A stretch of DNA of 64,000 nt from Flavobacterium psychrophilum (GTDB lineage Bacteria > Bacteroidota > Bacteroidia > Flavobacteriales > Flavobacteriaceae). This document shows, in pieces, positions 1 to 64,000 of the stretch. The stretch covers positions 1 through 64,000 of the forward strand of contig CP012388.1 in NCBI GenBank assembly GCA_001708385.1, read 5' to 3'. The notes beneath the pieces are model-generated. The model saw nothing but the letters and a program-made list of their open reading frames with translations. It was not told where the DNA came from and did not search any database. The position numbers and the translations under genes were made by a program. The first letter of the stretch is position 1, and each line of letters begins with the position of its first letter.

Positions 1-137
1 TTAATTCAAAAGAATTATTAAAATCCGATGTTTTCAAACATGGAATTAGATCTTGTTCTCCAGTGTCTAGGTATTTAATTTTTGGTACAACTAAAAAACT
101 GATTTTGAACCAACAAATCCATAAGCATTATTAAAAC
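1..137. other. No recognisable gene before the IS remnant
   Basis: AT-rich sequence with frequent stops in all frames. I see no gene, repeat or RNA here. It ends at the left inverted repeat of the IS6-family remnant. Confidence 0.5.
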
Positions 138-909
138 GGTTCTGTCGCATCTATGGTTAACATCTTATCTTTAGATATTCAAAAATATATTATATGAATA
201 CTAAAGGTCATTGTTACCCTAAATCAATTATTCTTCAGGCTGTATATTTCAAACTGAGATTTACATTAAGTTATCGTGACGTTGAAGAAATAATGAAGAT
301 GCTTGGTGTTCATGTTGACCATGCTACAGTTCAGCGTTGGGTCTACAAATTACTCCCTTCATAGAAGCACAAATAAGAAATCGAAAACATCGGGTAGGTT
401 ATAGCTGGCGACTTGATCAAACATACATAAAAGTGAAGGGCGCTTGGTATTATTTATATAGAGTTGTAGATAAATCATGTAATACCGTTGATTTTCTTTT
501 AACTAAGAGAAGATAGAGGATGAGTGCTCAATCATTTTTGATCAAGGCAATTAACACCAATGGTAAACTCAGAGTAATCACTATAGATAAAAGTTGCTCG
601 AATAGGGGAGCTATCACAGTTTACAACAAGCGTTCGTATTGTAATATAAACGATAAGACAATGTAAATATCTAATCAACATTGTTTAGCAGGATCACCGT
701 TTTGTCAAATAGAGGTTACAAAATGGATTAGGCTTTAAAAGTTTTGAATCAGCCAAAAGGACATGAACGGAATTGAAGTTGTACATATGTTGAGAAAAAA
801 TCAGATGATTAAACCTGGGTTAACTATGTTTAAATCGTTTTGTAAATTGGCTTCTTAACTTTTAAATCATTGATTTATCTCGAATTTATTTCACAGATGC
901 GACAGAACC
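138..909 (+). mobile_element. IS6-family insertion sequence, inactivated
   Basis: The element is bounded by a perfect 15-bp inverted repeat, GGTTCTGTCGCATCT at 138-152 and its complement at 895-909. Its length of about 770 bp fits the IS6/IS26 family. Inside lies a broken plus-strand transposase. IS6 elements usually make 8-bp target duplications, but the flanks (130-137 and 910-917) do not match, so the ends have drifted, recombined, or never shared a target. Confidence 0.8.
194..858 (+). pseudogene. IS6-family transposase, broken
   Basis: Reading across frames gives KGHCYPKSIILQAVYFKLR, LSYRDVEEIMKMLGVHVDH, GYSWRLDQTYIKVKGAWYY and a C-terminal part ending FKSFCKLAS, the layout of IS6 DDE transposases (N-terminal HTH, then a catalytic core whose first Asp is in RLDQTYIK). 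A missing T near 350 shifts the frame, an in-frame TAG sits at 514-516 where CAG would give Gln, and more shifts follow after about 640. It cannot make a working enzyme. Confidence 0.8.
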
Positions 910-910
910 C

Positions 911-1108
911 AAATCAATGATTATATCCTTTGTTTACAAGTGCCACGGCAATACCCAATCTTAAAGTCACAAGGAATGCATAAACACACATTTTATGTAA
1001 ACCCTCTTTTAAATCCTGGGACAACTATTTCAAATCATTCTTTAAACTGGCAGCATAATTTTAAAGTGCTTGAATTCTTGAACTTTAATACATAGATACA
1101 ACAGAACC
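911..1108 (+). mobile_element. Second IS6-like right-end remnant
   Basis: This segment resembles the last 200 bases of the upstream element: a CCTGGG..AACTAT stretch (about 1015-1028) followed by a CAAATCATTCTTTAAACTGG-like stretch matches the transposase C-terminus. It ends in AGATACAACAGAACC (1094-1108), 13 of 15 identical to the right inverted repeat at 895-909. The left part of this copy is missing, so it is a fragment lying against the first element. Confidence 0.6.
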
Positions 1109-1255
1109 ATATTTATACTACTATTTGTAAATCAGATACCTCAACAGGAAATTTTAGTAAGATTATAACCGAATAGTTAATGAGATAATTATAGTATTAG
1201 ATGAGCAAATGGTTTAATTTTTTTGCAAATCTCTGAAAACTCCTGTTACTGTATT

Positions 1256-1468
1256 TTAGAGCCTACCAATTGAAATTATTTTCATAATATATATACATGC
1301 AAACATTGTATAAGTTACAATAATACCTCTTATTAAATTTTTAGGTTCGTCATTCGGATATTTACTTTTTAAGGTAGATAGTAAAAAAAGGATAAGTGGA
1401 AGATCAGCGAGCATGCTAAAAAAGCGCCAATTCGGTCCTTTCATGGAGTCAGGAAAAATTCGCCACAT
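1256..1468 (-). CDS. Small putative membrane protein
   Basis: A 70-residue reading frame with two hydrophobic stretches (roughly 18-33 and 47-65). The frame stays open upstream of the ATG for about 14 codons (ending GFIWSGI), and an overlapping frame upstream also reads sensibly, so this may be the tail of a longer broken gene. I do not recognise a family. It lies in a degraded region with no clear partner. Confidence 0.3.
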   Translation of the reverse strand: MWRIFPDSMKGPNWRFFSMLADLPLILFLLSTLKSKYPNDEPKNLIRGIIVTYTMFACIYIMKIISIGRL

Positions 1469-1945
1469 TATTCCACTCCATATAAATCCAACATTAATGC
1501 AAATAATAGTTTAGCGCGCTCAGCTGCATGAATATCACTTTGCCATAGTTTAAAAAATTTATAATAGCCCATAGAGTAATACCAGTATATTCTGCTTAAT
1601 TAGAAAACCTCTGAACTACTATGTTCGCGGGCAGTCTGTATAATCCTACACCGAACTTGAACCTAAATCTGAAAGTGTTGTCTAAATGATTAACTCATAA
1701 GTCTTTACAGGTGCATATATAGGGGTTTACATGGAAAGATAGGTTACTTGTATTACTTTTTATTGAAGAGTTTCAGGATAGAATCTTTATGTATTTTTTT
1801 TTTGCAACAGAATGCACGAGCCTGCTGGAAAACAGGTAAAAATACCTATATCAGATCATTTGAATTTTAGTTACTTAGCCTTCGGATAACCTTAAATCCG
1901 GCAGTAATTAGTTGTAATGACCACAAACTATAAAATACAGGTGTA
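1469..1945. other. No gene recognised
   Basis: Stops are frequent in every frame and no repeat or RNA is apparent. The only open stretch is a short minus-strand frame around 1485-1540 that could be the start of the broken membrane gene at 1256-1468. Confidence 0.4.
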
Positions 1946-2548
1946 ATGAATTATTCTAAAGAACTAAAAGCGGCAAAGATTTTTAACCTTTCCTCCTTTA
2001 ACAACCTTACAGATAACATTTTTATCAGCAATCAGGCGGATGTTAATTACTATTCCATGAAAAGAGCTGATAATAATAGGTATCGTAAAGTAAAAGATAT
2101 CCAGACTTCCAATATTAATATTAACCCCACCGTACGAATAGTGCACCTTTTAGGCGAAAATAAAAAATACTCGTCCTACCTTTCATTTGCCGTTGAACCT
2201 AAAGATAGATCTACAGGTATTGCCATCGTTTCGTTATGCAATGAAAGTAACGCATTCCTTTGCGATATAAGAATTCTTCCCCTGAACACCTTGTCGGATA
2301 TAGCAGACCAAGAAGAGTATTCACAACTCCTTACTGTTAATCTTGACCGCTCAAAATTTGTTCTCAAAACTGACATTACTGTAGCGTTAACAGAAAACTC
2401 GGAGCCGCTATACAGCGTAGATGAAGTTGATGTAACTGTTATTGCCGATCTGGTCACGCAGAGTGAGGTGATTGAATTAAAGCGGGAGTTGGAATTCCAA
2501 GGTAGCAAGCTGGCCGCACATTATCTTCAGGAGGTTCTCGCTATATAA
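1946..2548 (+). CDS. Hypothetical protein, island cassette
   Basis: A 200-residue protein without signal peptide or membrane segment. The middle is rich in beta-prone residues (VRIVHLLG, SYLSFAVEP, IAIVSLCN) and the C-terminus is a charged helix (about 172-198). I do not recognise a family. It is the first of a row of closely spaced plus-strand genes and lies 26 bases before a HEPN-like gene, so it may be that gene's partner. Function unknown. Confidence 0.55.
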   Translation: MNYSKELKAAKIFNLSSFNNLTDNIFISNQADVNYYSMKRADNNRYRKVKDIQTSNININPTVRIVHLLGENKKYSSYLSFAVEPKDRSTGIAIVSLCNESNAFLCDIRILPLNTLSDIADQEEYSQLLTVNLDRSKFVLKTDITVALTENSEPLYSVDEVDVTVIADLVTQSEVIELKRELEFQGSKLAAHYLQEVLAI

Positions 2549-2574
2549 GGTTACTAATAAATAAACTTTCCACG

Positions 2575-2811
2575 ATGAAGTCTTTTGAAATTCCGGATTT
2601 GCTAGTAGATGGACTAAATTTACAGCTTACGGACGCTGAAATTGAAAAATTTCATAATGCTCGTCAGGTTCGGAATAGTATAGCACATGGTGAAACTATT
2701 ACATTAACTCTGCAGAAAGCAGGAGAAATTAATGATGTCTTGAAATTGATTGCCTATAAACTCGATAAGCATTTGAATGAACATTTTTTAATAAATGAAA
2801 ATTTTAGCTAA
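2575..2811 (+). CDS. HEPN-like small protein
   Basis: A 78-residue, mostly helical protein with the segment RQVRNSIAHGE around residues 30-40. R-N-x3-H is the signature of HEPN proteins, many of which are RNases in toxin-antitoxin, abortive-infection and other defence systems. It is shorter than most HEPN proteins (100 residues or more) and the same frame is open for about 20 codons upstream of the ATG, so it may be a fragment or use an earlier start. The HEPN motif is seen; RNase activity is inference. Confidence 0.5.
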   Translation: MKSFEIPDLLVDGLNLQLTDAEIEKFHNARQVRNSIAHGETITLTLQKAGEINDVLKLIAYKLDKHLNEHFLINENFS

Positions 2812-2842
2812 TACCTAAATAGCATATAAATTAGAAGTTAAT

Positions 2843-3050
2843 ATGGGAGATAAGGAGTTTAAAATTACATAACTACAAAGTTTGGGAAGTAAAAGATAAC
2901 GATAATTACGATTGGGAAAATGTTGCGAGAGATGATCATGGTTATGTTATTATGATTGATGGTAGCAGGTACGATAGTCCTGAAGATGAATCTCATTATA
3001 GAGAAGAACGTGTACGTTGGAATGAACTAAGGAATAAATATAGTAAGTAA
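2843..3050 (+). pseudogene. Small acidic protein, frameshifted
   Basis: The ATG at 2843 opens MGDKEFKI and then meets TAA. Dropping one A near 2867 joins it to an open frame, HNYKVWEVKDNDNYDWENVA and onward, ending at TAA 3048-3050. The joined product is about 68 residues, acidic, without signal peptide. The downstream frame has no start codon of its own, which supports a one-base insertion. Family unknown. It lies between the HEPN-like and GIY-YIG genes on the same strand. Confidence 0.45.
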
Positions 3051-3115
3051 ATATTGAGTTTCTACTAGTAATAACCCAGGTAGATATTGCCATTTTATCA
3101 ATTTAAACATTATCG

Positions 3116-3770
3116 ATGTTATCAAATATCAATTTTAAGGACTACACACAATCAAGACTAGATTTTTATAGTCAATTATCAGAATTCCAAATCGATTATG
3201 AAGAAATGGCTATTCCTATTGAGCTTGACCAAGCTTTTTTTGATATACTGGGAAGTAATTTTCATTATTATATTGAAAAAAGACTATCAGGACCGAAGTT
3301 CAGTAAAGTTGAAAATTTAGCCTACAAACAACTACTAAAAGAATTGTATCCTCAATTATTATCAATCTTTCAATACAATGGGCCAATAGTGTATTGGTTC
3401 AAAATAAATTATAGTGATGGATTAACAAACGAGAAGATTCTTACTCACTATATCAAGACAAAAGAGAAACCTAAAAATAGGGGATGGTGGACAAAGGCTA
3501 ATAAAATATGTAACCACACTACAGAAATACTATATGTCGGAAAGGTTGAACGTGCCTTCGAAAACCGCTTCATCCAGCATATAGGCCTAGGACATAATTA
3601 TACTACGGCATTAAAGTTACAAAAATGGATACCCGATCTCGAAAACATGTCAGTAACCCTACATTTCTTAAAAATACCTCATAACATGACAAATCACTTA
3701 GAGGATAATTGAAAATGTAATATGGAGAGAGCTTCAACCACTTTTGGGTGCGAGCCCACGCATTAAATAA
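3116..3770 (+). pseudogene. GIY-YIG-type nuclease, frameshifted near C-terminus
   Basis: The first 198 residues read in one frame and stop at 3712. The segments GPIVYWFKI (about 88-96) and ILYVGKVERAFENRFIQH (about 138-155) match the GIY and YIG strands and the following Arg and His of GIY-YIG endonucleases. After HLED an extra A at 3707-3708 breaks the frame. Without it the protein continues IENVIWRELQPLLGASPRIK and stops at 3768-3770, six bases before the next gene. The lost part follows the acidic HLEDIE segment where the family's catalytic Glu would lie. Nuclease role is inferred from the motif. Confidence 0.6.
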
Positions 3771-3776
3771 CATAAA

Positions 3777-4298
3777 ATGACACAAAAAAGACTAGCAATT
3801 ATTGTACTTGGTAACAGAAATTCTGGCAAATCAAGCACGTGGTATGAATTATTTGGCAGAACCATCCGTACAGGACATAAAAGACTTAGGCTGAATGGAT
3901 CTGAGATTGCACACTTTGTGAAAAACTCTTCATTTGAGGAAAATAACGTAGATATAGATGCCGGAGTGTTTGTCAGAAATGCTTCGTTCGAAGAATGGGG
4001 TGATCTAGCCGAAGATTTCTTTGATGAAAATAATATGCCACGCATTATACTATGCGCCGTCCAATATAAAGACAAAGGTAAAGAAACGATCAATTTTTTT
4101 GTTAGGCATGGGTATGAGCTCTATATTCAATGGCTCAATCCTGGATTTAAGGATAAAGGGAATTATGACGATTTTCTCGGATTTGAATAGACATTTAAGA
4201 CAGCTGGGGAATTTCATAAAATCGATGGTAAAGAAAAAAAGAACCGGTTGTTAAGGATTAAATCGTATCTCTATAAATGGTTGGAAAATAATGAATAA
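3777..4298 (+). pseudogene. P-loop NTP-binding protein, premature TAG
   Basis: The N-terminus holds a Walker A motif, GNRNSGKSST (about 11-20). The frame stops at TAG 4188-4190 after DDFLGFE, but the same frame then runs on without a break, TFKTAGEFHKIDGKEKKNRL and further to WLENNE, ending at TAA 4296-4298. That end overlaps the start of the next gene by 8 bases, a normal operon joint, so the TAG is probably a new nonsense change (CAG to TAG would restore Gln). Full length would be 173 residues. No Walker B is obvious. Substrate and role unknown. Confidence 0.55.
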
Positions 4299-5127
4299 AG
4301 AAATTTATGTAGAAAAACTAGACGAATTGTATGACTCATTATTTGAATTTAATGAAAAACCGGAATTCTGGAGAGCAGCTTTAGGTTCGGCCCCAAGATA
4401 TTTTGTACACACAAAATTCAATGGAAGTCACTATTTTGGCATGTCTAAGTTCTGTGTCTTAAAAAAAGTAACTATAGAAGAATATATATCCAATTATCGT
4501 TATATCACAGATGGGAACAATTCACAGCTAATTATCAAAAACAGATTCAACAGAAAGTGGATTCCAAGGAGTGGTATCAACAGTGATATTAGAAAGGCAT
4601 TTGATAAATGGATACTGGAGTTCTTCCCAAATTACAGTATTGATAATGCTAATTTTATCAGTCTTCCTGAAAAATCGGTAATCTCAATATCTAAAAAAAT
4701 AGTTACCCCGGAGGAATTGGAAAATATTCTTGATCTCAAAAGAAAAATAGGTAATATAGGAGAGAATATAGCTTATAATTATGAGATAGAGAGATTAAAA
4801 GAAAATGGAATTAAGAATGCTTCCAAGTATATTAAGCACGTGGCATTAACCAATACAGCTTCAGGGTTTGATATATCTTCCATTACAAGGAAGGAGGAGC
4901 GATTCATTGAGGTAAAATCATGTGTTTCAAAAACAGATCAATTCTTTTTGACCGAAAATGAAGTGTTGACACTTGAAAGGCTTGCGGATAAGGCATATAT
5001 TTATTGTGTTGTAATTCCTGATCTAGATCCCCTGCAGGGATATGTTTATAAGGTCATCGAGAATCCAATCAAATTATTTATGGAAAAGAATTTATTAGAA
5101 CCTGTAATGTATAAGGTAAAGCTTTAG
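4291..5127 (+). CDS. DUF3883 nuclease-like protein
   Basis: A 278-residue protein. The C-terminal half matches DUF3883: GNIGENIAYNYE (E158), HVALTNTASGFDISS (D194) and IEVKS (E207, K209), an arrangement like PD-(D/E)xK nucleases. DUF3883 domains occur in restriction and defence proteins. The N-terminal half is not recognised. The gene overlaps the P-loop gene by 8 bases and ends the plus-strand cassette. It is the only long intact gene of this group. Nuclease activity is inference from motif spacing. Confidence 0.65.
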   Translation: MNKEIYVEKLDELYDSLFEFNEKPEFWRAALGSAPRYFVHTKFNGSHYFGMSKFCVLKKVTIEEYISNYRYITDGNNSQLIIKNRFNRKWIPRSGINSDIRKAFDKWILEFFPNYSIDNANFISLPEKSVISISKKIVTPEELENILDLKRKIGNIGENIAYNYEIERLKENGIKNASKYIKHVALTNTASGFDISSITRKEERFIEVKSCVSKTDQFFLTENEVLTLERLADKAYIYCVVIPDLDPLQGYVYKVIENPIKLFMEKNLLEPVMYKVKL

Positions 5128-5176
5128 TAAATTGACAAATCCCATGTCAATTGCATAATTAAATAGTATTATCAAA

Positions 5177-6835
5177 TTAAGGATTGTTTTTGTTTTTCTC
5201 CAATTCTTCAAGGAAATAACTAAATGGCATCCCCATCTTTTTCTTAAACACATCAGTAAACTGCTGCGCTGTGCCAAAACCAGCCTCTTCTGCTATAGCT
5301 GTGAATGTGTAGTTCCTAAGTTTTGGATCTTGTTCGAGTTTCTGAACGATATATGCAATTCTCAAGTCACTTATATAATCAGGATACGATTTCCCCTTGT
5401 GATAATTAATCACCTGAGATAAGTATTTGTAATTGGTGCCGAAACTACTTGCGAGTTTCTCTATCTTGATGTCTTTATTTATAAAACAGTATTTGTCTTC
5501 AAATTTTTGCAGCTTAGTCAGTAAATCGGTCTCCAGTTCTTCGGATATATTGGGCCGCTGGACTTTGCTTGAGTTCACCTCAACAAGTTGCAGTTTTTGC
5601 TTATAAAGCTCAAAGTTTTTTGAATATTGCCTTAACCTGCCATTGCGATATATAAGGAACACGGATAAGGGCAGAAGTACAATTGACGCTATCAACAAAA
5701 TAATCCTCAGTGCTTTCTCCCTAGCAAAATCCCTTTCAATACTTTCCTTTTCCTTGATCAATTCTGCAGTATCATATTCTTTGAGTATTCTTCCGGCTAA
5801 ATATTTGAAATTCGAGTGTAATACCCTGTCAGCCTGCAGAAGCCGGGTAATATATAAAAGCTCGGCGTCCCGGTCCCCTTTGCATCTGTAATAGTCAATC
5901 AGCATCTCATAATTACGCCTCAAATCCGGCCGAATATATTTCTTATCCGTAAAAATCCTGTCAACTTTTAGCAAGTAGGGAAGTGCTCGTTCGCTTTTAC
6001 ACATTTCCCAGTAGCTGGACGCAATATAAAAGTAGGCCACTGAGAGATTGCCGAAATCTTTTTGCGTTCGCAGATACGGTATGGCCAATCCTATTTTTTC
6101 GATCGCACTGCTGTAGGATTTCCTGAAATACTCGTTAATCCCTTACGCATGATTAATATAAGGAAGCATTGAATCATCATCCAATCTTTTACTCTCTTCA
6201 CAGGCGAGACGGTTCCATTCTGTAGATTCCTGGTAGTTCCCGAGTTTTGTGTTGCATAAGGCAAGTGAATGTAGGCAATTCAGATAAGCGCGGGTATCTT
6301 CCTTCTTAAAAAAATCTGTACAGGCAGTAAATAGAGAAATAGCATCGTTATAGAATCCAAGATAATATTTTATGTGGGCAATGTTATACTGTATCTTATG
6401 CTTAAGGTAATCGTTTTTGGTTGTCGCAATCAGCCTATTGGCAATCAGGTAATAGTCGAGCGCCTTATTATGTTCCTTGCGGCTGTAATACACAATCCCT
6501 TTTGTCAATATTGCAGATCCCAGTAATTCATTGCTATCACTACGCTCTGCTGCATAAATCATGTTATCGACATATGTTACCATCTGGCTGTAATCCACTT
6601 CATATATATAATTATTATAGCCATTAATGACCTCTTCAATGTTATCCTCCTCTTTTGCTTTTTGCAGGTAGGCATCGAGATAGTGAATCACGGATTTTTT
6701 ACCGCTGTTTTGATCAATACGATCATAAATATAATCATAGCTTTTAGAAATGAGCGTATCATTTCGCTGGGCTATAAGCATACATGGGGTAAAAATTAAA
6801 GTATACAAAAACAAAATTGTAAGGCGTATAGTCAT
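5177..6835 (-). pseudogene. TPR-AraC transcriptional regulator, one in-frame stop
   Basis: Two reading frames, 6143-6835 and 5177-6088, lie in the same frame separated only by TAA at 6143-6145. Read through, they give one protein of about 552 residues: signal or anchor peptide, helical TPR-like repeats, a membrane helix (RIILLIASIVLLPLSVFLIY), a coiled linker and a C-terminal AraC-type helix-turn-helix (EKLASSFGTNYKYLSQVINY, then the second helix pair). That is the usual order of membrane-bound TPR-AraC regulators of Bacteroidota. CAA to TAA would explain the stop. The 3' fragment lacks a good start codon. Confidence 0.75.
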
Positions 6836-7145
6836 CTAATTGAATGTTTTATAGCATCAATTGATTTACAGAAGAGTAGTGAGCGACTCAAGTTTTGGGG
6901 GTAGCATAAAATTACACAAACCCATTTAAATACAAAGCTTTTCGGAAAAAAAAGCAACATGAATTTCCGGAAATTCCTATCAATGTTTCCGGAACCTATA
7001 ACGTAATAATTTGCGGCGTTTGGCAGCTGCATCTAAGTTTGCTAACGAATTCACGGACTAGGATTGCACGATCGGCATTCCAGGTTCACTAACTCGGGTT
7101 AATGGGCTGACCAACTAAAATTACAAATCATTACCATTAACGATT
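6836..7145. promoter_or_regulatory. Divergent promoter region with two TTTCCGGAA palindromes
   Basis: This gap separates the minus-strand TPR-AraC gene from the plus-strand lipoprotein. TTTCCGGAAA (6964-6973) and TTTCCGGAA (6986-6994) are palindromic sites with centres 22 bp apart, two turns of DNA, as expected for a pair of operators. I see no convincing gene here; a minus-strand frame of 66 codons looks like chance. Confidence 0.45.
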
Positions 7146-7838
7146 ATGAAAAAAGTTATCTGTATGCTTTTCCTGGTAGGAAGTGTAGCATGCTCAACCG
7201 AAGATTCCCCAGAAGATGCTCGCTCAGGAAATGCAGCTCTAAAATCCACTGCTTCTGATGATAGTGAAGCAGCTAATTTAGCAAATCCGTTTGATGACAG
7301 AGGTGTGGCGTACCTCCAACTTGCGGATTATTATGAGGCCTTGGATACAAAGCCTTCCGGTAACACAGCCATCATAGATGCCCTTGAAGCTATAGCTGTA
7401 AGTCTCAATATCTCCAGTCAGGAGTATGATCCCGAGGTATCGCAAGGTATCCACGAAATCAAACAGCTTTCAGCCTCACAACCCCAGACAGTCTTAGAAG
7501 GCTTAAATATAAGTAGTGAAGGACGTGGCCATCTACGTGCCGTGCTCAATGAACTCAAAGCGCTAAAGGACCAAGAGGCCGGATATGATGCAGTCTATAA
7601 TGCACTTGTAAATCGAGAACAGTCAATCCTGGAATCCAGCCTGGTTCTCAAAGATAAAGAGACGCTGCTATCGACTTTATCCATCCTACGCTATAGCGTC
7701 TATAGTAAGAGCAGGAGGAAAAGGAAGGATAGGGATTGGGAGCTTTCGGTAGGCAATGTGATGGCGACATCCTATGGTGCCGTTTCGAGCCGACCTAATG
7801 CCATCATCAGCGGGGTAGCATCTGAATACATCAATTAA
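7146..7838 (+). CDS. Putative lipoprotein, mobile-element cargo
   Basis: A 230-residue protein with a lipoprotein signal: Lys-Lys, hydrophobic core, then LVGSVACS with Cys16 as the likely lipidated residue. The mature part is helical and polar, with a basic patch SRRKRKDRDWE near 190. No family recognised. It starts a plus-strand run that continues with an AraC regulator 11 bases later and the RteC-like gene after that, so it is probably co-transcribed with them. Confidence 0.6.
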   Translation: MKKVICMLFLVGSVACSTEDSPEDARSGNAALKSTASDDSEAANLANPFDDRGVAYLQLADYYEALDTKPSGNTAIIDALEAIAVSLNISSQEYDPEVSQGIHEIKQLSASQPQTVLEGLNISSEGRGHLRAVLNELKALKDQEAGYDAVYNALVNREQSILESSLVLKDKETLLSTLSILRYSVYSKSRRKRKDRDWELSVGNVMATSYGAVSSRPNAIISGVASEYIN

Positions 7839-7849
7839 AAGGTACTTCT

Positions 7850-8638
7850 ATGGATACGGTTAGGGAGAACGTCCGGTTTGCGATTTTTAAAGGAAACTAC
7901 GAGACCATCCTTAGCCGTATCCTAATTTCTTCATCCCCACGCGATACATTAACCATTCTATTCCCTTTGAATTCTCAGGATAAAACCTTTCTGGCCTTAT
8001 TTAATTCCGATGCCTCTGCTGAAGTAATAGCGAATAGTATCCAGAGGCTTACCGATAGTGAGTCACGGTTTTATCTGGTTGAAATTTATGAGCTAAAGAA
8101 TCTGCTTTTTCAATTATCTGTACGATATCACTTTTCAGCCTGTATAATTGCAGAATGCTCTGCTCAGGAAGCCGGACTATTGAAAAAAATTCTAAAGAAG
8201 CTTTACCCATATGACAAAGTTGAAAACAATACAACGCAGCGCCTGTATTTAAATATGCTATTACAGTACCTGGATGAGATTTTGGATAAAACAGGTGTAG
8301 TGCTTTCAAGGGAAAATGAGCTCGCTAAAAATTTTACAGAGATGCTGCACAAGGCAATAAATCCTGAACATCAGGTTCGTTATTATGCTGAACGTCTATT
8401 TGTAAGCAGGAGATACCTTACCAAAGCGGTCCGTGCCAGCGTCGGGGAGACACCAAAAATGCTTATAGATAGGCAACTAATCGCCGTGGCCAAAATTATG
8501 CTTAAAAGAAGTGATACCGTTTACAGTATAGCAGAGGAACTTAAGTTTGAAAGCCCGGCCTCTTTTGCCACTTTCTTCAAAAAGCATACAGGATTGACCC
8601 CAAGCCAATACCGTACAGCACATTTAAATACTAAATAA
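7850..8638 (+). CDS. AraC-family transcriptional regulator
   Basis: A 262-residue protein with a C-terminal AraC DNA-binding domain of two helix-turn-helix units: RYYAERLFVSRRYLTKAVRA (about 178-197), then VYSIAEELKFESPASFATFF and the closing GLTPSQYR. The N-terminal 150 residues are not a recognised sensor. It sits between a lipoprotein gene and the RteC-like gene (4 bases away), so it probably regulates the mobile-element block. Target sites are unknown. Confidence 0.8.
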   Translation: MDTVRENVRFAIFKGNYETILSRILISSSPRDTLTILFPLNSQDKTFLALFNSDASAEVIANSIQRLTDSESRFYLVEIYELKNLLFQLSVRYHFSACIIAECSAQEAGLLKKILKKLYPYDKVENNTTQRLYLNMLLQYLDEILDKTGVVLSRENELAKNFTEMLHKAINPEHQVRYYAERLFVSRRYLTKAVRASVGETPKMLIDRQLIAVAKIMLKRSDTVYSIAEELKFESPASFATFFKKHTGLTPSQYRTAHLNTK

Positions 8639-8642
8639 GATT

Positions 8643-9839
8643 ATGGTACAGCAATACCCTCTGGAATGGCTTGATTCCCTTATCTCAATAACCTTAAATC
8701 TGTCTAAGATGTATATCAGGGATTTGAGCAAAGATGATATACAGAACCTTTCGGATAAAGCGATTATAGAAGCCGTACATATCCAATCCGAATTAAAAAA
8801 CCAAGTATTCTCATTGCATAAAGAGAGCCAGATCCGGCTTTTAGTACAGAAATACCACTCGGCATTTATCATACTGCTTGATACCTTAAGCGACTACGAA
8901 ATCAATCCTGCATTCGCTAAAGAGGAATATGGCAATATTGCCAGTACGCTGATCTCAATACTGGATGAGTTGCTGTTCTTTATAGAAACGCGATTTTCCA
9001 ATTACCTAACCCTCGAGGAGCGTGTCCCACCCACCTACCTGAATGTTTCGCGCAACGAGCTAAAAATGAAACTGGACCGTATCCAGAAAAAGCTAATCGC
9101 TGATGTTGCTGATCCCTCATTCACCTCTATCATACTGGACCATCTCTACCGTTTCATACACAATAAAAAAACGGAAAGTGTTACATTACGCGAGGTATTA
9201 TACCATAAGGAACTTGTACAGAAGCTTGAGCTATTAGGGGCAGGGGATAACCATACGACACTCCACAACGCCCTAAATGAGCTACTGGTATATATGAATT
9301 TCAATAGTAGGGAATATATAAGCTATTTTACGCGTTCCATCGCTGAGAAGATCAATACACTGCAAACAAAAGTGGAACGTGTTGACAGCCTCCATTTCCA
9401 TTATAAGGAGTTTAGCCAGATGCAGAGCCATCAGACCATGATACTGTATCCTCAGCATCAAGACCTTAAGGTTATCCTGGGGAACTGGTTCCAGCAGGAA
9501 ATACTTTATTTGGAAAAGACCATGCACCTGCCTAATAAAAGTATCAGGGACATAAGAAAAACTTCAGCGGCTCCATTAAAGGTAGAGGAGAAGGTCAGGG
9601 TAAACCTATCTTCAGATCAGATAGCCCTTATTCTTAGGGCATTCGACGATTCAAGGCTTTTAGAAGCAAGATCAATGAGCCAGGTCTTTAAAATGATTGT
9701 TCCCTATCTCTCTACACCATCTAAAGAAGAGCTTTCATATGATTCCGTACGCACCAAATCGTATAACGCCGAATCAAAAGATAAAGAAGTGGTCATTTCT
9801 ACCTTAGAAAAAATTATAAAGAGGTTAAACGATTATTAA
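8643..9839 (+). CDS. RteC-like mobile-element protein
   Basis: A 398-residue helical protein without signal peptide. The C-terminal part (VNLSSDQIALILRAFDDSRL, then FKMIVPYLSTPSKEELSYDS) resembles the C-terminus of proteins found with RteC-type regulators in Bacteroidota conjugative elements. The N-terminal part looks like a long helical bundle. RteC controls excision in CTnDOT-like elements; a similar role here is inference. Position between an AraC regulator and mobile-element genes supports it. Confidence 0.5.
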   Translation: MVQQYPLEWLDSLISITLNLSKMYIRDLSKDDIQNLSDKAIIEAVHIQSELKNQVFSLHKESQIRLLVQKYHSAFIILLDTLSDYEINPAFAKEEYGNIASTLISILDELLFFIETRFSNYLTLEERVPPTYLNVSRNELKMKLDRIQKKLIADVADPSFTSIILDHLYRFIHNKKTESVTLREVLYHKELVQKLELLGAGDNHTTLHNALNELLVYMNFNSREYISYFTRSIAEKINTLQTKVERVDSLHFHYKEFSQMQSHQTMILYPQHQDLKVILGNWFQQEILYLEKTMHLPNKSIRDIRKTSAAPLKVEEKVRVNLSSDQIALILRAFDDSRLLEARSMSQVFKMIVPYLSTPSKEELSYDSVRTKSYNAESKDKEVVISTLEKIIKRLNDY

Positions 9840-9883
9840 TTGAAATTTTTTATTTTATTTTTATTGTAGAAAAACCTTACAAA

Positions 9884-10756
9884 ATGAAAAAGATCTTAGC
9901 TATACTTTATCCTTCGGATATACATACATTCCTTAAAGTAGCGTTTTATGTTGCGGTTGCTTTTATACCAATCTATGAATTCCTGCTTACCGGCTTATAC
10001 TGGACAGATGCCAGCTACAAGCTGGGAGTGATATTTTCTAAGCTAGGCTATTCTTATATAGCTGCCTCAATCTTTTACATCCTATCACAGTATATCCCTA
10101 TACTCAGGCCTAAAAGGGAGAGAAAAGAACACATACTTCATCAGGTTTACCTGCAGATCGAAACAATCAATACAATAATAAATAACCTGCAATTTCACCT
10201 TGGGCTTGAAGGGAAAAATATTAAGGATACTTATGTGCTACGAGAAGTATTAGAAGCGATACAGGCAGATTCTGAAGTTAATGGTTTTCCTAACAAAGAA
10301 CTCACCAACAAGGACGAGGAGAAGTATTCAACCTGGGTTCAGTTAGATTTTAAAAATACAGATTCCAAGGGGAATTTCATGACCAACCACTATCATGAGA
10401 ATTACGGCTTTGACCTTGAGGGGGCACTATCGAAACATCCTATTAAGGAACTGAATACGGCCAAATACAAAGATGATCTTATCAGCTCACTTAAAAAAGG
10501 CAACCTGCAATCTGCAACCTTCATAAAAGGCGATAAGGAGGTGAAACAGTTCATAGAAGCCAACCCTCAATTTAAAACCATAACAGTGTATGACGCCAAC
10601 CTAAAAAGGCTGGATACAAGGCAGCGAAATACAGAAACTATGAGCAACAGCGAATCAAAGACACAGAAGAAGTCCCAAAAGGAAAGTGCTGAAGGCGAAG
10701 GAGAGGATGCGGGTACAGCGCAGAAAAATAAACGCGCTAAAAGGCAAGCCTTATGA
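9884..10756 (+). CDS. Membrane protein, mobile-element associated
   Basis: A 290-residue protein with two N-terminal membrane helices (about 20-38 and 48-70), a soluble middle and a very charged, low-complexity tail (SESKTQKKSQKESAEGEGED). Its stop overlaps the start of the next gene (ATGA). No family recognised. The neighbours suggest a role in transfer, mobilisation or maintenance of the element, which is inference. Confidence 0.55.
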   Translation: MKKILAILYPSDIHTFLKVAFYVAVAFIPIYEFLLTGLYWTDASYKLGVIFSKLGYSYIAASIFYILSQYIPILRPKRERKEHILHQVYLQIETINTIINNLQFHLGLEGKNIKDTYVLREVLEAIQADSEVNGFPNKELTNKDEEKYSTWVQLDFKNTDSKGNFMTNHYHENYGFDLEGALSKHPIKELNTAKYKDDLISSLKKGNLQSATFIKGDKEVKQFIEANPQFKTITVYDANLKRLDTRQRNTETMSNSESKTQKKSQKESAEGEGEDAGTAQKNKRAKRQAL

Positions 10757-11040
10757 CAATGGATGGGATACAGCCATTGCTGGATTTCTTTGCTGCAATA
10801 CGCAAAGATTTCAGGATCAGCGCGGCACACATTGGAGTCTTTGCTGCACTTTTAGCTTACAGAATCAGTAAAGGCAACGACACAGTTGTGAAGGTCTTCA
10901 GCAAAGATATTATGCCGATAGCAAAAATATCATCACCCTCTACCTACCTGAGGTGTGTGCGGGAGCTGCATGATTATGGCTATATAGTTTATAAACCTTC
11001 CTATAAGAAGACGGTAGCAAGTACAATCCAGTTTAAGTAA
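10753..11040 (+). CDS. Winged-helix-like mobile-element protein
   Basis: A 95-residue protein. The segment KISSPSTYLRCVRELHDYGY followed by IVYKPSYKKTVASTIQF matches a small family common in Bacteroidota mobile elements next to RteC-like and mobilisation genes. The pattern fits a recognition helix followed by a beta wing. It overlaps the upstream gene by 4 bases, so the two are translated together. It probably binds DNA; its target is unknown. Confidence 0.6.
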   Translation: MTMDGIQPLLDFFAAIRKDFRISAAHIGVFAALLAYRISKGNDTVVKVFSKDIMPIAKISSPSTYLRCVRELHDYGYIVYKPSYKKTVASTIQFK

Positions 11041-11058
11041 TGAGAAAATCAAATCCAT

Positions 11059-11081
11059 AAAAGCTCCGTAAAGGGGCTTTT
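11059..11081 (+). terminator. Hairpin after winged-helix gene
   Basis: AAAAGCTCC, a five-base loop and GGGGCTTTT form a hairpin 18 bases after the stop at 11040. The T run after it is short and interrupted, so termination may be partial, allowing reading into the recombinase genes. Confidence 0.5.
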
Positions 11082-11099
11082 CTGCTTAAATAACGAGAG

Positions 11100-11273
11100 A
11101 TGATGAAGGAAGAGGATGACATATTCAGAAGCAGGATAAGCCGTGAAAAAGCGATGAAAATGCTGAGGGATAAAGGAATGGATGTGACATTGGAACAAGC
11201 AGCGAAAATCTTGGATTTTCTGAGGAAAATAGCTAATATAGCCGTTTCAAATCATTTAAAGAAAAGGAAATGA
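11100..11273 (+). CDS. Small helical protein preceding recombinase
   Basis: ATGATG at 11100 opens a 57-residue protein: MMKEEDDIFRSRISREKAMK, then MLRDKGMDVTLEQAAKILDF and a basic tail ending in KKRK. The pattern of D-K-G-x-x-V-x-x-E-Q-A-x-x-I-L-x-F-L matches a small protein often found just upstream of recombinases in Bacteroidota elements. Its TGA overlaps the recombinase ATG (11270-11273), indicating coupled translation. Function unknown. Confidence 0.65.
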   Translation: MMKEEDDIFRSRISREKAMKMLRDKGMDVTLEQAAKILDFLRKIANIAVSNHLKKRK

Positions 11274-12783
11274 GTATGATAGCAGATTTGTATGTACGAG
11301 TAAGTACCGATGAACAGGCAGAGAAAGGGTATTCACAACGTAATCAGGAAGAGCTTTTAAGAAAATATTGCAGCATACATAATATCCAGATAAGGAATGT
11401 AATATATGAAGACTACTCCGCTAAAACCTTTAACAGGCCGCAGTGGAAAAAGTTGCTGCTCAATCTGAAAAAGAACAAGAATAAGATTGATTTGGTCTTG
11501 TTCCTGAAATGGGACAGGTTCAGCCGAAATGCAGGTGATGCTTATCAAATGATCAACTTATTACGCAAATTGGGTGTAGAGCCCCAAGCTATAGAACAGC
11601 CTTAGACTTTTCTGTGCCTGAAAATAAGATGATGTTAGCATTTTATCTTGCTGCACCTGAGGTAGAAAATGACAGACGGGCACTCAACACTTTTCATGGT
11701 ATACGAAGGGCCAGGAAAGAGGGACGTTATATGGGAATGGCACCCTATGGTTTCGCAAATAAGGTTACTGAAGACGGGAAAAAATATATTGCACCTGTCC
11801 CAAAAGATGCAGCTATGGTAACCTGGATCTTTGAGCAAATAGCTAAGGAGGCCTTCAGTACGGAGTCTATCTATCATTTGGCAAAAGATAGAGGACTGAA
11901 GATGACCAAAAGTAACTTTTGGGTGATGCTACGAAATCCTCTATATGCCGGTAAAATAATTGTACCTAAATACAAGGATGAGGAGGAGATCTGGGTTAAT
12001 GGTCAGCACGAGTCAATTATAAGTGAAGGATTGTTTTACCGTGTACAGGACGTCCTCGACGGTAAAAAAAGAACCTACAGGCCCAAAGCGCTAACAACTG
12101 AAAATTTCCCTCTCAGGGGATTCTTTATGTGCCCACAGTGCGGCAGTAAGCTAACAGGAAGCAAATGCAAAGGCCGGCATAAATATTATTTCTACTACCA
12201 TTGCGACAAAGTATGCAAGTATCGTATTAATTCGGATGTTGCCAATCAACTATTCACCGAACAGCTTAATAGGTACAAGCCTATAGCTGCAGTAAAAAAG
12301 CTCTATACTGCAGTTTTGCTTGAGGCATATCGTGAACATACCGGATCCGTTTCTTCCGAAAAGAGAAAGGCACTGGAACAAATCACAGAATATGAGAAAA
12401 AGCTTTCTTCAGCAAGGAATCTTCTGGTTACTGAAAAGATTGATGTAGATGATTATAACATCATGAAAAACGAGTACAGGACAATTATCCAAAAATTAGA
12501 AAGGCAGCTTAGTGAGGTAAGTGATGACAGGGTAAGTATCGAACAGCTTATGAATAAAGGGATTGACAACCTTTTAAAACTAGGAGGGGCACTTGAAAAA
12601 ACTTCATTAAGTGAAGCGCGTGACCTGATTGGTTTAATTTATCCCGAAAATTTCACTTTTCGCGGAAACGATTTCCAAACCGCTCGAGTCAATGAAATAG
12701 TCAACTGTATTTATTTGGTAAACAATGAGTTACAAGCAAAAAAAACGGGACAAAAGACGATTTTATCGCTTTGTCCCGAGTAG
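11270..12783 (+). pseudogene. Large serine recombinase, one-base frameshift
   Basis: The N-terminal resolvase domain (residues 1-111; YVRVSTDEQ with nucleophile Ser12) ends at TAG 11603-11605. The rest runs in the -1 frame from 11602. Adding one T after CCT would give EQPLDFSVPENKMMLAFYLA without a break, so one base has been lost. The second part has the recombinase domain (APYGFAN) and a zinc ribbon (CPQCG..YYHCDKVCKYR) followed by a coiled coil. Joined length is about 504 residues. It would integrate and excise the element at tRNA-Arg. Its last codons overlap the tRNA terminator. Confidence 0.8.
12738..12777 (-). terminator. tRNA-Arg terminator inside recombinase 3' end
   Basis: On the minus strand GGGACAAA (12777-12770), an inner GCGATAAAATCG segment, and TTTGTCCC (to 12747) form a strong hairpin followed by G and eight T (12745-12738). 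It lies 6 bases past the end of tRNA-Arg and is a standard Rho-independent terminator for it. The same bases encode the last residues of the recombinase frame on the plus strand. Confidence 0.8.
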
Positions 12784-12857
12784 TGACCTCGACTGGATTC
12801 AAACCAGTAACCTTCTGAGCCGTAATCAGATGCGCTATTCAGTTGCGCCACGAGGCC
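12784..12857 (-). tRNA. tRNA-Arg (anticodon ACG)
   Basis: Read on the minus strand it begins GGCCTCG, pairing with CGAGGTC at the 3' end (one G-T pair), with a GCGC/GCGC D stem, anticodon stem TCTGA/TCAGA around the loop TTACGGC, and a T arm ACTGG TTTGAAT CCAGT. Discriminator base A, no encoded CCA. Anticodon ACG reads CGN arginine codons, usually after A-to-I editing. The serine recombinase stop codon ends at 12783, so the 3' end of this tRNA is the likely attachment site. Confidence 0.92.
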
Positions 12858-12970
12858 GTTTTTGCTCTCAGTATCTAATTATCTGCGATATTTATCATAC
12901 TGATTGCGGGTGCAAATATAGATATTAATCATTAAATTGCAAGCGTAAACGAATAAAAAATTAGAAAAAA

Positions 12971-13483
12971 ATGACATTGAATCAGTATATACGTGACATT
13001 CAGGATTTTCCAAAAGAAGGAATTTTGTTTAAAGATATCACACCTCTGCTTGCAAACCCAAAAGCAGTTAAAGAATGCATGGCGTTACTTCTAAATAATC
13101 TAAAAGATCGCAAAATTGATACCGTTGTAGGGGTAGAGAGCAGGGGATTCTTTTTTGCTACTTTACTGGCTTATGAACTTTTTGCCGGTTTTGTACCGGT
13201 TCGTAAACCTAAGAAATTGCCATACAAGACGATTTCTGCCTCTTACGAGCTGGAATATGGTACTGATACACTCGAGGTTCATAGTGATGCTATAAAGCCG
13301 GGAGATCGCGTTTTAATACATGATGATGTTCTTGCAACAGGTGGAACGGCTAAAGCAGTTTGTGAGTTGGTAGAAAGACTGGGTGGAGAAATTGTGCAAT
13401 GTAATTTTCTTATGGAACTATCGTTCCTTAATGGTAGAGAGAAATTAGGCAATCGAGAAGTATACGCGCCATTAGTGTATTAA
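12971..13483 (+). CDS. apt: Adenine phosphoribosyltransferase
   Basis: Makes AMP from adenine and PRPP in purine salvage, in the cytoplasm. The 170-residue length is usual. Motifs seen are VVGVESRGFFF, which holds the adenine-binding region, and the PRPP loop VLIHDDVLATGGTA. The start has an A-rich leader. It is the first chromosomal gene after tRNA-Arg. Its TAA overlaps the stop of the convergent small gene by 2 bases. Confidence 0.95.
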   Translation: MTLNQYIRDIQDFPKEGILFKDITPLLANPKAVKECMALLLNNLKDRKIDTVVGVESRGFFFATLLAYELFAGFVPVRKPKKLPYKTISASYELEYGTDTLEVHSDAIKPGDRVLIHDDVLATGGTAKAVCELVERLGGEIVQCNFLMELSFLNGREKLGNREVYAPLVY

Positions 13484-13620
13484 TCCAATGAGCGGGTGGT
13501 AACATAGTATTTCCAGGCAACAATTGCTTTTTGAAGTTTTGTCGCTTTAGCAAGGTCAAGCTGCTCTTTTGTGTAGTTTGGCAGAAGCCAATGGTTTAGT
13601 TTTGCTAGTATTTTAAACAT
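13480..13620 (-). CDS. Conserved small protein of Flavobacteriaceae
   Basis: A 46-residue protein, MFKILAKLNHWLLPNYTKEQ, then LDLAKATKLQKAIVAWKYYV and TTRSLD. Small proteins of this pattern (a short amphipathic start, K-A-T-K-x-Q, ending Y-V-T-x-R-S-L-D) are widespread in flavobacteria and often carry the unsupported name SsrA-binding protein. It is basic, with no clear signal peptide. It ends head-on against apt; the two stop codons overlap. Function unknown. Confidence 0.7.
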   Translation of the reverse strand: MFKILAKLNHWLLPNYTKEQLDLAKATKLQKAIVAWKYYVTTRSLD

Positions 13621-13652
13621 GGCTGTAGGTTTTTGGTATATCAAATATAAGA

Positions 13653-13679
13653 AAAGGCTGCCCGATTAAGGCAGCCTTT
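13653..13679. terminator. Intergenic hairpin terminator
   Basis: AAAGGCTGCC (13653-13662), a 7-base loop and GGCAGCCTTT (13670-13679) form a perfect 10-bp stem. It follows the M56 gene that ends at 13700 on the minus strand, with a T-rich tract on the minus side, and probably terminates that operon. Confidence 0.7.
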
Positions 13680-13699
13680 AAGATTTTATTTGGGTTTGT

Positions 13700-15802
13700 C
13701 TATTTGCTTGTAGACACCGCTAATTGACCTTTTATTTTTCCTACATAGATATTTGGTATACTCGATTCATTTTTGTGAGGATCTGATGTTGTATAAGATT
13801 TCGAATCATTATTTTGATCTGATATTCTCAGATTGACAGTTGTTATAGCTCCTCTTGAATTTCTTTTGACATCTGAATATGCCATGCGTATTCCATGGTT
13901 TTCTAAATCTTCTTTATACGTATTTAGTTGAATGTCTGTAGTGTTTTTGTTTATAGTATAAAAAATATTATCCTTATTGTTATTATAAATAGGCTCTCCG
14001 TCTTCTCCTGTTCTTGTTGTTACAACTACTGTTCTTACACTTTGGGTTTTGTTATTTTGCCATATATTTTCATCTAGTTTTACACCTGTAGCTTTAAACC
14101 TATTGGTGGCAGTCTCAGACATTTTTTTTCGGTCTGAATATGCTGAAGCCTGATTGTCGTTTTGCCATGCATTTTCATCAATTTTAGCGCCAATAACTTC
14201 AAACCGATTTTTAGCGGCGTCAGGCGTTTTCTTTTTTTCTGAATTTGATGAGACAGGATTATCAATCTTTTTAGTTGTTAATACTATCGAACCGTCTTTG
14301 GTTTTAACATTGTACAACTTAAGTGTACTTTTGCTATCATAATCAATAATAGATTCAAATTTTTCGCCCGGAGGCGTATCTATATATTTAGATTTTTGGA
14401 CTTTTCCGTTTATAATAACTACAACATCACTCTTTTTCATTCTGGAATTTATGTATTCAACAGGATTATAAATCTCAGATTTTACCTCCGTATCTGTCGT
14501 TGTGTTTAACGCTGTATTTGTTTTGTTCTGTTCAACTTTCTGAAAAGATATTTTATTATCGCTGTCCTTCGTTAATTTCTCAATATAAAGGTTAAAAGGA
14601 TAGATAGGGGTATTGTCGGTAGAAATGACCTCATAGACAGGATAACTTTTAGTATTGTTTTTGTCTTTTACCATTACTGTGATTGCAGTAATTTCTCCCT
14701 TTTTATTTCTTTTCACGTTTTTGAATGTCACATCGGCGTCAAAGATATCTTTATACATTTCTTTTCGCTCGTTCATGGTTTTTTCAGAAAGATTCTTGTC
14801 TACGTTGGTTACTGCAAGAACGGGGTATTCAAGTTCGCTTCCGTATACAGCTTCTGATAAATAAGCAACTTTATCTTCTGTCGTATTTTCAGATTGTTTT
14901 TGTTTATTTGTGGCTTCACGCTCCTGCGCTATAACTTCTGTCTGAAACAGATAGAAAAATATTGCTGTAGCCGGAAGTATAAAGGCAAATTTGATTAAGC
15001 TTAGCCTTTTAGATTGTGGCTTGTTCAGCATAACAATTCGTTTTTTGATTAATGATTGATAAAAGTGATTGGTTATAGCAATACACTCTGGCTGCAAAGT
15101 GATTTTAAGCAGCGTTTTTTGATATGCTTTAAGATCTATTATTTCTTTAGCGGCTTCAGCATCAGCAATAAATTCCAGATTTTGTGTAACCTGTTTTTTG
15201 TAAAGCCAGCTTATCGGGTTAAACCATAAAAATGTACAGGTTAACTGATTTAAAAGCATATCCAGTGAATGCAATTGCCTGCTGTGTACTTTCTCATGTG
15301 CAATTATGTTTTCCAGTTCGTCAAAGGTAAGCGTGGCAGTGTTGTATACTATATACTTAAAGAAAGAGAACGGAGAGTTAACCAATGGCGAATCTATCAG
15401 GATAAATCCTTTACTGTATACTTTCTGCTGGCCTTTAAGAAGGCTTATAATTCTGTAAAGATCGATTATTAGTCTGCTAAAGAAAAACAACACACCCGCT
15501 GTATATAGTGCTAATGCAACATACCACCAATTGATTTTGAAAGACTGTTCTGCGGCGATATTGATAGCAGTCTGCGGAAGCATTCCCTGCATTATGAGAG
15601 GCTCATGAAGAACCGTCGGTGCTACCCATACAATTTTTGTATACACTATAAGCGGAAGCAGGGCAGAAGTAAATATTCCTGCAACAAGGAAAAAACGGCT
15701 TGAGTTAAAGAAGGTTTCCTTCCTGATTAGTAAATAATATGCCAGGAAAAATAGTGTAAGCAATCCGGATGCTTTTGCAAGGTATACAAATAAGCTTTCC
15801 AT
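13700..15802 (-). CDS. M56 family (BlaR1-like) metallopeptidase, second copy
   Basis: A 700-residue membrane protein. N-terminal helices at about 1-22, 37-55 and 95-115 precede the zinc motif HEKVH (169-173), and the NLEFIADAEA segment near 215 supplies the usual third ligand; another helix lies near 275-290. BlaR1-type proteins cleave the partner BlaI repressor in response to a signal. There is no penicillin-binding domain. The periplasmic part holds two similar segments (DADVTFKNVKRNKKGEITAI and the related stretch near the C-terminus) and a motif like a TonB receptor plug (VVVIINGK). It is a paralogue of the gene at 15917. Confidence 0.8.
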   Translation of the reverse strand: MESLFVYLAKASGLLTLFFLAYYLLIRKETFFNSSRFFLVAGIFTSALLPLIVYTKIVWVAPTVLHEPLIMQGMLPQTAINIAAEQSFKINWWYVALALYTAGVLFFFSRLIIDLYRIISLLKGQQKVYSKGFILIDSPLVNSPFSFFKYIVYNTATLTFDELENIIAHEKVHSRQLHSLDMLLNQLTCTFLWFNPISWLYKKQVTQNLEFIADAEAAKEIIDLKAYQKTLLKITLQPECIAITNHFYQSLIKKRIVMLNKPQSKRLSLIKFAFILPATAIFFYLFQTEVIAQEREATNKQKQSENTTEDKVAYLSEAVYGSELEYPVLAVTNVDKNLSEKTMNERKEMYKDIFDADVTFKNVKRNKKGEITAITVMVKDKNNTKSYPVYEVISTDNTPIYPFNLYIEKLTKDSDNKISFQKVEQNKTNTALNTTTDTEVKSEIYNPVEYINSRMKKSDVVVIINGKVQKSKYIDTPPGEKFESIIDYDSKSTLKLYNVKTKDGSIVLTTKKIDNPVSSNSEKKKTPDAAKNRFEVIGAKIDENAWQNDNQASAYSDRKKMSETATNRFKATGVKLDENIWQNNKTQSVRTVVVTTRTGEDGEPIYNNNKDNIFYTINKNTTDIQLNTYKEDLENHGIRMAYSDVKRNSRGAITTVNLRISDQNNDSKSYTTSDPHKNESSIPNIYVGKIKGQLAVSTSK

Positions 15803-15849
15803 AATAATTTATTATTATTGATTATTCTGGTGTAGAAATTTGAAAAATA

Positions 15850-15873
15850 TTGGGGCAGGATGAGCTGCCCCAA
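15850..15873 (-). terminator. Hairpin between the two M56 genes
   Basis: TTGGGGCAG and CTGCCCCAA form a 9-bp stem with a 6-base loop, followed on the minus strand by TATTTTTC. It lies between the end of the first M56 gene (15917) and the start of the second (15802), so transcription of the second copy is probably reduced or driven separately. Confidence 0.65.
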
Positions 15874-15916
15874 TAGCTATAATAAATTGACTTATTATAT
15901 ATAACTAACCTCAGTT

Positions 15917-24517: not shown

Positions 24518-26128
24518 ATGAAGAAGTTTTTACTGTGCTTAGCGTTGTTATCTGTTATTTTCTGCTATTCACAGGAAGACGCCTTGGTATATTTTAAAGA
24601 TAAGCCCGATGCCGAATTTTATTTAGCCAATCCGTTGGAGATGCTTTCGCAGAAAGCTCTGAATAGAAGGGAAAAGCAAGGTATTTCTTTAGATGATAAA
24701 GATGTTCCTGTTGCATCACAATATGTTGATACTATTTCATCTACCGAAGGGATTACTGTAATGGCAAAGTCGAAATGGTTTAATGCCTTACATATCCGCG
24801 GCAGCATAGAAGCTATTACCTCGCTTAAAAATTTATCTTTCGTAAGTGGTATTGATTTTGCTGATAAAACGTTAAATATTAATGGCAGGGTCAGTATTAC
24901 AAAAATGCAACATGATGCTGCTGAAAACCTTGAACCGGAGATTGTTTTTGATTATGGAAATTCGGCTAACCAGGTACAAATGCTTAACGGTCATTTACTG
25001 CACCAACAAAATTTTACGGGAAAAGGAATGTCTATCGCCGTGCTCGATGCCGGATTTCCCAATGTAGACGTAACTGATCCTTTTAAACGATTGCGCGAGA
25101 ATAACCAGATTAAAGGCGGGTACAATCTTGTAAACCGAAGTGATAACTTTTACACGGGAGGAACGCACGGAACTATGGTTCTTTCTACCATGGGCGGTTA
25201 TGTAGATGGCAGACTGGTAGGGACAGCGCCCGATGCTTCGTACTACTTATTCGTGACCGAAGATACCACAAGTGAAAACCCCGTTGAGGAATCGTATTGG
25301 GTTGAGGCTGCTGAAATGGCAGACAGCCTTGGTGTAGATGTAATAAATACTTCGTTAGGCTATTTTATATATGATAACGTAAGGTATGACCATACCTACG
25401 AACAAATGAACGGAGAAACAGCTTTTATAAGCCGTGGTGCCAATGTTGCTGCTACCCGGGGAATATTATGTGTAGTTTCTGCGGGTAACTCTGCGGCTAC
25501 AGCGAATCCATACATCAGCGCACCGGCAGATGCACTGGGAGTACTTACCGTAGGTTCTGTAGATGCTAACAGGAATTACTCCAGTTTTAGTTCTATTGGC
25601 CCGTCATTCGACGGAAGGGTAAAACCTGATGTCATGGCAAGGGGTTCTCAGGCCACAATTGCTACTGTTGACGGAGATATTGGCGCAAATAGCGGAACAT
25701 CGTTTTCAGGCCCCATTACAAGCGGACTTGTAGCTTGCCTGTGGCAGGCACTTCCGGAGAAAACCAATGTCGAATTAATAGATATTATACGTCAGTCAGC
25801 TGACAGGTATAATGCACCAACGCCACAATATGGCTACGGTATTCCCGATTTTAATGAGGCACTAAAAAGCGGTTGGAGCAGTACTGTTGAAGAAATTAAA
25901 TTTACAGTATACCCAAATCCTGCCGATGACAATTTATACTTCCTTTTCCCTGATAAAGTAACCAATGCCACTGTGTTTATATTTAATAGCATTGGGCAGA
26001 AAGTTATAGACCAAAGTGTTTCAGTAACAGATACTTTTCTTGATATATCGGGTTTAGCAACCGGGGTATACAGTTACAGGATCGAGGCTTTAGGCATAAA
26101 TCAAAAAGGGAGGATAGTAAAGAATTAA
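24518..26128 (+). CDS. Secreted S8 (subtilisin-like) protease with T9SS tail
   Basis: A 536-residue protein with a Sec signal (MKKFLLCLALLSVIFCYSQ), a prodomain to about 130, and a subtilisin domain with Asp177 (AVLDAGFP), His217 (GTHGT), Asn324 (SAGNS) and Ser395 (GTSFSG). The last 75 residues (VYPNPADDNLYF .. GVYSYRIEALGINQKGRIVKN) match the type A sorting domain that sends proteins out by type IX secretion. It is followed by a lipoprotein gene on the same strand. Confidence 0.93.
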   Translation: MKKFLLCLALLSVIFCYSQEDALVYFKDKPDAEFYLANPLEMLSQKALNRREKQGISLDDKDVPVASQYVDTISSTEGITVMAKSKWFNALHIRGSIEAITSLKNLSFVSGIDFADKTLNINGRVSITKMQHDAAENLEPEIVFDYGNSANQVQMLNGHLLHQQNFTGKGMSIAVLDAGFPNVDVTDPFKRLRENNQIKGGYNLVNRSDNFYTGGTHGTMVLSTMGGYVDGRLVGTAPDASYYLFVTEDTTSENPVEESYWVEAAEMADSLGVDVINTSLGYFIYDNVRYDHTYEQMNGETAFISRGANVAATRGILCVVSAGNSAATANPYISAPADALGVLTVGSVDANRNYSSFSSIGPSFDGRVKPDVMARGSQATIATVDGDIGANSGTSFSGPITSGLVACLWQALPEKTNVELIDIIRQSADRYNAPTPQYGYGIPDFNEALKSGWSSTVEEIKFTVYPNPADDNLYFLFPDKVTNATVFIFNSIGQKVIDQSVSVTDTFLDISGLATGVYSYRIEALGINQKGRIVKN

Positions 26129-26129
26129 T

Positions 26130-27269
26130 ATGAGAAAGTACTTTTCGTTTTTCATTTTATTGACATTTTTTTCATGTGTCAGAAAATCCGATACATCAGC
26201 AGAACTGATTTTAGGTAATTGGGTAGAGGTAAAAAAGAAACCCGGCAAAAATGATATTGATTTGCCCCCACCGCCAGGTAATGATACTATCGGTTACGAG
26301 TTTAAACAAAATGGGATTTGCGAGTTTAAAAATGGGTATTACGACTGGAATAAATTTTATAATGACACTGTCACGGACAAGGAAACTAGAGTAATTCAAT
26401 ATCTTGGAGCAGAAACCCAATATAAAATATCGAAGAAAAGCTTAAGAATATTTAACCTTGCCAGTAAAAAATGGGATGCTTTCGGTATTAGTAAAATTAC
26501 TAAGGACACCCTCATATTAAAGAATTATAAAGGCTTAATAACCTTTTCAAAAAATATATATAATACGTCTAAAGTTCCAGATTTTGATGCGATTATAGTT
26601 TCTTCTTCGTCTTGTTATGGCGCATGTCCTGCCAATGAAATCATAATATCAAAAAAAGGTGACGTACTTTATAAGGGAAATTTCTATGTTGAAAAAAAAG
26701 GTTGGTATACGTCAAAAATAGCGCAATCTCAGTTTAAGGAGATTTCAGAAAGATTTCAGAAAGCCAATTATATAGTGCTTAAAGATGATTACTACACCAC
26801 GGTAACTGACAACCGTAGTGTTTCTGTTTCTTTTATAAAAAATGGTAAAATTTTTAAAACGATTGAAGATTATGCTGATTCTGCACCTAAAGAATTAATA
26901 TGGGCTTATGTTCCTGTAATAATGCTGGCGCAAAAGCTAGATCTAAAGCCTAAGCAAGTTACTCCTTTTCTCAGTAATACTATTTTCAATTCAAGTTTAA
27001 CTACGGGCGATAATTTAAAATCGATGGAGTTAACTGCTTCTGAAGGATTTTATCTCGTGTCACTCTTGCTGGATGCAAAAGTTACTAATGCAACATTCAA
27101 TGATAATTATAACTGGTCTTACACTACACCCGCAGTTACAAAAATTACTACTGACGGAAGGTATTACAAGATTCGTTATATAGATGACAAAATCGAAATT
27201 AGAGATATAGGCTTTAATTTTATAACCGAAAACAAACTAAAGAACAAACTCGAAACCATAAAGAACTAA
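26130..27269 (+). CDS. Lipoprotein with DUF6438-like domain
   Basis: A 379-residue lipoprotein; the signal FILLTFFSCVRKSD puts the lipidated Cys at residue 16. The middle part (about 150-245) resembles DUF6438: VSSSSCYGACPANEIIISKK, then GNFYVEKKGWYTSKI and YVVLxDDYYTTVTDNRS-like text. The N-terminal part looks like a lipocalin-type beta structure (LGNWVEVKKKPGK). It starts 1 base after the protease stop and overlaps the next gene by 1 base. Role unknown. Confidence 0.65.
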   Translation: MRKYFSFFILLTFFSCVRKSDTSAELILGNWVEVKKKPGKNDIDLPPPPGNDTIGYEFKQNGICEFKNGYYDWNKFYNDTVTDKETRVIQYLGAETQYKISKKSLRIFNLASKKWDAFGISKITKDTLILKNYKGLITFSKNIYNTSKVPDFDAIIVSSSSCYGACPANEIIISKKGDVLYKGNFYVEKKGWYTSKIAQSQFKEISERFQKANYIVLKDDYYTTVTDNRSVSVSFIKNGKIFKTIEDYADSAPKELIWAYVPVIMLAQKLDLKPKQVTPFLSNTIFNSSLTTGDNLKSMELTASEGFYLVSLLLDAKVTNATFNDNYNWSYTTPAVTKITTDGRYYKIRYIDDKIEIRDIGFNFITENKLKNKLETIKN

Positions 27270-28207
27270 TGAACAGAATTACTCAACTTTTTAATATTAA
27301 ATATCCCATAATACAGGCGGGAATGATATGGGCAAGCGGATATAAACTGGCAAGTGCGGTTAGCAACGCTGGGGGACTTGGTATAATTGGTGCAGGCTCT
27401 ATGTACCCGGATGTACTCCGTGAGCACATACAGAAATGCAAGAAAGCAACAGATAAGCCTTTTGCAGTTAATGTACCTATGCTATATCCAAATATTGAAG
27501 AGATAATGAATATTATAGTAGAAGAAGGTGTTAAGATCGTTTTTACTTCTGCCGGAAATCCTAAAACATGGACAGCTTTTTTAAAAGAAAAAGGCATCAC
27601 CGTTGTACATGTGGTAAGTAGCGTGAAATTTGCACTTAAAGCTCAGGAAGCTGGTGTTGATGCTGTTGTTGCCGAAGGTTTTGAAGCCGGAGGACACAAT
27701 GGGCGTGAGGAGACTACCACGTTCACACTTATCCCTATGGTTAAAGAAAAACTGGATGTACCGCTTATTGCCGCAGGTGGTATTGCAACAGGCGAGGGCA
27801 TGCTTGCTGCTATGGTTTTAGGTGCTGACGGTGTGCAGATAGGCAGCCGTTTTGCTGCCTCTGTAGAATCATCATCGCATGAAAAATTTAAGCAGGCAAT
27901 TGTTGATGCGCAGGATGGCGATACACATGTTACGTTAAAAGAACTGGCTCCGGTGCGTCTTATCAAAAATAAGTTTTTTCACGATGTAGTGGCGCTATAT
28001 GCCAATGCGCCAACTGTCGACGATCTTAAGACACTATTGGGCCGAGCAAGGGCAAAAAAAGGTATGTTTGAAGGAGATCTTGACGAAGGTGAGCTAGAGA
28101 TTGGGCAGATAGCGGGTATCATTCACGATATAAAACCGGCGGGCGATATTCTTCATGAAATTATCTCCGATTTTGAAAGAGCAAAACAAAAAGCAACAAA
28201 TTTATAA
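27269..28207 (+). CDS. Nitronate monooxygenase
   Basis: A 312-residue TIM-barrel flavoprotein of the 2-nitropropane dioxygenase family, which oxidises alkyl nitronates with FMN. Seen: YPIIQAGMIWASGYKLASAV at the start, EGFEAGGHNG in the middle, and the FMN-phosphate region LIAAGGIATGEGMLAAMVLG followed by GVQIGSRF. Length fits bacterial members. It shares a base with the end of the lipoprotein gene and ends the subtilase run. Related enoyl-reductase FabK enzymes cannot be fully excluded. Confidence 0.88.
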   Translation: MNRITQLFNIKYPIIQAGMIWASGYKLASAVSNAGGLGIIGAGSMYPDVLREHIQKCKKATDKPFAVNVPMLYPNIEEIMNIIVEEGVKIVFTSAGNPKTWTAFLKEKGITVVHVVSSVKFALKAQEAGVDAVVAEGFEAGGHNGREETTTFTLIPMVKEKLDVPLIAAGGIATGEGMLAAMVLGADGVQIGSRFAASVESSSHEKFKQAIVDAQDGDTHVTLKELAPVRLIKNKFFHDVVALYANAPTVDDLKTLLGRARAKKGMFEGDLDEGELEIGQIAGIIHDIKPAGDILHEIISDFERAKQKATNL

Positions 28208-28211
28208 ATTC

Positions 28212-28242
28212 AAATCCCAACTAATCTAGTTGGGATTTTTTT
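28212..28242 (+). terminator. Rho-independent terminator
   Basis: AAATCCCAACTA and TAGTTGGGATTT form a 12-bp stem with a 3-base loop followed by a T run, 5 bases after the nitronate monooxygenase stop. It ends the run that starts at 24161. Confidence 0.9.
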
Positions 28243-28855
28243 ATTTGTTTACTACTATATATAGAAGTTCGCTGTCAAAGATTGCTGCGGGTGAAATTAC
28301 CTTTTCATGTTTTGGAATAGTATTGCCATAACGTTCTTTAAGTTTAGCTTTTACGGCTGGGTTAGAAAGATCAAAATCGGCTAATTCTTCAAGTTTACCG
28401 ATTTCCAGACCCGTTCCTTCTTTGTAAATTTTCCAGATCAATTCTGAACAGTATATTCTGTCGTCACTCCATTCAAAGTAAAGGTCATAATTTTTGCCTG
28501 TCATTCTCTTTCCTGCCGCCTGCATTTTTTTCAAGTTATCGGCGGTCAGTACTTTATCATTTTTAAGGCGCTTTACTACGTAATGGCTGTCCTTACCTCG
28601 AGCAATCCAGTCGGCAAGTGGTGTTTTCTGTACAGGTTGCATTGCTTCAAAAACATAATATTTCCCATCGTCAAGAAAGATCAGACCACAATGCGAAAAT
28701 TTAGATTTGGTAGCCAGTTGTATTGCCTGGCTTTGCGCCGATTGCGATGTCTGAAAAATCAGGTCGCCATTCTGTAGGCTTTTAGTATTTACAGGATCTT
28801 TTTGACAGCTGATAAATAAAATAGCTATTAAAATTGTCAGAATACTAATTCTCAT
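28241..28855 (-). CDS. YiiX-like permuted NlpC/P60 cysteine hydrolase
   Basis: A 204-residue lipoprotein (signal ILIAILFISCQKD) of the YiiX/YebB group. LQNGDLIFQT, then KFSHCGLIFLDDGKYYVFEA and later RIYCSELIWKIYKEGTGLEI carry the usual His-Cys and Cys residues of these permuted papain-fold enzymes, which hydrolyse or bind cell-envelope or lipid substrates. It overlaps the upstream membrane gene by 11 bases, which suggests a two-gene operon. Confidence 0.8.
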   Translation of the reverse strand: MRISILTILIAILFISCQKDPVNTKSLQNGDLIFQTSQSAQSQAIQLATKSKFSHCGLIFLDDGKYYVFEAMQPVQKTPLADWIARGKDSHYVVKRLKNDKVLTADNLKKMQAAGKRMTGKNYDLYFEWSDDRIYCSELIWKIYKEGTGLEIGKLEELADFDLSNPAVKAKLKERYGNTIPKHEKVISPAAIFDSELLYIVVNK

Positions 28856-29312
28856 TTTTTTGATGTTTGAATTTTTGACCTATTTTAAATGCTGAATAGG
28901 TTACCAGAATAACCATGGCAAATTGAATTATAGCCATATTAGTAGTGCTCGTAATTGGATAATTATACTTTAGTTCTTTTGATGAAATATCAGGGGTGAC
29001 ATATTGATTGTTTACTATCATCAGAAATGAAAAGGCAACAATAAGAACCTGTACGAGACCTAAAAATAAAATATTTGCTATTTTGTTGTATTTAAATGTA
29101 GAATACAAATACCAACTAGTATAAATTATTATGCTGAAAAATATTGTAAGTGCAAGTACGAAATATAAAGGACTTAATACAAAGTAGGTATCATGTATGT
29201 TTATATCTATGCTGTTTTCTTTAAATGCCTTAAAACCAAATGCGAAAATGGTCAACAGTATTGAAAGTAGTAATGGTGAAAATAGTAAGATATATTTTTT
29301 AAATGTTTTCAT
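28845..29312 (-). CDS. Four-helix membrane protein
   Basis: A 155-residue protein with four hydrophobic segments (about 8-32, 45-70, 77-100, 124-145). The loop DINIHDTYFVLSPLYFVLAL resembles the His-containing region of haem-copper oxidase subunit I, but the rest is too short for that protein, so the likeness may be local. It overlaps the YiiX-like gene. Function unknown. Confidence 0.6.
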   Translation of the reverse strand: MKTFKKYILLFSPLLLSILLTIFAFGFKAFKENSIDINIHDTYFVLSPLYFVLALTIFFSIIIYTSWYLYSTFKYNKIANILFLGLVQVLIVAFSFLMIVNNQYVTPDISSKELKYNYPITSTTNMAIIQFAMVILVTYSAFKIGQKFKHQKNEN

Positions 29313-29340
29313 TTGTCGTTAAGAAATATCCTTCAAATAT

Positions 29341-29366
29341 AAAAAAAGGCGCTAATAAAGCGCCTT
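29341..29366 (-). terminator. Rho-independent terminator of alkaline phosphatase
   Basis: On the minus strand AAGGCGC, a seven-base loop, GCGCCTT and a T run follow 20 bases after the alkaline phosphatase stop. Stem of 7 bp. Confidence 0.85.
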
Positions 29367-29385
29367 CATTCAGAATTAAAATATA

Positions 29386-30804
29386 TTAAAATTTATTTTC
29401 TACTTCTGCCGCTTCCAGCATGAGGTAATGCAGGTCGGTATTTTTAACGAATGGTTTTAGCAGATTGCTTCCCGGGCCAAACATTGCCAGTTCAACATAG
29501 TCTGCTGAGTGATCCATGCTTATCCATCCAACAGAATTGCTCTTTTGCTGAATCTGTGAGAATGCTTTAAACGGAACCTTTTTGTAATTATACAGTCCGC
29601 CTTCTTCTTTATGTAATCCATCGTAATAGGTCAGGATGGTTTTTGCATCTTCTTCAGACAGTGTAGTTTTATTGGCACTTTCAACAATTTCACGTACCTG
29701 CGCAACTGTATTGTTTGGCTTAATAGTATTCAAGATCCACTCGTTAGTGTGTGTGTATTTCTGAATGCTGTCAAAATTATTGTTGGCATCTTTACCATAA
29801 ATAACACCCGGATTGGCATTACCATGATCGGTAGTTATCACAACCAGTGTATTGCCATCTTTCTCTGCGAAATCTATAGCCACTTTAATAGCTTCATCAA
29901 ATGCCGCCTGATCGTAAAGTAATGCAGCAATATCGTTAGCATGAGCACCCCAGTCTACCTTACCGCCTTCAATTTGCAGCACAAAGCCATTTTTATGGTT
30001 CTTCATACGATCAATAGCTTTTTGAGCCATTTCTGCAAGGGTAGGGGTGTTTTCAGAAAGTTGTTTATCATTTAACCTGTCAATGCTATACGGAAGTCCG
30101 TCATCAGCAAAAACGCCAAGGATCGGCTTAGTAATATCGGCAGCCATCATTTCCTTACGGTTACGCGCAACTTGCCATCCTTTGTTTTTATAATAGGTGT
30201 AAACATCTTTTTTGTCCTTACGCAGTTCGGGGCTAAAATAGTTGTTACCACCGCCCATCATAATATCAAAACCAAGGTCGGGATATTGCTCTGCAATTTC
30301 TTCCTGGGCATTTCGGCTTTTGCTGTTTACACAAAAACCAGATGGAGTAGCGTGTGTAATAGGTACAGTAGTAACACAGCCCGCCATTTTACCGGCTTTC
30401 TTGAATTTTTGCCAGATAGGCATGTTTACTTCACCTTTAGGTCCGATGTTTAGCGATCCGTTATTTACGCGTGCGCCGCCGCCCCATGATGAGCTTGCAG
30501 CGGAAGAATCGGTAACAATAGAGCTGGCAGAAGCAGTATCCATTAATGCGCGGCTAACGCGCTGGTCTTTATATAACTGAAGCCAGTTAGAACCTTTACC
30601 TGTTTTTCTGCTAAGGTATAGGTCGGCCATGTTTAGGGTGCCGTTACTCATACCGTCGCTAACCATAAATATTATATTTTTGGCCTTTTTGTTTTTATTT
30701 AAACTATTTATGTCGAGTACATTGGCAGTGCTTTCAAATGGATTTATAAGTGTTGCGCCAAGTGTAAAAAGTGATCCGTTCCTAAAAAACTTTCTCCTGT
30801 TCAT
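29386..30804 (-). CDS. Alkaline phosphatase, PhoA family
   Basis: A 472-residue exported phosphomonoesterase. The N-terminus MNRRKFFRNGSLFTLGATL has twin arginines before a hydrophobic stretch, as in Tat signals. Metal and active-site motifs are NIIFMVSDGMSNG, the nucleophile region TDSSAASSSWGGG and VVITTDHGNANPG. The usual length for this family is 450-550. Regulation by phosphate is plausible but no pho box is recognised. It stands alone. Confidence 0.92.
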   Translation of the reverse strand: MNRRKFFRNGSLFTLGATLINPFESTANVLDINSLNKNKKAKNIIFMVSDGMSNGTLNMADLYLSRKTGKGSNWLQLYKDQRVSRALMDTASASSIVTDSSAASSSWGGGARVNNGSLNIGPKGEVNMPIWQKFKKAGKMAGCVTTVPITHATPSGFCVNSKSRNAQEEIAEQYPDLGFDIMMGGGNNYFSPELRKDKKDVYTYYKNKGWQVARNRKEMMAADITKPILGVFADDGLPYSIDRLNDKQLSENTPTLAEMAQKAIDRMKNHKNGFVLQIEGGKVDWGAHANDIAALLYDQAAFDEAIKVAIDFAEKDGNTLVVITTDHGNANPGVIYGKDANNNFDSIQKYTHTNEWILNTIKPNNTVAQVREIVESANKTTLSEEDAKTILTYYDGLHKEEGGLYNYKKVPFKAFSQIQQKSNSVGWISMDHSADYVELAMFGPGSNLLKPFVKNTDLHYLMLEAAEVENKF

Positions 30805-30966
30805 TGTAAATTAAGTTAGATTTCCAAAGGTAAAAAACTACAGCAAACCAACAGCAAAGGCAATATTATTTAAGCGTTATTTATTACGAAATGCTTTTTT
30901 GATATAGTTCATCTTTTATCGTTTATGAAAGAAAATTTTTATATTTGAATAACCAACAATCTCAAT

Positions 30967-31455
30967 ATGAAACTTTCAACTATTATTACCGCTTTGTCAT
31001 TTACATTGTTTACTCTATCAAATTTATCTGCGCAGGAGAGTGAACCAGACGGAATTTTCACACCGGGAACTACCCAAACCATGAAGGCTATTAATGTAAC
31101 ACCAGTTTGCTGGGTGAACACTTCAAATGAATTTAATGCATATATTCCCGGAGAAACCCCAATATTATTAACGATTCAGAATGAAAAGAAACCGGATCTT
31201 GGTATGCTCCCCGAATTTAAAACGGTTTTTATGACAGCTTACTGCTTTGTACTTACTTCAGCAGACGATAAGCGCTATTATTTTGGCGTTGAAAGTAAAG
31301 AAGAAAAGCAAATGAACGAAATCCTTAAGAACTTGGGCAGTGAATTTATAAAAGCTGATTACGGTTACGGTTTTGCAAAACATACTGTGAAAGATAAAAG
31401 CCTTGAAAAGCTAAAGGCGGCTAAAAGTGTGTATGATATATTAGGAAAGGATTGA
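30967..31455 (+). CDS. Exported protein of unknown function
   Basis: A 162-residue protein with a Sec signal (MKLSTIITALSFTLFTLSNL, cleavage after SAQ near 23). The mature part includes INVTPVCWVNTSNEFNAYIP and a C-terminal charged helix (KSLEKLKAAKSVYDILGKD). No family recognised. A TATATTTG -7-like element lies just upstream. A hairpin follows the stop. Confidence 0.7.
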   Translation: MKLSTIITALSFTLFTLSNLSAQESEPDGIFTPGTTQTMKAINVTPVCWVNTSNEFNAYIPGETPILLTIQNEKKPDLGMLPEFKTVFMTAYCFVLTSADDKRYYFGVESKEEKQMNEILKNLGSEFIKADYGYGFAKHTVKDKSLEKLKAAKSVYDILGKD

Positions 31456-31467
31456 GATAAAAAAAAA

Positions 31468-31488
31468 CCGCACTTTTCAGCGCGGTCT
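31468..31488. terminator. Hairpin between convergent genes
   Basis: ACCGC and GCGGT form a short GC-rich stem after an A run. It lies between the unknown exported protein and lysA, which converge, and could stop transcription from either side, best from the minus strand because the A run gives a T tract there. Confidence 0.5.
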
Positions 31489-31519
31489 AAATAACTAAAA
31501 ACAATTATTGTAATATAAC

Positions 31520-32764
31520 TTATACAGTTACGGCTACAGGCGTAGGTGTTGCAGCAGGCTCAAATTCCATGATAACTTGGTTGCGGATAATGTCTTCAAA
31601 AGTTTCACGCTCCCTTATAACGTGGCCTTTGCCTTCGTACCAAAGTATTTCGGCAGGGCGTACGCGCGAGTTGTAATTGCTGCTCATAGAGAAGCAATAT
31701 GCTCCTGCGTTGCGGAAACTTAATATATCACCTTCTTTAATTTCTGCAATACGTCGGTTGCTTGCAAATGTATCTGTCTCGCAGATATAACCTACAACAG
31801 AGTAGAAACGCTCTTTACCTTTAGGGTTAGAGATGTTTTCTATATGATGGTGCGAACCATAGAACATTGGGCGTATAAGGTGATTGAAGCCACTGTCAAT
31901 TCCTGCAAATACGGTAGAAGTAGTTTGTTTAACTACATTTACTTTAGCAAGGAAAAATCCAGCTTCGCTCACAAGGAATTTACCCGGCTCAAATGTTAGT
32001 GTAAGGTCGCGGCCATATTCGGCACAGAAAGCATTAAAACGTTTGGTAAGTTTTTTACCAAGCTCTTCAACGTCTGTCTGAATATCGTCTTTTTTGTACG
32101 GAACTTTAAATCCGCTTCCAAAATCAAGGAATTCAAGATCTTTAAAATGTGCAGCCGTTTCAAATAGTATTTCGGCAGCATAAAGGAAAACTTCAATATC
32201 AAGTATATCAGAACCTGTATGCATATGTATACCGTTAATGTTCATGCCTGTATTTTCTACAATACGAAGCAGGTGCGGCATCTGGTGGATAGAAATACCA
32301 AATTTGCTATCGATATGCCCAACAGATATATTACTGTTTCCTCCCGCCATTACGTGTGGATTGATACGTATACATACAGGAGTAGCAGGGTGTTTAGCTC
32401 CAAACTGCTCAAGGAAAGACAGATTGTCTATATTGATTTGTACACCAAGTGCAGCAACAGCCTCAATTTCCTCCATAGATACACCATTTGGCGTATATAT
32501 AATCATATCAGGCGAGTATCCTGCGAGTAATCCTAATTGTACTTCTTCATAAGAAACAGTATCAAGGCCAGAACCAAGTTGTTTCAGAAGCTTAAGTATA
32601 GATATATTTGATAACGCCTTTACAGCGTAGTTTATCCTTAAATGATTTACCTTAGAAAAAGCCTTTTCAAGCCTTTGGTATTGAGATTGTATTTTTGCCG
32701 CATCATACACATATAGCGGCCCTCCGAATTCGTCTACTAATTGTAGTAACTGTTTTGTATCCAT
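31520..32764 (-). CDS. lysA: Diaminopimelate decarboxylase
   Basis: Makes L-lysine from meso-diaminopimelate with PLP, the last step of lysine synthesis. A 414-residue group IV decarboxylase: YAVKALSN holds the PLP lysine, GSGLDTVSYEE and HMHTGSDI follow, GSGFKVPY and EPGKFLVSEAG mark the phosphate site, and CETDTFASNRRI holds the catalytic Cys from the partner subunit. Alone in its transcription unit, with a palindrome upstream. Confidence 0.94.
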   Translation of the reverse strand: MDTKQLLQLVDEFGGPLYVYDAAKIQSQYQRLEKAFSKVNHLRINYAVKALSNISILKLLKQLGSGLDTVSYEEVQLGLLAGYSPDMIIYTPNGVSMEEIEAVAALGVQINIDNLSFLEQFGAKHPATPVCIRINPHVMAGGNSNISVGHIDSKFGISIHQMPHLLRIVENTGMNINGIHMHTGSDILDIEVFLYAAEILFETAAHFKDLEFLDFGSGFKVPYKKDDIQTDVEELGKKLTKRFNAFCAEYGRDLTLTFEPGKFLVSEAGFFLAKVNVVKQTTSTVFAGIDSGFNHLIRPMFYGSHHHIENISNPKGKERFYSVVGYICETDTFASNRRIAEIKEGDILSFRNAGAYCFSMSSNYNSRVRPAEILWYEGKGHVIRERETFEDIIRNQVIMEFEPAATPTPVAVTV

Positions 32765-32844
32765 CGTCGATCTTCTCTTTAATAAGATACAAAAATAAGC
32801 ACCCTTAACTACTTAAAAAAGTAAATGACAGAAGATTAACAAAA

Positions 32845-32861
32845 TATAACAAAATGTTATA
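32845..32861. promoter_or_regulatory. Palindrome upstream of lysA
   Basis: TATAACA-AAA-TGTTATA is a perfect 7-bp inverted repeat centred about 90 bases upstream of the lysA start, with a further ATATAACA half-site at 32863-32870. It looks like an operator. No matching repressor is next to it. The region is AT-rich, so chance is possible. Confidence 0.35.
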
Positions 32862-32936
32862 AATATAACAAGTGTTTAATGAATCTTAAATCAAAATAAC
32901 AATCAACTATTAGTTGAGGTGATTATCTGATGTTTG

Positions 32937-33362
32937 CTAGTTGCTTTTTACAAAGGTAAGTTTATGACCATCTACATATCTCAGGTCAAGTACCAATTTT
33001 CCGGTAGTGTCAATACTGTAGCATCCAAGTTTAGAATCATCAACTTTCATCGATTCTTTGCACTGCGATGATTCTGATTCAACGGTTACAAGATAATTGT
33101 AAGTACCACTTTCAAAACCATCATATACGGTATCGTCCTGGTTGTTATTATTCACTACAACTGTTCCATCGCCCTTAAATGTCCATGTAATGGCATTATC
33201 ATTAAAATTGTGATTAACATCGGTCCATCCGCCACCTGATACATTAGAGAGGGACCAGGTATCTTCCAAGCCTTGCGCAACAGTTTGTTTATTGTCATCA
33301 TCGTTGCTGCAGCTACTTAGTGTTAGTACAACAGTCATCATTGAAAATAGAATTTTTTTCAT
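32937..33362 (-). CDS. Lipocalin-like lipoprotein
   Basis: I start this at the ATG 33362, which opens MKKILFSMMTVVLTLSSCSN with Cys18 as lipidation site and gives 141 residues; the longer frame has no signal peptide. The mature part has the pattern LEDTWSLSNVSGGGWTDVNH, ITWTFKGDGTVV, then FESGTYNYLV and LVLDLRYVDGHKLTFVKS, typical of small eight-stranded lipocalin-like lipoproteins of Bacteroidota. Ligand unknown. Confidence 0.75.
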   Translation of the reverse strand: MKKILFSMMTVVLTLSSCSNDDDNKQTVAQGLEDTWSLSNVSGGGWTDVNHNFNDNAITWTFKGDGTVVVNNNNQDDTVYDGFESGTYNYLVTVESESSQCKESMKVDDSKLGCYSIDTTGKLVLDLRYVDGHKLTFVKSN

Positions 33363-33865
33363 GGTTTTATTTTTATTTGTTGGTTTAAAATAAAATCCGG
33401 ATAAGCCTAAAGTGGCATTTATGAGTTGCTCTAAAGGCATCCCGGAATAAGTTAATAAAGCATTTGCTATAGTAAGGTAACAGGCTAATCTGCATTAGCT
33501 TCATTGCTGCGACCCAAATATATAATGGTAAGCGCAATGGTTGTTACAAAGCATAAAACACTTTTCATAATAATTACATTTGATGCGTAAGTTGTTAAAT
33601 AGAACGGTCTGTACTACTTAGATGTTTAAATGTTAAAAAGGTTGCGTTATATTGTGTTAACTATTGGCTATTTTAACATTTAGTGACTCTATTCCCTTTG
33701 GCTTTGATAATAATAAAATTTACAAACATTTTAAATTGACATAATACCCATTTGTAAAGTTTAAACATGCTTATAATTGTAGTGAGAAAAAATTAAAAAT
33801 ACTTATGGTCGTTGGATGTATTTTGCTATTTTTGTTCCACTTTTAATAAGATAAATGCAATACTT
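33363..33865. other. Long intergenic region before sucC
   Basis: This region holds the promoter of the lipocalin-like gene (minus) and that of sucC (plus). A TATTTTTG element near 33826 is a likely -7 box for sucC. A possible 27-codon minus-strand peptide lies at 33485-33568. No RNA gene or repeat is clear. Confidence 0.5.
33485..33568 (-). CDS. Possible small hydrophobic peptide
   Basis: ATG at 33568 opens 27 codons, MKSVLCFVTTIALTIIYLGR then SNEANAD. The pattern of Met-Lys, a hydrophobic stretch and a polar end fits a signal or membrane peptide, but the length is too short to judge and no ribosome-binding site is clear. Confidence 0.25.
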   Translation of the reverse strand: MKSVLCFVTTIALTIIYLGRSNEANAD

Positions 33866-35059
33866 ATGAATTTACACGAATATCAGGGAAAAGAAATACT
33901 GGCCAGCCACGGCGTACGCGTTCAGCGTGGTATCGTAGCTAACAGTCCTGCTGAAGCGGTTGCAGCTGCAAAACAGCTTACTGCTGAGACAGGTACAGGA
34001 TGGCATGTTGTTAAAGCACAGATACACGCAGGTGGACGCGGAAAAGGCGGAGGTGTTAAGCTTGCTAAAAACCTTCAGCAGGTAGAAGAGATTGCGGGAC
34101 AGATAATAGGTATGGACCTTATTACACCACAAACTCCTCCTACAGGTAAAAGAGTACACAAGGTACTTATTGCTGAGGACGTATACTACCCTGGAGAAAG
34201 TGAAACTTCAGAATTCTATATGTCTGTTCTATTGAACAGGGGTAAAGGTCGTAACATGATCATGTATTCTACCGAAGGTGGTATGGATATTGAAGAAGTT
34301 GCTGAGCACACACCACACCTTATCTTCACTGAAGAAATTGATCCGGCTGTAGGTCTTCAGGGCTTTCAGGCAAGAAGGATTGCTTTCAACCTTGGTTTAT
34401 CAGGTAATGCATTCAAAGAAATGACATCTTTTGTTGCTTCTCTATACAATGCTTACATAGACAGCGATGCTTCTATGTTCGAGATCAACCCGGTGCTTAA
34501 AACATCAGACAATAAAATTATGGCTGTAGATGCTAAAGTTGTTCTTGACGACAATGCACTTTACAGACAGAAAAAATATGCCGACATGCGCGACATCCGT
34601 GAGGAGAATCCAATTGAGGTTGAGGCTAAAGAAGTTGGTCTTAACTATGTGGATCTTGACGGTACTGTAGGTTGTATGGTAAACGGTGCTGGTCTTGCTA
34701 TGGCAACTATGGACCTTATTAAATATGCAGGTTTTGAGCCGGCTAACTTCCTTGACGTCGGTGGTACTGCTGATGCTAAACGTGTTGAAACTGCGTTCCG
34801 TATTATCCTTAAAGATCCTAACGTAAAAGCAATCCTTATTAACATTTTTGGTGGTATTGTTCGTTGCGACCGTGTTGCACAAGGTGTTGTAGACGCTTAC
34901 AAAAACATGGGAGACACTATTAATGTGCCTATCATTGTGCGTTTACAAGGTACTAATGCAGATATCGCTAAAGAACTTATCGATAACTCAGGTATGCCAA
35001 TTCTTTCTGCTACATTGTTCCAGGAAGCTGCAGACCAGGTTAAAGCTGCACTTAGCTAG
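33866..35059 (+). CDS. sucC: Succinyl-CoA ligase (ADP-forming), beta subunit
   Basis: Beta subunit of the TCA-cycle enzyme that converts succinyl-CoA to succinate with ATP production. A 397-residue protein; I start it at [17 protein letters not shown] (33866), the family's usual start, not at the longer frame. ATP-grasp motifs [17 protein letters not shown] and [11 protein letters not shown] with FLDVGGTAD and [10 protein letters not shown] are present. The alpha subunit gene is not adjacent, as often in Bacteroidota. Confidence 0.97.
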
Positions 35060-35081
35060 TATACAAAATATCTTATATATT

Positions 35082-35115
35082 AATCCCGTCCGCATTGCGC
35101 GGATGGGATTTTTGT
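35082..35115 (+). terminator. Rho-independent terminator of sucC
   Basis: AATCCCGTCCGC and a GCGGATGGGATT arm form a stem (one mismatch or bulge) followed by TTTTGTTTTC, 23 bases after the sucC stop. Confidence 0.85.
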
Positions 35116-35229
35116 TTTCTTATGATTTGGGTGTGATTTATCATTTAAAATTTCAATTAATATGACTATTATTGCACCGTGAAAACTAAAATAAAACCTG
35201 AGTTTTATTTAAAATAATTTGACTTGTAA

Positions 35230-36180
35230 ATGGAAAGTAACAAACCTGTTATTGGTATCGTATCGCCTTGCTATAATGAAGAAGCTGTACTTAGGGAGAC
35301 ATCTGCCCAATTGCATTCTCTCGTAGAGCAACTTATTGCTAACGGTAAAATATCAGAGAAAAGTTTTATCGCTTTTGTTGATGATGGTAGCAGGGATACT
35401 ACATGGTCTATTATTGAGGATGAATCGCAAAACAAAGTTCATGTTAAAGGACTAAAGCTTGCAGGAAATGTGGGGCATCAAAATGCGCTGCTTGCCGGGC
35501 TTTTAACATTCAATGCTGAAGCTGATGCTCTTATTTCTATTGATGCCGATTTACAGGATGATATTTCGGTTATTGAAGATATGATCGATAAATATAAAGC
35601 AGGAACAGATGTTGTGTATGGAGTACGCAACAGTCGTGTTACCGACACTTTTTTTAAGAGAAATACAGCACTTATGTTTTATTATCTCATGAAAAAAATG
35701 AAGGTTAATGTACTGCACAATCATGCCGATTACAGACTTTGTAGTAACAGGGTAATTACGGCACTGTCGGGCTTTAATGAAGTAAATTTGTTTCTTCGCG
35801 GAATTATTCCGTCAATAGGATTTAAAAAGGACGTCGTTTATTATAATAGGCTCGAGAGATTTGCAGGTGAGTCTAAATATCCGTTTACAAAGATGTTGTC
35901 CTTTGCGTGGAATGGCGTTACATCTTTTAGCACGTTTCCATTAAAATTAGTTACTACTATCGGTTTCCTGATATTCTTTCTTTGTATTTTAATGAGTATA
36001 TATGCACTCTCTGCTGTGTTTGCAGGAAATACAGTTCCGGGATGGGTGTCTACTGTGCTGCCAATGTACTTTCTTGGCGGTATACAACTATTTTGCTTTG
36101 GTATAATTGGCGAATATATCGGCAAGATATATTCGGAGGTAAAGCAAAGGCCACGCTACATAGTAGATAAAATAGTTTAA
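35230..36180 (+). CDS. Family 2 glycosyltransferase, GtrB/DPM1-like
   Basis: A 316-residue protein with a GT-A domain (IVSPCYNEEAVLRET at the start, SIDADLQDD as the metal-binding DxD region) and two C-terminal membrane helices (about 235-258 and 270-292). This is the layout of enzymes that load a sugar on undecaprenyl or dolichyl phosphate for transfer across the membrane. Sugar and acceptor unknown. It stands alone. Confidence 0.88.
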   Translation: MESNKPVIGIVSPCYNEEAVLRETSAQLHSLVEQLIANGKISEKSFIAFVDDGSRDTTWSIIEDESQNKVHVKGLKLAGNVGHQNALLAGLLTFNAEADALISIDADLQDDISVIEDMIDKYKAGTDVVYGVRNSRVTDTFFKRNTALMFYYLMKKMKVNVLHNHADYRLCSNRVITALSGFNEVNLFLRGIIPSIGFKKDVVYYNRLERFAGESKYPFTKMLSFAWNGVTSFSTFPLKLVTTIGFLIFFLCILMSIYALSAVFAGNTVPGWVSTVLPMYFLGGIQLFCFGIIGEYIGKIYSEVKQRPRYIVDKIV

Positions 36181-36193
36181 TTTTTTAACTGCA

Positions 36194-37009
36194 CTATTTC
36201 TTCTCCAATATTCTTTTTACTTCATTAACTAATAAAGGAAAGGCAGGGTACGCCATATTGTGTCCGTAGCCGTCCAATTCCAATAGTTTGGTGTCTTTGT
36301 GTCCTGTAAGTTTCATCATTCGTGTCATGTATGCATTCTCTTCATAACGGCCGAGCATTTCAAGTTCTCTGTCGCCGGTAATAAGTAGTAGGGGTGGAGC
36401 ATCAGACCGAACATGAAATAACGGGGCAAGATCATCAACTAAAGGTTGTGTGTCTTTAATACCCCTTGACTGACGTTCTGTAAAATGGGTAATACACTGA
36501 CCACTGAAAGGGATAAGCCCTGCGACTTTATTAGCATCAATATTATATTTAGATAGGTATTTTTTGTCGAGAACAGTCATAAGTCCGAGATAACCGCCTG
36601 CCGAATGTCCCGATATAAATATCTTAGACGGATCTCCACCGTACTTTTCAATAGAATTGAAAGCCCATGCTATAGCAGCAGCGCTATCTTCAATACATTC
36701 TACAACTTTTACCTTTGGGCTAAGCCTGTAGCCAACGCCTATAATACAGTATCCTTTATCTTTTAAGTCCTGTGGAATTTCTTTGCTTCCTTGTGTAAGT
36801 CCGCCGCCATGAAACCAAATAATAGTCGCAAAGTTTTTAATGTTTTTAGGGTAATATATGTCTACAACGCAGCGTTCGCTGGCATAAGCATTATCCTTAT
36901 AAAATGTTTCGGGATAGTATTTTAATGATGTAACTGTAGTATATTCTGTTTTCTGCGCAAGTGTACTAAAGCCCGTTATAATTAATAGGGCTACCAGGAA
37001 TTGTCTCAT
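36194..37009 (-). CDS. Exported alpha/beta hydrolase (esterase/lipase type)
   Basis: A 271-residue protein with a signal peptide (MRQFLVALLIITGFSTLAQ). HGGGLTQGSKE is the oxyanion motif of the hormone-sensitive-lipase group, GHSAGG carries the nucleophile Ser, and the C-terminal DGYGHNMAYP His completes the triad. ITGDRELEM holds the acid residue. Substrate unknown. It faces the glycosyltransferase gene tail to tail, 13 bases apart. Confidence 0.85.
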   Translation of the reverse strand: MRQFLVALLIITGFSTLAQKTEYTTVTSLKYYPETFYKDNAYASERCVVDIYYPKNIKNFATIIWFHGGGLTQGSKEIPQDLKDKGYCIIGVGYRLSPKVKVVECIEDSAAAIAWAFNSIEKYGGDPSKIFISGHSAGGYLGLMTVLDKKYLSKYNIDANKVAGLIPFSGQCITHFTERQSRGIKDTQPLVDDLAPLFHVRSDAPPLLLITGDRELEMLGRYEENAYMTRMMKLTGHKDTKLLELDGYGHNMAYPAFPLLVNEVKRILEKK

Positions 37010-37096
37010 AAAAAAAGTGTTTAGCCAAATATAAAAAATCTTTAAGAAAAAACTTTAAACTATTTAGTTAAACACTCTCTGTATAGTAGATAAACG

Positions 37097-37528
37097 TTAT
37101 TTTTTTGCTGAAGAAAATGTATTGATATTTTCTTTCCAGTAATCTACAAGGTTTTTAATTTTTTCCTTGTATTTATTATAGTCGTTACCTTTATGGATGT
37201 ATCCCTGAATAGACAGTTTATTAGCCTGTTTAACGGAGTATTCATCCGCTGCATTTGATATAAAGATATACGGAATATCTTTATCGGCAAGAACTTCTTC
37301 TTCAATTATTATATTTCTCAGTTCAAAACCGCCAAGCTTAGGCATGTTGATATCTGATATAATTATAAAAGGTTCAACTTCCGGTCTTCGGATATATGCG
37401 AGAGCCTCGGTGCTATCAGAGAAAAACAATATATTATTCTTGTAGCCAAGGTCGCGGAATATCTCTTTTAAAATATCCCTGTCGTCTTCATCATCCTCAA
37501 TAACAAGTATATCCCTGTGCATTTTCAT
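37097..37528 (-). CDS. Single-domain response regulator
   Basis: A 143-residue receiver domain without output domain: ILVIEDDEDDRDIL with the acidic pocket, IIISDINMP with the phospho-acceptor Asp, FISNAA and GYIHKGND with the conserved Ser and Lys. Bacteroidota use such proteins with hybrid kinases or as phosphate relays. No kinase gene is next to it. Confidence 0.9.
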   Translation of the reverse strand: MKMHRDILVIEDDEDDRDILKEIFRDLGYKNNILFFSDSTEALAYIRRPEVEPFIIISDINMPKLGGFELRNIIIEEEVLADKDIPYIFISNAADEYSVKQANKLSIQGYIHKGNDYNKYKEKIKNLVDYWKENINTFSSAKK

Positions 37529-37739
37529 AACTGGACTGATTTTTGGTTATATGTCTTATATTATAAAAAATATGTCGCAAAATATAAAATTTCCCTAAAC
37601 AATGGGTTATGATTTGAATACAATTATTTACAATTTTATACGCAGTTGATGTAAGAAAATTATAGTGTATCTTAACTGTTATGTATTTGTTAATTATGTA
37701 AATTGCGTATATCAATTACCACTATAAAATTAAGAGATT

Positions 37740-38258
37740 ATGAGACTTAAATCAATATTAGTCAGTGCATTTTTACTGTTTAGCATTACAGCAATAAATG
37801 CTCAGGAACAGGCATCTGCCATTATGAATAAAGCATATTCGCAGGCGGGGAAAGAAAATAAAAATGTCTTTTTAATGTTTCATGCCTCTTGGTGTGGATG
37901 GTGTAAAAAGATGGACAAAAACCTTACAGGCGACGCTTTGGCTAAATCATTCAACGATAATTATGTTACGGCACACCTTACGGTAAAAGAATCTCCTAAA
38001 AACCAAAATCTTGAAAACCCCGGAGGGCAGGAATTGCTTTTGAAATATAAAGCCGACAGGGCAGGGCTTCCATTTTGGGTAATACTTGATCCTAAAGGTA
38101 ATGTACTGGCAGATTCGTTTAATACTAAAGGTGAAAACCTGGGCTGTCCTTCTACCCCGGAAGAAGTGGCAGAATTTACCACAAAGCTTAAAAGGACTTC
38201 AAAACTGACTGAAAGACAACTTGCGGTAGTTAAAGAGATATTTACGATTAAGAAGTAG
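37740..38258 (+). CDS. Thioredoxin-fold exported protein
   Basis: A 172-residue protein with signal peptide (MRLKSILVSAFLLFSITAINA, cleavage near 22) and a thioredoxin fold with the active site ASWCGWCKKMDKN (CGWC) around residue 49. The cis-Pro region is LPFWVILDPKGN. Probable periplasmic disulfide reductase or chaperone partner. The rhodanese-like gene follows 64 bases downstream on the same strand. Confidence 0.88.
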   Translation: MRLKSILVSAFLLFSITAINAQEQASAIMNKAYSQAGKENKNVFLMFHASWCGWCKKMDKNLTGDALAKSFNDNYVTAHLTVKESPKNQNLENPGGQELLLKYKADRAGLPFWVILDPKGNVLADSFNTKGENLGCPSTPEEVAEFTTKLKRTSKLTERQLAVVKEIFTIKK

Positions 38259-38322
38259 TTATATTTCTAATTGAAATATCATCAATTTTCCAAATACTGT
38301 ATTTTTACGAAATATAAATACA

Positions 38323-38709
38323 ATGAAAAAATTAATATTCCTGTTTGTATTGGCTTTGGTTTTTCTTTCTTGTGAAACAAAAACAAAAGAAGGGGCAGTT
38401 CTTGTTTCTCCACAGCAATTTTCGCAGGAAATTGCTATGGGCACTGTTCAGCTTGTTGATGTGCGCACACCCGAAGAATTTAACAATGGTCATATTAAAG
38501 GCGCGCAGAATATCAATCTGCATGATGATGACTTTGCTAATCAGATCAATAAACTGCATAAAGACAAAACTGTTTATGTGTATTGTAAGGCAGGCCGCAG
38601 AAGTGCGGAAGCTACAGCAACATTAAAACAAAACGGTTTTAAAAATGTAGTAGAACTTGATGGAGGTACAAATGCATGGTCAGATGCCGGCCAGCCGTTA
38701 ATAAAATAG
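38323..38709 (+). CDS. Rhodanese-like lipoprotein
   Basis: A 128-residue protein with lipobox FLSCETK (Cys17) and a single rhodanese domain: LVDVRTPEEFNNGHIKGAQN, then YCKAGRRSAEA with active-site Cys and the six-residue loop, and ELDGGTNAW. It acts on sulfur or other small thiol transfer in the periplasm or at the envelope. Placed with a thioredoxin gene, which fits thiol or sulfur chemistry. Confidence 0.9.
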   Translation: MKKLIFLFVLALVFLSCETKTKEGAVLVSPQQFSQEIAMGTVQLVDVRTPEEFNNGHIKGAQNINLHDDDFANQINKLHKDKTVYVYCKAGRRSAEATATLKQNGFKNVVELDGGTNAWSDAGQPLIK

Positions 38710-38751
38710 CAATAAAATTTTCGGTATCGCATAATATCCCAATACTCAAAA

Positions 38752-39498
38752 ATGGAAACACTAACTATAATTCTCTCAGTTATCCTTGTCATTTTCTTTG
38801 TGATACTATTGTCAGTTATCATTAGACTTCGAAAATCTGAAAAGGTTAAAAAAGATCTTGAGACCCGTTTTGTAGAGATGGAGAATAAAACCAATACGCT
38901 TCAGCTCCAAACACTCGAATCAAGGCTTAATCCGCATTTGTTCAAGAATATATTAAATTCTATCCAGTCGCATGCGTACCAGACCTATTTCGCTATGGAT
39001 AAACTTTCAAACGTATTGGATTATATTCTGTACGAAAGCCAGAACCGCTTTGTAAGTCCGCGTGAAGAAATTGATTTTGCACTTAATCTTATAGAAATCA
39101 ATAAAATTAAGATCAGTCCGTTATTTGCTATCAACATAAAAAAGAAGATAGACGAACTTGATCCGTTATATGAACAGAAAATACTTGCTCCGTTAATTTC
39201 GATAGATCTTATTGAAAATGCCTTTAAGCATGCCGATCTGCAAAGTTCGGATGCCTTTATATCAATGGTGATTGAATTTAAAGAAAGTCATTTTTCAATG
39301 ATGGTATCTAATAAGATATCGCCAAAATCAACGTTTTTAAAAGAGCATAGCGGTATTGGTTCGGCTACGCTGGAACAACGCCTGAAAATTATTTACAAAT
39401 CCTGCTTTAAGCTGGAACGTTATGTGGAAGAAGATATTTATATTGCCAAACTAAAAATAAACCTGCTTGAATACAAAAATCAGATGCTTACTGCTTGA
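38752..39498 (+). CDS. LytS-type sensor histidine kinase
   Basis: A 248-residue kinase with one N-terminal membrane helix (about 5-27), a coiled coil and a His_kinase domain whose phospho-acceptor lies in RLNPHLFKNILNSIQ. The N box region LIENAFKHAD and the closing GIGSATLEQRLKIIY form the ATP site. It overlaps the response-regulator gene by 32 bases. No sensor domain beyond the helix. Signal unknown. Confidence 0.9.
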   Translation: METLTIILSVILVIFFVILLSVIIRLRKSEKVKKDLETRFVEMENKTNTLQLQTLESRLNPHLFKNILNSIQSHAYQTYFAMDKLSNVLDYILYESQNRFVSPREEIDFALNLIEINKIKISPLFAINIKKKIDELDPLYEQKILAPLISIDLIENAFKHADLQSSDAFISMVIEFKESHFSMMVSNKISPKSTFLKEHSGIGSATLEQRLKIIYKSCFKLERYVEEDIYIAKLKINLLEYKNQMLTA

Positions 39499-40186
39499 TG
39501 ACGAGCTGCCGGGGTTAACATACCTGAAAATGCTTTGTGAACAAATAGACGTGCTTGAGGTGGTTAAGGCTTACAATAGTCCGGAAATACTGCTTAATGA
39601 ATGGGAATCTATAGATTTTGACCTTCTGATTTCAGACATTGAAATGCCGGGAATTAACGGTCTTCAGGTTGCCGATGCAATAAGGGGCAAGGCTATTATT
39701 TTTACTACAGCTTATAAAAATTTTGCCGTAGATGCTTTCGAGAAAGATGCTGTAGATTATGTGGTAAAACCGGTAAAGCGCGAACGTCTGGAGCAGGCGG
39801 TTCAAAAAGTGGTTACCCGTATGAGTAAGCCTGTAGAAGCTGTAAAACAAATTCAACTGAATACTGATAAAGGTAAAGCGCTTATTAATGTCGCGAAAGT
39901 ATTTTGTGTAGTAACGTCTAATGTAGATAGCCGCGATAAGATTCTTTTCTTAAATGATGCTTCTAAGATTACCGTAAAAAACAGTTCTTTTGAAAAACTG
40001 CTGGAGTTGCTGCCGAATGATCAGTTTTGCCGTATTAACAAAAAGGCTATAATAGCACTTAAGCACGTTCAGTTTTATAGCCACGATGAAATTACTACTG
40101 ATATAGTACATGCCGATGGTAGACATTACACATTTCCGCTAAGCGAAATATACCGTAATGATTTTATGAAACGAGTTAAAGCTTAG
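39467..40186 (+). CDS. LytTR-family response regulator
   Basis: A 239-residue regulator: receiver domain (CLLLDDELPG, LLISDIEMPG with the phospho-Asp, VVKPVKRERL) and a C-terminal LytTR DNA-binding domain (KITVKNSSFEKLLELLPNDQ, CRINKKAIIALKHV). The start is a TTG at 39467 inside the kinase gene. No other start lies nearby. It probably binds direct repeats upstream of its targets. Confidence 0.9.
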   Translation: MNTKIRCLLLDDELPGLTYLKMLCEQIDVLEVVKAYNSPEILLNEWESIDFDLLISDIEMPGINGLQVADAIRGKAIIFTTAYKNFAVDAFEKDAVDYVVKPVKRERLEQAVQKVVTRMSKPVEAVKQIQLNTDKGKALINVAKVFCVVTSNVDSRDKILFLNDASKITVKNSSFEKLLELLPNDQFCRINKKAIIALKHVQFYSHDEITTDIVHADGRHYTFPLSEIYRNDFMKRVKA

Positions 40187-40400
40187 AGTTAGTCTTAAAG
40201 GATATTTTATTGATAGCTATTGTATAAATTCTATCATCTCCATCTTTTTAGAAATTATCTTAACTCTTTTTAACGAAAATTTTCATTACATGATTCATCC
40301 CTTTTATTACAAAACCCTTATAACGTAACTATTCGCGTGCTGTTTACGTGCTTATTTCTGTGTAATATTGCCGCACATTAAATGATAAGCCAATAGACAC

Positions 40401-42674
40401 ATGATTAAACAATTTAAAACAAGCTTATTTTACGTCGGGGTAATAGCATTTTTCTCTGCTATTATTTACTGGGCGCTTAAAAATGGCAAAACCCTTGAAG
40501 CAGGCCAGAACATAGTTTCTAAAGTTTCGGGTAAAGGCCAGTGGGAAGATTTTACAGATTCACTATTTCATAACCTTACACATCCGTTAGCGCTGCTTTT
40601 AGTGCAGATTATCACTATTATATTTGTGGCACGCTGCTTTGGGTGGATATGCCGTAAAATTGGACAGCCTACCGTAATTGGAGAGATGATTGCCGGTATT
40701 GTTTTAGGCCCATCGTTAGTAGGTACAATGTTCCCGGAATATTCAGCTCTGCTTTTTCCGGCAGCATCTTTAGGAAACCTTCAGTTTCTTAGCCAGATAG
40801 GTCTTATACTTTTTATGTATGTTGTAGGTATGGAACTTGACCTTAGCGTCCTTAAAAATAAAGCTAAAGATGCAGTCGTTATCAGCCATGCGAGTATTAT
40901 AATCCCTTTTACATTGGGTATTATTTTAGCGTACTTTATCTATCAGGATTTCGCACCAAGTGGTGTTGAATTTGCATCGTTTGGGCTCTTTTTAGGTATT
41001 GCCATGAGTATTACTGCGTTCCCCGTGCTGGCACGTATTGTTCAGGAACGCGGATTACACCGTACCCGTATAGGAGCATTGGTAATTACCTGTGCAGCTG
41101 CCGATGATATTACAGCATGGTGTATTCTTGCGGCTGTTATTGCTATTGTGAAGGCGGGATCTTTTGTTAGCTCACTATATATTATTGGACTTTCGATAAC
41201 CTATGTTTTCTTAATGCTTTGGGTGGTAAAACCATTCCTAAAACGTATTGGCGACCTTTATGGAAATAAAGATACTATCACGAAACCGGTTATCGCTATC
41301 TTCTTCCTTACACTTCTTATCTCATCATACACTACAGAAATTATTGGTATTCACGCGTTATTCGGGGCGTTTATGGCAGGTGCTATTATGCCTGAGAATA
41401 TGCGTTTCAGAAGCATCTTTATAGAAAAAGTCGAAGATGTATCGCAGGTAATGTTATTACCGCTGTTCTTTGTATTTACAGGACTTCGTACTCAAATAGG
41501 TACGCTTGACGATCCGTATTTATGGAAAGTTTGTGGACTTATTATTGCTGTTGCGGTAATTGGAAAATTCTTAGGGAGTGCTATCACAGCAAGGTTCGTA
41601 GGCCAAAACTGGCGGGACAGTCTTACCATTGGTGCGCTTATGAATACCCGTGGATTAATGGAGCTTATTGTACTTAACATAGGTTACGATCTGGGTGTGC
41701 TTTCTACAGAGATTTTCTCAATGATGGTTATCATGGCACTGGCTACTACGTTTATGACGGGGCCTGCACTCGACTTGATAGGGTACATTTATAACAGGAG
41801 GAAAAATTACATTCCGGCGGAGATAAGGCAGGAAAGCAGGTTTAAGGTATTGGTGTCGTTTGATAATCCCGACGGTGGTAAGTCGCTTTTACGATTGGCA
41901 AATGCTTTTGTTAAAAAGATGAAAGGCAACGCTATGGTAACTGCTATGCATATTTCTCAAAGTAACGAGATACATACTTTTAACCTTGAAGAATACGAAA
42001 AAGAAAGCTTTAAGCCTGTTTTGGCTGAAGCAGATTCACTGGGTCAGAAAGTAACAACTTTATTTAAAGCGTCAACAGATATTGATAGCGATATAGCTAC
42101 AGTAGCGAATAAAGGCGAGTTTGACCTTGTACTTATAGGTATAGGCCAGAATATTTTTGAAGGTACACTTCTGGGTAAAATATTAGGATTTACAACAAGA
42201 ATAATCAATCCTGAAAGTTTACTAAACACTTTTACAGGTAAGGAAAAACTTTTCGAAAATTCTCCTTTTGATGAGCGTACACAACATATTTTATCTAAAA
42301 GCGAAGCTCCGGTAGGTATATTAGTTGATAAAGAATTTGAAACCACCGACAGGGTTTTTGTAACCATTTTTGACCAGGCAGATGGTTTCCTTATTGAATA
42401 TGCACAGAAACTAATAAGCAATATGGGTTCTCAGGTTACCGTACTGGATGCTGACGGATCGATCAAGAACAATTCTGAAATGAAGGAGGCTATCCGCAGT
42501 ATTGAGCATAATGTGCCAAACCATATAAAATTGCTTAGTCAGCGTACACTTGAAAAAGAATTCCTTCAGGAGCAGGATCTTATGATCATAAGTGTGGACA
42601 GTTGGAAAAAATTGGTTGAGTCGAGAAGCACATGGCTTAACAATACGCCATCGTTATTAATTATTCAAAAATAA
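40401..42674 (+). CDS. CPA2-type cation:proton antiporter
   Basis: A 757-residue membrane protein. The N-terminal 460 residues form the Na+/H+ exchanger domain (about 13 helices; GEMIAGIVLGPS, MGMELDLSVL-type text, and AAADDITAWCILAAV with the paired acidic residues of electrogenic exchangers). The rest is a soluble region with two parts resembling universal-stress folds (KVLVSFDNPDGG, GEFDLVLIGIGQN). It exchanges K+ or Na+ for H+; the ion is uncertain. Confidence 0.9.
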   Translation: MIKQFKTSLFYVGVIAFFSAIIYWALKNGKTLEAGQNIVSKVSGKGQWEDFTDSLFHNLTHPLALLLVQIITIIFVARCFGWICRKIGQPTVIGEMIAGIVLGPSLVGTMFPEYSALLFPAASLGNLQFLSQIGLILFMYVVGMELDLSVLKNKAKDAVVISHASIIIPFTLGIILAYFIYQDFAPSGVEFASFGLFLGIAMSITAFPVLARIVQERGLHRTRIGALVITCAAADDITAWCILAAVIAIVKAGSFVSSLYIIGLSITYVFLMLWVVKPFLKRIGDLYGNKDTITKPVIAIFFLTLLISSYTTEIIGIHALFGAFMAGAIMPENMRFRSIFIEKVEDVSQVMLLPLFFVFTGLRTQIGTLDDPYLWKVCGLIIAVAVIGKFLGSAITARFVGQNWRDSLTIGALMNTRGLMELIVLNIGYDLGVLSTEIFSMMVIMALATTFMTGPALDLIGYIYNRRKNYIPAEIRQESRFKVLVSFDNPDGGKSLLRLANAFVKKMKGNAMVTAMHISQSNEIHTFNLEEYEKESFKPVLAEADSLGQKVTTLFKASTDIDSDIATVANKGEFDLVLIGIGQNIFEGTLLGKILGFTTRIINPESLLNTFTGKEKLFENSPFDERTQHILSKSEAPVGILVDKEFETTDRVFVTIFDQADGFLIEYAQKLISNMGSQVTVLDADGSIKNNSEMKEAIRSIEHNVPNHIKLLSQRTLEKEFLQEQDLMIISVDSWKKLVESRSTWLNNTPSLLIIQK

Positions 42675-42685
42675 CAGCACAGTAT

Positions 42686-43069
42686 ATGTACAGTTGTAAA
42701 GCAATGCTGTATGCAGTTTTATTAGTAGTATTTAGCGCGAGTGCCCAAGAAACAACTCCTTTTGTAACACCAGCTCCCGAAAAGAAAATTGAAGCAGGTT
42801 TTGATGGTATGATCGCCATGTCTTATGGTAGTGACACCTTTGGAATCAACGTAGGAGGACCGAGCCTTAAATACAAGTTTACAAAAGGCTTTAAAGTTGG
42901 AGTAGGGGCATTTCCTTCAATAATGATTGCAGATGAAAAAGCAGTACCACGTTTAGCGATTTCGCCAATAATAGAATATAAAAACTGGATGTTTATTACA
43001 CCCTATTATGGCTATGACACTAAAGACAAACAAATATGGACGTTTGGCCTTGGTTATAAATTCATCTAA
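42686..43069 (+). CDS. Small exported beta-rich protein
   Basis: A 127-residue protein with a signal peptide (cleavage after SASAQ near 21) and alternating beta strands (GPSLKYKFTKGFKVGVGAFP, ISPIIEYKNWMFITPYYGYD) ending in YKFI with an aromatic near the terminus, as in outer-membrane proteins. It starts 11 bases after the antiporter gene and is likely in the same transcript. Family not recognised. Confidence 0.65.
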   Translation: MYSCKAMLYAVLLVVFSASAQETTPFVTPAPEKKIEAGFDGMIAMSYGSDTFGINVGGPSLKYKFTKGFKVGVGAFPSIMIADEKAVPRLAISPIIEYKNWMFITPYYGYDTKDKQIWTFGLGYKFI

Positions 43070-43102
43070 AAATTTACATAAAGTTATTTTAATCAAGTTA
43101 GT

Positions 43103-43129
43103 AAAGGATAGCAAAAGCTATCCTTTTTT
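43103..43129 (+). terminator. Rho-independent terminator
   Basis: AAAGGATAGC and GCTATCCTTT form a 10-bp stem with a 4-base loop followed by T, 33 bases after the stop of the small beta-rich protein. Confidence 0.9.
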
Positions 43130-43230
43130 ATGAACCAAAAGATTATAAAAATTTGTTAACTCTTAAGAGTTGAGCGTCATATAACAACATTTTATATAGT
43201 TTTAATCCAAATTTCAATCAACCAATAAAT

Positions 43231-43887
43231 ATGAAAAACAAAATTATCGCGCTGGCAGCCTTAAGTATTATTCTGGCATCGTGCAACTCTAATTCAACTA
43301 GGGTAGAACAACGTTCTGAACCCAAAGACACAATTACAACTGGAACGACATCGACTACGATAACACGTGCATCAGGTGATTTTGATATTACTACTATACC
43401 TGTATCTGAAGTCGAATTAGGTGAGTTTCCTTTTATAGATCCGCCAAAAGGATATTGTTATGATTATTGCTCATCTTGGACGGGGAAAGCAAATCCTAAA
43501 CATATTAAAAGCGCCGACAAAGAGTACTTTGCCGTGAAAGGTAAATTAATTCCTGTAGAAGGTAACGCCTATAAAGAGACCATTGAAAAAAATATGCAGA
43601 CGGATACTGAGAAATTTAGCAGGGTGTTTGTCGAGAATAGTTATGATAAGGCTATTAAAGCTTTAGGCGGGGTTCAGGTAAATAATGAAACCGTAGCTAA
43701 TAGTGAAGTAGAAAGAATAGGTAAAGACGAACTAACATCGAAAGGCTTTGGTAATTCAATTGACTTTAATCTTTTGGATCATATAAAGACTTATGTTATA
43801 CGAACAAAAGACAAAACAGTCTGGATTCAGTTTTTTGGGCTTAACGATGAAAGCGGAAGAATCACTATCCTGGAAACTAAAAACTAA
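43231..43887 (+). CDS. Lipoprotein of unknown function
   Basis: A 218-residue protein with lipobox ILASCNSN (Cys18) and a Thr-rich start. The mature part contains FIDPPKGYCYDYCSSWTGKA and a beta-rich C-terminal half. The pattern (PPKGY and FPFI) resembles lipoproteins next to OmpA-like genes in other bacteria, but I cannot assign a family. It converges with the RND adaptor gene. Confidence 0.65.
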   Translation: MKNKIIALAALSIILASCNSNSTRVEQRSEPKDTITTGTTSTTITRASGDFDITTIPVSEVELGEFPFIDPPKGYCYDYCSSWTGKANPKHIKSADKEYFAVKGKLIPVEGNAYKETIEKNMQTDTEKFSRVFVENSYDKAIKALGGVQVNNETVANSEVERIGKDELTSKGFGNSIDFNLLDHIKTYVIRTKDKTVWIQFFGLNDESGRITILETKN

Positions 43888-43891
43888 TACA

Positions 43892-43926
43892 AAGCCCCCT
43901 GAAAACATTACGTTTGCAGGGGGCTA
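43892..43926. terminator. Bidirectional terminator hairpin
   Basis: AGCCCCCTG and CAGGGGGCT form a 9-bp stem with a 15-base loop between the convergent lipoprotein and RND adaptor genes. Confidence 0.7.
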
Positions 43927-43953
43927 ACCAAACAAAATTACTAGAAAAAATCT

Positions 43954-45036
43954 TTAGTTTTTTATTTCTGTTCCATCCCTTAACTCTTCGCTGGCTTGTT
44001 TAACCAGTTTTTCGTTAGGTGTAAGATCTCCAAATATTTCAGTCTTATCATCGGCATCACGGCCTTTTTTAACCGCTACGCGTTCTGCTTTATTACCTTT
44101 TACGCGAATTACAAATACACCTTCAGATGTATTTATAATTGCCGATTTCGGCACCACAAACGTACTTTCCTTAGAATTTAACGGTAGCAATACTTCGGCT
44201 ACCATTCCCGGAAGCAGTTGGTTATTAGTATTGACAACATCCATTTCTACACGTTCTGAACGAAGCCTTAAATCTAACGCTCCCGACATACGCTGTATTT
44301 TCGCTTTAAAAGTTTCATTAGGTAATGAGCGAACTGTAAAACTCATCTCATCTCCATTTTTAAGGTAACCTGTATACATTTCTGGTACCGATACTGCAAC
44401 CCTTAATTTCTTTTGGTCCTGTACTGTTAGTAACGGCAGGTCAGATCCTTTTCCTGCGGGACCAACATAGGCACCAATGTTTACATTACGCGATGTTACT
44501 ACACCTGTAAATGGAGCACGTATCTGAAGGTATCCCTGGTTTACCTGAATTTCCCTTACCGATGCCTTTGCTGCCTGAAGCTGTGCATAATCTGAGCTTT
44601 TGCGCGATAGTGCGAGGTCGATATCATTTTTAGATATGGTTCCTTCAACTTTACTGGTTTCAAGTATTCGGTTATAGGTTGCGTTACTTGCGGTATAAAC
44701 AGCCTCCATAGAATGTAGCCTAGATTGTGCCGCTGCAAGCTGCGAACTGATCTCCGGTGCTTCAAGTTCAATTAGCAGCTGTCCTTCTTTTACAACAGAG
44801 CCGATATCTACTTTAAGGTCTTTTACGTAACTCGCGACTTTAGCGTAAAGGTCTACCTGGCGGAAGCCCGATACTTCTGCCGGAAGGCTTAGCTGTGAAG
44901 AGAGTTTTTCTTTTGTAAGTTCAAATGTTTCTATGGCAGGTTCGGCTTCTACAGGTGCAGCTTTCTTTTCTTCGCCACAGCTGTTAAGTATAAGTGCCGT
45001 TAGCAATACTGCCGATGGTATAAATAGTTTTTTCAT
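43954..45036 (-). CDS. RND efflux periplasmic adaptor
   Basis: A 360-residue membrane-fusion protein linking the RND pump to the outer-membrane channel. It has a lipobox (LILNSCGEEK), a lipoyl-like half (VKEGQLLIELEAPEIS), a hairpin coiled coil (about 90-150) and beta barrel segments (LQIRAPFTGVVTSRNVNIGA). It follows the pump gene by 1 base. Acts with the genes at 45038 and 48269. Confidence 0.92.
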   Translation of the reverse strand: MKKLFIPSAVLLTALILNSCGEEKKAAPVEAEPAIETFELTKEKLSSQLSLPAEVSGFRQVDLYAKVASYVKDLKVDIGSVVKEGQLLIELEAPEISSQLAAAQSRLHSMEAVYTASNATYNRILETSKVEGTISKNDIDLALSRKSSDYAQLQAAKASVREIQVNQGYLQIRAPFTGVVTSRNVNIGAYVGPAGKGSDLPLLTVQDQKKLRVAVSVPEMYTGYLKNGDEMSFTVRSLPNETFKAKIQRMSGALDLRLRSERVEMDVVNTNNQLLPGMVAEVLLPLNSKESTFVVPKSAIINTSEGVFVIRVKGNKAERVAVKKGRDADDKTEIFGDLTPNEKLVKQASEELRDGTEIKN

Positions 45037-45037
45037 T

Positions 45038-48000
45038 TTATTGGTGTTCTATAGTAGGTGGTGCATAAAATTTACTTTCTTCATCTTCAGGATCAAGGGA
45101 AACCGACTGTGTAGTGGCTTTACCCTGAGCCCACGCAAAGATAAGCGGAAGGATAATCAGTACGGCAAAGGTAGAAAACAGCAGTCCGCCGATAACAGCC
45201 CTCCCTAATGGAGATACCTGTTCGCCTGCTTCACCGTGGCCTATAGCCATTGGCAACATACCAGCGATCATCGCTACCGATGTCATAATAATAGGTCGTA
45301 AACGAAGTGAAGCTGCCTCACGTGCCGATTGCAATGCATTGCCGTTCACCTTTCGGAGCTGTTCGGCATTGGTAATTAATAATACGGCATTGGCAATAGA
45401 TACCCCGACTGACATGATAATACCCATGTACGACTGAAGGTTAAGTGTAGAGCCTGTTATTAGCAACATAAGCAATGCACCCAATACAACAGCAGGAACA
45501 GTGGTTAATACCACCAGCGATACCCTAAACGACTGGAAGTTTGCTGCCAGCATAAGGAAGATAACTACAACAGCCACCAATAGTCCCGATTCAAGGCTTT
45601 TCATGGTTTCACTAAGTACTTTGCTAAGTCCTATTGGTTCTATGAACAATCCGCGTGGCAATTCTCCAAGTCCGCTTATTACTGCCTGTACATCTTTAGA
45701 TGCTGTACCAAGATTGGTGTGGTCTGTATTTGCTGTAACCGATATGTACGGCATAGCACCAAGGTTATCGTTTTCACCGTGTGTTTCAGATAACGTAATG
45801 GTTGCCACATCGCCGAGTACCGGCCTAACCGAATTCTTAAGCAATGGAATTTCAGCGATCTCTTCTTTGGTCATCATTTTATCCAGCGGAACCTGTACCT
45901 GAACATTGTACGAAAGTCCTGCTTTCTCATCGATCCAGGTATTTTTCTCCGTATAACGGGATGACGATGTAGATGCAATAAGCGAACGTGAAATGTCATT
46001 CATATCTACACCTAACTGTGCAGCTCTTGTACGGTCTATCTCAATATTGAAAGCAGGGTAGTGGATAGATTGTGCAATCTGTACATCCCTGAAGTAATCT
46101 GTCTTTTTAAGCTGAGTGATTATTTTGTTGGCATATTGCTCGTTCAGCTTTTTGTTTTTACCTGCAATTCTTATCTCAATTGGTGTAGGCGAACCCTGGC
46201 TCAATACTTTATCGGTAAGTTCTATGGGTTCAAAAGATATTCTAACACCCGGAACATTTTTTTTAATACGTGCCCTTAAATCGTCTTTAAAGGCATCCAT
46301 ATCTTCATTATGGTAGTCTTTAAGTGCAATCTGAAATACAGCCTCATGAGGACCTGCCATGAACATATAAATTGGCGATACCGAGAATAATGATGGGTGC
46401 GTACCCACATATACAGATGATATACCAATATGTTCTTTACCAACCTGGTTTTCAATTTGCTTAAGTACGGCCTGGGCTTTCTCCTCGGTACGCTCTAAAC
46501 GTGTACCATCGGCAAGTCGCATCCTTAACTGAAACTGGCTGGAATTTACCCTTGGAAATACATCCTGCCCAATAACATTTATCATTACAACGGCAAGCCC
46601 TGTAATAACTATAAGGTATGTTAGGCTAACAAATTTACGGCGAACTAATAAGGTGTCTATCATTTTCATGAAGCCAATCCTGAAACGCTCAAAACGGCCT
46701 ATTTTTCCGTTATCGTCATAGTCTTCCCTCTCAGAATACGCACCTTTTTCGCTGGTGCTGTGTTCGTGTTTGCCATGTCCTTCGGCTTTCATCAGCCAGT
46801 TGGCCATTACAGGAACAAAGGTTTGCGAAAGCAGAAACGATATTACCATTGAGAACCCAATTGCTAATGCAAGCGGCAGGAACAATGCTCCCGGTATACC
46901 TGTCATAATAAATGCCGGGGCAAATACTGCTAGTATACATAATAAGATCAATAGTTTAGGTAATGCGATTTCTTTACAGGCATCCCATATGGCGAGGGCC
47001 TTGGGTTTGCCCATGTCGAGGTGCTGGTGAATATTCTCTATAGTTACCGTACTTTCATCTACAAGGATACCAATAGCTAGCGCAAGTCCACTCAGGGACA
47101 TAAGGTTAATTGTCTGCCCGAATAATTTAAGGAACAGTACTCCCGATATAATTGAAATCGGAATAGTAAGTATTACTATAAGTGCTGCCCTTTTATCGCC
47201 TAGGAAAAGTACAACCATAAGCCCGGTTAATACCGCACCAATTATACCTTCTGTAATTAAGCTTTTTACGGAGTTGATTACATAAACCGACTGGTCAAAC
47301 TCATAAGAGATCTTAACATCTTCGGGCAATGTACTTTGTATTTTGGGGAGGTTAGCCTTAAGATTCTTAACTACATCCCATGTTGAGGCGTCGCCGGCTT
47401 TGGCGATACTTACATAAACCGAACGTTTTCCGTTTACAAGAGCGTAACCGTTAGTAATATCGGCACCATCTTTTACGGTTGCTACGTCACCAAGCGATAG
47501 ATTTTGTACACCGCCTTTAAATAAAGGTATCTTTTCAAAATCTTTTACTTCCTTAATGGTGTTGTTGGTCGGGGTAAGGTAGTTTTTATCACCTATCCTC
47601 ACGTTACCTGCGGGTGCAGTCTGGTTATTTATTCGTAATGCTTCAACAATCTGGTCCGGGGTAAGGTTATGCGAACGCAGCTGCGCAGGGTCAACATTAA
47701 TCTCTATTGTCCTGGGACTTCCTCCAAATGGTGGTGGTGAAAGCAATCCGGGAATAGAGGTAAAGGAGGCACGTACGTAAACGTTGGCTAAATCCTGAAG
47801 TTCGTTATTATTCCGCGTTTTACTGCTCAATACTAATTGCCCGACAGGAAGAGACGAAGCATCAAAACGAATGATGAACGGCGGTTGCGATCCCTGCGGG
47901 AAAGCTGCCTGTATTCTGTTAGAAAGGGCACTTAACTCGGCAGCTGCCTGAGCCATGTTCGTGTCTTCATAGTACGTAACCTTCATCAGGGTAAGCCCCT

Positions 48001-48256
48001 GAATATTTTTTGTTTCTATAGATTTTACGCCATTGGCAAACAACATAATATTAATGTAGTTTTTGGCGAAATAAGATTCCATTTGGTCGGGAGTGTAACC
48101 TCCAAAAGGGTGGGCAAGGTATATAACGGGCAGGTTCATTTTAGGCAGGATATCTACCTTAATGTCCTTAACCGCACCTATACCGAAAAAGAACAGCCCG
48201 GCAACCAGCACCAATATGGAAATAGGCTTGCGAAGGGCAAAACGTATTAAATTCAT
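45038..48256 (-). CDS. RND-family efflux permease
   Basis: A 1072-residue inner-membrane pump of the HAE/RND superfamily that exports substrates using the proton gradient. Seen: N-terminal helix and KDIKVDILPKMNLPV, the long periplasmic loops, GLALAIGILVDESTVTIENI in helix 4 with the proton-relay Asp, and the second half repeating the same design (MGIIMSVGVSIANAVLLITN). Substrate unknown. Middle gene of an outer channel, pump, adaptor operon. Confidence 0.93.
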   Translation of the reverse strand: MNLIRFALRKPISILVLVAGLFFFGIGAVKDIKVDILPKMNLPVIYLAHPFGGYTPDQMESYFAKNYINIMLFANGVKSIETKNIQGLTLMKVTYYEDTNMAQAAAELSALSNRIQAAFPQGSQPPFIIRFDASSLPVGQLVLSSKTRNNNELQDLANVYVRASFTSIPGLLSPPPFGGSPRTIEINVDPAQLRSHNLTPDQIVEALRINNQTAPAGNVRIGDKNYLTPTNNTIKEVKDFEKIPLFKGGVQNLSLGDVATVKDGADITNGYALVNGKRSVYVSIAKAGDASTWDVVKNLKANLPKIQSTLPEDVKISYEFDQSVYVINSVKSLITEGIIGAVLTGLMVVLFLGDKRAALIVILTIPISIISGVLFLKLFGQTINLMSLSGLALAIGILVDESTVTIENIHQHLDMGKPKALAIWDACKEIALPKLLILLCILAVFAPAFIMTGIPGALFLPLALAIGFSMVISFLLSQTFVPVMANWLMKAEGHGKHEHSTSEKGAYSEREDYDDNGKIGRFERFRIGFMKMIDTLLVRRKFVSLTYLIVITGLAVVMINVIGQDVFPRVNSSQFQLRMRLADGTRLERTEEKAQAVLKQIENQVGKEHIGISSVYVGTHPSLFSVSPIYMFMAGPHEAVFQIALKDYHNEDMDAFKDDLRARIKKNVPGVRISFEPIELTDKVLSQGSPTPIEIRIAGKNKKLNEQYANKIITQLKKTDYFRDVQIAQSIHYPAFNIEIDRTRAAQLGVDMNDISRSLIASTSSSRYTEKNTWIDEKAGLSYNVQVQVPLDKMMTKEEIAEIPLLKNSVRPVLGDVATITLSETHGENDNLGAMPYISVTANTDHTNLGTASKDVQAVISGLGELPRGLFIEPIGLSKVLSETMKSLESGLLVAVVVIFLMLAANFQSFRVSLVVLTTVPAVVLGALLMLLITGSTLNLQSYMGIIMSVGVSIANAVLLITNAEQLRKVNGNALQSAREAASLRLRPIIMTSVAMIAGMLPMAIGHGEAGEQVSPLGRAVIGGLLFSTFAVLIILPLIFAWAQGKATTQSVSLDPEDEESKFYAPPTIEHQ

Positions 48257-48268
48257 TATTTAATAGTA

Positions 48269-49657
48269 TTAAAATTCGTTTATAAAAAGATTAAAGTCGC
48301 CCGTTGCGGCAGCTTTCATAAGCAATGCCTGCCATACATTGGTGTAAATAATGTCGCGGTCGGTCTCGGCGCGGTTAAGCGTGTATAATGCCTGTGTAAC
48401 ATCAACAAGGTTGGTAAGACCATTATTGTAAAGTGTGGTGCGTTGCAGGTAAGCCTGCTGTGCCGCACGTACCTGCCTTGGTGCTTCTTTAAAGTTTTGC
48501 ATGGCATAATCCATACGTACATTGGCAGCATCTTCCTGCGCCTTAAGCTGAAGGTCTACCGCCTTGTATTCTTCTTCAAGTCCCTGAGATATTAGCTTTT
48601 GGGCACTAACTTTTTTAGACGAACGTGCTATCGTGGTAAGATTCCAGGTAACACCAACTCCTAAAAGATAGTTTTGGCGGGTAGGGTTTATACCGTCTGC
48701 ATAATTTGTAGTATACGAATTCTGATTGGTAGCATAATCGCTGTTAAAGCCCGATCCTCTTGTCTGGTATACACCAAAAAGGCTAAAAGTAGGGTAGTAC
48801 TCCCTTTTAAAAAGACTAAGCTGATTATTGCTTACTTCTATACGGCTTTTATAGAACTGGCGCACAGGGTTGTTAAGGCTATCTGCCTGACTATTACCTG
48901 TAAGTATTGTTTTTGGTACAGACGCGACAAAGGTTGTGTCGACCGTGAAATCTGTAGGCTCTATACCCATAAGTTCTACAAGCCTGTTATTTTGCAGCTT
49001 CACCTGCTCTTTAATCTGGTTAAGGGCAATTTTTGCGCGTGATACTTCGGCAGATGCCAATGTAGAATCTACACCCGGAAGCAACCCATTTTTAACCCTT
49101 ACGGCAGCGTTATTAAGCACAACCTGAGAGCGGTCGAGATTTTTAATCTGCGATCTCTCTAACCTTTGGCTTGCCAGCAGGTTAAGGTAGGCGCCGGCAA
49201 TTTTTACTTTCTGCTGAAACTGTTCCTGTTCAAAATCTTTTTGTTGCCTTTGTGCATCGGCTTTAGCAATGTTGATACGCTGTTTCATTCTCCCGAAGGT
49301 GAAAAAATCCCAGTTCATGTTAACCAGGTAGAGCGCGCCAAAGGCGGCATTCCAGTTTTGTTCTGCAAGTGGCAGTCCCGAAGAAGCTACCCCAAGCCCC
49401 CCAAAACCATACAGGGGTCCGTTTTGTCCATTAACGGTACCGTAGTCCTGCTGGGCTGATAAATTCAGGTTAGGCAAATAATCGCGCCTGGCCTGTTTTA
49501 CAGTTTCCTGTGCTGCTTTAGCATAGCTACCTTTGGCTTTAACCACGCCATAATTGGCTACGCCTGTGTTTATCGCTTCTTTAAGCGAAAGGCGCGTCTG
49601 GCTGAAACCGCTCAGTGAGCAGAGCAATAAAAACAGCGTTACTTTTTTTAAGTGCAT
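48269..49657 (-). CDS. TolC-family outer-membrane channel
   Basis: A 462-residue outer-membrane efflux protein with signal peptide (FLLLCSLSGFSQ) and the repeated helical coiled-coil halves of TolC. First gene of the efflux operon; 12 bases separate it from the permease. The divergent LytS/LytTR pair starts 192 bases upstream, and the gap holds a tandem operator-like repeat. Confidence 0.9.
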   Translation of the reverse strand: MHLKKVTLFLLLCSLSGFSQTRLSLKEAINTGVANYGVVKAKGSYAKAAQETVKQARRDYLPNLNLSAQQDYGTVNGQNGPLYGFGGLGVASSGLPLAEQNWNAAFGALYLVNMNWDFFTFGRMKQRINIAKADAQRQQKDFEQEQFQQKVKIAGAYLNLLASQRLERSQIKNLDRSQVVLNNAAVRVKNGLLPGVDSTLASAEVSRAKIALNQIKEQVKLQNNRLVELMGIEPTDFTVDTTFVASVPKTILTGNSQADSLNNPVRQFYKSRIEVSNNQLSLFKREYYPTFSLFGVYQTRGSGFNSDYATNQNSYTTNYADGINPTRQNYLLGVGVTWNLTTIARSSKKVSAQKLISQGLEEEYKAVDLQLKAQEDAANVRMDYAMQNFKEAPRQVRAAQQAYLQRTTLYNNGLTNLVDVTQALYTLNRAETDRDIIYTNVWQALLMKAAATGDFNLFINEF

Positions 49658-49731
49658 TGAAATAAGTGAATTATATAGTAGGTGATCTGTGAAATTATGT
49701 ACAAATTTATGATGGTGTTTCCTGCAAAATC

Positions 49732-49792
49732 AATTTTAAATGATGAATTCAATTCGTCACGTAATTTTAAATGATGAATTCAATTCGTCACG
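49732..49792. repeat. 31-bp tandem repeat with internal palindrome
   Basis: A 30-base unit beginning AATTTTAAATGATGAATTCA (49732-49761) returns exactly at 49763-49792, period 31 bp. Each copy holds TGATGAATT-C-AATTCGTCA, an inverted repeat with one mismatch (49741-49759 and 49772-49790). It lies between the divergent TolC operon and the LytS/LytTR genes and looks like a paired operator. Confidence 0.65.
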
Positions 49793-49849
49793 CAAACCGA
49801 CGCAGTTACAGTTATATGTATTTACTTTGTAGTAAGAAATGTAATTTGA

Positions 49850-50890
49850 ATGAATAAATTTTTTAAGAATGTAATTGAGAATAAATGGTGGCAGGAATTT
49901 TTTATACTGGCATTCTCTTTTATACTTTTTACGCTTAACGACTGGATACTTATTAAGTCATGGCGCGGCATATGGTCGGGTTGTGCCTATTTTCTTATGC
50001 TGTATGGGCATGCCCAGCTTAACAGGTTCGTATTGTTGCCGTTACTCATAAAAAAGCATAAGGTATTGCTTTATGTACTGCTAACAGCCCTGTTGATATT
50101 TGTGTTTTCGATAGTTATGTACGAGGTTACCACATTGTGGATCTACAAAAACTGTTTCCTATACAAATCATCAGAACAGAAAAGCTATATTTTTCAGGCA
50201 GCCACATTAGTAGCTACACTTATATGTATCCTATCGGTAGAAATGATACTTAAATTTTACCGTGACCGTAAAGATCTGGATCAGGAAAAGTTATTATACA
50301 ATCAGGCGCAGCTAAACTCATTAAGAGAGCAGTTAAACCCACACTTTTTATTTAATACTTTTAATACGCTGTACGGTATAAGCCTTCAGTATCCTGAACG
50401 TACTCCTGAACTTATCATGCATGTATCACAGTTAATGCGCTATCAGCTGGAAAGTAACGAAAGGCAGTGTGTAGCACTTGAAGACGAAATTAGCTTTATA
50501 AGCAGTTACATAGAGCTTGAAAAAGAACGTGTGGGGTACCGTTGCAATATTAGCTTTAACAGCGAAATTGATAGTGCGAATGCGTATAAGATTCCGCCAA
50601 TGCTGCTTATCTGCTTTATAGAAAATGCTTTTAAGCATGGTACATGTACCATAGAAAAATGTTTTGTAGACGTTGATATTACTGTTACCGATGGTAAAAT
50701 GATAATGAGGGTAATGAATTCCCTACCGGAAAAGAAAACAGAAGTAATATCTACTAAAATAGGCATTAAGAACACTACCGAGCGATTAAAGTTGCAATAC
50801 GGCAGTAATTATGAACTGGATATAGAGGAAACCGATATTTATACCGTAAATTTACAATTACAGCTTAAGCGTTATGAGCCAGCACGTTAA
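49850..50890 (+). CDS. LytS-type sensor histidine kinase
   Basis: A 346-residue kinase with four N-terminal membrane helices (about 15-130), a coiled coil and the His_kinase domain: LREQLNPHFLFNTFNTLYG holds the phospho-acceptor His and FIENAFKHGT the N box. It overlaps the response-regulator gene by 17 bases. The efflux operon is divergent from it. Confidence 0.92.
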   Translation: MNKFFKNVIENKWWQEFFILAFSFILFTLNDWILIKSWRGIWSGCAYFLMLYGHAQLNRFVLLPLLIKKHKVLLYVLLTALLIFVFSIVMYEVTTLWIYKNCFLYKSSEQKSYIFQAATLVATLICILSVEMILKFYRDRKDLDQEKLLYNQAQLNSLREQLNPHFLFNTFNTLYGISLQYPERTPELIMHVSQLMRYQLESNERQCVALEDEISFISSYIELEKERVGYRCNISFNSEIDSANAYKIPPMLLICFIENAFKHGTCTIEKCFVDVDITVTDGKMIMRVMNSLPEKKTEVISTKIGIKNTTERLKLQYGSNYELDIEETDIYTVNLQLQLKRYEPAR

Positions 50891-51599
50891 AAAATGTATA
50901 ATAGTCGATGATGAGCCGGCTGCACACTATGTACTGGCGAACTATATAAGTCAGAATCCTTTGCTTGAGCTTGTGTTTGAAGGTTATAATGGGGTTGAAG
51001 CACTTGAATACCTTAGTAATAATAAGGTAGACCTTATGTTTCTTGATATTGATATGCCTGAAATTTCAGGAATAGAGATGTTACAGCAGCTTGCTAAACC
51101 GCCTCGCACCATATTGACTACTGCATATAGCGAATTTGCGCTTGAAAGCTATGAATACGGAGTACTTGATTATTTGCTTAAACCGATATTCTACCCAAGG
51201 TTTGTTAAGGCTGTAGACCGCTTTTTTGAAATGGAAGGTACCGATGTAGAGCAAGAAGATCCTAAAGAGGAAGTTGTAAACGGAACTATACATGTAAAGG
51301 TTGATAGTGATACTATTGGTATTGAAACAAACTCTATACTGTATGCCCAAAGCTATGGTAATTATGTAAAGATATTTACTCAAAAGCGTAATTATCTTGC
51401 TACAGTAACAACAAACGACCTGGAAAAAATGTTGCCATCGTCTCAGTTTATGAGAGCACATAAATCATATATTATTGCGCTTGATAAAGTAGATGAGGTA
51501 ATGAAAGACCATGTGGTTATAAAACGTAACCCTATACCTATAGGCATTACCTACCGCCGGGAACTGGGCGAAAAATTGAAACACTTGATTAGAAACTAA
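50874..51599 (+). CDS. LytTR-family response regulator
   Basis: A 241-residue regulator with a receiver domain (CIIVDDEPAAHYVL, LMFLDIDMPEISG with the phospho-Asp, LLKPIFYPRF) and a LytTR DNA-binding domain (SILYAQSYGNYVKIFTQKRN, SQFMRAHKSYIIAL). It pairs with the kinase upstream. LytTR proteins bind spaced direct repeats, so the tandem repeat at 49732-49792 is a candidate site. The alcohol dehydrogenase follows 26 bases later. Confidence 0.92.
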   Translation: MSQHVKKCIIVDDEPAAHYVLANYISQNPLLELVFEGYNGVEALEYLSNNKVDLMFLDIDMPEISGIEMLQQLAKPPRTILTTAYSEFALESYEYGVLDYLLKPIFYPRFVKAVDRFFEMEGTDVEQEDPKEEVVNGTIHVKVDSDTIGIETNSILYAQSYGNYVKIFTQKRNYLATVTTNDLEKMLPSSQFMRAHKSYIIALDKVDEVMKDHVVIKRNPIPIGITYRRELGEKLKHLIRN

Positions 51600-51625
51600 A
51601 TAAATTAACCCAAAACAAAAGAAGA

Positions 51626-52672
51626 ATGACTCAGGTAAAAGCTTTTGCAGCTTATGACGCGGAAACGCCTCTAAAGCCATTTGAATTTGAACGTAAAGAA
51701 GTTGGCCCTAACCAGGTACAGATAGAGATATTATACAGTGGTGTTTGCCATTCAGATATCCACACTGCTAAAGGTGACTGGGGGCCTGCTATATACCCGC
51801 TTGTACCGGGTCACGAAATCGTAGGACGAATTGTAAAAAAAGGAGAGAACGTAGCTAAATTTACTGAAGGCGAACTTGCCGGAGTAGGGTGTTTTGTTGA
51901 CTCTTGCCGTAAATGTTCAAGCTGCCTTGAAGGCGAAGAGCAATTCTGCGAAGAGGGTATGACAGGTACATACAACAGCTATGAGCGTGGTACAACTACA
52001 CCTACTTATGGCGGGTATTCTACTACTATTACTGTAGATCAGGATTATGTACTGCATGTTTCTGAAAAACTTGACCTTAAAGGTGTTGCACCATTGTTAT
52101 GTGCCGGTATTACTACATACTCGCCACTACGTTATCTTAAAGTTGGTAAAGGGCATAAAGTTGCTGTGTTAGGACTTGGTGGTTTAGGCCACATGGCTGT
52201 TAAATTTGCAGCGTCTTTTGGTGCGGAAGTTACTATGCTTAGTACGTCGCCATCTAAAGAGGCAGATGCAAAAGCGTTAGGAGCTCACAACTTTGCACTT
52301 ACTACTGATCCTGCAACAATGGAATCGTTAGCAAATAGCTTTGATTTCATTATCAATACTGTTTCAGCTAAGCATGATTACAATACGTACCTTAATCTGT
52401 TAAGGAAAAACGGTACTATGGTAATTGTTGGTGCTCCGCCGGCTGGCGAACCATTACAGGCATTCACGCTTATATTTAAGAGAAGAGCTATTATGGGAAG
52501 TCTTATCGGAGGTATTAAAGAAACACAGGAAATGCTTGATTACTGCGCAGAACATAACATTACTTCTGATGTAGAAGTTATAGACATGAACTACATTAAC
52601 GAAGCGTACGAACGTATGAATAAAAGCGATGTTAAGTACAGGTTTGTAATTGACATGGCTTCATTGAAATAA
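51626..52672 (+). CDS. Zinc-dependent NAD(P) alcohol dehydrogenase
   Basis: A 348-residue cinnamyl-alcohol-dehydrogenase-like enzyme that interconverts alcohols and aldehydes. Catalytic zinc ligands: Cys in YSGVCHSDIH, His-Glu in PGHEIVGRI; structural zinc cysteines in CRKCSSCLEGEEQFC; Rossmann motif LGLGGLGHMAVKFA, with a Ser-Thr pattern after it that suits NADP. Whether it is co-regulated with the upstream pair is inference. The start is at MTQVKAFAAYDAETPLK. Confidence 0.92.
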   Translation: MTQVKAFAAYDAETPLKPFEFERKEVGPNQVQIEILYSGVCHSDIHTAKGDWGPAIYPLVPGHEIVGRIVKKGENVAKFTEGELAGVGCFVDSCRKCSSCLEGEEQFCEEGMTGTYNSYERGTTTPTYGGYSTTITVDQDYVLHVSEKLDLKGVAPLLCAGITTYSPLRYLKVGKGHKVAVLGLGGLGHMAVKFAASFGAEVTMLSTSPSKEADAKALGAHNFALTTDPATMESLANSFDFIINTVSAKHDYNTYLNLLRKNGTMVIVGAPPAGEPLQAFTLIFKRRAIMGSLIGGIKETQEMLDYCAEHNITSDVEVIDMNYINEAYERMNKSDVKYRFVIDMASLK

Positions 52673-52721
52673 AGGATAAGGAGAAGGCCGCAAAGGTTAT
52701 ATACTTTTCTGAAACCTTTTA

Positions 52722-52753
52722 AAAAGGGCAACCATTATGGTTGCCCTTTTTTA
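52722..52753 (+). terminator. Rho-independent terminator
   Basis: AAAAGGGCAACC and GGTTGCCCTTTT form a long stem with a short loop followed by a T run. It ends the kinase, regulator and dehydrogenase unit. Confidence 0.92.
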
Positions 52754-52782
52754 TGTGATAAATGACTTAATTTAAGCATTTA

Positions 52783-53061
52783 TTATGCTGAAAGCACGTC
52801 GTGAATTTCGGGTGTCTTATCGAACATTTTTTTAGCGAAAGGGCAAAGTGGAATTATCTGCTTGTTGTTTTCGCGGGCATAAGTTACCGCGGCATCCAAT
52901 AGTTTTCTGCCAATACCCTTAAAGTCAGGGTTTCCTTCGGTATGATCTATAATGAACTTATCTTTTCCTGCCCATACATAGGTCATTAAGCCGGCTTTTA
53001 TATCGCCCTCTTTCGCAGCGAAGTAACCTTTAGCACCGTCGTCTGAATGTTTTATTTCCAT
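52783..53061 (-). CDS. Small GNAT-family N-acetyltransferase
   Basis: A 92-residue protein of the short GNAT type: HTEGNPDFKGIGRKLLDAAV holds the acetyl-CoA pyrophosphate loop (KGIGRKL), followed by KQIIPLCPFAKKMF. Proteins of this size acetylate small substrates or are uncharacterised. It lies 7 bases after the pirin gene and likely belongs to the same unit. Confidence 0.85.
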   Translation of the reverse strand: MEIKHSDDGAKGYFAAKEGDIKAGLMTYVWAGKDKFIIDHTEGNPDFKGIGRKLLDAAVTYARENNKQIIPLCPFAKKMFDKTPEIHDVLSA

Positions 53062-53068
53062 TGATTGG

Positions 53069-53965
53069 TTATTTTTTTATTTTGAAATTAGTGTTCTGCG
53101 GAGGTAAGGGTACAAAACCGGTTTCTCCCGGTATCTTAGGGAATGTTTGTGCAACCCATCGTTCTTTTGCATCTTCAATCAGTTCCGGGGTAGAAGCCAC
53201 AAAGTTCCAGTAAATATGCCGTGGTTCAGGAAAAGCGTCGCCACCAAAAATATACACTGTTGTGTTTTCGTTCATTGTAAATTCACAAAGTGAAGCATCT
53301 TTAGCTACAAGTAGTTGCTTTGGCTCAAATGTATTGCCATCGCTTTCAATACTGCCTTCTAAAATATAAAGTCCGCTTTCTCCATATAGGTCCTTGCCGA
53401 TCTGAAGTTTCTCCCTGGTTGTAGTTTTAAGTTCTATAAAGTAAAGTGGACTATACACCGGCACATCCGATTTTTTACCGAAAGCCTCACCTGCAATAAG
53501 CTTTGCTTCAACATTGCCTATTTTCCACGTAGGAAGTCCGTTCTCTTCAATATGTGCGAAAGATGGTTCCATTTGCTCCAGATGTTTAGGTAATGCAACC
53601 CATATCTGCAACCCATGAAGTGATTTATCCGAATGGCGAAGGTAATCGGGTGTACGTTCTGAGTGTACAATCCCCTTGCCAGATGTCATCCAATTAACCT
53701 GTCCGGGTTTAATTTCTACTTCTGTGCCAAGACTGTCGCGGTGCATTATGCTGCCTTCAAACAGGTAGGTAAGGGTAGAAAGCCCAATATGGGGATGTGG
53801 GCCAACGTCGAGGTTTTCATGGTCGCTTAACAGGGCAGGGCCCATGTGGTCTATAAAAGCGAAAGGGCCTACGGTTCTTTTTTCCCTGAAAGGCAATAAT
53901 CTGCCAACCAGAAAATTACCAATATCGCTGGGACGTTCTTCTAAAATTAAGCCGATATTTGACAT
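53069..53965 (-). CDS. Pirin-family protein
   Basis: A 298-residue double cupin protein. The N-terminal cupin has the metal-binding set DVGPHPHIGLSTLTYLFEG, then HRDSLGTEVEIKPGQVNWM. Some pirins have quercetin 2,3-dioxygenase activity; others are stress proteins. It fits the electrophile-response-like cluster of dioxygenase, esterase and cupin genes upstream. Activity not predictable. Confidence 0.9.
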   Translation of the reverse strand: MSNIGLILEERPSDIGNFLVGRLLPFREKRTVGPFAFIDHMGPALLSDHENLDVGPHPHIGLSTLTYLFEGSIMHRDSLGTEVEIKPGQVNWMTSGKGIVHSERTPDYLRHSDKSLHGLQIWVALPKHLEQMEPSFAHIEENGLPTWKIGNVEAKLIAGEAFGKKSDVPVYSPLYFIELKTTTREKLQIGKDLYGESGLYILEGSIESDGNTFEPKQLLVAKDASLCEFTMNENTTVYIFGGDAFPEPRHIYWNFVASTPELIEDAKERWVAQTFPKIPGETGFVPLPPQNTNFKIKK

Positions 53966-54038
53966 AGTTGTGTGTTTGTTAGATACGTAAATTTAATAAT
54001 TTCTAACCGATAAAAAGCCTTAGTTTTAAAAGAACAGT

Positions 54039-54398
54039 CTAATCCAGCGTTATAAATATATATGATCTTACAGCATCGTTTACATTTTTAGTGCGATGGC
54101 CTTTGCCTGTAGTATCTTCTACCAGTAAAACCTGCCCGGCGTTAAAGGTGCGTTTATCGCCAAGAGATGTTTCAATTTCAATAGCACCGTCCATCAGAAT
54201 TATATACTGCCTGGTGGGTGCATTATGAAAATCGTAATCATAGCCGGCTGTTACTTTCCTGAATATAACCGTACCCGCTTTTTGTGCTTCTGAAAGAAAA
54301 CCGATTTCTCCGTTATCGTTCAGCGGGATATTTAGATCTTTAAAGTGACTGTGTCCGTTAATGTCACTGTAAACCCTGGTTACCGTAAAGCTTTCCAT
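54039..54398 (-). CDS. Small cupin-domain protein
   Basis: A 119-residue protein; I start it at the ATG 54398, which overlaps the stop of the esterase gene (TAATG), instead of the longer frame. It has a single cupin fold: FRKVTAGYDYDFHNAPTRQY, then DGAIEIETSLGDKRTFNAGQ. The metal ligands are incomplete compared with active dioxygenases. Translationally coupled to the esterase gene. Confidence 0.75.
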   Translation of the reverse strand: MESFTVTRVYSDINGHSHFKDLNIPLNDNGEIGFLSEAQKAGTVIFRKVTAGYDYDFHNAPTRQYIILMDGAIEIETSLGDKRTFNAGQVLLVEDTTGKGHRTKNVNDAVRSYIFITLD

Positions 54399-55027
54399 TA
54401 TGCAAAATGATTGGCAAACCATTGAACAGACAATTCAAGGTCTTCTCTTGTAAGATTGTGTCCTGTTGGTAAATTGTGAAAGGCGACATTATAACCAAGT
54501 TCTTTTAAAGTGTCTACGTATTTAGGAGTAGCTGTAGGAGCTATAGTGGGGTCTGCCTTTCCCGAGCTAAAAAATACAGGAACATTATCGGCTTTAACAG
54601 CCGGAATCGTAATCGCTTTAAAAGGTTGCATAGGGCGATATAATACAGCGCCTGCCAAAAATGAAGGGTATTTAACCAATGCAGCACCCGCAATATTGGC
54701 TCCGTTAGAGTATCCCAGGGCAATAACCTTTGTACTGTCGAAACCTTTTTCTACTGCTGCGGCTTTTACAAACGCAACCAGTTCATCGGTTCTAAAATCA
54801 AGATCCTGTTCGTCAAAAACGCCCATGCCTAAACGCTTAAAGAAACGTGGCATACCGTTTTCGCTTACATTACCACGAACACTTAACAGGTTTAGCGTAT
54901 CGCCAAAATTTGCTGCCAGTGGTACCAAATCATTTTCATCACCACCTGTACCGTGAAGCAATAATAGGGTATAAGCACCGGGCTGACCCGATGCTTTGTA
55001 TATATATGTTAATGGCTGAAATTCCAT
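54398..55027 (-). CDS. Carboxylesterase/phospholipase-type hydrolase, MhqD-like
   Basis: A 209-residue alpha/beta hydrolase: LLLHGTGGDENDLVPLA as the oxyanion region, ALGYSNGANIAGAAL with nucleophile Ser, SGKADPTIAPT with the Asp and LPTGHNLTRED with the His. It matches in size and motifs the hydrolase that accompanies a ring-cleaving dioxygenase in Bacillus (MhqD with MhqO). It lies 15 bases after the dioxygenase gene. Likely hydrolyses cleaved aromatic or thioester products. Confidence 0.85.
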   Translation of the reverse strand: MEFQPLTYIYKASGQPGAYTLLLLHGTGGDENDLVPLAANFGDTLNLLSVRGNVSENGMPRFFKRLGMGVFDEQDLDFRTDELVAFVKAAAVEKGFDSTKVIALGYSNGANIAGAALVKYPSFLAGAVLYRPMQPFKAITIPAVKADNVPVFFSSGKADPTIAPTATPKYVDTLKELGYNVAFHNLPTGHNLTREDLELSVQWFANHFA

Positions 55028-55042
55028 AATCTTATTTTTGAA

Positions 55043-55981
55043 TTAATTAATAGGTACTAAATGGGCTTCGATATCTGCACGTCTTGATTCGTATTGCGCA
55101 GGTAGTTTAAGGCCTTTACCAAGATCTTCAAGGGTCTCGTCAATTGTAAAGCCCGGGTTATCGGTAGCAATTTCAAATAATACACCTCCCGGTTCCCTAA
55201 AGTATAGTGAGTGGAAATACTGTCTGTCTATTTGTGGTGTAATGTTGAGGTTTTTCTCAGCTACTTTTTCACGGAAATGCATTAGTATTTCATCATTTAA
55301 AACCCTAAAGGCAACGTGGTGTACTGTACCATTGGCTACATGCCCATGTTTTTCTGCCGGAAGCTCAACTAAGTCTACAATAGAAGCCTGATCGATAGCA
55401 TCGGTAGCATAACGGTAACGGTTACTTTCCTGCCCAACTAATTTGTAACCAAAAATATCGGTAAGTACAGCAGCAGTTCCTGTAATACTGTTAAGTGTAA
55501 GCGTTACATTATGAAAACCTCTTGTTGCATGGGCCGCTTTAACCTCGTCAGTTTCCCAGGGTTTACGGGTGTCTTCGGTATTTTGTTCGATTAACTCTAA
55601 TTTAAGTCCGTCCGGATCAAGGAAGGTTAAATATCTTTCTCCAAATTTTTCTGCCGGTTTGTTGTAAATAACATTGTATTTTTCGAAACGCTCAATCCAG
55701 AATTCAAGGCTTCCTTTAGGTACAGAATAGCCAATCTCTGTTGCCATACCTGTACCTTTGCGCCCTTGTGGGATGCCTTCGCCCCACGGGAAGAAAGTAA
55801 GTATAGTGCCTGCACTACCAATTTCGTCACCAAAGTAGAAGTGATATGTTCCGGGATCGTCAAAGTTTACTGTTTTTTTAATGAAGCGTAAACCTAATAT
55901 GTTAGCGTAAAAGTTGAAGTTGCGTTTAGCATCTCCTGCAATAGCAGTAATATGGTGGATGCCTAAAATTTTATTTTCCAT
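55043..55981 (-). CDS. Ring-cleaving dioxygenase (VOC superfamily), MhqO-like
   Basis: A 312-residue protein with two VOC domains: HHITAIAGDAKRNFNFYANI, then HHVAFRVLNDEIL and FEIATDNPG with the metal-binding His and Glu. Length fits the LinE/MhqO extradiol-type dioxygenases acting on hydroquinones. First gene of the unit that continues with the esterase, cupin, pirin and GNAT genes. Two TACTGTA direct repeats lie in its promoter. Confidence 0.88.
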   Translation of the reverse strand: MENKILGIHHITAIAGDAKRNFNFYANILGLRFIKKTVNFDDPGTYHFYFGDEIGSAGTILTFFPWGEGIPQGRKGTGMATEIGYSVPKGSLEFWIERFEKYNVIYNKPAEKFGERYLTFLDPDGLKLELIEQNTEDTRKPWETDEVKAAHATRGFHNVTLTLNSITGTAAVLTDIFGYKLVGQESNRYRYATDAIDQASIVDLVELPAEKHGHVANGTVHHVAFRVLNDEILMHFREKVAEKNLNITPQIDRQYFHSLYFREPGGVLFEIATDNPGFTIDETLEDLGKGLKLPAQYESRRADIEAHLVPIN

Positions 55982-56307
55982 GATTATATATGTTTTAATT
56001 TGATACTGTAAAATTACTGTAGTGTACTAACCCGTGCATTGAACTGGGACAAGAAAGTAAAACAGCCGTTAGCAAACAGGCAATAGGTATGCCTTTTATA
56101 GTACCGCCTTTGTTTTCAGGTATTAGAAAATATCGGTATCAGAACGGGAATACGATATATCGTAAATTTATAGGTTGCTTCGTGCTTCTGTGGATAATAT
56201 CACCCGAAAACGCAGCCAACTTTCATTTTTTAATATATCATTAAGATTTTTGAAGTTGAAAATGTCTATATTTGACCTTATCACTAATCATTTAATAGGA
56301 AAACATC
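55982..56307. other. Divergent promoter region
   Basis: The gap holds the dioxygenase operon promoter (minus) and the promoter of the Thr-rich lipoprotein (plus), whose -7-like element TATATTTG is near 56267. No gene or RNA seen in between. Confidence 0.45.
56004..56021. promoter_or_regulatory. Direct-repeat operator before dioxygenase operon
   Basis: TACTGTA occurs at 56004-56010 and 56015-56021, 11 bp apart, one turn of DNA, about 25-40 bases upstream of the dioxygenase start on the minus strand. This is a plausible binding site for the operon's regulator, which is not identified. Electrophile-responsive MarR-type proteins are common regulators of such operons. Confidence 0.4.
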
Positions 56308-56523
56308 ATGAAAATCACGTTTTTAAGAAGCACGCTTATGGCTGCTGTACTTGTTGGAGGTCTTAGCCTTACATCATGTAAAGACAAAGAAACAGAAACT
56401 ACAACAGAAACAGAAACTACAGTAGATGCTGATTCTACAGTAACTACAACTGAAACTGAAGTAGATGCACCAGGTACTGCTAACGATACTACAGTAACTG
56501 ATACTACTAAGACAGCAAACTAA
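56308..56523 (+). CDS. Thr/Glu-rich small lipoprotein 1
   Basis: A 71-residue lipoprotein, MKITFLRSTLMAAVLVGGLS then LTSCKDKE (Cys24). The mature part is almost only Thr, Glu, Asp and Val, like an unstructured linker, and probably sits on the envelope without an enzymatic role. A closely related copy follows at 56589. Confidence 0.7.
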   Translation: MKITFLRSTLMAAVLVGGLSLTSCKDKETETTTETETTVDADSTVTTTETEVDAPGTANDTTVTDTTKTAN

Positions 56524-56527
56524 TGAT

Positions 56528-56553
56528 TAAGGCAGCTTTAAGCTGCCTTTTTT
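56528..56553 (+). terminator. Terminator between the two lipoproteins
   Basis: AAGGCAGC and GCTGCCTT form an 8-bp stem with a short loop and a T run, 5 bases after the first lipoprotein stop. The second copy therefore has its own promoter or is reached by read-through. Confidence 0.85.
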
Positions 56554-56588
56554 TATGCAATAAAGTTAAACACTTAAAACAGTATATT

Positions 56589-56813
56589 ATGAAAGTTACA
56601 TTTTTAAAGAGCATACTTATGGTTGCTGTGCTTACGGGCGCATTAAGCCTTACATCTTGCAAAAAAGAAACCACCGAAACAACAACTACTACTGAAGTTG
56701 ACGCAACTACAGCTGAAGATACTTTAACTACAACAGATGTTGAGGTAGATGAAAATGGTGCTAAAGACACTATCTCGGTAACTACCGATACAGTTTTGGT
56801 TAAAAAACCGTAA
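56589..56813 (+). CDS. Thr/Glu-rich small lipoprotein 2
   Basis: I start it at the ATG 56589 (MKVTFLKSILMVAVLTGALS, then LTSCKKE), which aligns with the first copy; the longer frame starts inside the terminator. It has 74 residues and a Thr/Glu/Asp-rich mature part ending TVLVKKP. It is a tandem duplicate of the gene before it. Function unknown. Confidence 0.7.
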   Translation: MKVTFLKSILMVAVLTGALSLTSCKKETTETTTTTEVDATTAEDTLTTTDVEVDENGAKDTISVTTDTVLVKKP

Positions 56814-56863
56814 CAATACTCCTGCGGCGTTTGCGTGGCAGGCCGTCAATTATTATAATGAAG

Positions 56864-56896
56864 AAAGGACGACTCTATACAGAGCCGTCCTTTTTT
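56864..56896 (+). terminator. Terminator after the second lipoprotein
   Basis: AAGGACGACTCT and AGAGCCGTCCTT form a long stem (one mismatch) followed by a T run. It lies between the lipoprotein and the convergent AraC gene. Confidence 0.85.
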
Positions 56897-56931
56897 ATTT
56901 TTAAATCTATACCTAAAGAAAGTATATGGTG

Positions 56932-57831
56932 TTAACTTCTAAATGATGATGGTGTAGCATTGGTGAACTTCTTAAAGAAGTGGTTAAAATGCGCAGACTC
57001 GTCAAAACCTAACGCATAGCTTATTTCAGAGATATTCCAGTCGGTATGCTTAAGTAGTGCTTTTGCTTCGCTTAACAGCCGTTCGAATATATGATCTGAT
57101 GTTGTTTTACCCGTGGTAAGCTTAATAGCACGGTTAAGGTGGTTAACATGCACATTAAGTTGTCCGGCAAAATCTTTTGCGCTTCGTAGTGAAAACTGCT
57201 GAGACGGCGATTCTATAGGGAATTGTCTTTCTAACAACTCTGTAAATACAGATGTAATTCGTGTATTGGCATCTACGTGAGCATATAGTGTTTCACTTGG
57301 GCGCATTTTTATCGCATAATGTACCATCTCCATAATATAATTGCGTATCAGGTCGAACTTAAACTGGTAGTCGCCCTTCATTTCATCAATCATTTTAGTA
57401 AATACATTAGTGACATATTCGTCATTTTCAACATCCAGTACGTAGGCCGGACTTGCTCCAGGCATATACATAGGCAGGTCTTTCAGGCTGCCTCGCATGT
57501 GCTCACTGAAAAAAGCATCTTTAAAAATACAGAAAAAGCCTGTTGTATCGGGAGTAATAGCTTCAAAAGTGTAAGGTACAGTAGGATTAAAAAACAACAG
57601 GGTAGTGCCGTTTACTTCAAAACTCTTATCTGCGTAATGATATATATAGTGACCGCGTATCAGGGCAATCTTATAATAGTCCCTTCGGGTATATTTTACA
57701 GGTTCTTTTCCCGGACCCATACAGTCTTCATGCCTGAAAACATTAAAGTGACCAAGGTCTTTTTGCAGGCCCTCGGGCATCCAGTTAAATTTCTGCTTGT
57801 ATAAATCTTCAAGTGTTTCTGTCTTTGCCAT
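56932..57831 (-). CDS. AraC-family transcriptional regulator
   Basis: A 299-residue regulator with an N-terminal cupin-like sensor domain (YHYADKSFEVNGTTLLFFNP, VPYTFEAITPDTTGFFCIFK) and a C-terminal AraC DNA-binding domain (AKDFAGQLNVHVNHLNRAIK, ALLKHTDWNISEISYALGFD, HFNHFFKKFTNATPSSFRS). Its own promoter and four nearby promoters share the same spaced motif, so it probably controls this local set and itself. The inducer is unknown. Confidence 0.9.
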   Translation of the reverse strand: MAKTETLEDLYKQKFNWMPEGLQKDLGHFNVFRHEDCMGPGKEPVKYTRRDYYKIALIRGHYIYHYADKSFEVNGTTLLFFNPTVPYTFEAITPDTTGFFCIFKDAFFSEHMRGSLKDLPMYMPGASPAYVLDVENDEYVTNVFTKMIDEMKGDYQFKFDLIRNYIMEMVHYAIKMRPSETLYAHVDANTRITSVFTELLERQFPIESPSQQFSLRSAKDFAGQLNVHVNHLNRAIKLTTGKTTSDHIFERLLSEAKALLKHTDWNISEISYALGFDESAHFNHFFKKFTNATPSSFRS

Positions 57832-57875
57832 GATTTATAATGTTTTAGGATACAATTGATGGTTATTTTACTTTA

Positions 57876-57944
57876 CAAAAGTAGTTTGATACCAACTATA
57901 AAGTTATGTAAAAAGAAAAGTAAAAATTGTAAAATTCAAACAAT
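57876..57944 (-). promoter_or_regulatory. Regulon promoter 1, upstream of araC gene
   Basis: On the minus strand ATTGTTTGA (57944-57936), CAAT (57929-57926), CTTTT (57920-57916), ACATAA (57909-57904) and the -7 element TACTTTTG (57883-57876) occur at the same spacing as in four other promoters. The araC start lies 45 bases downstream, so the regulator may control its own expression. Confidence 0.65.
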
Positions 57945-57968
57945 TTTAGTCGTTATAGCCCGATTTCT

Positions 57969-58036
57969 ATTGTTTGAAAATCACAATCAATAGTTTGATG
58001 CGGGTAATACCAAGTGTTTGTATAGCTATACCTTTG
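57969..58036 (+). promoter_or_regulatory. Regulon promoter 2, upstream of truncated sensor
   Basis: ATTGTTTGA (57969-57977), CAAT (57984-57987), AGTTTGA (57992-57998), GTAATA (58004-58009) and the -7 element TACCTTTG (58029-58036). GTTTGA recurs 21 bp apart (57972 and 57993), typical of half-site spacing for AraC proteins. It is back to back with promoter 1. Confidence 0.65.
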
Positions 58037-58071
58037 TAGTGTATGTTGGTTGTATTCTAAATCAATGAAGT

Positions 58072-58140
58072 ATGAAAAATCCGAAAGCTAAAAGAGATAA
58101 CGCTAAAGCGTATACAGTAGAGGTTGTATATTATGTATAA
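58072..58140 (+). CDS. Possible 22-residue leader ORF
   Basis: ATG at 58072 opens MKNPKAKRDNAKAYTVEVVY then YV and a stop that overlaps the next start. It begins 36 bases after the -7 box, the same distance as the first codon in the other members of the regulon, which suggests it is the first translated ORF of this transcript. Could be a leader or a remnant of an older start. Confidence 0.35.
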   Translation: MKNPKAKRDNAKAYTVEVVYYV

Positions 58141-58555
58141 CCTTCACTACCATATCTACCAACTTCCTCAGCCTGAAATTCATAAGAAAGGCTGGTATAC
58201 ATTCTGCCTTTTCAGTTCGGGTAACACAACCTCATTTTTATTACTGGATTCGTCTTCTGCACAAATGCCAAACGGACTTGATAACGGCCTGGTGTTTTCT
58301 ATACAGGAAGATCAGTTGCCAAAACAGGTAAAAGACAATATAAAAAAATATCCGCTTTTTTATCAGAAAGGGTATGGCCCTTTTACATTAGGTACTTTAC
58401 AGCAGTGCGATATTTCATCATTGTTCGATAAGATTACAAACCTTATTACTACCACATATATATATAAAGATTATCTGTTGGCAAATTTTGCGTTACAGCT
58501 TCTTCATTTTGGCATTAAACATTTTGCGGACGATAAGGCAACTCAAAGCATATAG
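58133..58555 (+). CDS. Truncated AraC sensor domain without DNA-binding part
   Basis: A 140-residue protein starting at the ATG 58133. It resembles the sensor half of AraC regulators such as the one at 56932: FTLGTLQQCDISSLFDKITN and YIYKDYLLANFALQLLHFGI match the linker region that normally leads to the DNA-binding domain, but the gene stops there with no helix-turn-helix. It may be a remnant, or an accessory that binds the same ligand. It lies next to the intact AraC gene in divergent orientation. Confidence 0.6.
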   Translation: MYNLHYHIYQLPQPEIHKKGWYTFCLFSSGNTTSFLLLDSSSAQMPNGLDNGLVFSIQEDQLPKQVKDNIKKYPLFYQKGYGPFTLGTLQQCDISSLFDKITNLITTTYIYKDYLLANFALQLLHFGIKHFADDKATQSI

Positions 58556-58666
58556 CGAGTAGTTTTTTGTCGTAAATGTATTACTCTTAAACCTTAAAAG
58601 GGGGTATTTCTTTAGAGCTGTTTACAAAAGGTTATATATTTGTGAAAATCATCAATACCCTTTTGT

Positions 58667-61600
58667 ATGCGTAAAAACCTGTTTTATATCGTTCTGCTTG
58701 CTGTAAGCAGTGTGTATGCCCAACCCAACTCGGCACCGAAATGGCTTCGTAATTCGGCTATTTCTCCAGACGGTTCCCAGATAGCTTTTTCCTATCAGGG
58801 AGATATTTTTAAAGTACCAATAAGTGGAGGCGACGCAGTACGCCTAACTATCCATGAGTCATATGATGCCGATCCCGTTTGGAGTAACGACGGGAAGCAA
58901 CTAGCATTTTCGTCTATGCGTTACGGCAATAAAGATGTGTTTGTTATACCTTCTGTCGGAGGTGTTGCCAAAAGGCTTACCTACCATTCGACAGATGATA
59001 TTCCAACGGATTTTTCACCATCGGGTGATAAGGTCATCTTCTCGTCATCACGTCTTGATGATGTGGCTTCGTCGGTATTTCCAACGGCTGTATTATCTGA
59101 ACTATATGAAATAAATATAGCTGGAGGACAGGAAAAGAGAATTATATCTACACCGGCTGAAATGGCTACCTATAGCCCGGACGGTACATGGCTGTTTTTT
59201 CATGACAAAAAAGGATACGAAGATCCGTGGAGAAAACACCATACATCATCGGTAACCCGAGACCTTTGGTTATACAATACTAAAGATAAACAATATTATC
59301 CTGTAACTGATAGTACCGTTGAAGAGCGCAATCCTGTATTTGGCTACAATGGATCATATTTCTTTCTAAGCGAAAGAAATGGCACTTTCAATGTATGGAA
59401 AGCGAACCTAGCAAATAACAAAGAAAGCAATGCACAGCAGGTAACCAACTTTACAAAACACCCTGTTCGTTTTTTAAGCCGATCTAATAATGGTGTGCTT
59501 TGCTATACCTGGGATGGAGAAATATATACTCAGACTGATGGTGGCCAGCCTCAGAAGGTTGCTATAACATTGCAAAGTGACGAAAGGTATAACGAAAAAG
59601 TAATGCAGCCAATACGTGAGGATGCCAGCGAATTTTCGGTATCGCCAAACGGTAAAGAGGTAGCATTTGTAGTACACGGAGAAGTATTTGTAACATCGGT
59701 AGAATTTGGCCAGACCAAACGAATTAGCAATACGCCAGATCAGGAGCGTGATGTGCAGTTTAGCCCTGACGGAAGAAAATTACTCTATTCGGGAGAGCGT
59801 GGCGGATGCTGGAATATTTATGAAACGATTCTTGTAAACAAAGACGAGAAATACTTTTTTGATGCTTCACAGCTAAAAGAAACTGCAGTTGTAAGTTCGG
59901 GTAAAGAGTCATTCCAGGCACAATATTCGCCGGACGGCAAAGAGATCGCTTTTCTTGAAGAGCGTACTACTGTAAGGATATTAAACAGGGCTTCCGGTGA
60001 TGTAAGAACAGTTTTGGCCGGAAAATATAATTATTCGTATAGTGATGGCGACCAGTATTACACATGGTCTCCCGATAGTAAATGGCTTTTGGTGCCTTAC
60101 TTCGGTTATGAACGTTGGAATACTGATATTGGGCTTTTGAATGTTAATGATGGCGAACTTCCTATAAACCTTAGCGAAAGTGGGTATAATAATCAACAGC
60201 CAAAATTCGGGATGGATGGCGAAATGGTTTATTGGGCATCGGATAAAGAAGGGTATCGTTCGCACGGTAGCTGGGGATCTGAAAGTGATGTGTATGCAAT
60301 ATTCTTAACCGAGGCTGCGCACAAAAAATTCCAGCTTAGTAAGGCCGAATATGCTTTGTGGAAAGAACAGGAAGACGCTAAAAAAGACGATAAAGATAAA
60401 CAATCGGATAAAAAAGAGAAGAATAGCGACAAAAAGGACAAGAAAGACGATGAGAAAGCTGAGCCTGTCAAAATTCTAAAAATAGACTTTGAAGGTCTTC
60501 AGGATCGTAAAGAGAAACTTACTATACATTCATCAAGGTTGTCTGACTTTGTGGTTGATAAAGATGCCGAAAACATTTATTACCTTACCCGTTTTGAAGA
60601 AGGCACCAACCTGTGGCGTACCAAATTCAGGGAAAAAGAGACTAAGCTTTTTGTTAGCCTTAACAGCGAAGATTCAAAAATTGCACTGGATAAAAAAGAA
60701 GAGAATCTTTTCCTTATTGATAAAACGGGAAAATTGCTAAAGATTACGCTGAAGGACGCTAAGAAAGAAACGGTTAATTTCTCCAGCGAAATGAACCTGA
60801 ACGAAACTGCCGAACGTAACTATATGTTTGAGCACGCCTGGAGGCAGTTTAAAAAGAAATTCTATCTTGAAGATATTCATGGCACCGATTGGGATTTCTA
60901 CAAAAAGGAATATGCTAAGTTTCTGCCATACATTAATAACTCTATAGATTTTGCCGACCTGCTTGGTGAAATGCTTGGTGAAGCGAATGCGTCGCATACA
61001 GGAGGCCGTTATCGTCCGGAACCCAACAAGACAAATGATGCTACTGCTTCTTTAGGTATTTATATTGACAATACATATGATGGCGATGGTATAAGAATTG
61101 CTGAGGTTATGGATAAGAGTCCGCTGCTTAAGGCAAAGCAGAAAATAAAAGCAGGATATATTATCGAAGCTATTGAAGATGTTGAGATAACATCCGAACA
61201 AAACTATTATGCGTTGCTGAACAGGAGAGCCGATAAAAAGACACTAATCTCGGTATTCGATCCTAAAGCTGGTAAACGCTGGAATGAAGTTATTGAACCT
61301 ATAACGCTTACGAAAGAAAACCGACTTGCTTATGAGCGTTGGGTTAAGAACAGGGAAAAAGATGTTGAGAAAATGTCGGGTGGACGTTTAGGCTATGTCC
61401 ACGTTACAGGAATGGATTCGCAGAGTTTCCGTCAGGTGTTTGAAAAAGCATTAGGTAAGTACAACGACCGTGAAGCACTAATAGTAGATACACGATTTAA
61501 CGGTGGGGGATGGCTGCATGATGATCTTGCGACATTCTTAAGTGGTAAGCCATATATGAGCTTTGAACCGAGAGGGCAGAAGATGGGATCTGAACCATTG

Positions 61601-61933
61601 TTTAAATGGCAGAAGCCTTCGGCAGTGCTTATAAGCGAGGGTAATTACTCTGATGCGCATATGTTCCCTTATACCTACAAAGCACTTGATATTGGCAAAC
61701 TAATAGGTATGCCGGTACCGGGAACGGGTACTGCTGTATGGTGGGAAAAAATGATCGATGGCAAAACTATTTTTGGTATTCCGCAAATAGGTATGCGTAC
61801 CGTAAAAGAAGGGAAGCTAATGGAAAACTTTCAGTTGGAACCGGATGTAAAAGTTAAGAATGAGCCGGGTAAAACTAATAGTGGAGAAGACCAACAGTTG
61901 CGAAAAGCAGTAGATGAACTTCTTAAGAAATAA
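58667..61933 (+). CDS. Tricorn protease-like S41 peptidase
   Basis: A 1088-residue exported protein with signal peptide (FYIVLLAVSSVYAQ). The first 680 residues form TolB/DPP-like beta-propellers (for example SPDGSQIAFSYQGDIFKVPI), then a PDZ-like region (SPLLKAKQKIKAGYIIEAIE) and a C-terminal S41 core (LIVDTRFNGGGWLHDDLATF, VLISEGNYSDAHMFP with the nucleophile Ser). A very charged Lys/Asp/Glu linker lies near 570-600. It degrades peptides in the periplasm. It has no clear regulon motif upstream. Confidence 0.93.
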   Translation: MRKNLFYIVLLAVSSVYAQPNSAPKWLRNSAISPDGSQIAFSYQGDIFKVPISGGDAVRLTIHESYDADPVWSNDGKQLAFSSMRYGNKDVFVIPSVGGVAKRLTYHSTDDIPTDFSPSGDKVIFSSSRLDDVASSVFPTAVLSELYEINIAGGQEKRIISTPAEMATYSPDGTWLFFHDKKGYEDPWRKHHTSSVTRDLWLYNTKDKQYYPVTDSTVEERNPVFGYNGSYFFLSERNGTFNVWKANLANNKESNAQQVTNFTKHPVRFLSRSNNGVLCYTWDGEIYTQTDGGQPQKVAITLQSDERYNEKVMQPIREDASEFSVSPNGKEVAFVVHGEVFVTSVEFGQTKRISNTPDQERDVQFSPDGRKLLYSGERGGCWNIYETILVNKDEKYFFDASQLKETAVVSSGKESFQAQYSPDGKEIAFLEERTTVRILNRASGDVRTVLAGKYNYSYSDGDQYYTWSPDSKWLLVPYFGYERWNTDIGLLNVNDGELPINLSESGYNNQQPKFGMDGEMVYWASDKEGYRSHGSWGSESDVYAIFLTEAAHKKFQLSKAEYALWKEQEDAKKDDKDKQSDKKEKNSDKKDKKDDEKAEPVKILKIDFEGLQDRKEKLTIHSSRLSDFVVDKDAENIYYLTRFEEGTNLWRTKFREKETKLFVSLNSEDSKIALDKKEENLFLIDKTGKLLKITLKDAKKETVNFSSEMNLNETAERNYMFEHAWRQFKKKFYLEDIHGTDWDFYKKEYAKFLPYINNSIDFADLLGEMLGEANASHTGGRYRPEPNKTNDATASLGIYIDNTYDGDGIRIAEVMDKSPLLKAKQKIKAGYIIEAIEDVEITSEQNYYALLNRRADKKTLISVFDPKAGKRWNEVIEPITLTKENRLAYERWVKNREKDVEKMSGGRLGYVHVTGMDSQSFRQVFEKALGKYNDREALIVDTRFNGGGWLHDDLATFLSGKPYMSFEPRGQKMGSEPLFKWQKPSAVLISEGNYSDAHMFPYTYKALDIGKLIGMPVPGTGTAVWWEKMIDGKTIFGIPQIGMRTVKEGKLMENFQLEPDVKVKNEPGKTNSGEDQQLRKAVDELLKK

Positions 61934-61950
61934 ATAATTTACATGTAATG

Positions 61951-61980
61951 AACAGCCGCCTAATAGCGGCTGTTTTGCTT
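61951..61980 (+). terminator. Terminator after tricorn protease
   Basis: AACAGCCGC and GCGGCTGTT form a 9-bp stem followed by a T-rich tract, 18 bases after the stop. Confidence 0.85.
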
Positions 61981-62047
61981 TTGTTTGAATTTTGTAAGCA
62001 ATGCTTTGTTTTTTACAATAAGAGGCTATTGTTTCATAGTAATTTTG
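61980..62047 (+). promoter_or_regulatory. Regulon promoter 3, upstream of SnoaL-like gene
   Basis: TTTGTTTGA (61980-61988), CAATGCTTTG (61999-62008), ACAATAA (62015-62021) and the -7 element TAATTTTG (62040-62047). The gene starts 38 bases downstream. Same spacing as promoters 1, 2, 4 and 5. Confidence 0.65.
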
Positions 62048-62084
62048 TATACTGATAATTAACCGTCAAACCAATCTAAGGACT

Positions 62085-62513
62085 ATGAGAAACGAAAAAA
62101 ATGCTGCTGTTATACAGGGATTGTATATTGCTGTTAACGAAAGGAACTTTGAATACCTTAATACTGTTAGCGATGCCAGAAGCGAATGGTTTGATATTCC
62201 TTTTAATATTACAAATTTGGGAATAACATCGGCGGCGGCCTCGTGGGAGAAAAGGTTCAGTCTTTTTCCCGATGTTACTTTCGAAATACAAAATCTTATG
62301 GCGTATCATAATTATGTAATAGTACAGGGAGTAGAAAGGGCAACGTTTAAAGGTATGCTGGCTTTTATTGATGAAGATATTATTACCGAAGGTTATCCTG
62401 TGGAGATCGCTTTTTGTGATATATACTACCTTGAAGATGGCAGGATATTAAAAGCTAATTCTAACTTCGATGTAAATGCTTTTAAAGAGCAGATTTGTGC
62501 GATACCTGTATAG
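62085..62513 (+). CDS. SnoaL/NTF2-like protein
   Basis: A 142-residue protein with the SnoaL/ester cyclase-type pattern: a long N-terminal helix (VIQGLYIAVNERNFEYLNTV), then FPDVTFEIQNLMAYHNYVIV and EIAFCDIYYLEDGRILKAN. Such small cone-shaped proteins bind hydrophobic ligands or act as cyclases or isomerases. Regulon promoter 3 drives it. Substrate unknown. Confidence 0.8.
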   Translation: MRNEKNAAVIQGLYIAVNERNFEYLNTVSDARSEWFDIPFNITNLGITSAAASWEKRFSLFPDVTFEIQNLMAYHNYVIVQGVERATFKGMLAFIDEDIITEGYPVEIAFCDIYYLEDGRILKANSNFDVNAFKEQICAIPV

Positions 62514-62540
62514 CCATAATTTTATTGGATAGAATATCAG

Positions 62541-62562
62541 CCGCTTAATAAGCGGTTTTTTT
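62541..62562 (+). terminator. Terminator after SnoaL-like gene
   Basis: CCGCTT, a 4-base loop and AAGCGG followed by a T run, 27 bases after the stop. Confidence 0.85.
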
Positions 62563-62606
62563 GTTTTATAATTTAAATCTGTTTGTTTTTACACTCATTT
62601 TAATTG

Positions 62607-62675
62607 ATTGTTTGATTTGAGCAATTATTGCTTTGTATGCCGCAATAAGTTGACTTTAAAGCCTCTATATCTTTG
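62607..62675 (+). promoter_or_regulatory. Regulon promoter 4, upstream of SDR gene
   Basis: ATTGTTTGA (62607-62615), GCAATTATTGCTTTG (62621-62635), GCAATAA (62642-62648) and the -7 element TATCTTTG (62668-62675). The SDR gene starts 40 bases downstream. The TTTG cores are 21 bp apart. Confidence 0.7.
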
Positions 62676-62714
62676 TGTTATCAAATAATAACAATTAATT
62701 TAATAGAATAAGAA

Positions 62715-63563
62715 ATGAAAAATTCAAATCAAAAAGTATGGTTTGTAACAGGTGCATCAAAAGGACTAGGCCTGTCACTTGTTAAACGATTATTAAACGA
62801 AGGCCATAACGTAACAGCTACTTCAAGGAGTCTTTCTGACCTGGAGAGTGCTGTAGGAAGCCATATTAATTTTTTACCGCTTGCAGTAGATATTCTAAAT
62901 GAAGAAAGCGTTGCTGATGCGGTTGATAAAACCATAAACCATTTCGGTAGTCTGGATGTTGTAGTAAACAATGCAGGTTATGGATTGTTAGGTGCATTAG
63001 AAGAACTTACCGATGCAGAAAGCAGGCAGAATTTTGATGTTAATGTATTCGGATCGCTTAACGTTATACGTCATGCATTACCACAATTAAGAAAACAGCA
63101 ATCAGGGCATATTTTCAATATAGCATCAATTGGTGGATTTACAGGTGATTTCCCCGGCTTTGGAATTTACTGCGCTACTAAATTTGCAGTCCATGGCTTT
63201 ACAGAATCGCTTGCTGCTGAGGTTGCGCCATTTGGCATCCATGCTACAGTAGTTTCTCCCGGTTACTTTAGGACTAACTTTTTAGAAGGCAGTTCTTTGG
63301 CAACACCTAAAAATGCTATTGAAGACTATAAATCGGTTAGGGACTCGCAATTGGCTCATGAAAACGACATTAACAATAATCAACCCGGCGACCCCGATAA
63401 GGCAGCAGCCGTGCTAATTGAAGTTGCTTCTATGGCACAGCCGCCGGTTCAGTTATTCCTTGGGCCAGATGCTTATCACCTGGCTGAGGTAAAAATGCAG
63501 TCGGTACAAAAAGAACTTGAGGCGTTAAGGCATATAGCCGCAGCCACAAATTTTGATAACTAA
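62715..63563 (+). CDS. Short-chain dehydrogenase/reductase
   Basis: A 282-residue classical SDR oxidoreductase: FVTGASKGLGLSLVKRLLNE with the NAD(P)-binding Gly motif, NNAGYG, and the active-site YCATKFAVHG (Tyr and Lys) after IASIGGFTGDF. Ser, Tyr and Lys are present, so it should be active. It would reduce or oxidise a carbonyl compound; substrate unknown. Regulon promoter 4 lies upstream and the ABM gene follows. Confidence 0.9.
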   Translation: MKNSNQKVWFVTGASKGLGLSLVKRLLNEGHNVTATSRSLSDLESAVGSHINFLPLAVDILNEESVADAVDKTINHFGSLDVVVNNAGYGLLGALEELTDAESRQNFDVNVFGSLNVIRHALPQLRKQQSGHIFNIASIGGFTGDFPGFGIYCATKFAVHGFTESLAAEVAPFGIHATVVSPGYFRTNFLEGSSLATPKNAIEDYKSVRDSQLAHENDINNNQPGDPDKAAAVLIEVASMAQPPVQLFLGPDAYHLAEVKMQSVQKELEALRHIAAATNFDN

Positions 63564-63572
63564 TACACTCAC

Positions 63573-63610
63573 GAACGGCTCCAAAATAAGGAGCCGTTCT
63601 TTATTTTTCT
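63573..63610 (+). terminator. Terminator after SDR gene
   Basis: GAACGGCTCC and GGAGCCGTTC form a perfect 10-bp stem with a 7-base loop followed by TTTATTTTT. Confidence 0.9.
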
Positions 63611-63614
63611 TTAA

Positions 63615-63683
63615 AATGTTTGAATAGTATAAACAATGCTGTGAATCTTGCAATAACAACTTTGTAATCGTGAAGTAACTTTG
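63615..63683 (+). promoter_or_regulatory. Regulon promoter 5, upstream of ABM gene
   Basis: AATGTTTGA (63615-63623), CAATGCTGTG (63634-63643), GCAATAA (63650-63656) and the -7 element TAACTTTG (63676-63683). The ABM gene starts 35 bases downstream. Same spacing as the four other members. Confidence 0.65.
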
Positions 63684-63717
63684 TTTCAGAAATATAAGGA
63701 ATAATAAAGTATTTTTT

Positions 63718-64000
63718 ATGGAAAATTCAACGCTTATTACTGCAAAAACTTTACTTGTAAATTTTACAGCAAGAGACAGTCAGTCTTCGACAGAGCTTCA
63801 ATATGCACTTAATTATCTGGCTGACATCACTAGAAACGAGGAAGGTTTTATACGATATGAGGTGTTCCGCTCAGACAATAACCATCTAGATTATTATGTA
63901 TTGCAAACCTGGTCTGGAGAGCGTGCTTTGGAAAGGCATCTTAACCAGATACATGTATTAGAATTTGCTGCTCAATGCAAGCTTTGGCTTGCAAGGCCAT
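63718..64000 (+). CDS. ABM-type monooxygenase, partial
   Basis: Starts at the ATG 63718 and runs off the window end; 94 complete codons are visible. The pattern LLVNFTARDSQSSTELQYAL, NEEGFIRYEVFRSDNNHLDY and ERHLNQIHVLEFA matches the antibiotic biosynthesis monooxygenase fold, small ferredoxin-like proteins acting on quinones or aromatics or of unknown role. Regulon promoter 5 lies upstream. The C-terminus is not seen. Confidence 0.8.
   Translation, partial: MENSTLITAKTLLVNFTARDSQSSTELQYALNYLADITRNEEGFIRYEVFRSDNNHLDYYVLQTWSGERALERHLNQIHVLEFAAQCKLWLARP

What the first reader, a model, noticed from the sequence alone, without database searches (positions are those of the whole stretch)
57876..63683. 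Five promoters share one spaced motif: a local AraC regulon
Aligned on ATTGTTTGA as position 1, five intergenic regions show the same arrangement: WTGTTTGA at 1-9, a CAAT followed by TTTG-like core near 20-29, RCAATAA-like at 36-42, and the -7 box TAnnTTTG at 61-69. They sit upstream of the AraC gene (minus strand), the truncated sensor, the SnoaL-like gene, the SDR gene and the ABM gene. Two TTTG cores lie 21 bp apart in at least three of them, as expected for AraC half-sites. Spacing varies by only one base. The gene set looks like a small oxidoreductase response controlled by the adjacent AraC protein.
Basis: partly seen in the sequence, partly recalled or inferred. Interest (0 to 1): 0.82.

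Follow-up and report, generated by a model that had tools for sequence, protein, structure and literature searches.

The report
AraC switch controlling six oxidoreductase-cluster promoters
Five neighbouring promoters, plus one elsewhere in this Flavobacterium-like chromosome, carry the same double landing site for a gene switch of the AraC type, which probably turns on enzymes that neutralise reactive chemicals and also a DNA-binding-less relative of itself that may act as a brake.

Summary
All five promoters carry two direct repeats of one half-site with a 21-bp period, and a -7 box (TAnnTTTG) 59 or 60 bp from the site's start. Each held-out site ranks directly behind the four training sites among 149,920 positions. 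A profile built only from other genomes' sites finds six in the 4.14-Mb genome: these five and an unlinked one before a paralogous SDR gene; the next hit is E 0.03. The site follows this AraC subfamily in Bacteroidota: 63 of 77 distant loci, 121 of 133 homologues in 150 congeneric genomes. The AraC regulon is thus supported, with corrections: at least six promoters, not purely local, AraC's own site the weakest. The 'truncated sensor' is no pseudogene but a conserved HTH-less relative of the AraC sensor domain; similar ORFs lie near AraC in 11 further loci. It is plausibly a feedback brake. Genes behind the site elsewhere are mostly SDRs and AraC, with aldo-keto reductases and aldehyde-reductase-like dehydrogenases, suggesting a carbonyl or electrophile response. 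Binding, activation, inducer and brake are inferred.

The parts
56932..57831 (-). AraC-family regulator, 299 aa (HTH_18 at residues 222-298; sensing domain N-terminal)
   Evidence: Pfam HTH_18 65.3 bits; homologues in 80 named loci, the listing's maximum, and 133 in the genus sample
57903..57943 (-). operator of the AraC gene (two 21-bp-period direct repeats; downstream half degenerate)
   Evidence: R2 E 1.2e-4, weakest of the six
57876..57883 (-). -7 box TACTTTTG of the AraC promoter, offset 60
57970..58010 (+). operator of the HTH-less sensor gene; divergent from the AraC operator, starts 27 bp apart
   Evidence: R2 E 4.6e-9
58029..58036 (+). -7 box TACCTTTG, offset 59
58133..58555 (+).
   Evidence: 19 short homologues; profile match to AraC residues 49-176, probability 97.9, E 3.7e-13; pN below pS in all six species pairs; no Pfam match
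61981..62021 (+). operator of the SnoaL-like gene
   Evidence: R2 E 4.6e-9
62040..62047 (+). -7 box TAATTTTG, offset 59
62085..62513 (+). SnoaL-like protein, 142 aa
   Evidence: Pfam SnoaL 36.3 bits
62608..62648 (+). operator of the SDR gene
   Evidence: R2 E 1.1e-10
62668..62675 (+). -7 box TATCTTTG, offset 60
62715..63563 (+). short-chain dehydrogenase/reductase, 282 aa
   Evidence: Pfam adh_short 160.9 bits; best NCBIfam PRK06180 oxidoreductase 292.3 bits, just under its cutoff of 298
63616..63656 (+). operator of the ABM gene
   Evidence: R2 E 1.2e-7
63676..63683 (+). -7 box TAACTTTG, offset 60
63718..64000 (+). ABM-domain protein (120 aa, ends at genome base 64080, beyond the window); an Atu4866-domain gene follows at genome bases 64140-64502
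   Evidence: ORFs; Pfam ABM 41.2 bits, Atu4866 129.1 bits
61950..61975 (+). terminator-like hairpin before the SnoaL operator
   Evidence: 6 found in the region, shuffles mean 4.8, so weak alone
62539..62557 (+). terminator-like hairpin before the SDR operator
   Evidence: same caveat
63573..63599 (+). terminator-like hairpin before the ABM operator
   Evidence: same caveat

Best explanation
The five elements are operators of the AraC-family protein encoded at 56932-57831, at promoters read by the primary sigma factor. A dimer binds two direct repeats one 21-bp period apart. The repeats cover about -72 to -32, so the downstream half occupies the place of the missing -33 element, and the bound protein most likely activates by contacting RNA polymerase (a class-II-like layout; term recalled). 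The regulon holds at least six promoters: AraC itself (weakly), an HTH-less sensor protein, SnoaL, SDR, ABM with probably Atu4866 behind it, and an unlinked second SDR at 3,247,546-3,248,376. The targets are oxidoreductases and small enzymes, most likely a response to a reactive carbonyl or electrophile. The HTH-less protein keeps the part of the sensor domain that I take, by analogy, to hold the dimer helices; it probably pairs with AraC and damps it (feedback). SHOWN by sequence: the sites, their exclusivity, the conserved link to this AraC subfamily, the conserved HTH-less gene. INFERRED: binding, activation, inducer, heterodimer.
For: Leave-one-out ranks. Genome-wide exclusivity with R1 and with R2, built without any window site. 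Distant loci: 63 of 77 with a site over 18 bits, against a mean of 0.53 (maximum 5) for 40 column-permuted matrices. Genus: 97 of 105 sites at E<=1e-6 outside the own genome lie within 3 kb of an AraC homologue (8 of the 97 are R2 training sites, by the coordinates); 121 of 133 homologues have a listed site; of the 89 sampled genomes without a homologue, 1 has a site at E<=1e-4. Lag-21 repeat. The -7 box was not part of the search matrix, yet lies at 59/60 exactly in 34 of 47 sites and within one mismatch in 47 of 47; at seven other offset pairs no more than 1 of 47 has it within one mismatch. TTG at the expected -33 spacing in 1 of 35 sites. The sixth site precedes the SDR paralogue; in relatives G145, G133 and G126 that SDR's counterpart (57-67% identical) lies in one cluster with the first SDR and AraC, with a single listed site. 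HTH-less protein.
Against: No binding, expression or ligand data. R2's training sites were found with the window's own matrix, so R2 is not fully independent. The AraC gene's own site is weak downstream (E 1.2e-4). A second AraC homologue (43%) exists at 3,187,295 and could in principle share sites, although R2 lists none beside it. 12 of 133 genus homologues have no listed R2 site within 3 kb. At looser thresholds specificity falls: 7 of 89 genomes without a homologue have an R2 match at E<=1e-3 (two of them, G007 and G061, from the genome table only), and only 13 of 32 foreign R1 hits at E<=0.01 lie within 1 kb of a homologue. 16 of 130 downstream ORFs match neither the reference genes nor the aldo-keto-reductase words. 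Activation rather than repression rests on geometry alone. The HTH-less ORF was found in 15 of 102 sequences scanned, and only five of those 15 have a site of their own.
Confidence: 0.85

Rival explanations
1. The shared pattern is a general feature of primary-sigma promoters in this genome (-7 box plus A/T-rich upstream words), not an operator.
For: All five have TAnnTTTG, the usual sigma-A box in a flavobacterium (passage of PMC9723704); ATTGTTTGA alone occurs 98 times.
Against: The full pattern occurs six times in 4.14 Mb and tracks one AraC subfamily across genomes.
Confidence: 0.02
2. The sites belong to another regulator (for example the 43% AraC paralogue at 3,187,295), or are shared between paralogues.
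For: Paralogues in relatives sit beside sites caught by the same profile R2.
Against: In this genome the paralogue sits beside its own SDR with a diverged site that R2 does not report. The five sites flank the window's AraC and keep this arrangement in three named species whose AraC is 90-93% identical.
Confidence: 0.08
3. The AraC protein represses rather than activates these promoters.
For: The downstream half-site lies where a -33 element would lie, so binding could block polymerase.
Against: A TTG at -33 spacing is nearly absent (1 of 35), so the promoters look dependent on an activator; tandem direct repeats next to the core promoter are an AraC/XylS activator layout (XylS repeats in passages of PMC5481539; E. 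coli AraC recalled).
Confidence: 0.12
4. The 'truncated sensor' is a decaying duplicate of AraC with no function.
For: It lacks the HTH and the counterpart of about the first 48 residues of AraC.
Against: 19 homologues of 93-140 aa; pN 0.19-0.40 against pS 0.74-0.86 between four species, synonymous sites being saturated; own operator kept in all four; 19 short proteins fall on one side of a branch away from 58 full-length AraC proteins (support 91, few columns, long branches).
Confidence: 0.06
5. The HTH-less protein is not an antagonist but a ligand-binding or chaperone partner that raises AraC activity, or an independent small-molecule binder.
For: Sequence does not decide direction; the Flavobacterium form matches most of the AraC sensor region (residues 49-176).
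Against: In the 11 other loci (8 of the 11 ORFs are 106-116 aa) the proteins align only with the end of the sensor region, which fits pairing better than ligand binding. TrlR and CerN, the analogues whose passages I read, are antagonists.
Confidence: 0.35

Closest known systems
XylS/Pm and AraC I1-I2 activator sites
   Same: Two direct repeats with a 21-bp period (XylS: two 15-bp repeats; passage of PMC5481539, which gives a 6-bp separation), next to the core promoter; HTH_18/HTH_AraC DNA-binding domain.
   Different: Bacteroidota sigma factor with -7 TAnnTTTG; different half-site; no known inducer. The 21-bp reading of XylS and the E. coli AraC I1-I2 layout are recalled, not looked up.
YqhC - yqhD - yqhE/dkgA aldehyde response of E. 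coli
   Same: AraC-family activator controlling aldehyde reductase and aldo-keto reductase genes beside it (passages of PMC5297802); genes behind this motif in relatives include SDRs, aldo-keto reductases and Ahr-like dehydrogenases.
   Different: Orthology was not tested; this regulator's sensing domain only brushes Pfam AraC_binding (20.4 bits, cutoff 21.1); its inducer is unknown; it has an HTH-less relative in the regulon and an SDR core.
TrlR/TraR and CerN/CerM (LuxR family)
   Same: A version of the regulator without its DNA-binding domain that antagonises the full-length one (passages of PMC6341043 and PMC11655674).
   Different: LuxR, not AraC family; here the short gene carries the regulator's own operator and antagonism is untested.
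ANR family (Aar-AggR)
   Same: Small protein that acts on an AraC-family activator and impairs its DNA binding; Aar is named AggR-activated regulator (passages of PMC10148876).
   Different: No evidence of homology (not compared); here the small protein is a relative of the AraC sensor domain itself.

Membership tests
AraC/XylS-type activator with tandem operator | C-terminal double-HTH domain | tested here: met
   HTH_18 65.3 bits, cutoff 33.6; AraC-family DNA-binding domains of solved structures matched in this part only
AraC/XylS-type activator with tandem operator | N-terminal sensing/dimerisation domain | tested here: inconclusive
   AraC_binding 20.4 bits, cutoff 21.1; structure prediction switched off
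AraC/XylS-type activator with tandem operator | direct repeats about two helical turns apart | tested here: met
   lag 21 autocorrelation 0.68, other lags 4-29 <=0.20
AraC/XylS-type activator with tandem operator | downstream repeat at the -35/-33 region of the promoter | tested here: met
   -7 box at 59/60 within one mismatch in 47 of 47 sites; the box spans -12 to -5 (passage of PMC9723704); start sites themselves not mapped
AraC/XylS-type activator with tandem operator | ligand-dependent activation | not testable with these tools
   needs expression work
YqhC aldehyde-response system | AraC-family regulator beside aldehyde/aldo-keto reductase genes | tested here: inconclusive
   SDRs here; AKR and Ahr-like ADH behind sites in relatives; substrates unknown
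YqhC aldehyde-response system | orthology to YqhC | not tested
   no YqhC sequence was compared
TrlR/CerN-like HTH-less antagonist | shares the partner's sensor/dimer domain, lacks its DNA-binding domain | tested here: met
   hhalign probability 97.9 to AraC 49-176; no HTH family matched in its 140 aa
TrlR/CerN-like HTH-less antagonist | LuxR family | tested here: not met
   relative of an AraC-type protein; no Pfam match
TrlR/CerN-like HTH-less antagonist | blocks the full-length regulator | not testable with these tools
   needs co-expression or pull-down
ANR family | homology to Aar/Rnr | tested here: inconclusive
   no Pfam or NCBIfam match of any kind; ANR sequences not compared

The most novel reading that the evidence does not exclude
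A Bacteroidota-wide AraC/carbonyl-reductase module encodes its own dedicated brake: an HTH-less relative of the AraC sensor domain, under the same operator in Flavobacterium or near AraC elsewhere, that forms inactive heterodimers with the activator, as TrlR does in the LuxR family. My listings showed no such case in the AraC family.
Probability: 0.4. Interest if true: 0.7.

Novelty: new variant of a known kind. Interest (0 to 1): 0.52.

Why it matters
It gives an apparently uncharacterised regulator subfamily, common in the genus (61 of 150 sampled genomes), a defined operator and a testable target list, and shows how what is a one-site cluster in relatives became a six-promoter regulon in one lineage. 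If the HTH-less relative is a brake, it would be a conserved AraC-family example of a design known from LuxR proteins. The operator-promoter pair could also serve as a small inducible system for Bacteroidota once the inducer is known.

Tried and rejected
General-promoter reading: rejected by whole-genome scans. Pseudogene reading of 58133-58555: rejected. That the quinone-type operon 54039-55981 (MhqD-like esterase, VOC protein) belongs to the regulon: no site there. That the S41 protease at 58667 belongs: no site at its promoter, and it was not found in the AG291 locus. Own-genome R1 hits at 500138, 1464782 and 3674693 lie in or beside unrelated genes and were read as chance; the other weak hits were not examined. 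Near plasmid relatives of the divergent promoter region: none in the PLSDB collection. PDB sequence match for the HTH-less family: none up to E 10. Literature: nine searches were answered; three aimed at an AraC-SDR regulon in this phylum (25: no paper; 35: 3 listed; 66: 4 listed) and none of the listed titles and abstract starts described one. One search listed 20 of 77 papers, mostly off topic; one search listed 5, on ANR proteins, HilE and others. Of the six papers opened (PMC6341043, PMC10148876, PMC11655674, PMC9723704, PMC5481539, PMC5297802) I saw passages only.

Rows dropped: L155, L158 and L168 were left out of the HTH-less set (L155 and L168 are pieces of the AraC gene itself; L158 11551-11865 was not examined). 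The listed starts of two HTH-less ORFs (L093, L107) overlap the end of the AraC gene, so their true starts are unsure. In one search, 96 sites were reduced to 47 non-redundant ones, leaving out L089-L091. In one search only 35 of 47 sites entered the -33 test, whereas the shuffle mean (4.2) was over 47. One search did not list all matches: 66 genomes match, 150 rows in 64 genomes were listed and used.
Full report
OBSERVATION. The window lies at bases 1-64000 of a single-contig 4.14-Mb genome, nearest by AraC, among named records, to Flavobacterium sp. NRK1, sp. AG291 and F. cerinum (90-93% identity). Each is a 41-base site followed by TAnnTTTG at offset 59 or 60. With each site held out in turn, a matrix from the other four ranks it 5th of 149,920 positions, behind only the four training sites; with all five, the sixth-best position scores 9.3 bits against 40.2-49.5.

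ANATOMY. The site is one half-site repeated with a 21-bp period. Over 47 non-redundant sites from other loci the column autocorrelation is 0.68 at lag 21 and at most 0.20 at every other lag from 4 to 29; the consensus is ATTGTTTGAATTTtaCAAnTATtgGTTTGAat...gCAA. The -7 box, which was not part of the search matrix, is at 59/60 exactly in 34 of 47 and within one mismatch in 47 of 47; at seven other offset pairs none is exact and at most 1 of 47 is within one mismatch. Since the flavobacterial box spans -12 to -5 (passage of PMC9723704), the repeats cover about -72 to -32. A TTG at -33 spacing is present in 1 of 35 usable sites (the -33 rule is recalled). This is the layout of an activator that stands in for the upstream promoter element; direction of regulation is inferred.

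WHOLE-GENOME TEST. Profile R1 (five sites) gives five hits of 46.7-55.2 bits and then 17.1 bits. That sixth hit proved meaningful: it lies about 16 bp upstream of a second SDR gene (3,247,546-3,248,376, 52% identical). Profile R2, built from 47 sites of other genomes, finds six: the five and the SDR2 site (E 7e-10, second best); the seventh is E 0.028. R2's training sites had been found with the window matrix, so this is a check on specificity more than an independent discovery.

CONSERVATION. In 77 loci around more distant AraC homologues (L092-L168, 1.49 Mb), 63 have a site over 18 bits against a mean of 0.53 and a maximum of 5 for 40 column-permuted matrices; over 20 bits, 57 against 0. In 40 relatives the 9 foreign R1 hits at E<=5e-4 all lie within 350 bp of an AraC homologue; at E<=0.01 it is 13 of 32 within 1 kb. 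In 150 congeneric genomes, 97 of 105 listed R2 sites at E<=1e-6 outside the own genome lie within 3 kb of one of 133 AraC homologues (8 of the 97 are training sites of R2), 121 of the 133 homologues have a listed site, and of 89 genomes without a homologue 1 has a site at E<=1e-4 and 7 at E<=1e-3. In NRK1, AG291 and F. cerinum the sites precede AraC, the HTH-less gene, SnoaL and SDR, and also ABM in NRK1 and the Atu4866-type gene in F. cerinum, but not the S41 protease that lies between in NRK1 and F. cerinum.

EVOLUTION. In relatives G145 and G133 the order is AraC, site, SDR2, SDR, and in G126 site, SDR, SDR2, AraC, each with a single listed site at the cluster. So a one-site cluster appears to have been broken up and extended to six promoters (inference). 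By the sensor region the window's AraC and its three near relatives group nearest to Chitinophagaceae proteins in a tree of 103 columns, so transfer is possible but weakly supported.

THE HTH-LESS PROTEIN. It has 19 homologues of 93-140 aa (the search admits only proteins of similar length). Its profile matches AraC residues 49-176 (probability 97.9, E 3.7e-13). Between four species pN is 0.19-0.40 and pS 0.74-0.86. The best-conserved stretch of those compared is residues 108-131 (0.91), which I take for the second helix of the dimer part; no structure could be made. Similar HTH-less ORFs lie within about 1 kb of AraC in 11 further loci, of several Bacteroidota families, out of 102 sequences scanned; 8 of the 11 are 106-116 aa. 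One of them (L115) has its own site. The 19 short rows in the tree fall on one side of a branch (support 91) away from 58 full-length proteins, with long branches and few columns. A dimer-forming brake is the best guess by analogy with TrlR and CerN (passages); for the AraC family, searches listed nothing like it, but did list the ANR proteins (passages) and HilE (listing only).

FUNCTION. Of 130 downstream ORFs behind sites over 14 bits (136 sites, 6 without an ORF; not made non-redundant), 70 are SDR relatives, 27 AraC relatives (one of them the L115 HTH-less ORF), 8 aldo-keto-reductase-like, 9 relatives of the window's other regulon genes, and 16 unmatched. Of the 10 foreign R2 sites at E<=1e-5 that are not within 3 kb of an AraC homologue, four precede SDRs, two aldo-keto-reductase-like and two zinc-ADH-like genes, one an unrelated protein, and one runs off its contig. 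The one zinc ADH scanned is best matched by aldehyde reductase Ahr (305.5 bits, below its cutoff of 470), and the AKRs scanned are two from other loci; the rest are named by likeness. This resembles the YqhC aldehyde response of E. coli (passages) in logic; the inducer is unknown, and neither orthology nor substrates were tested.

VERDICT. As an AraC regulon it is an ordinary kind of system; the conserved, co-regulated HTH-less relative makes it a variant worth testing.

Noticed in passing
window 54039-55981 (-): Operon of a glyoxalase/dioxygenase-superfamily (VOC) protein, an MhqD-like carboxylesterase (159.7 bits, cutoff 325) and a small protein that looks cupin-like but has no Pfam match: resembles a quinone-degradation set, has no operator of this regulon.
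   Followed up: partly
G000:C1:3187295-3188170 (L087 about 9280-10203): Second AraC homologue (43%) directly followed by its own SDR, with a diverged version of the site that R2 does not report.
   Followed up: partly
L089 about 9789-9803 (NRK1, - strand): The -7 box of the HTH-less gene ends four bases before its ATG, which would make the mRNA leaderless.
   Followed up: no
window 58072-58140 (+): A 22-codon ORF overlaps the start of the HTH-less gene by 8 bases; AG291 shows no equivalent by eye.
   Followed up: no
   Followed up: partly
L222, L224: The same site precedes aldo-keto-reductase-like genes, more than 3 kb from any AraC homologue found.
   Followed up: partly
window 58667-61933 (+): 1088-aa tricorn-like S41 protease with a beta-propeller part, lying between the regulon genes without a site; not found in the AG291 locus.
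   Followed up: no
window 56308-56813 (+): Two tandem small lipoprotein-like ORFs downstream of AraC; the first has counterparts near AraC in the near species.
   Followed up: no
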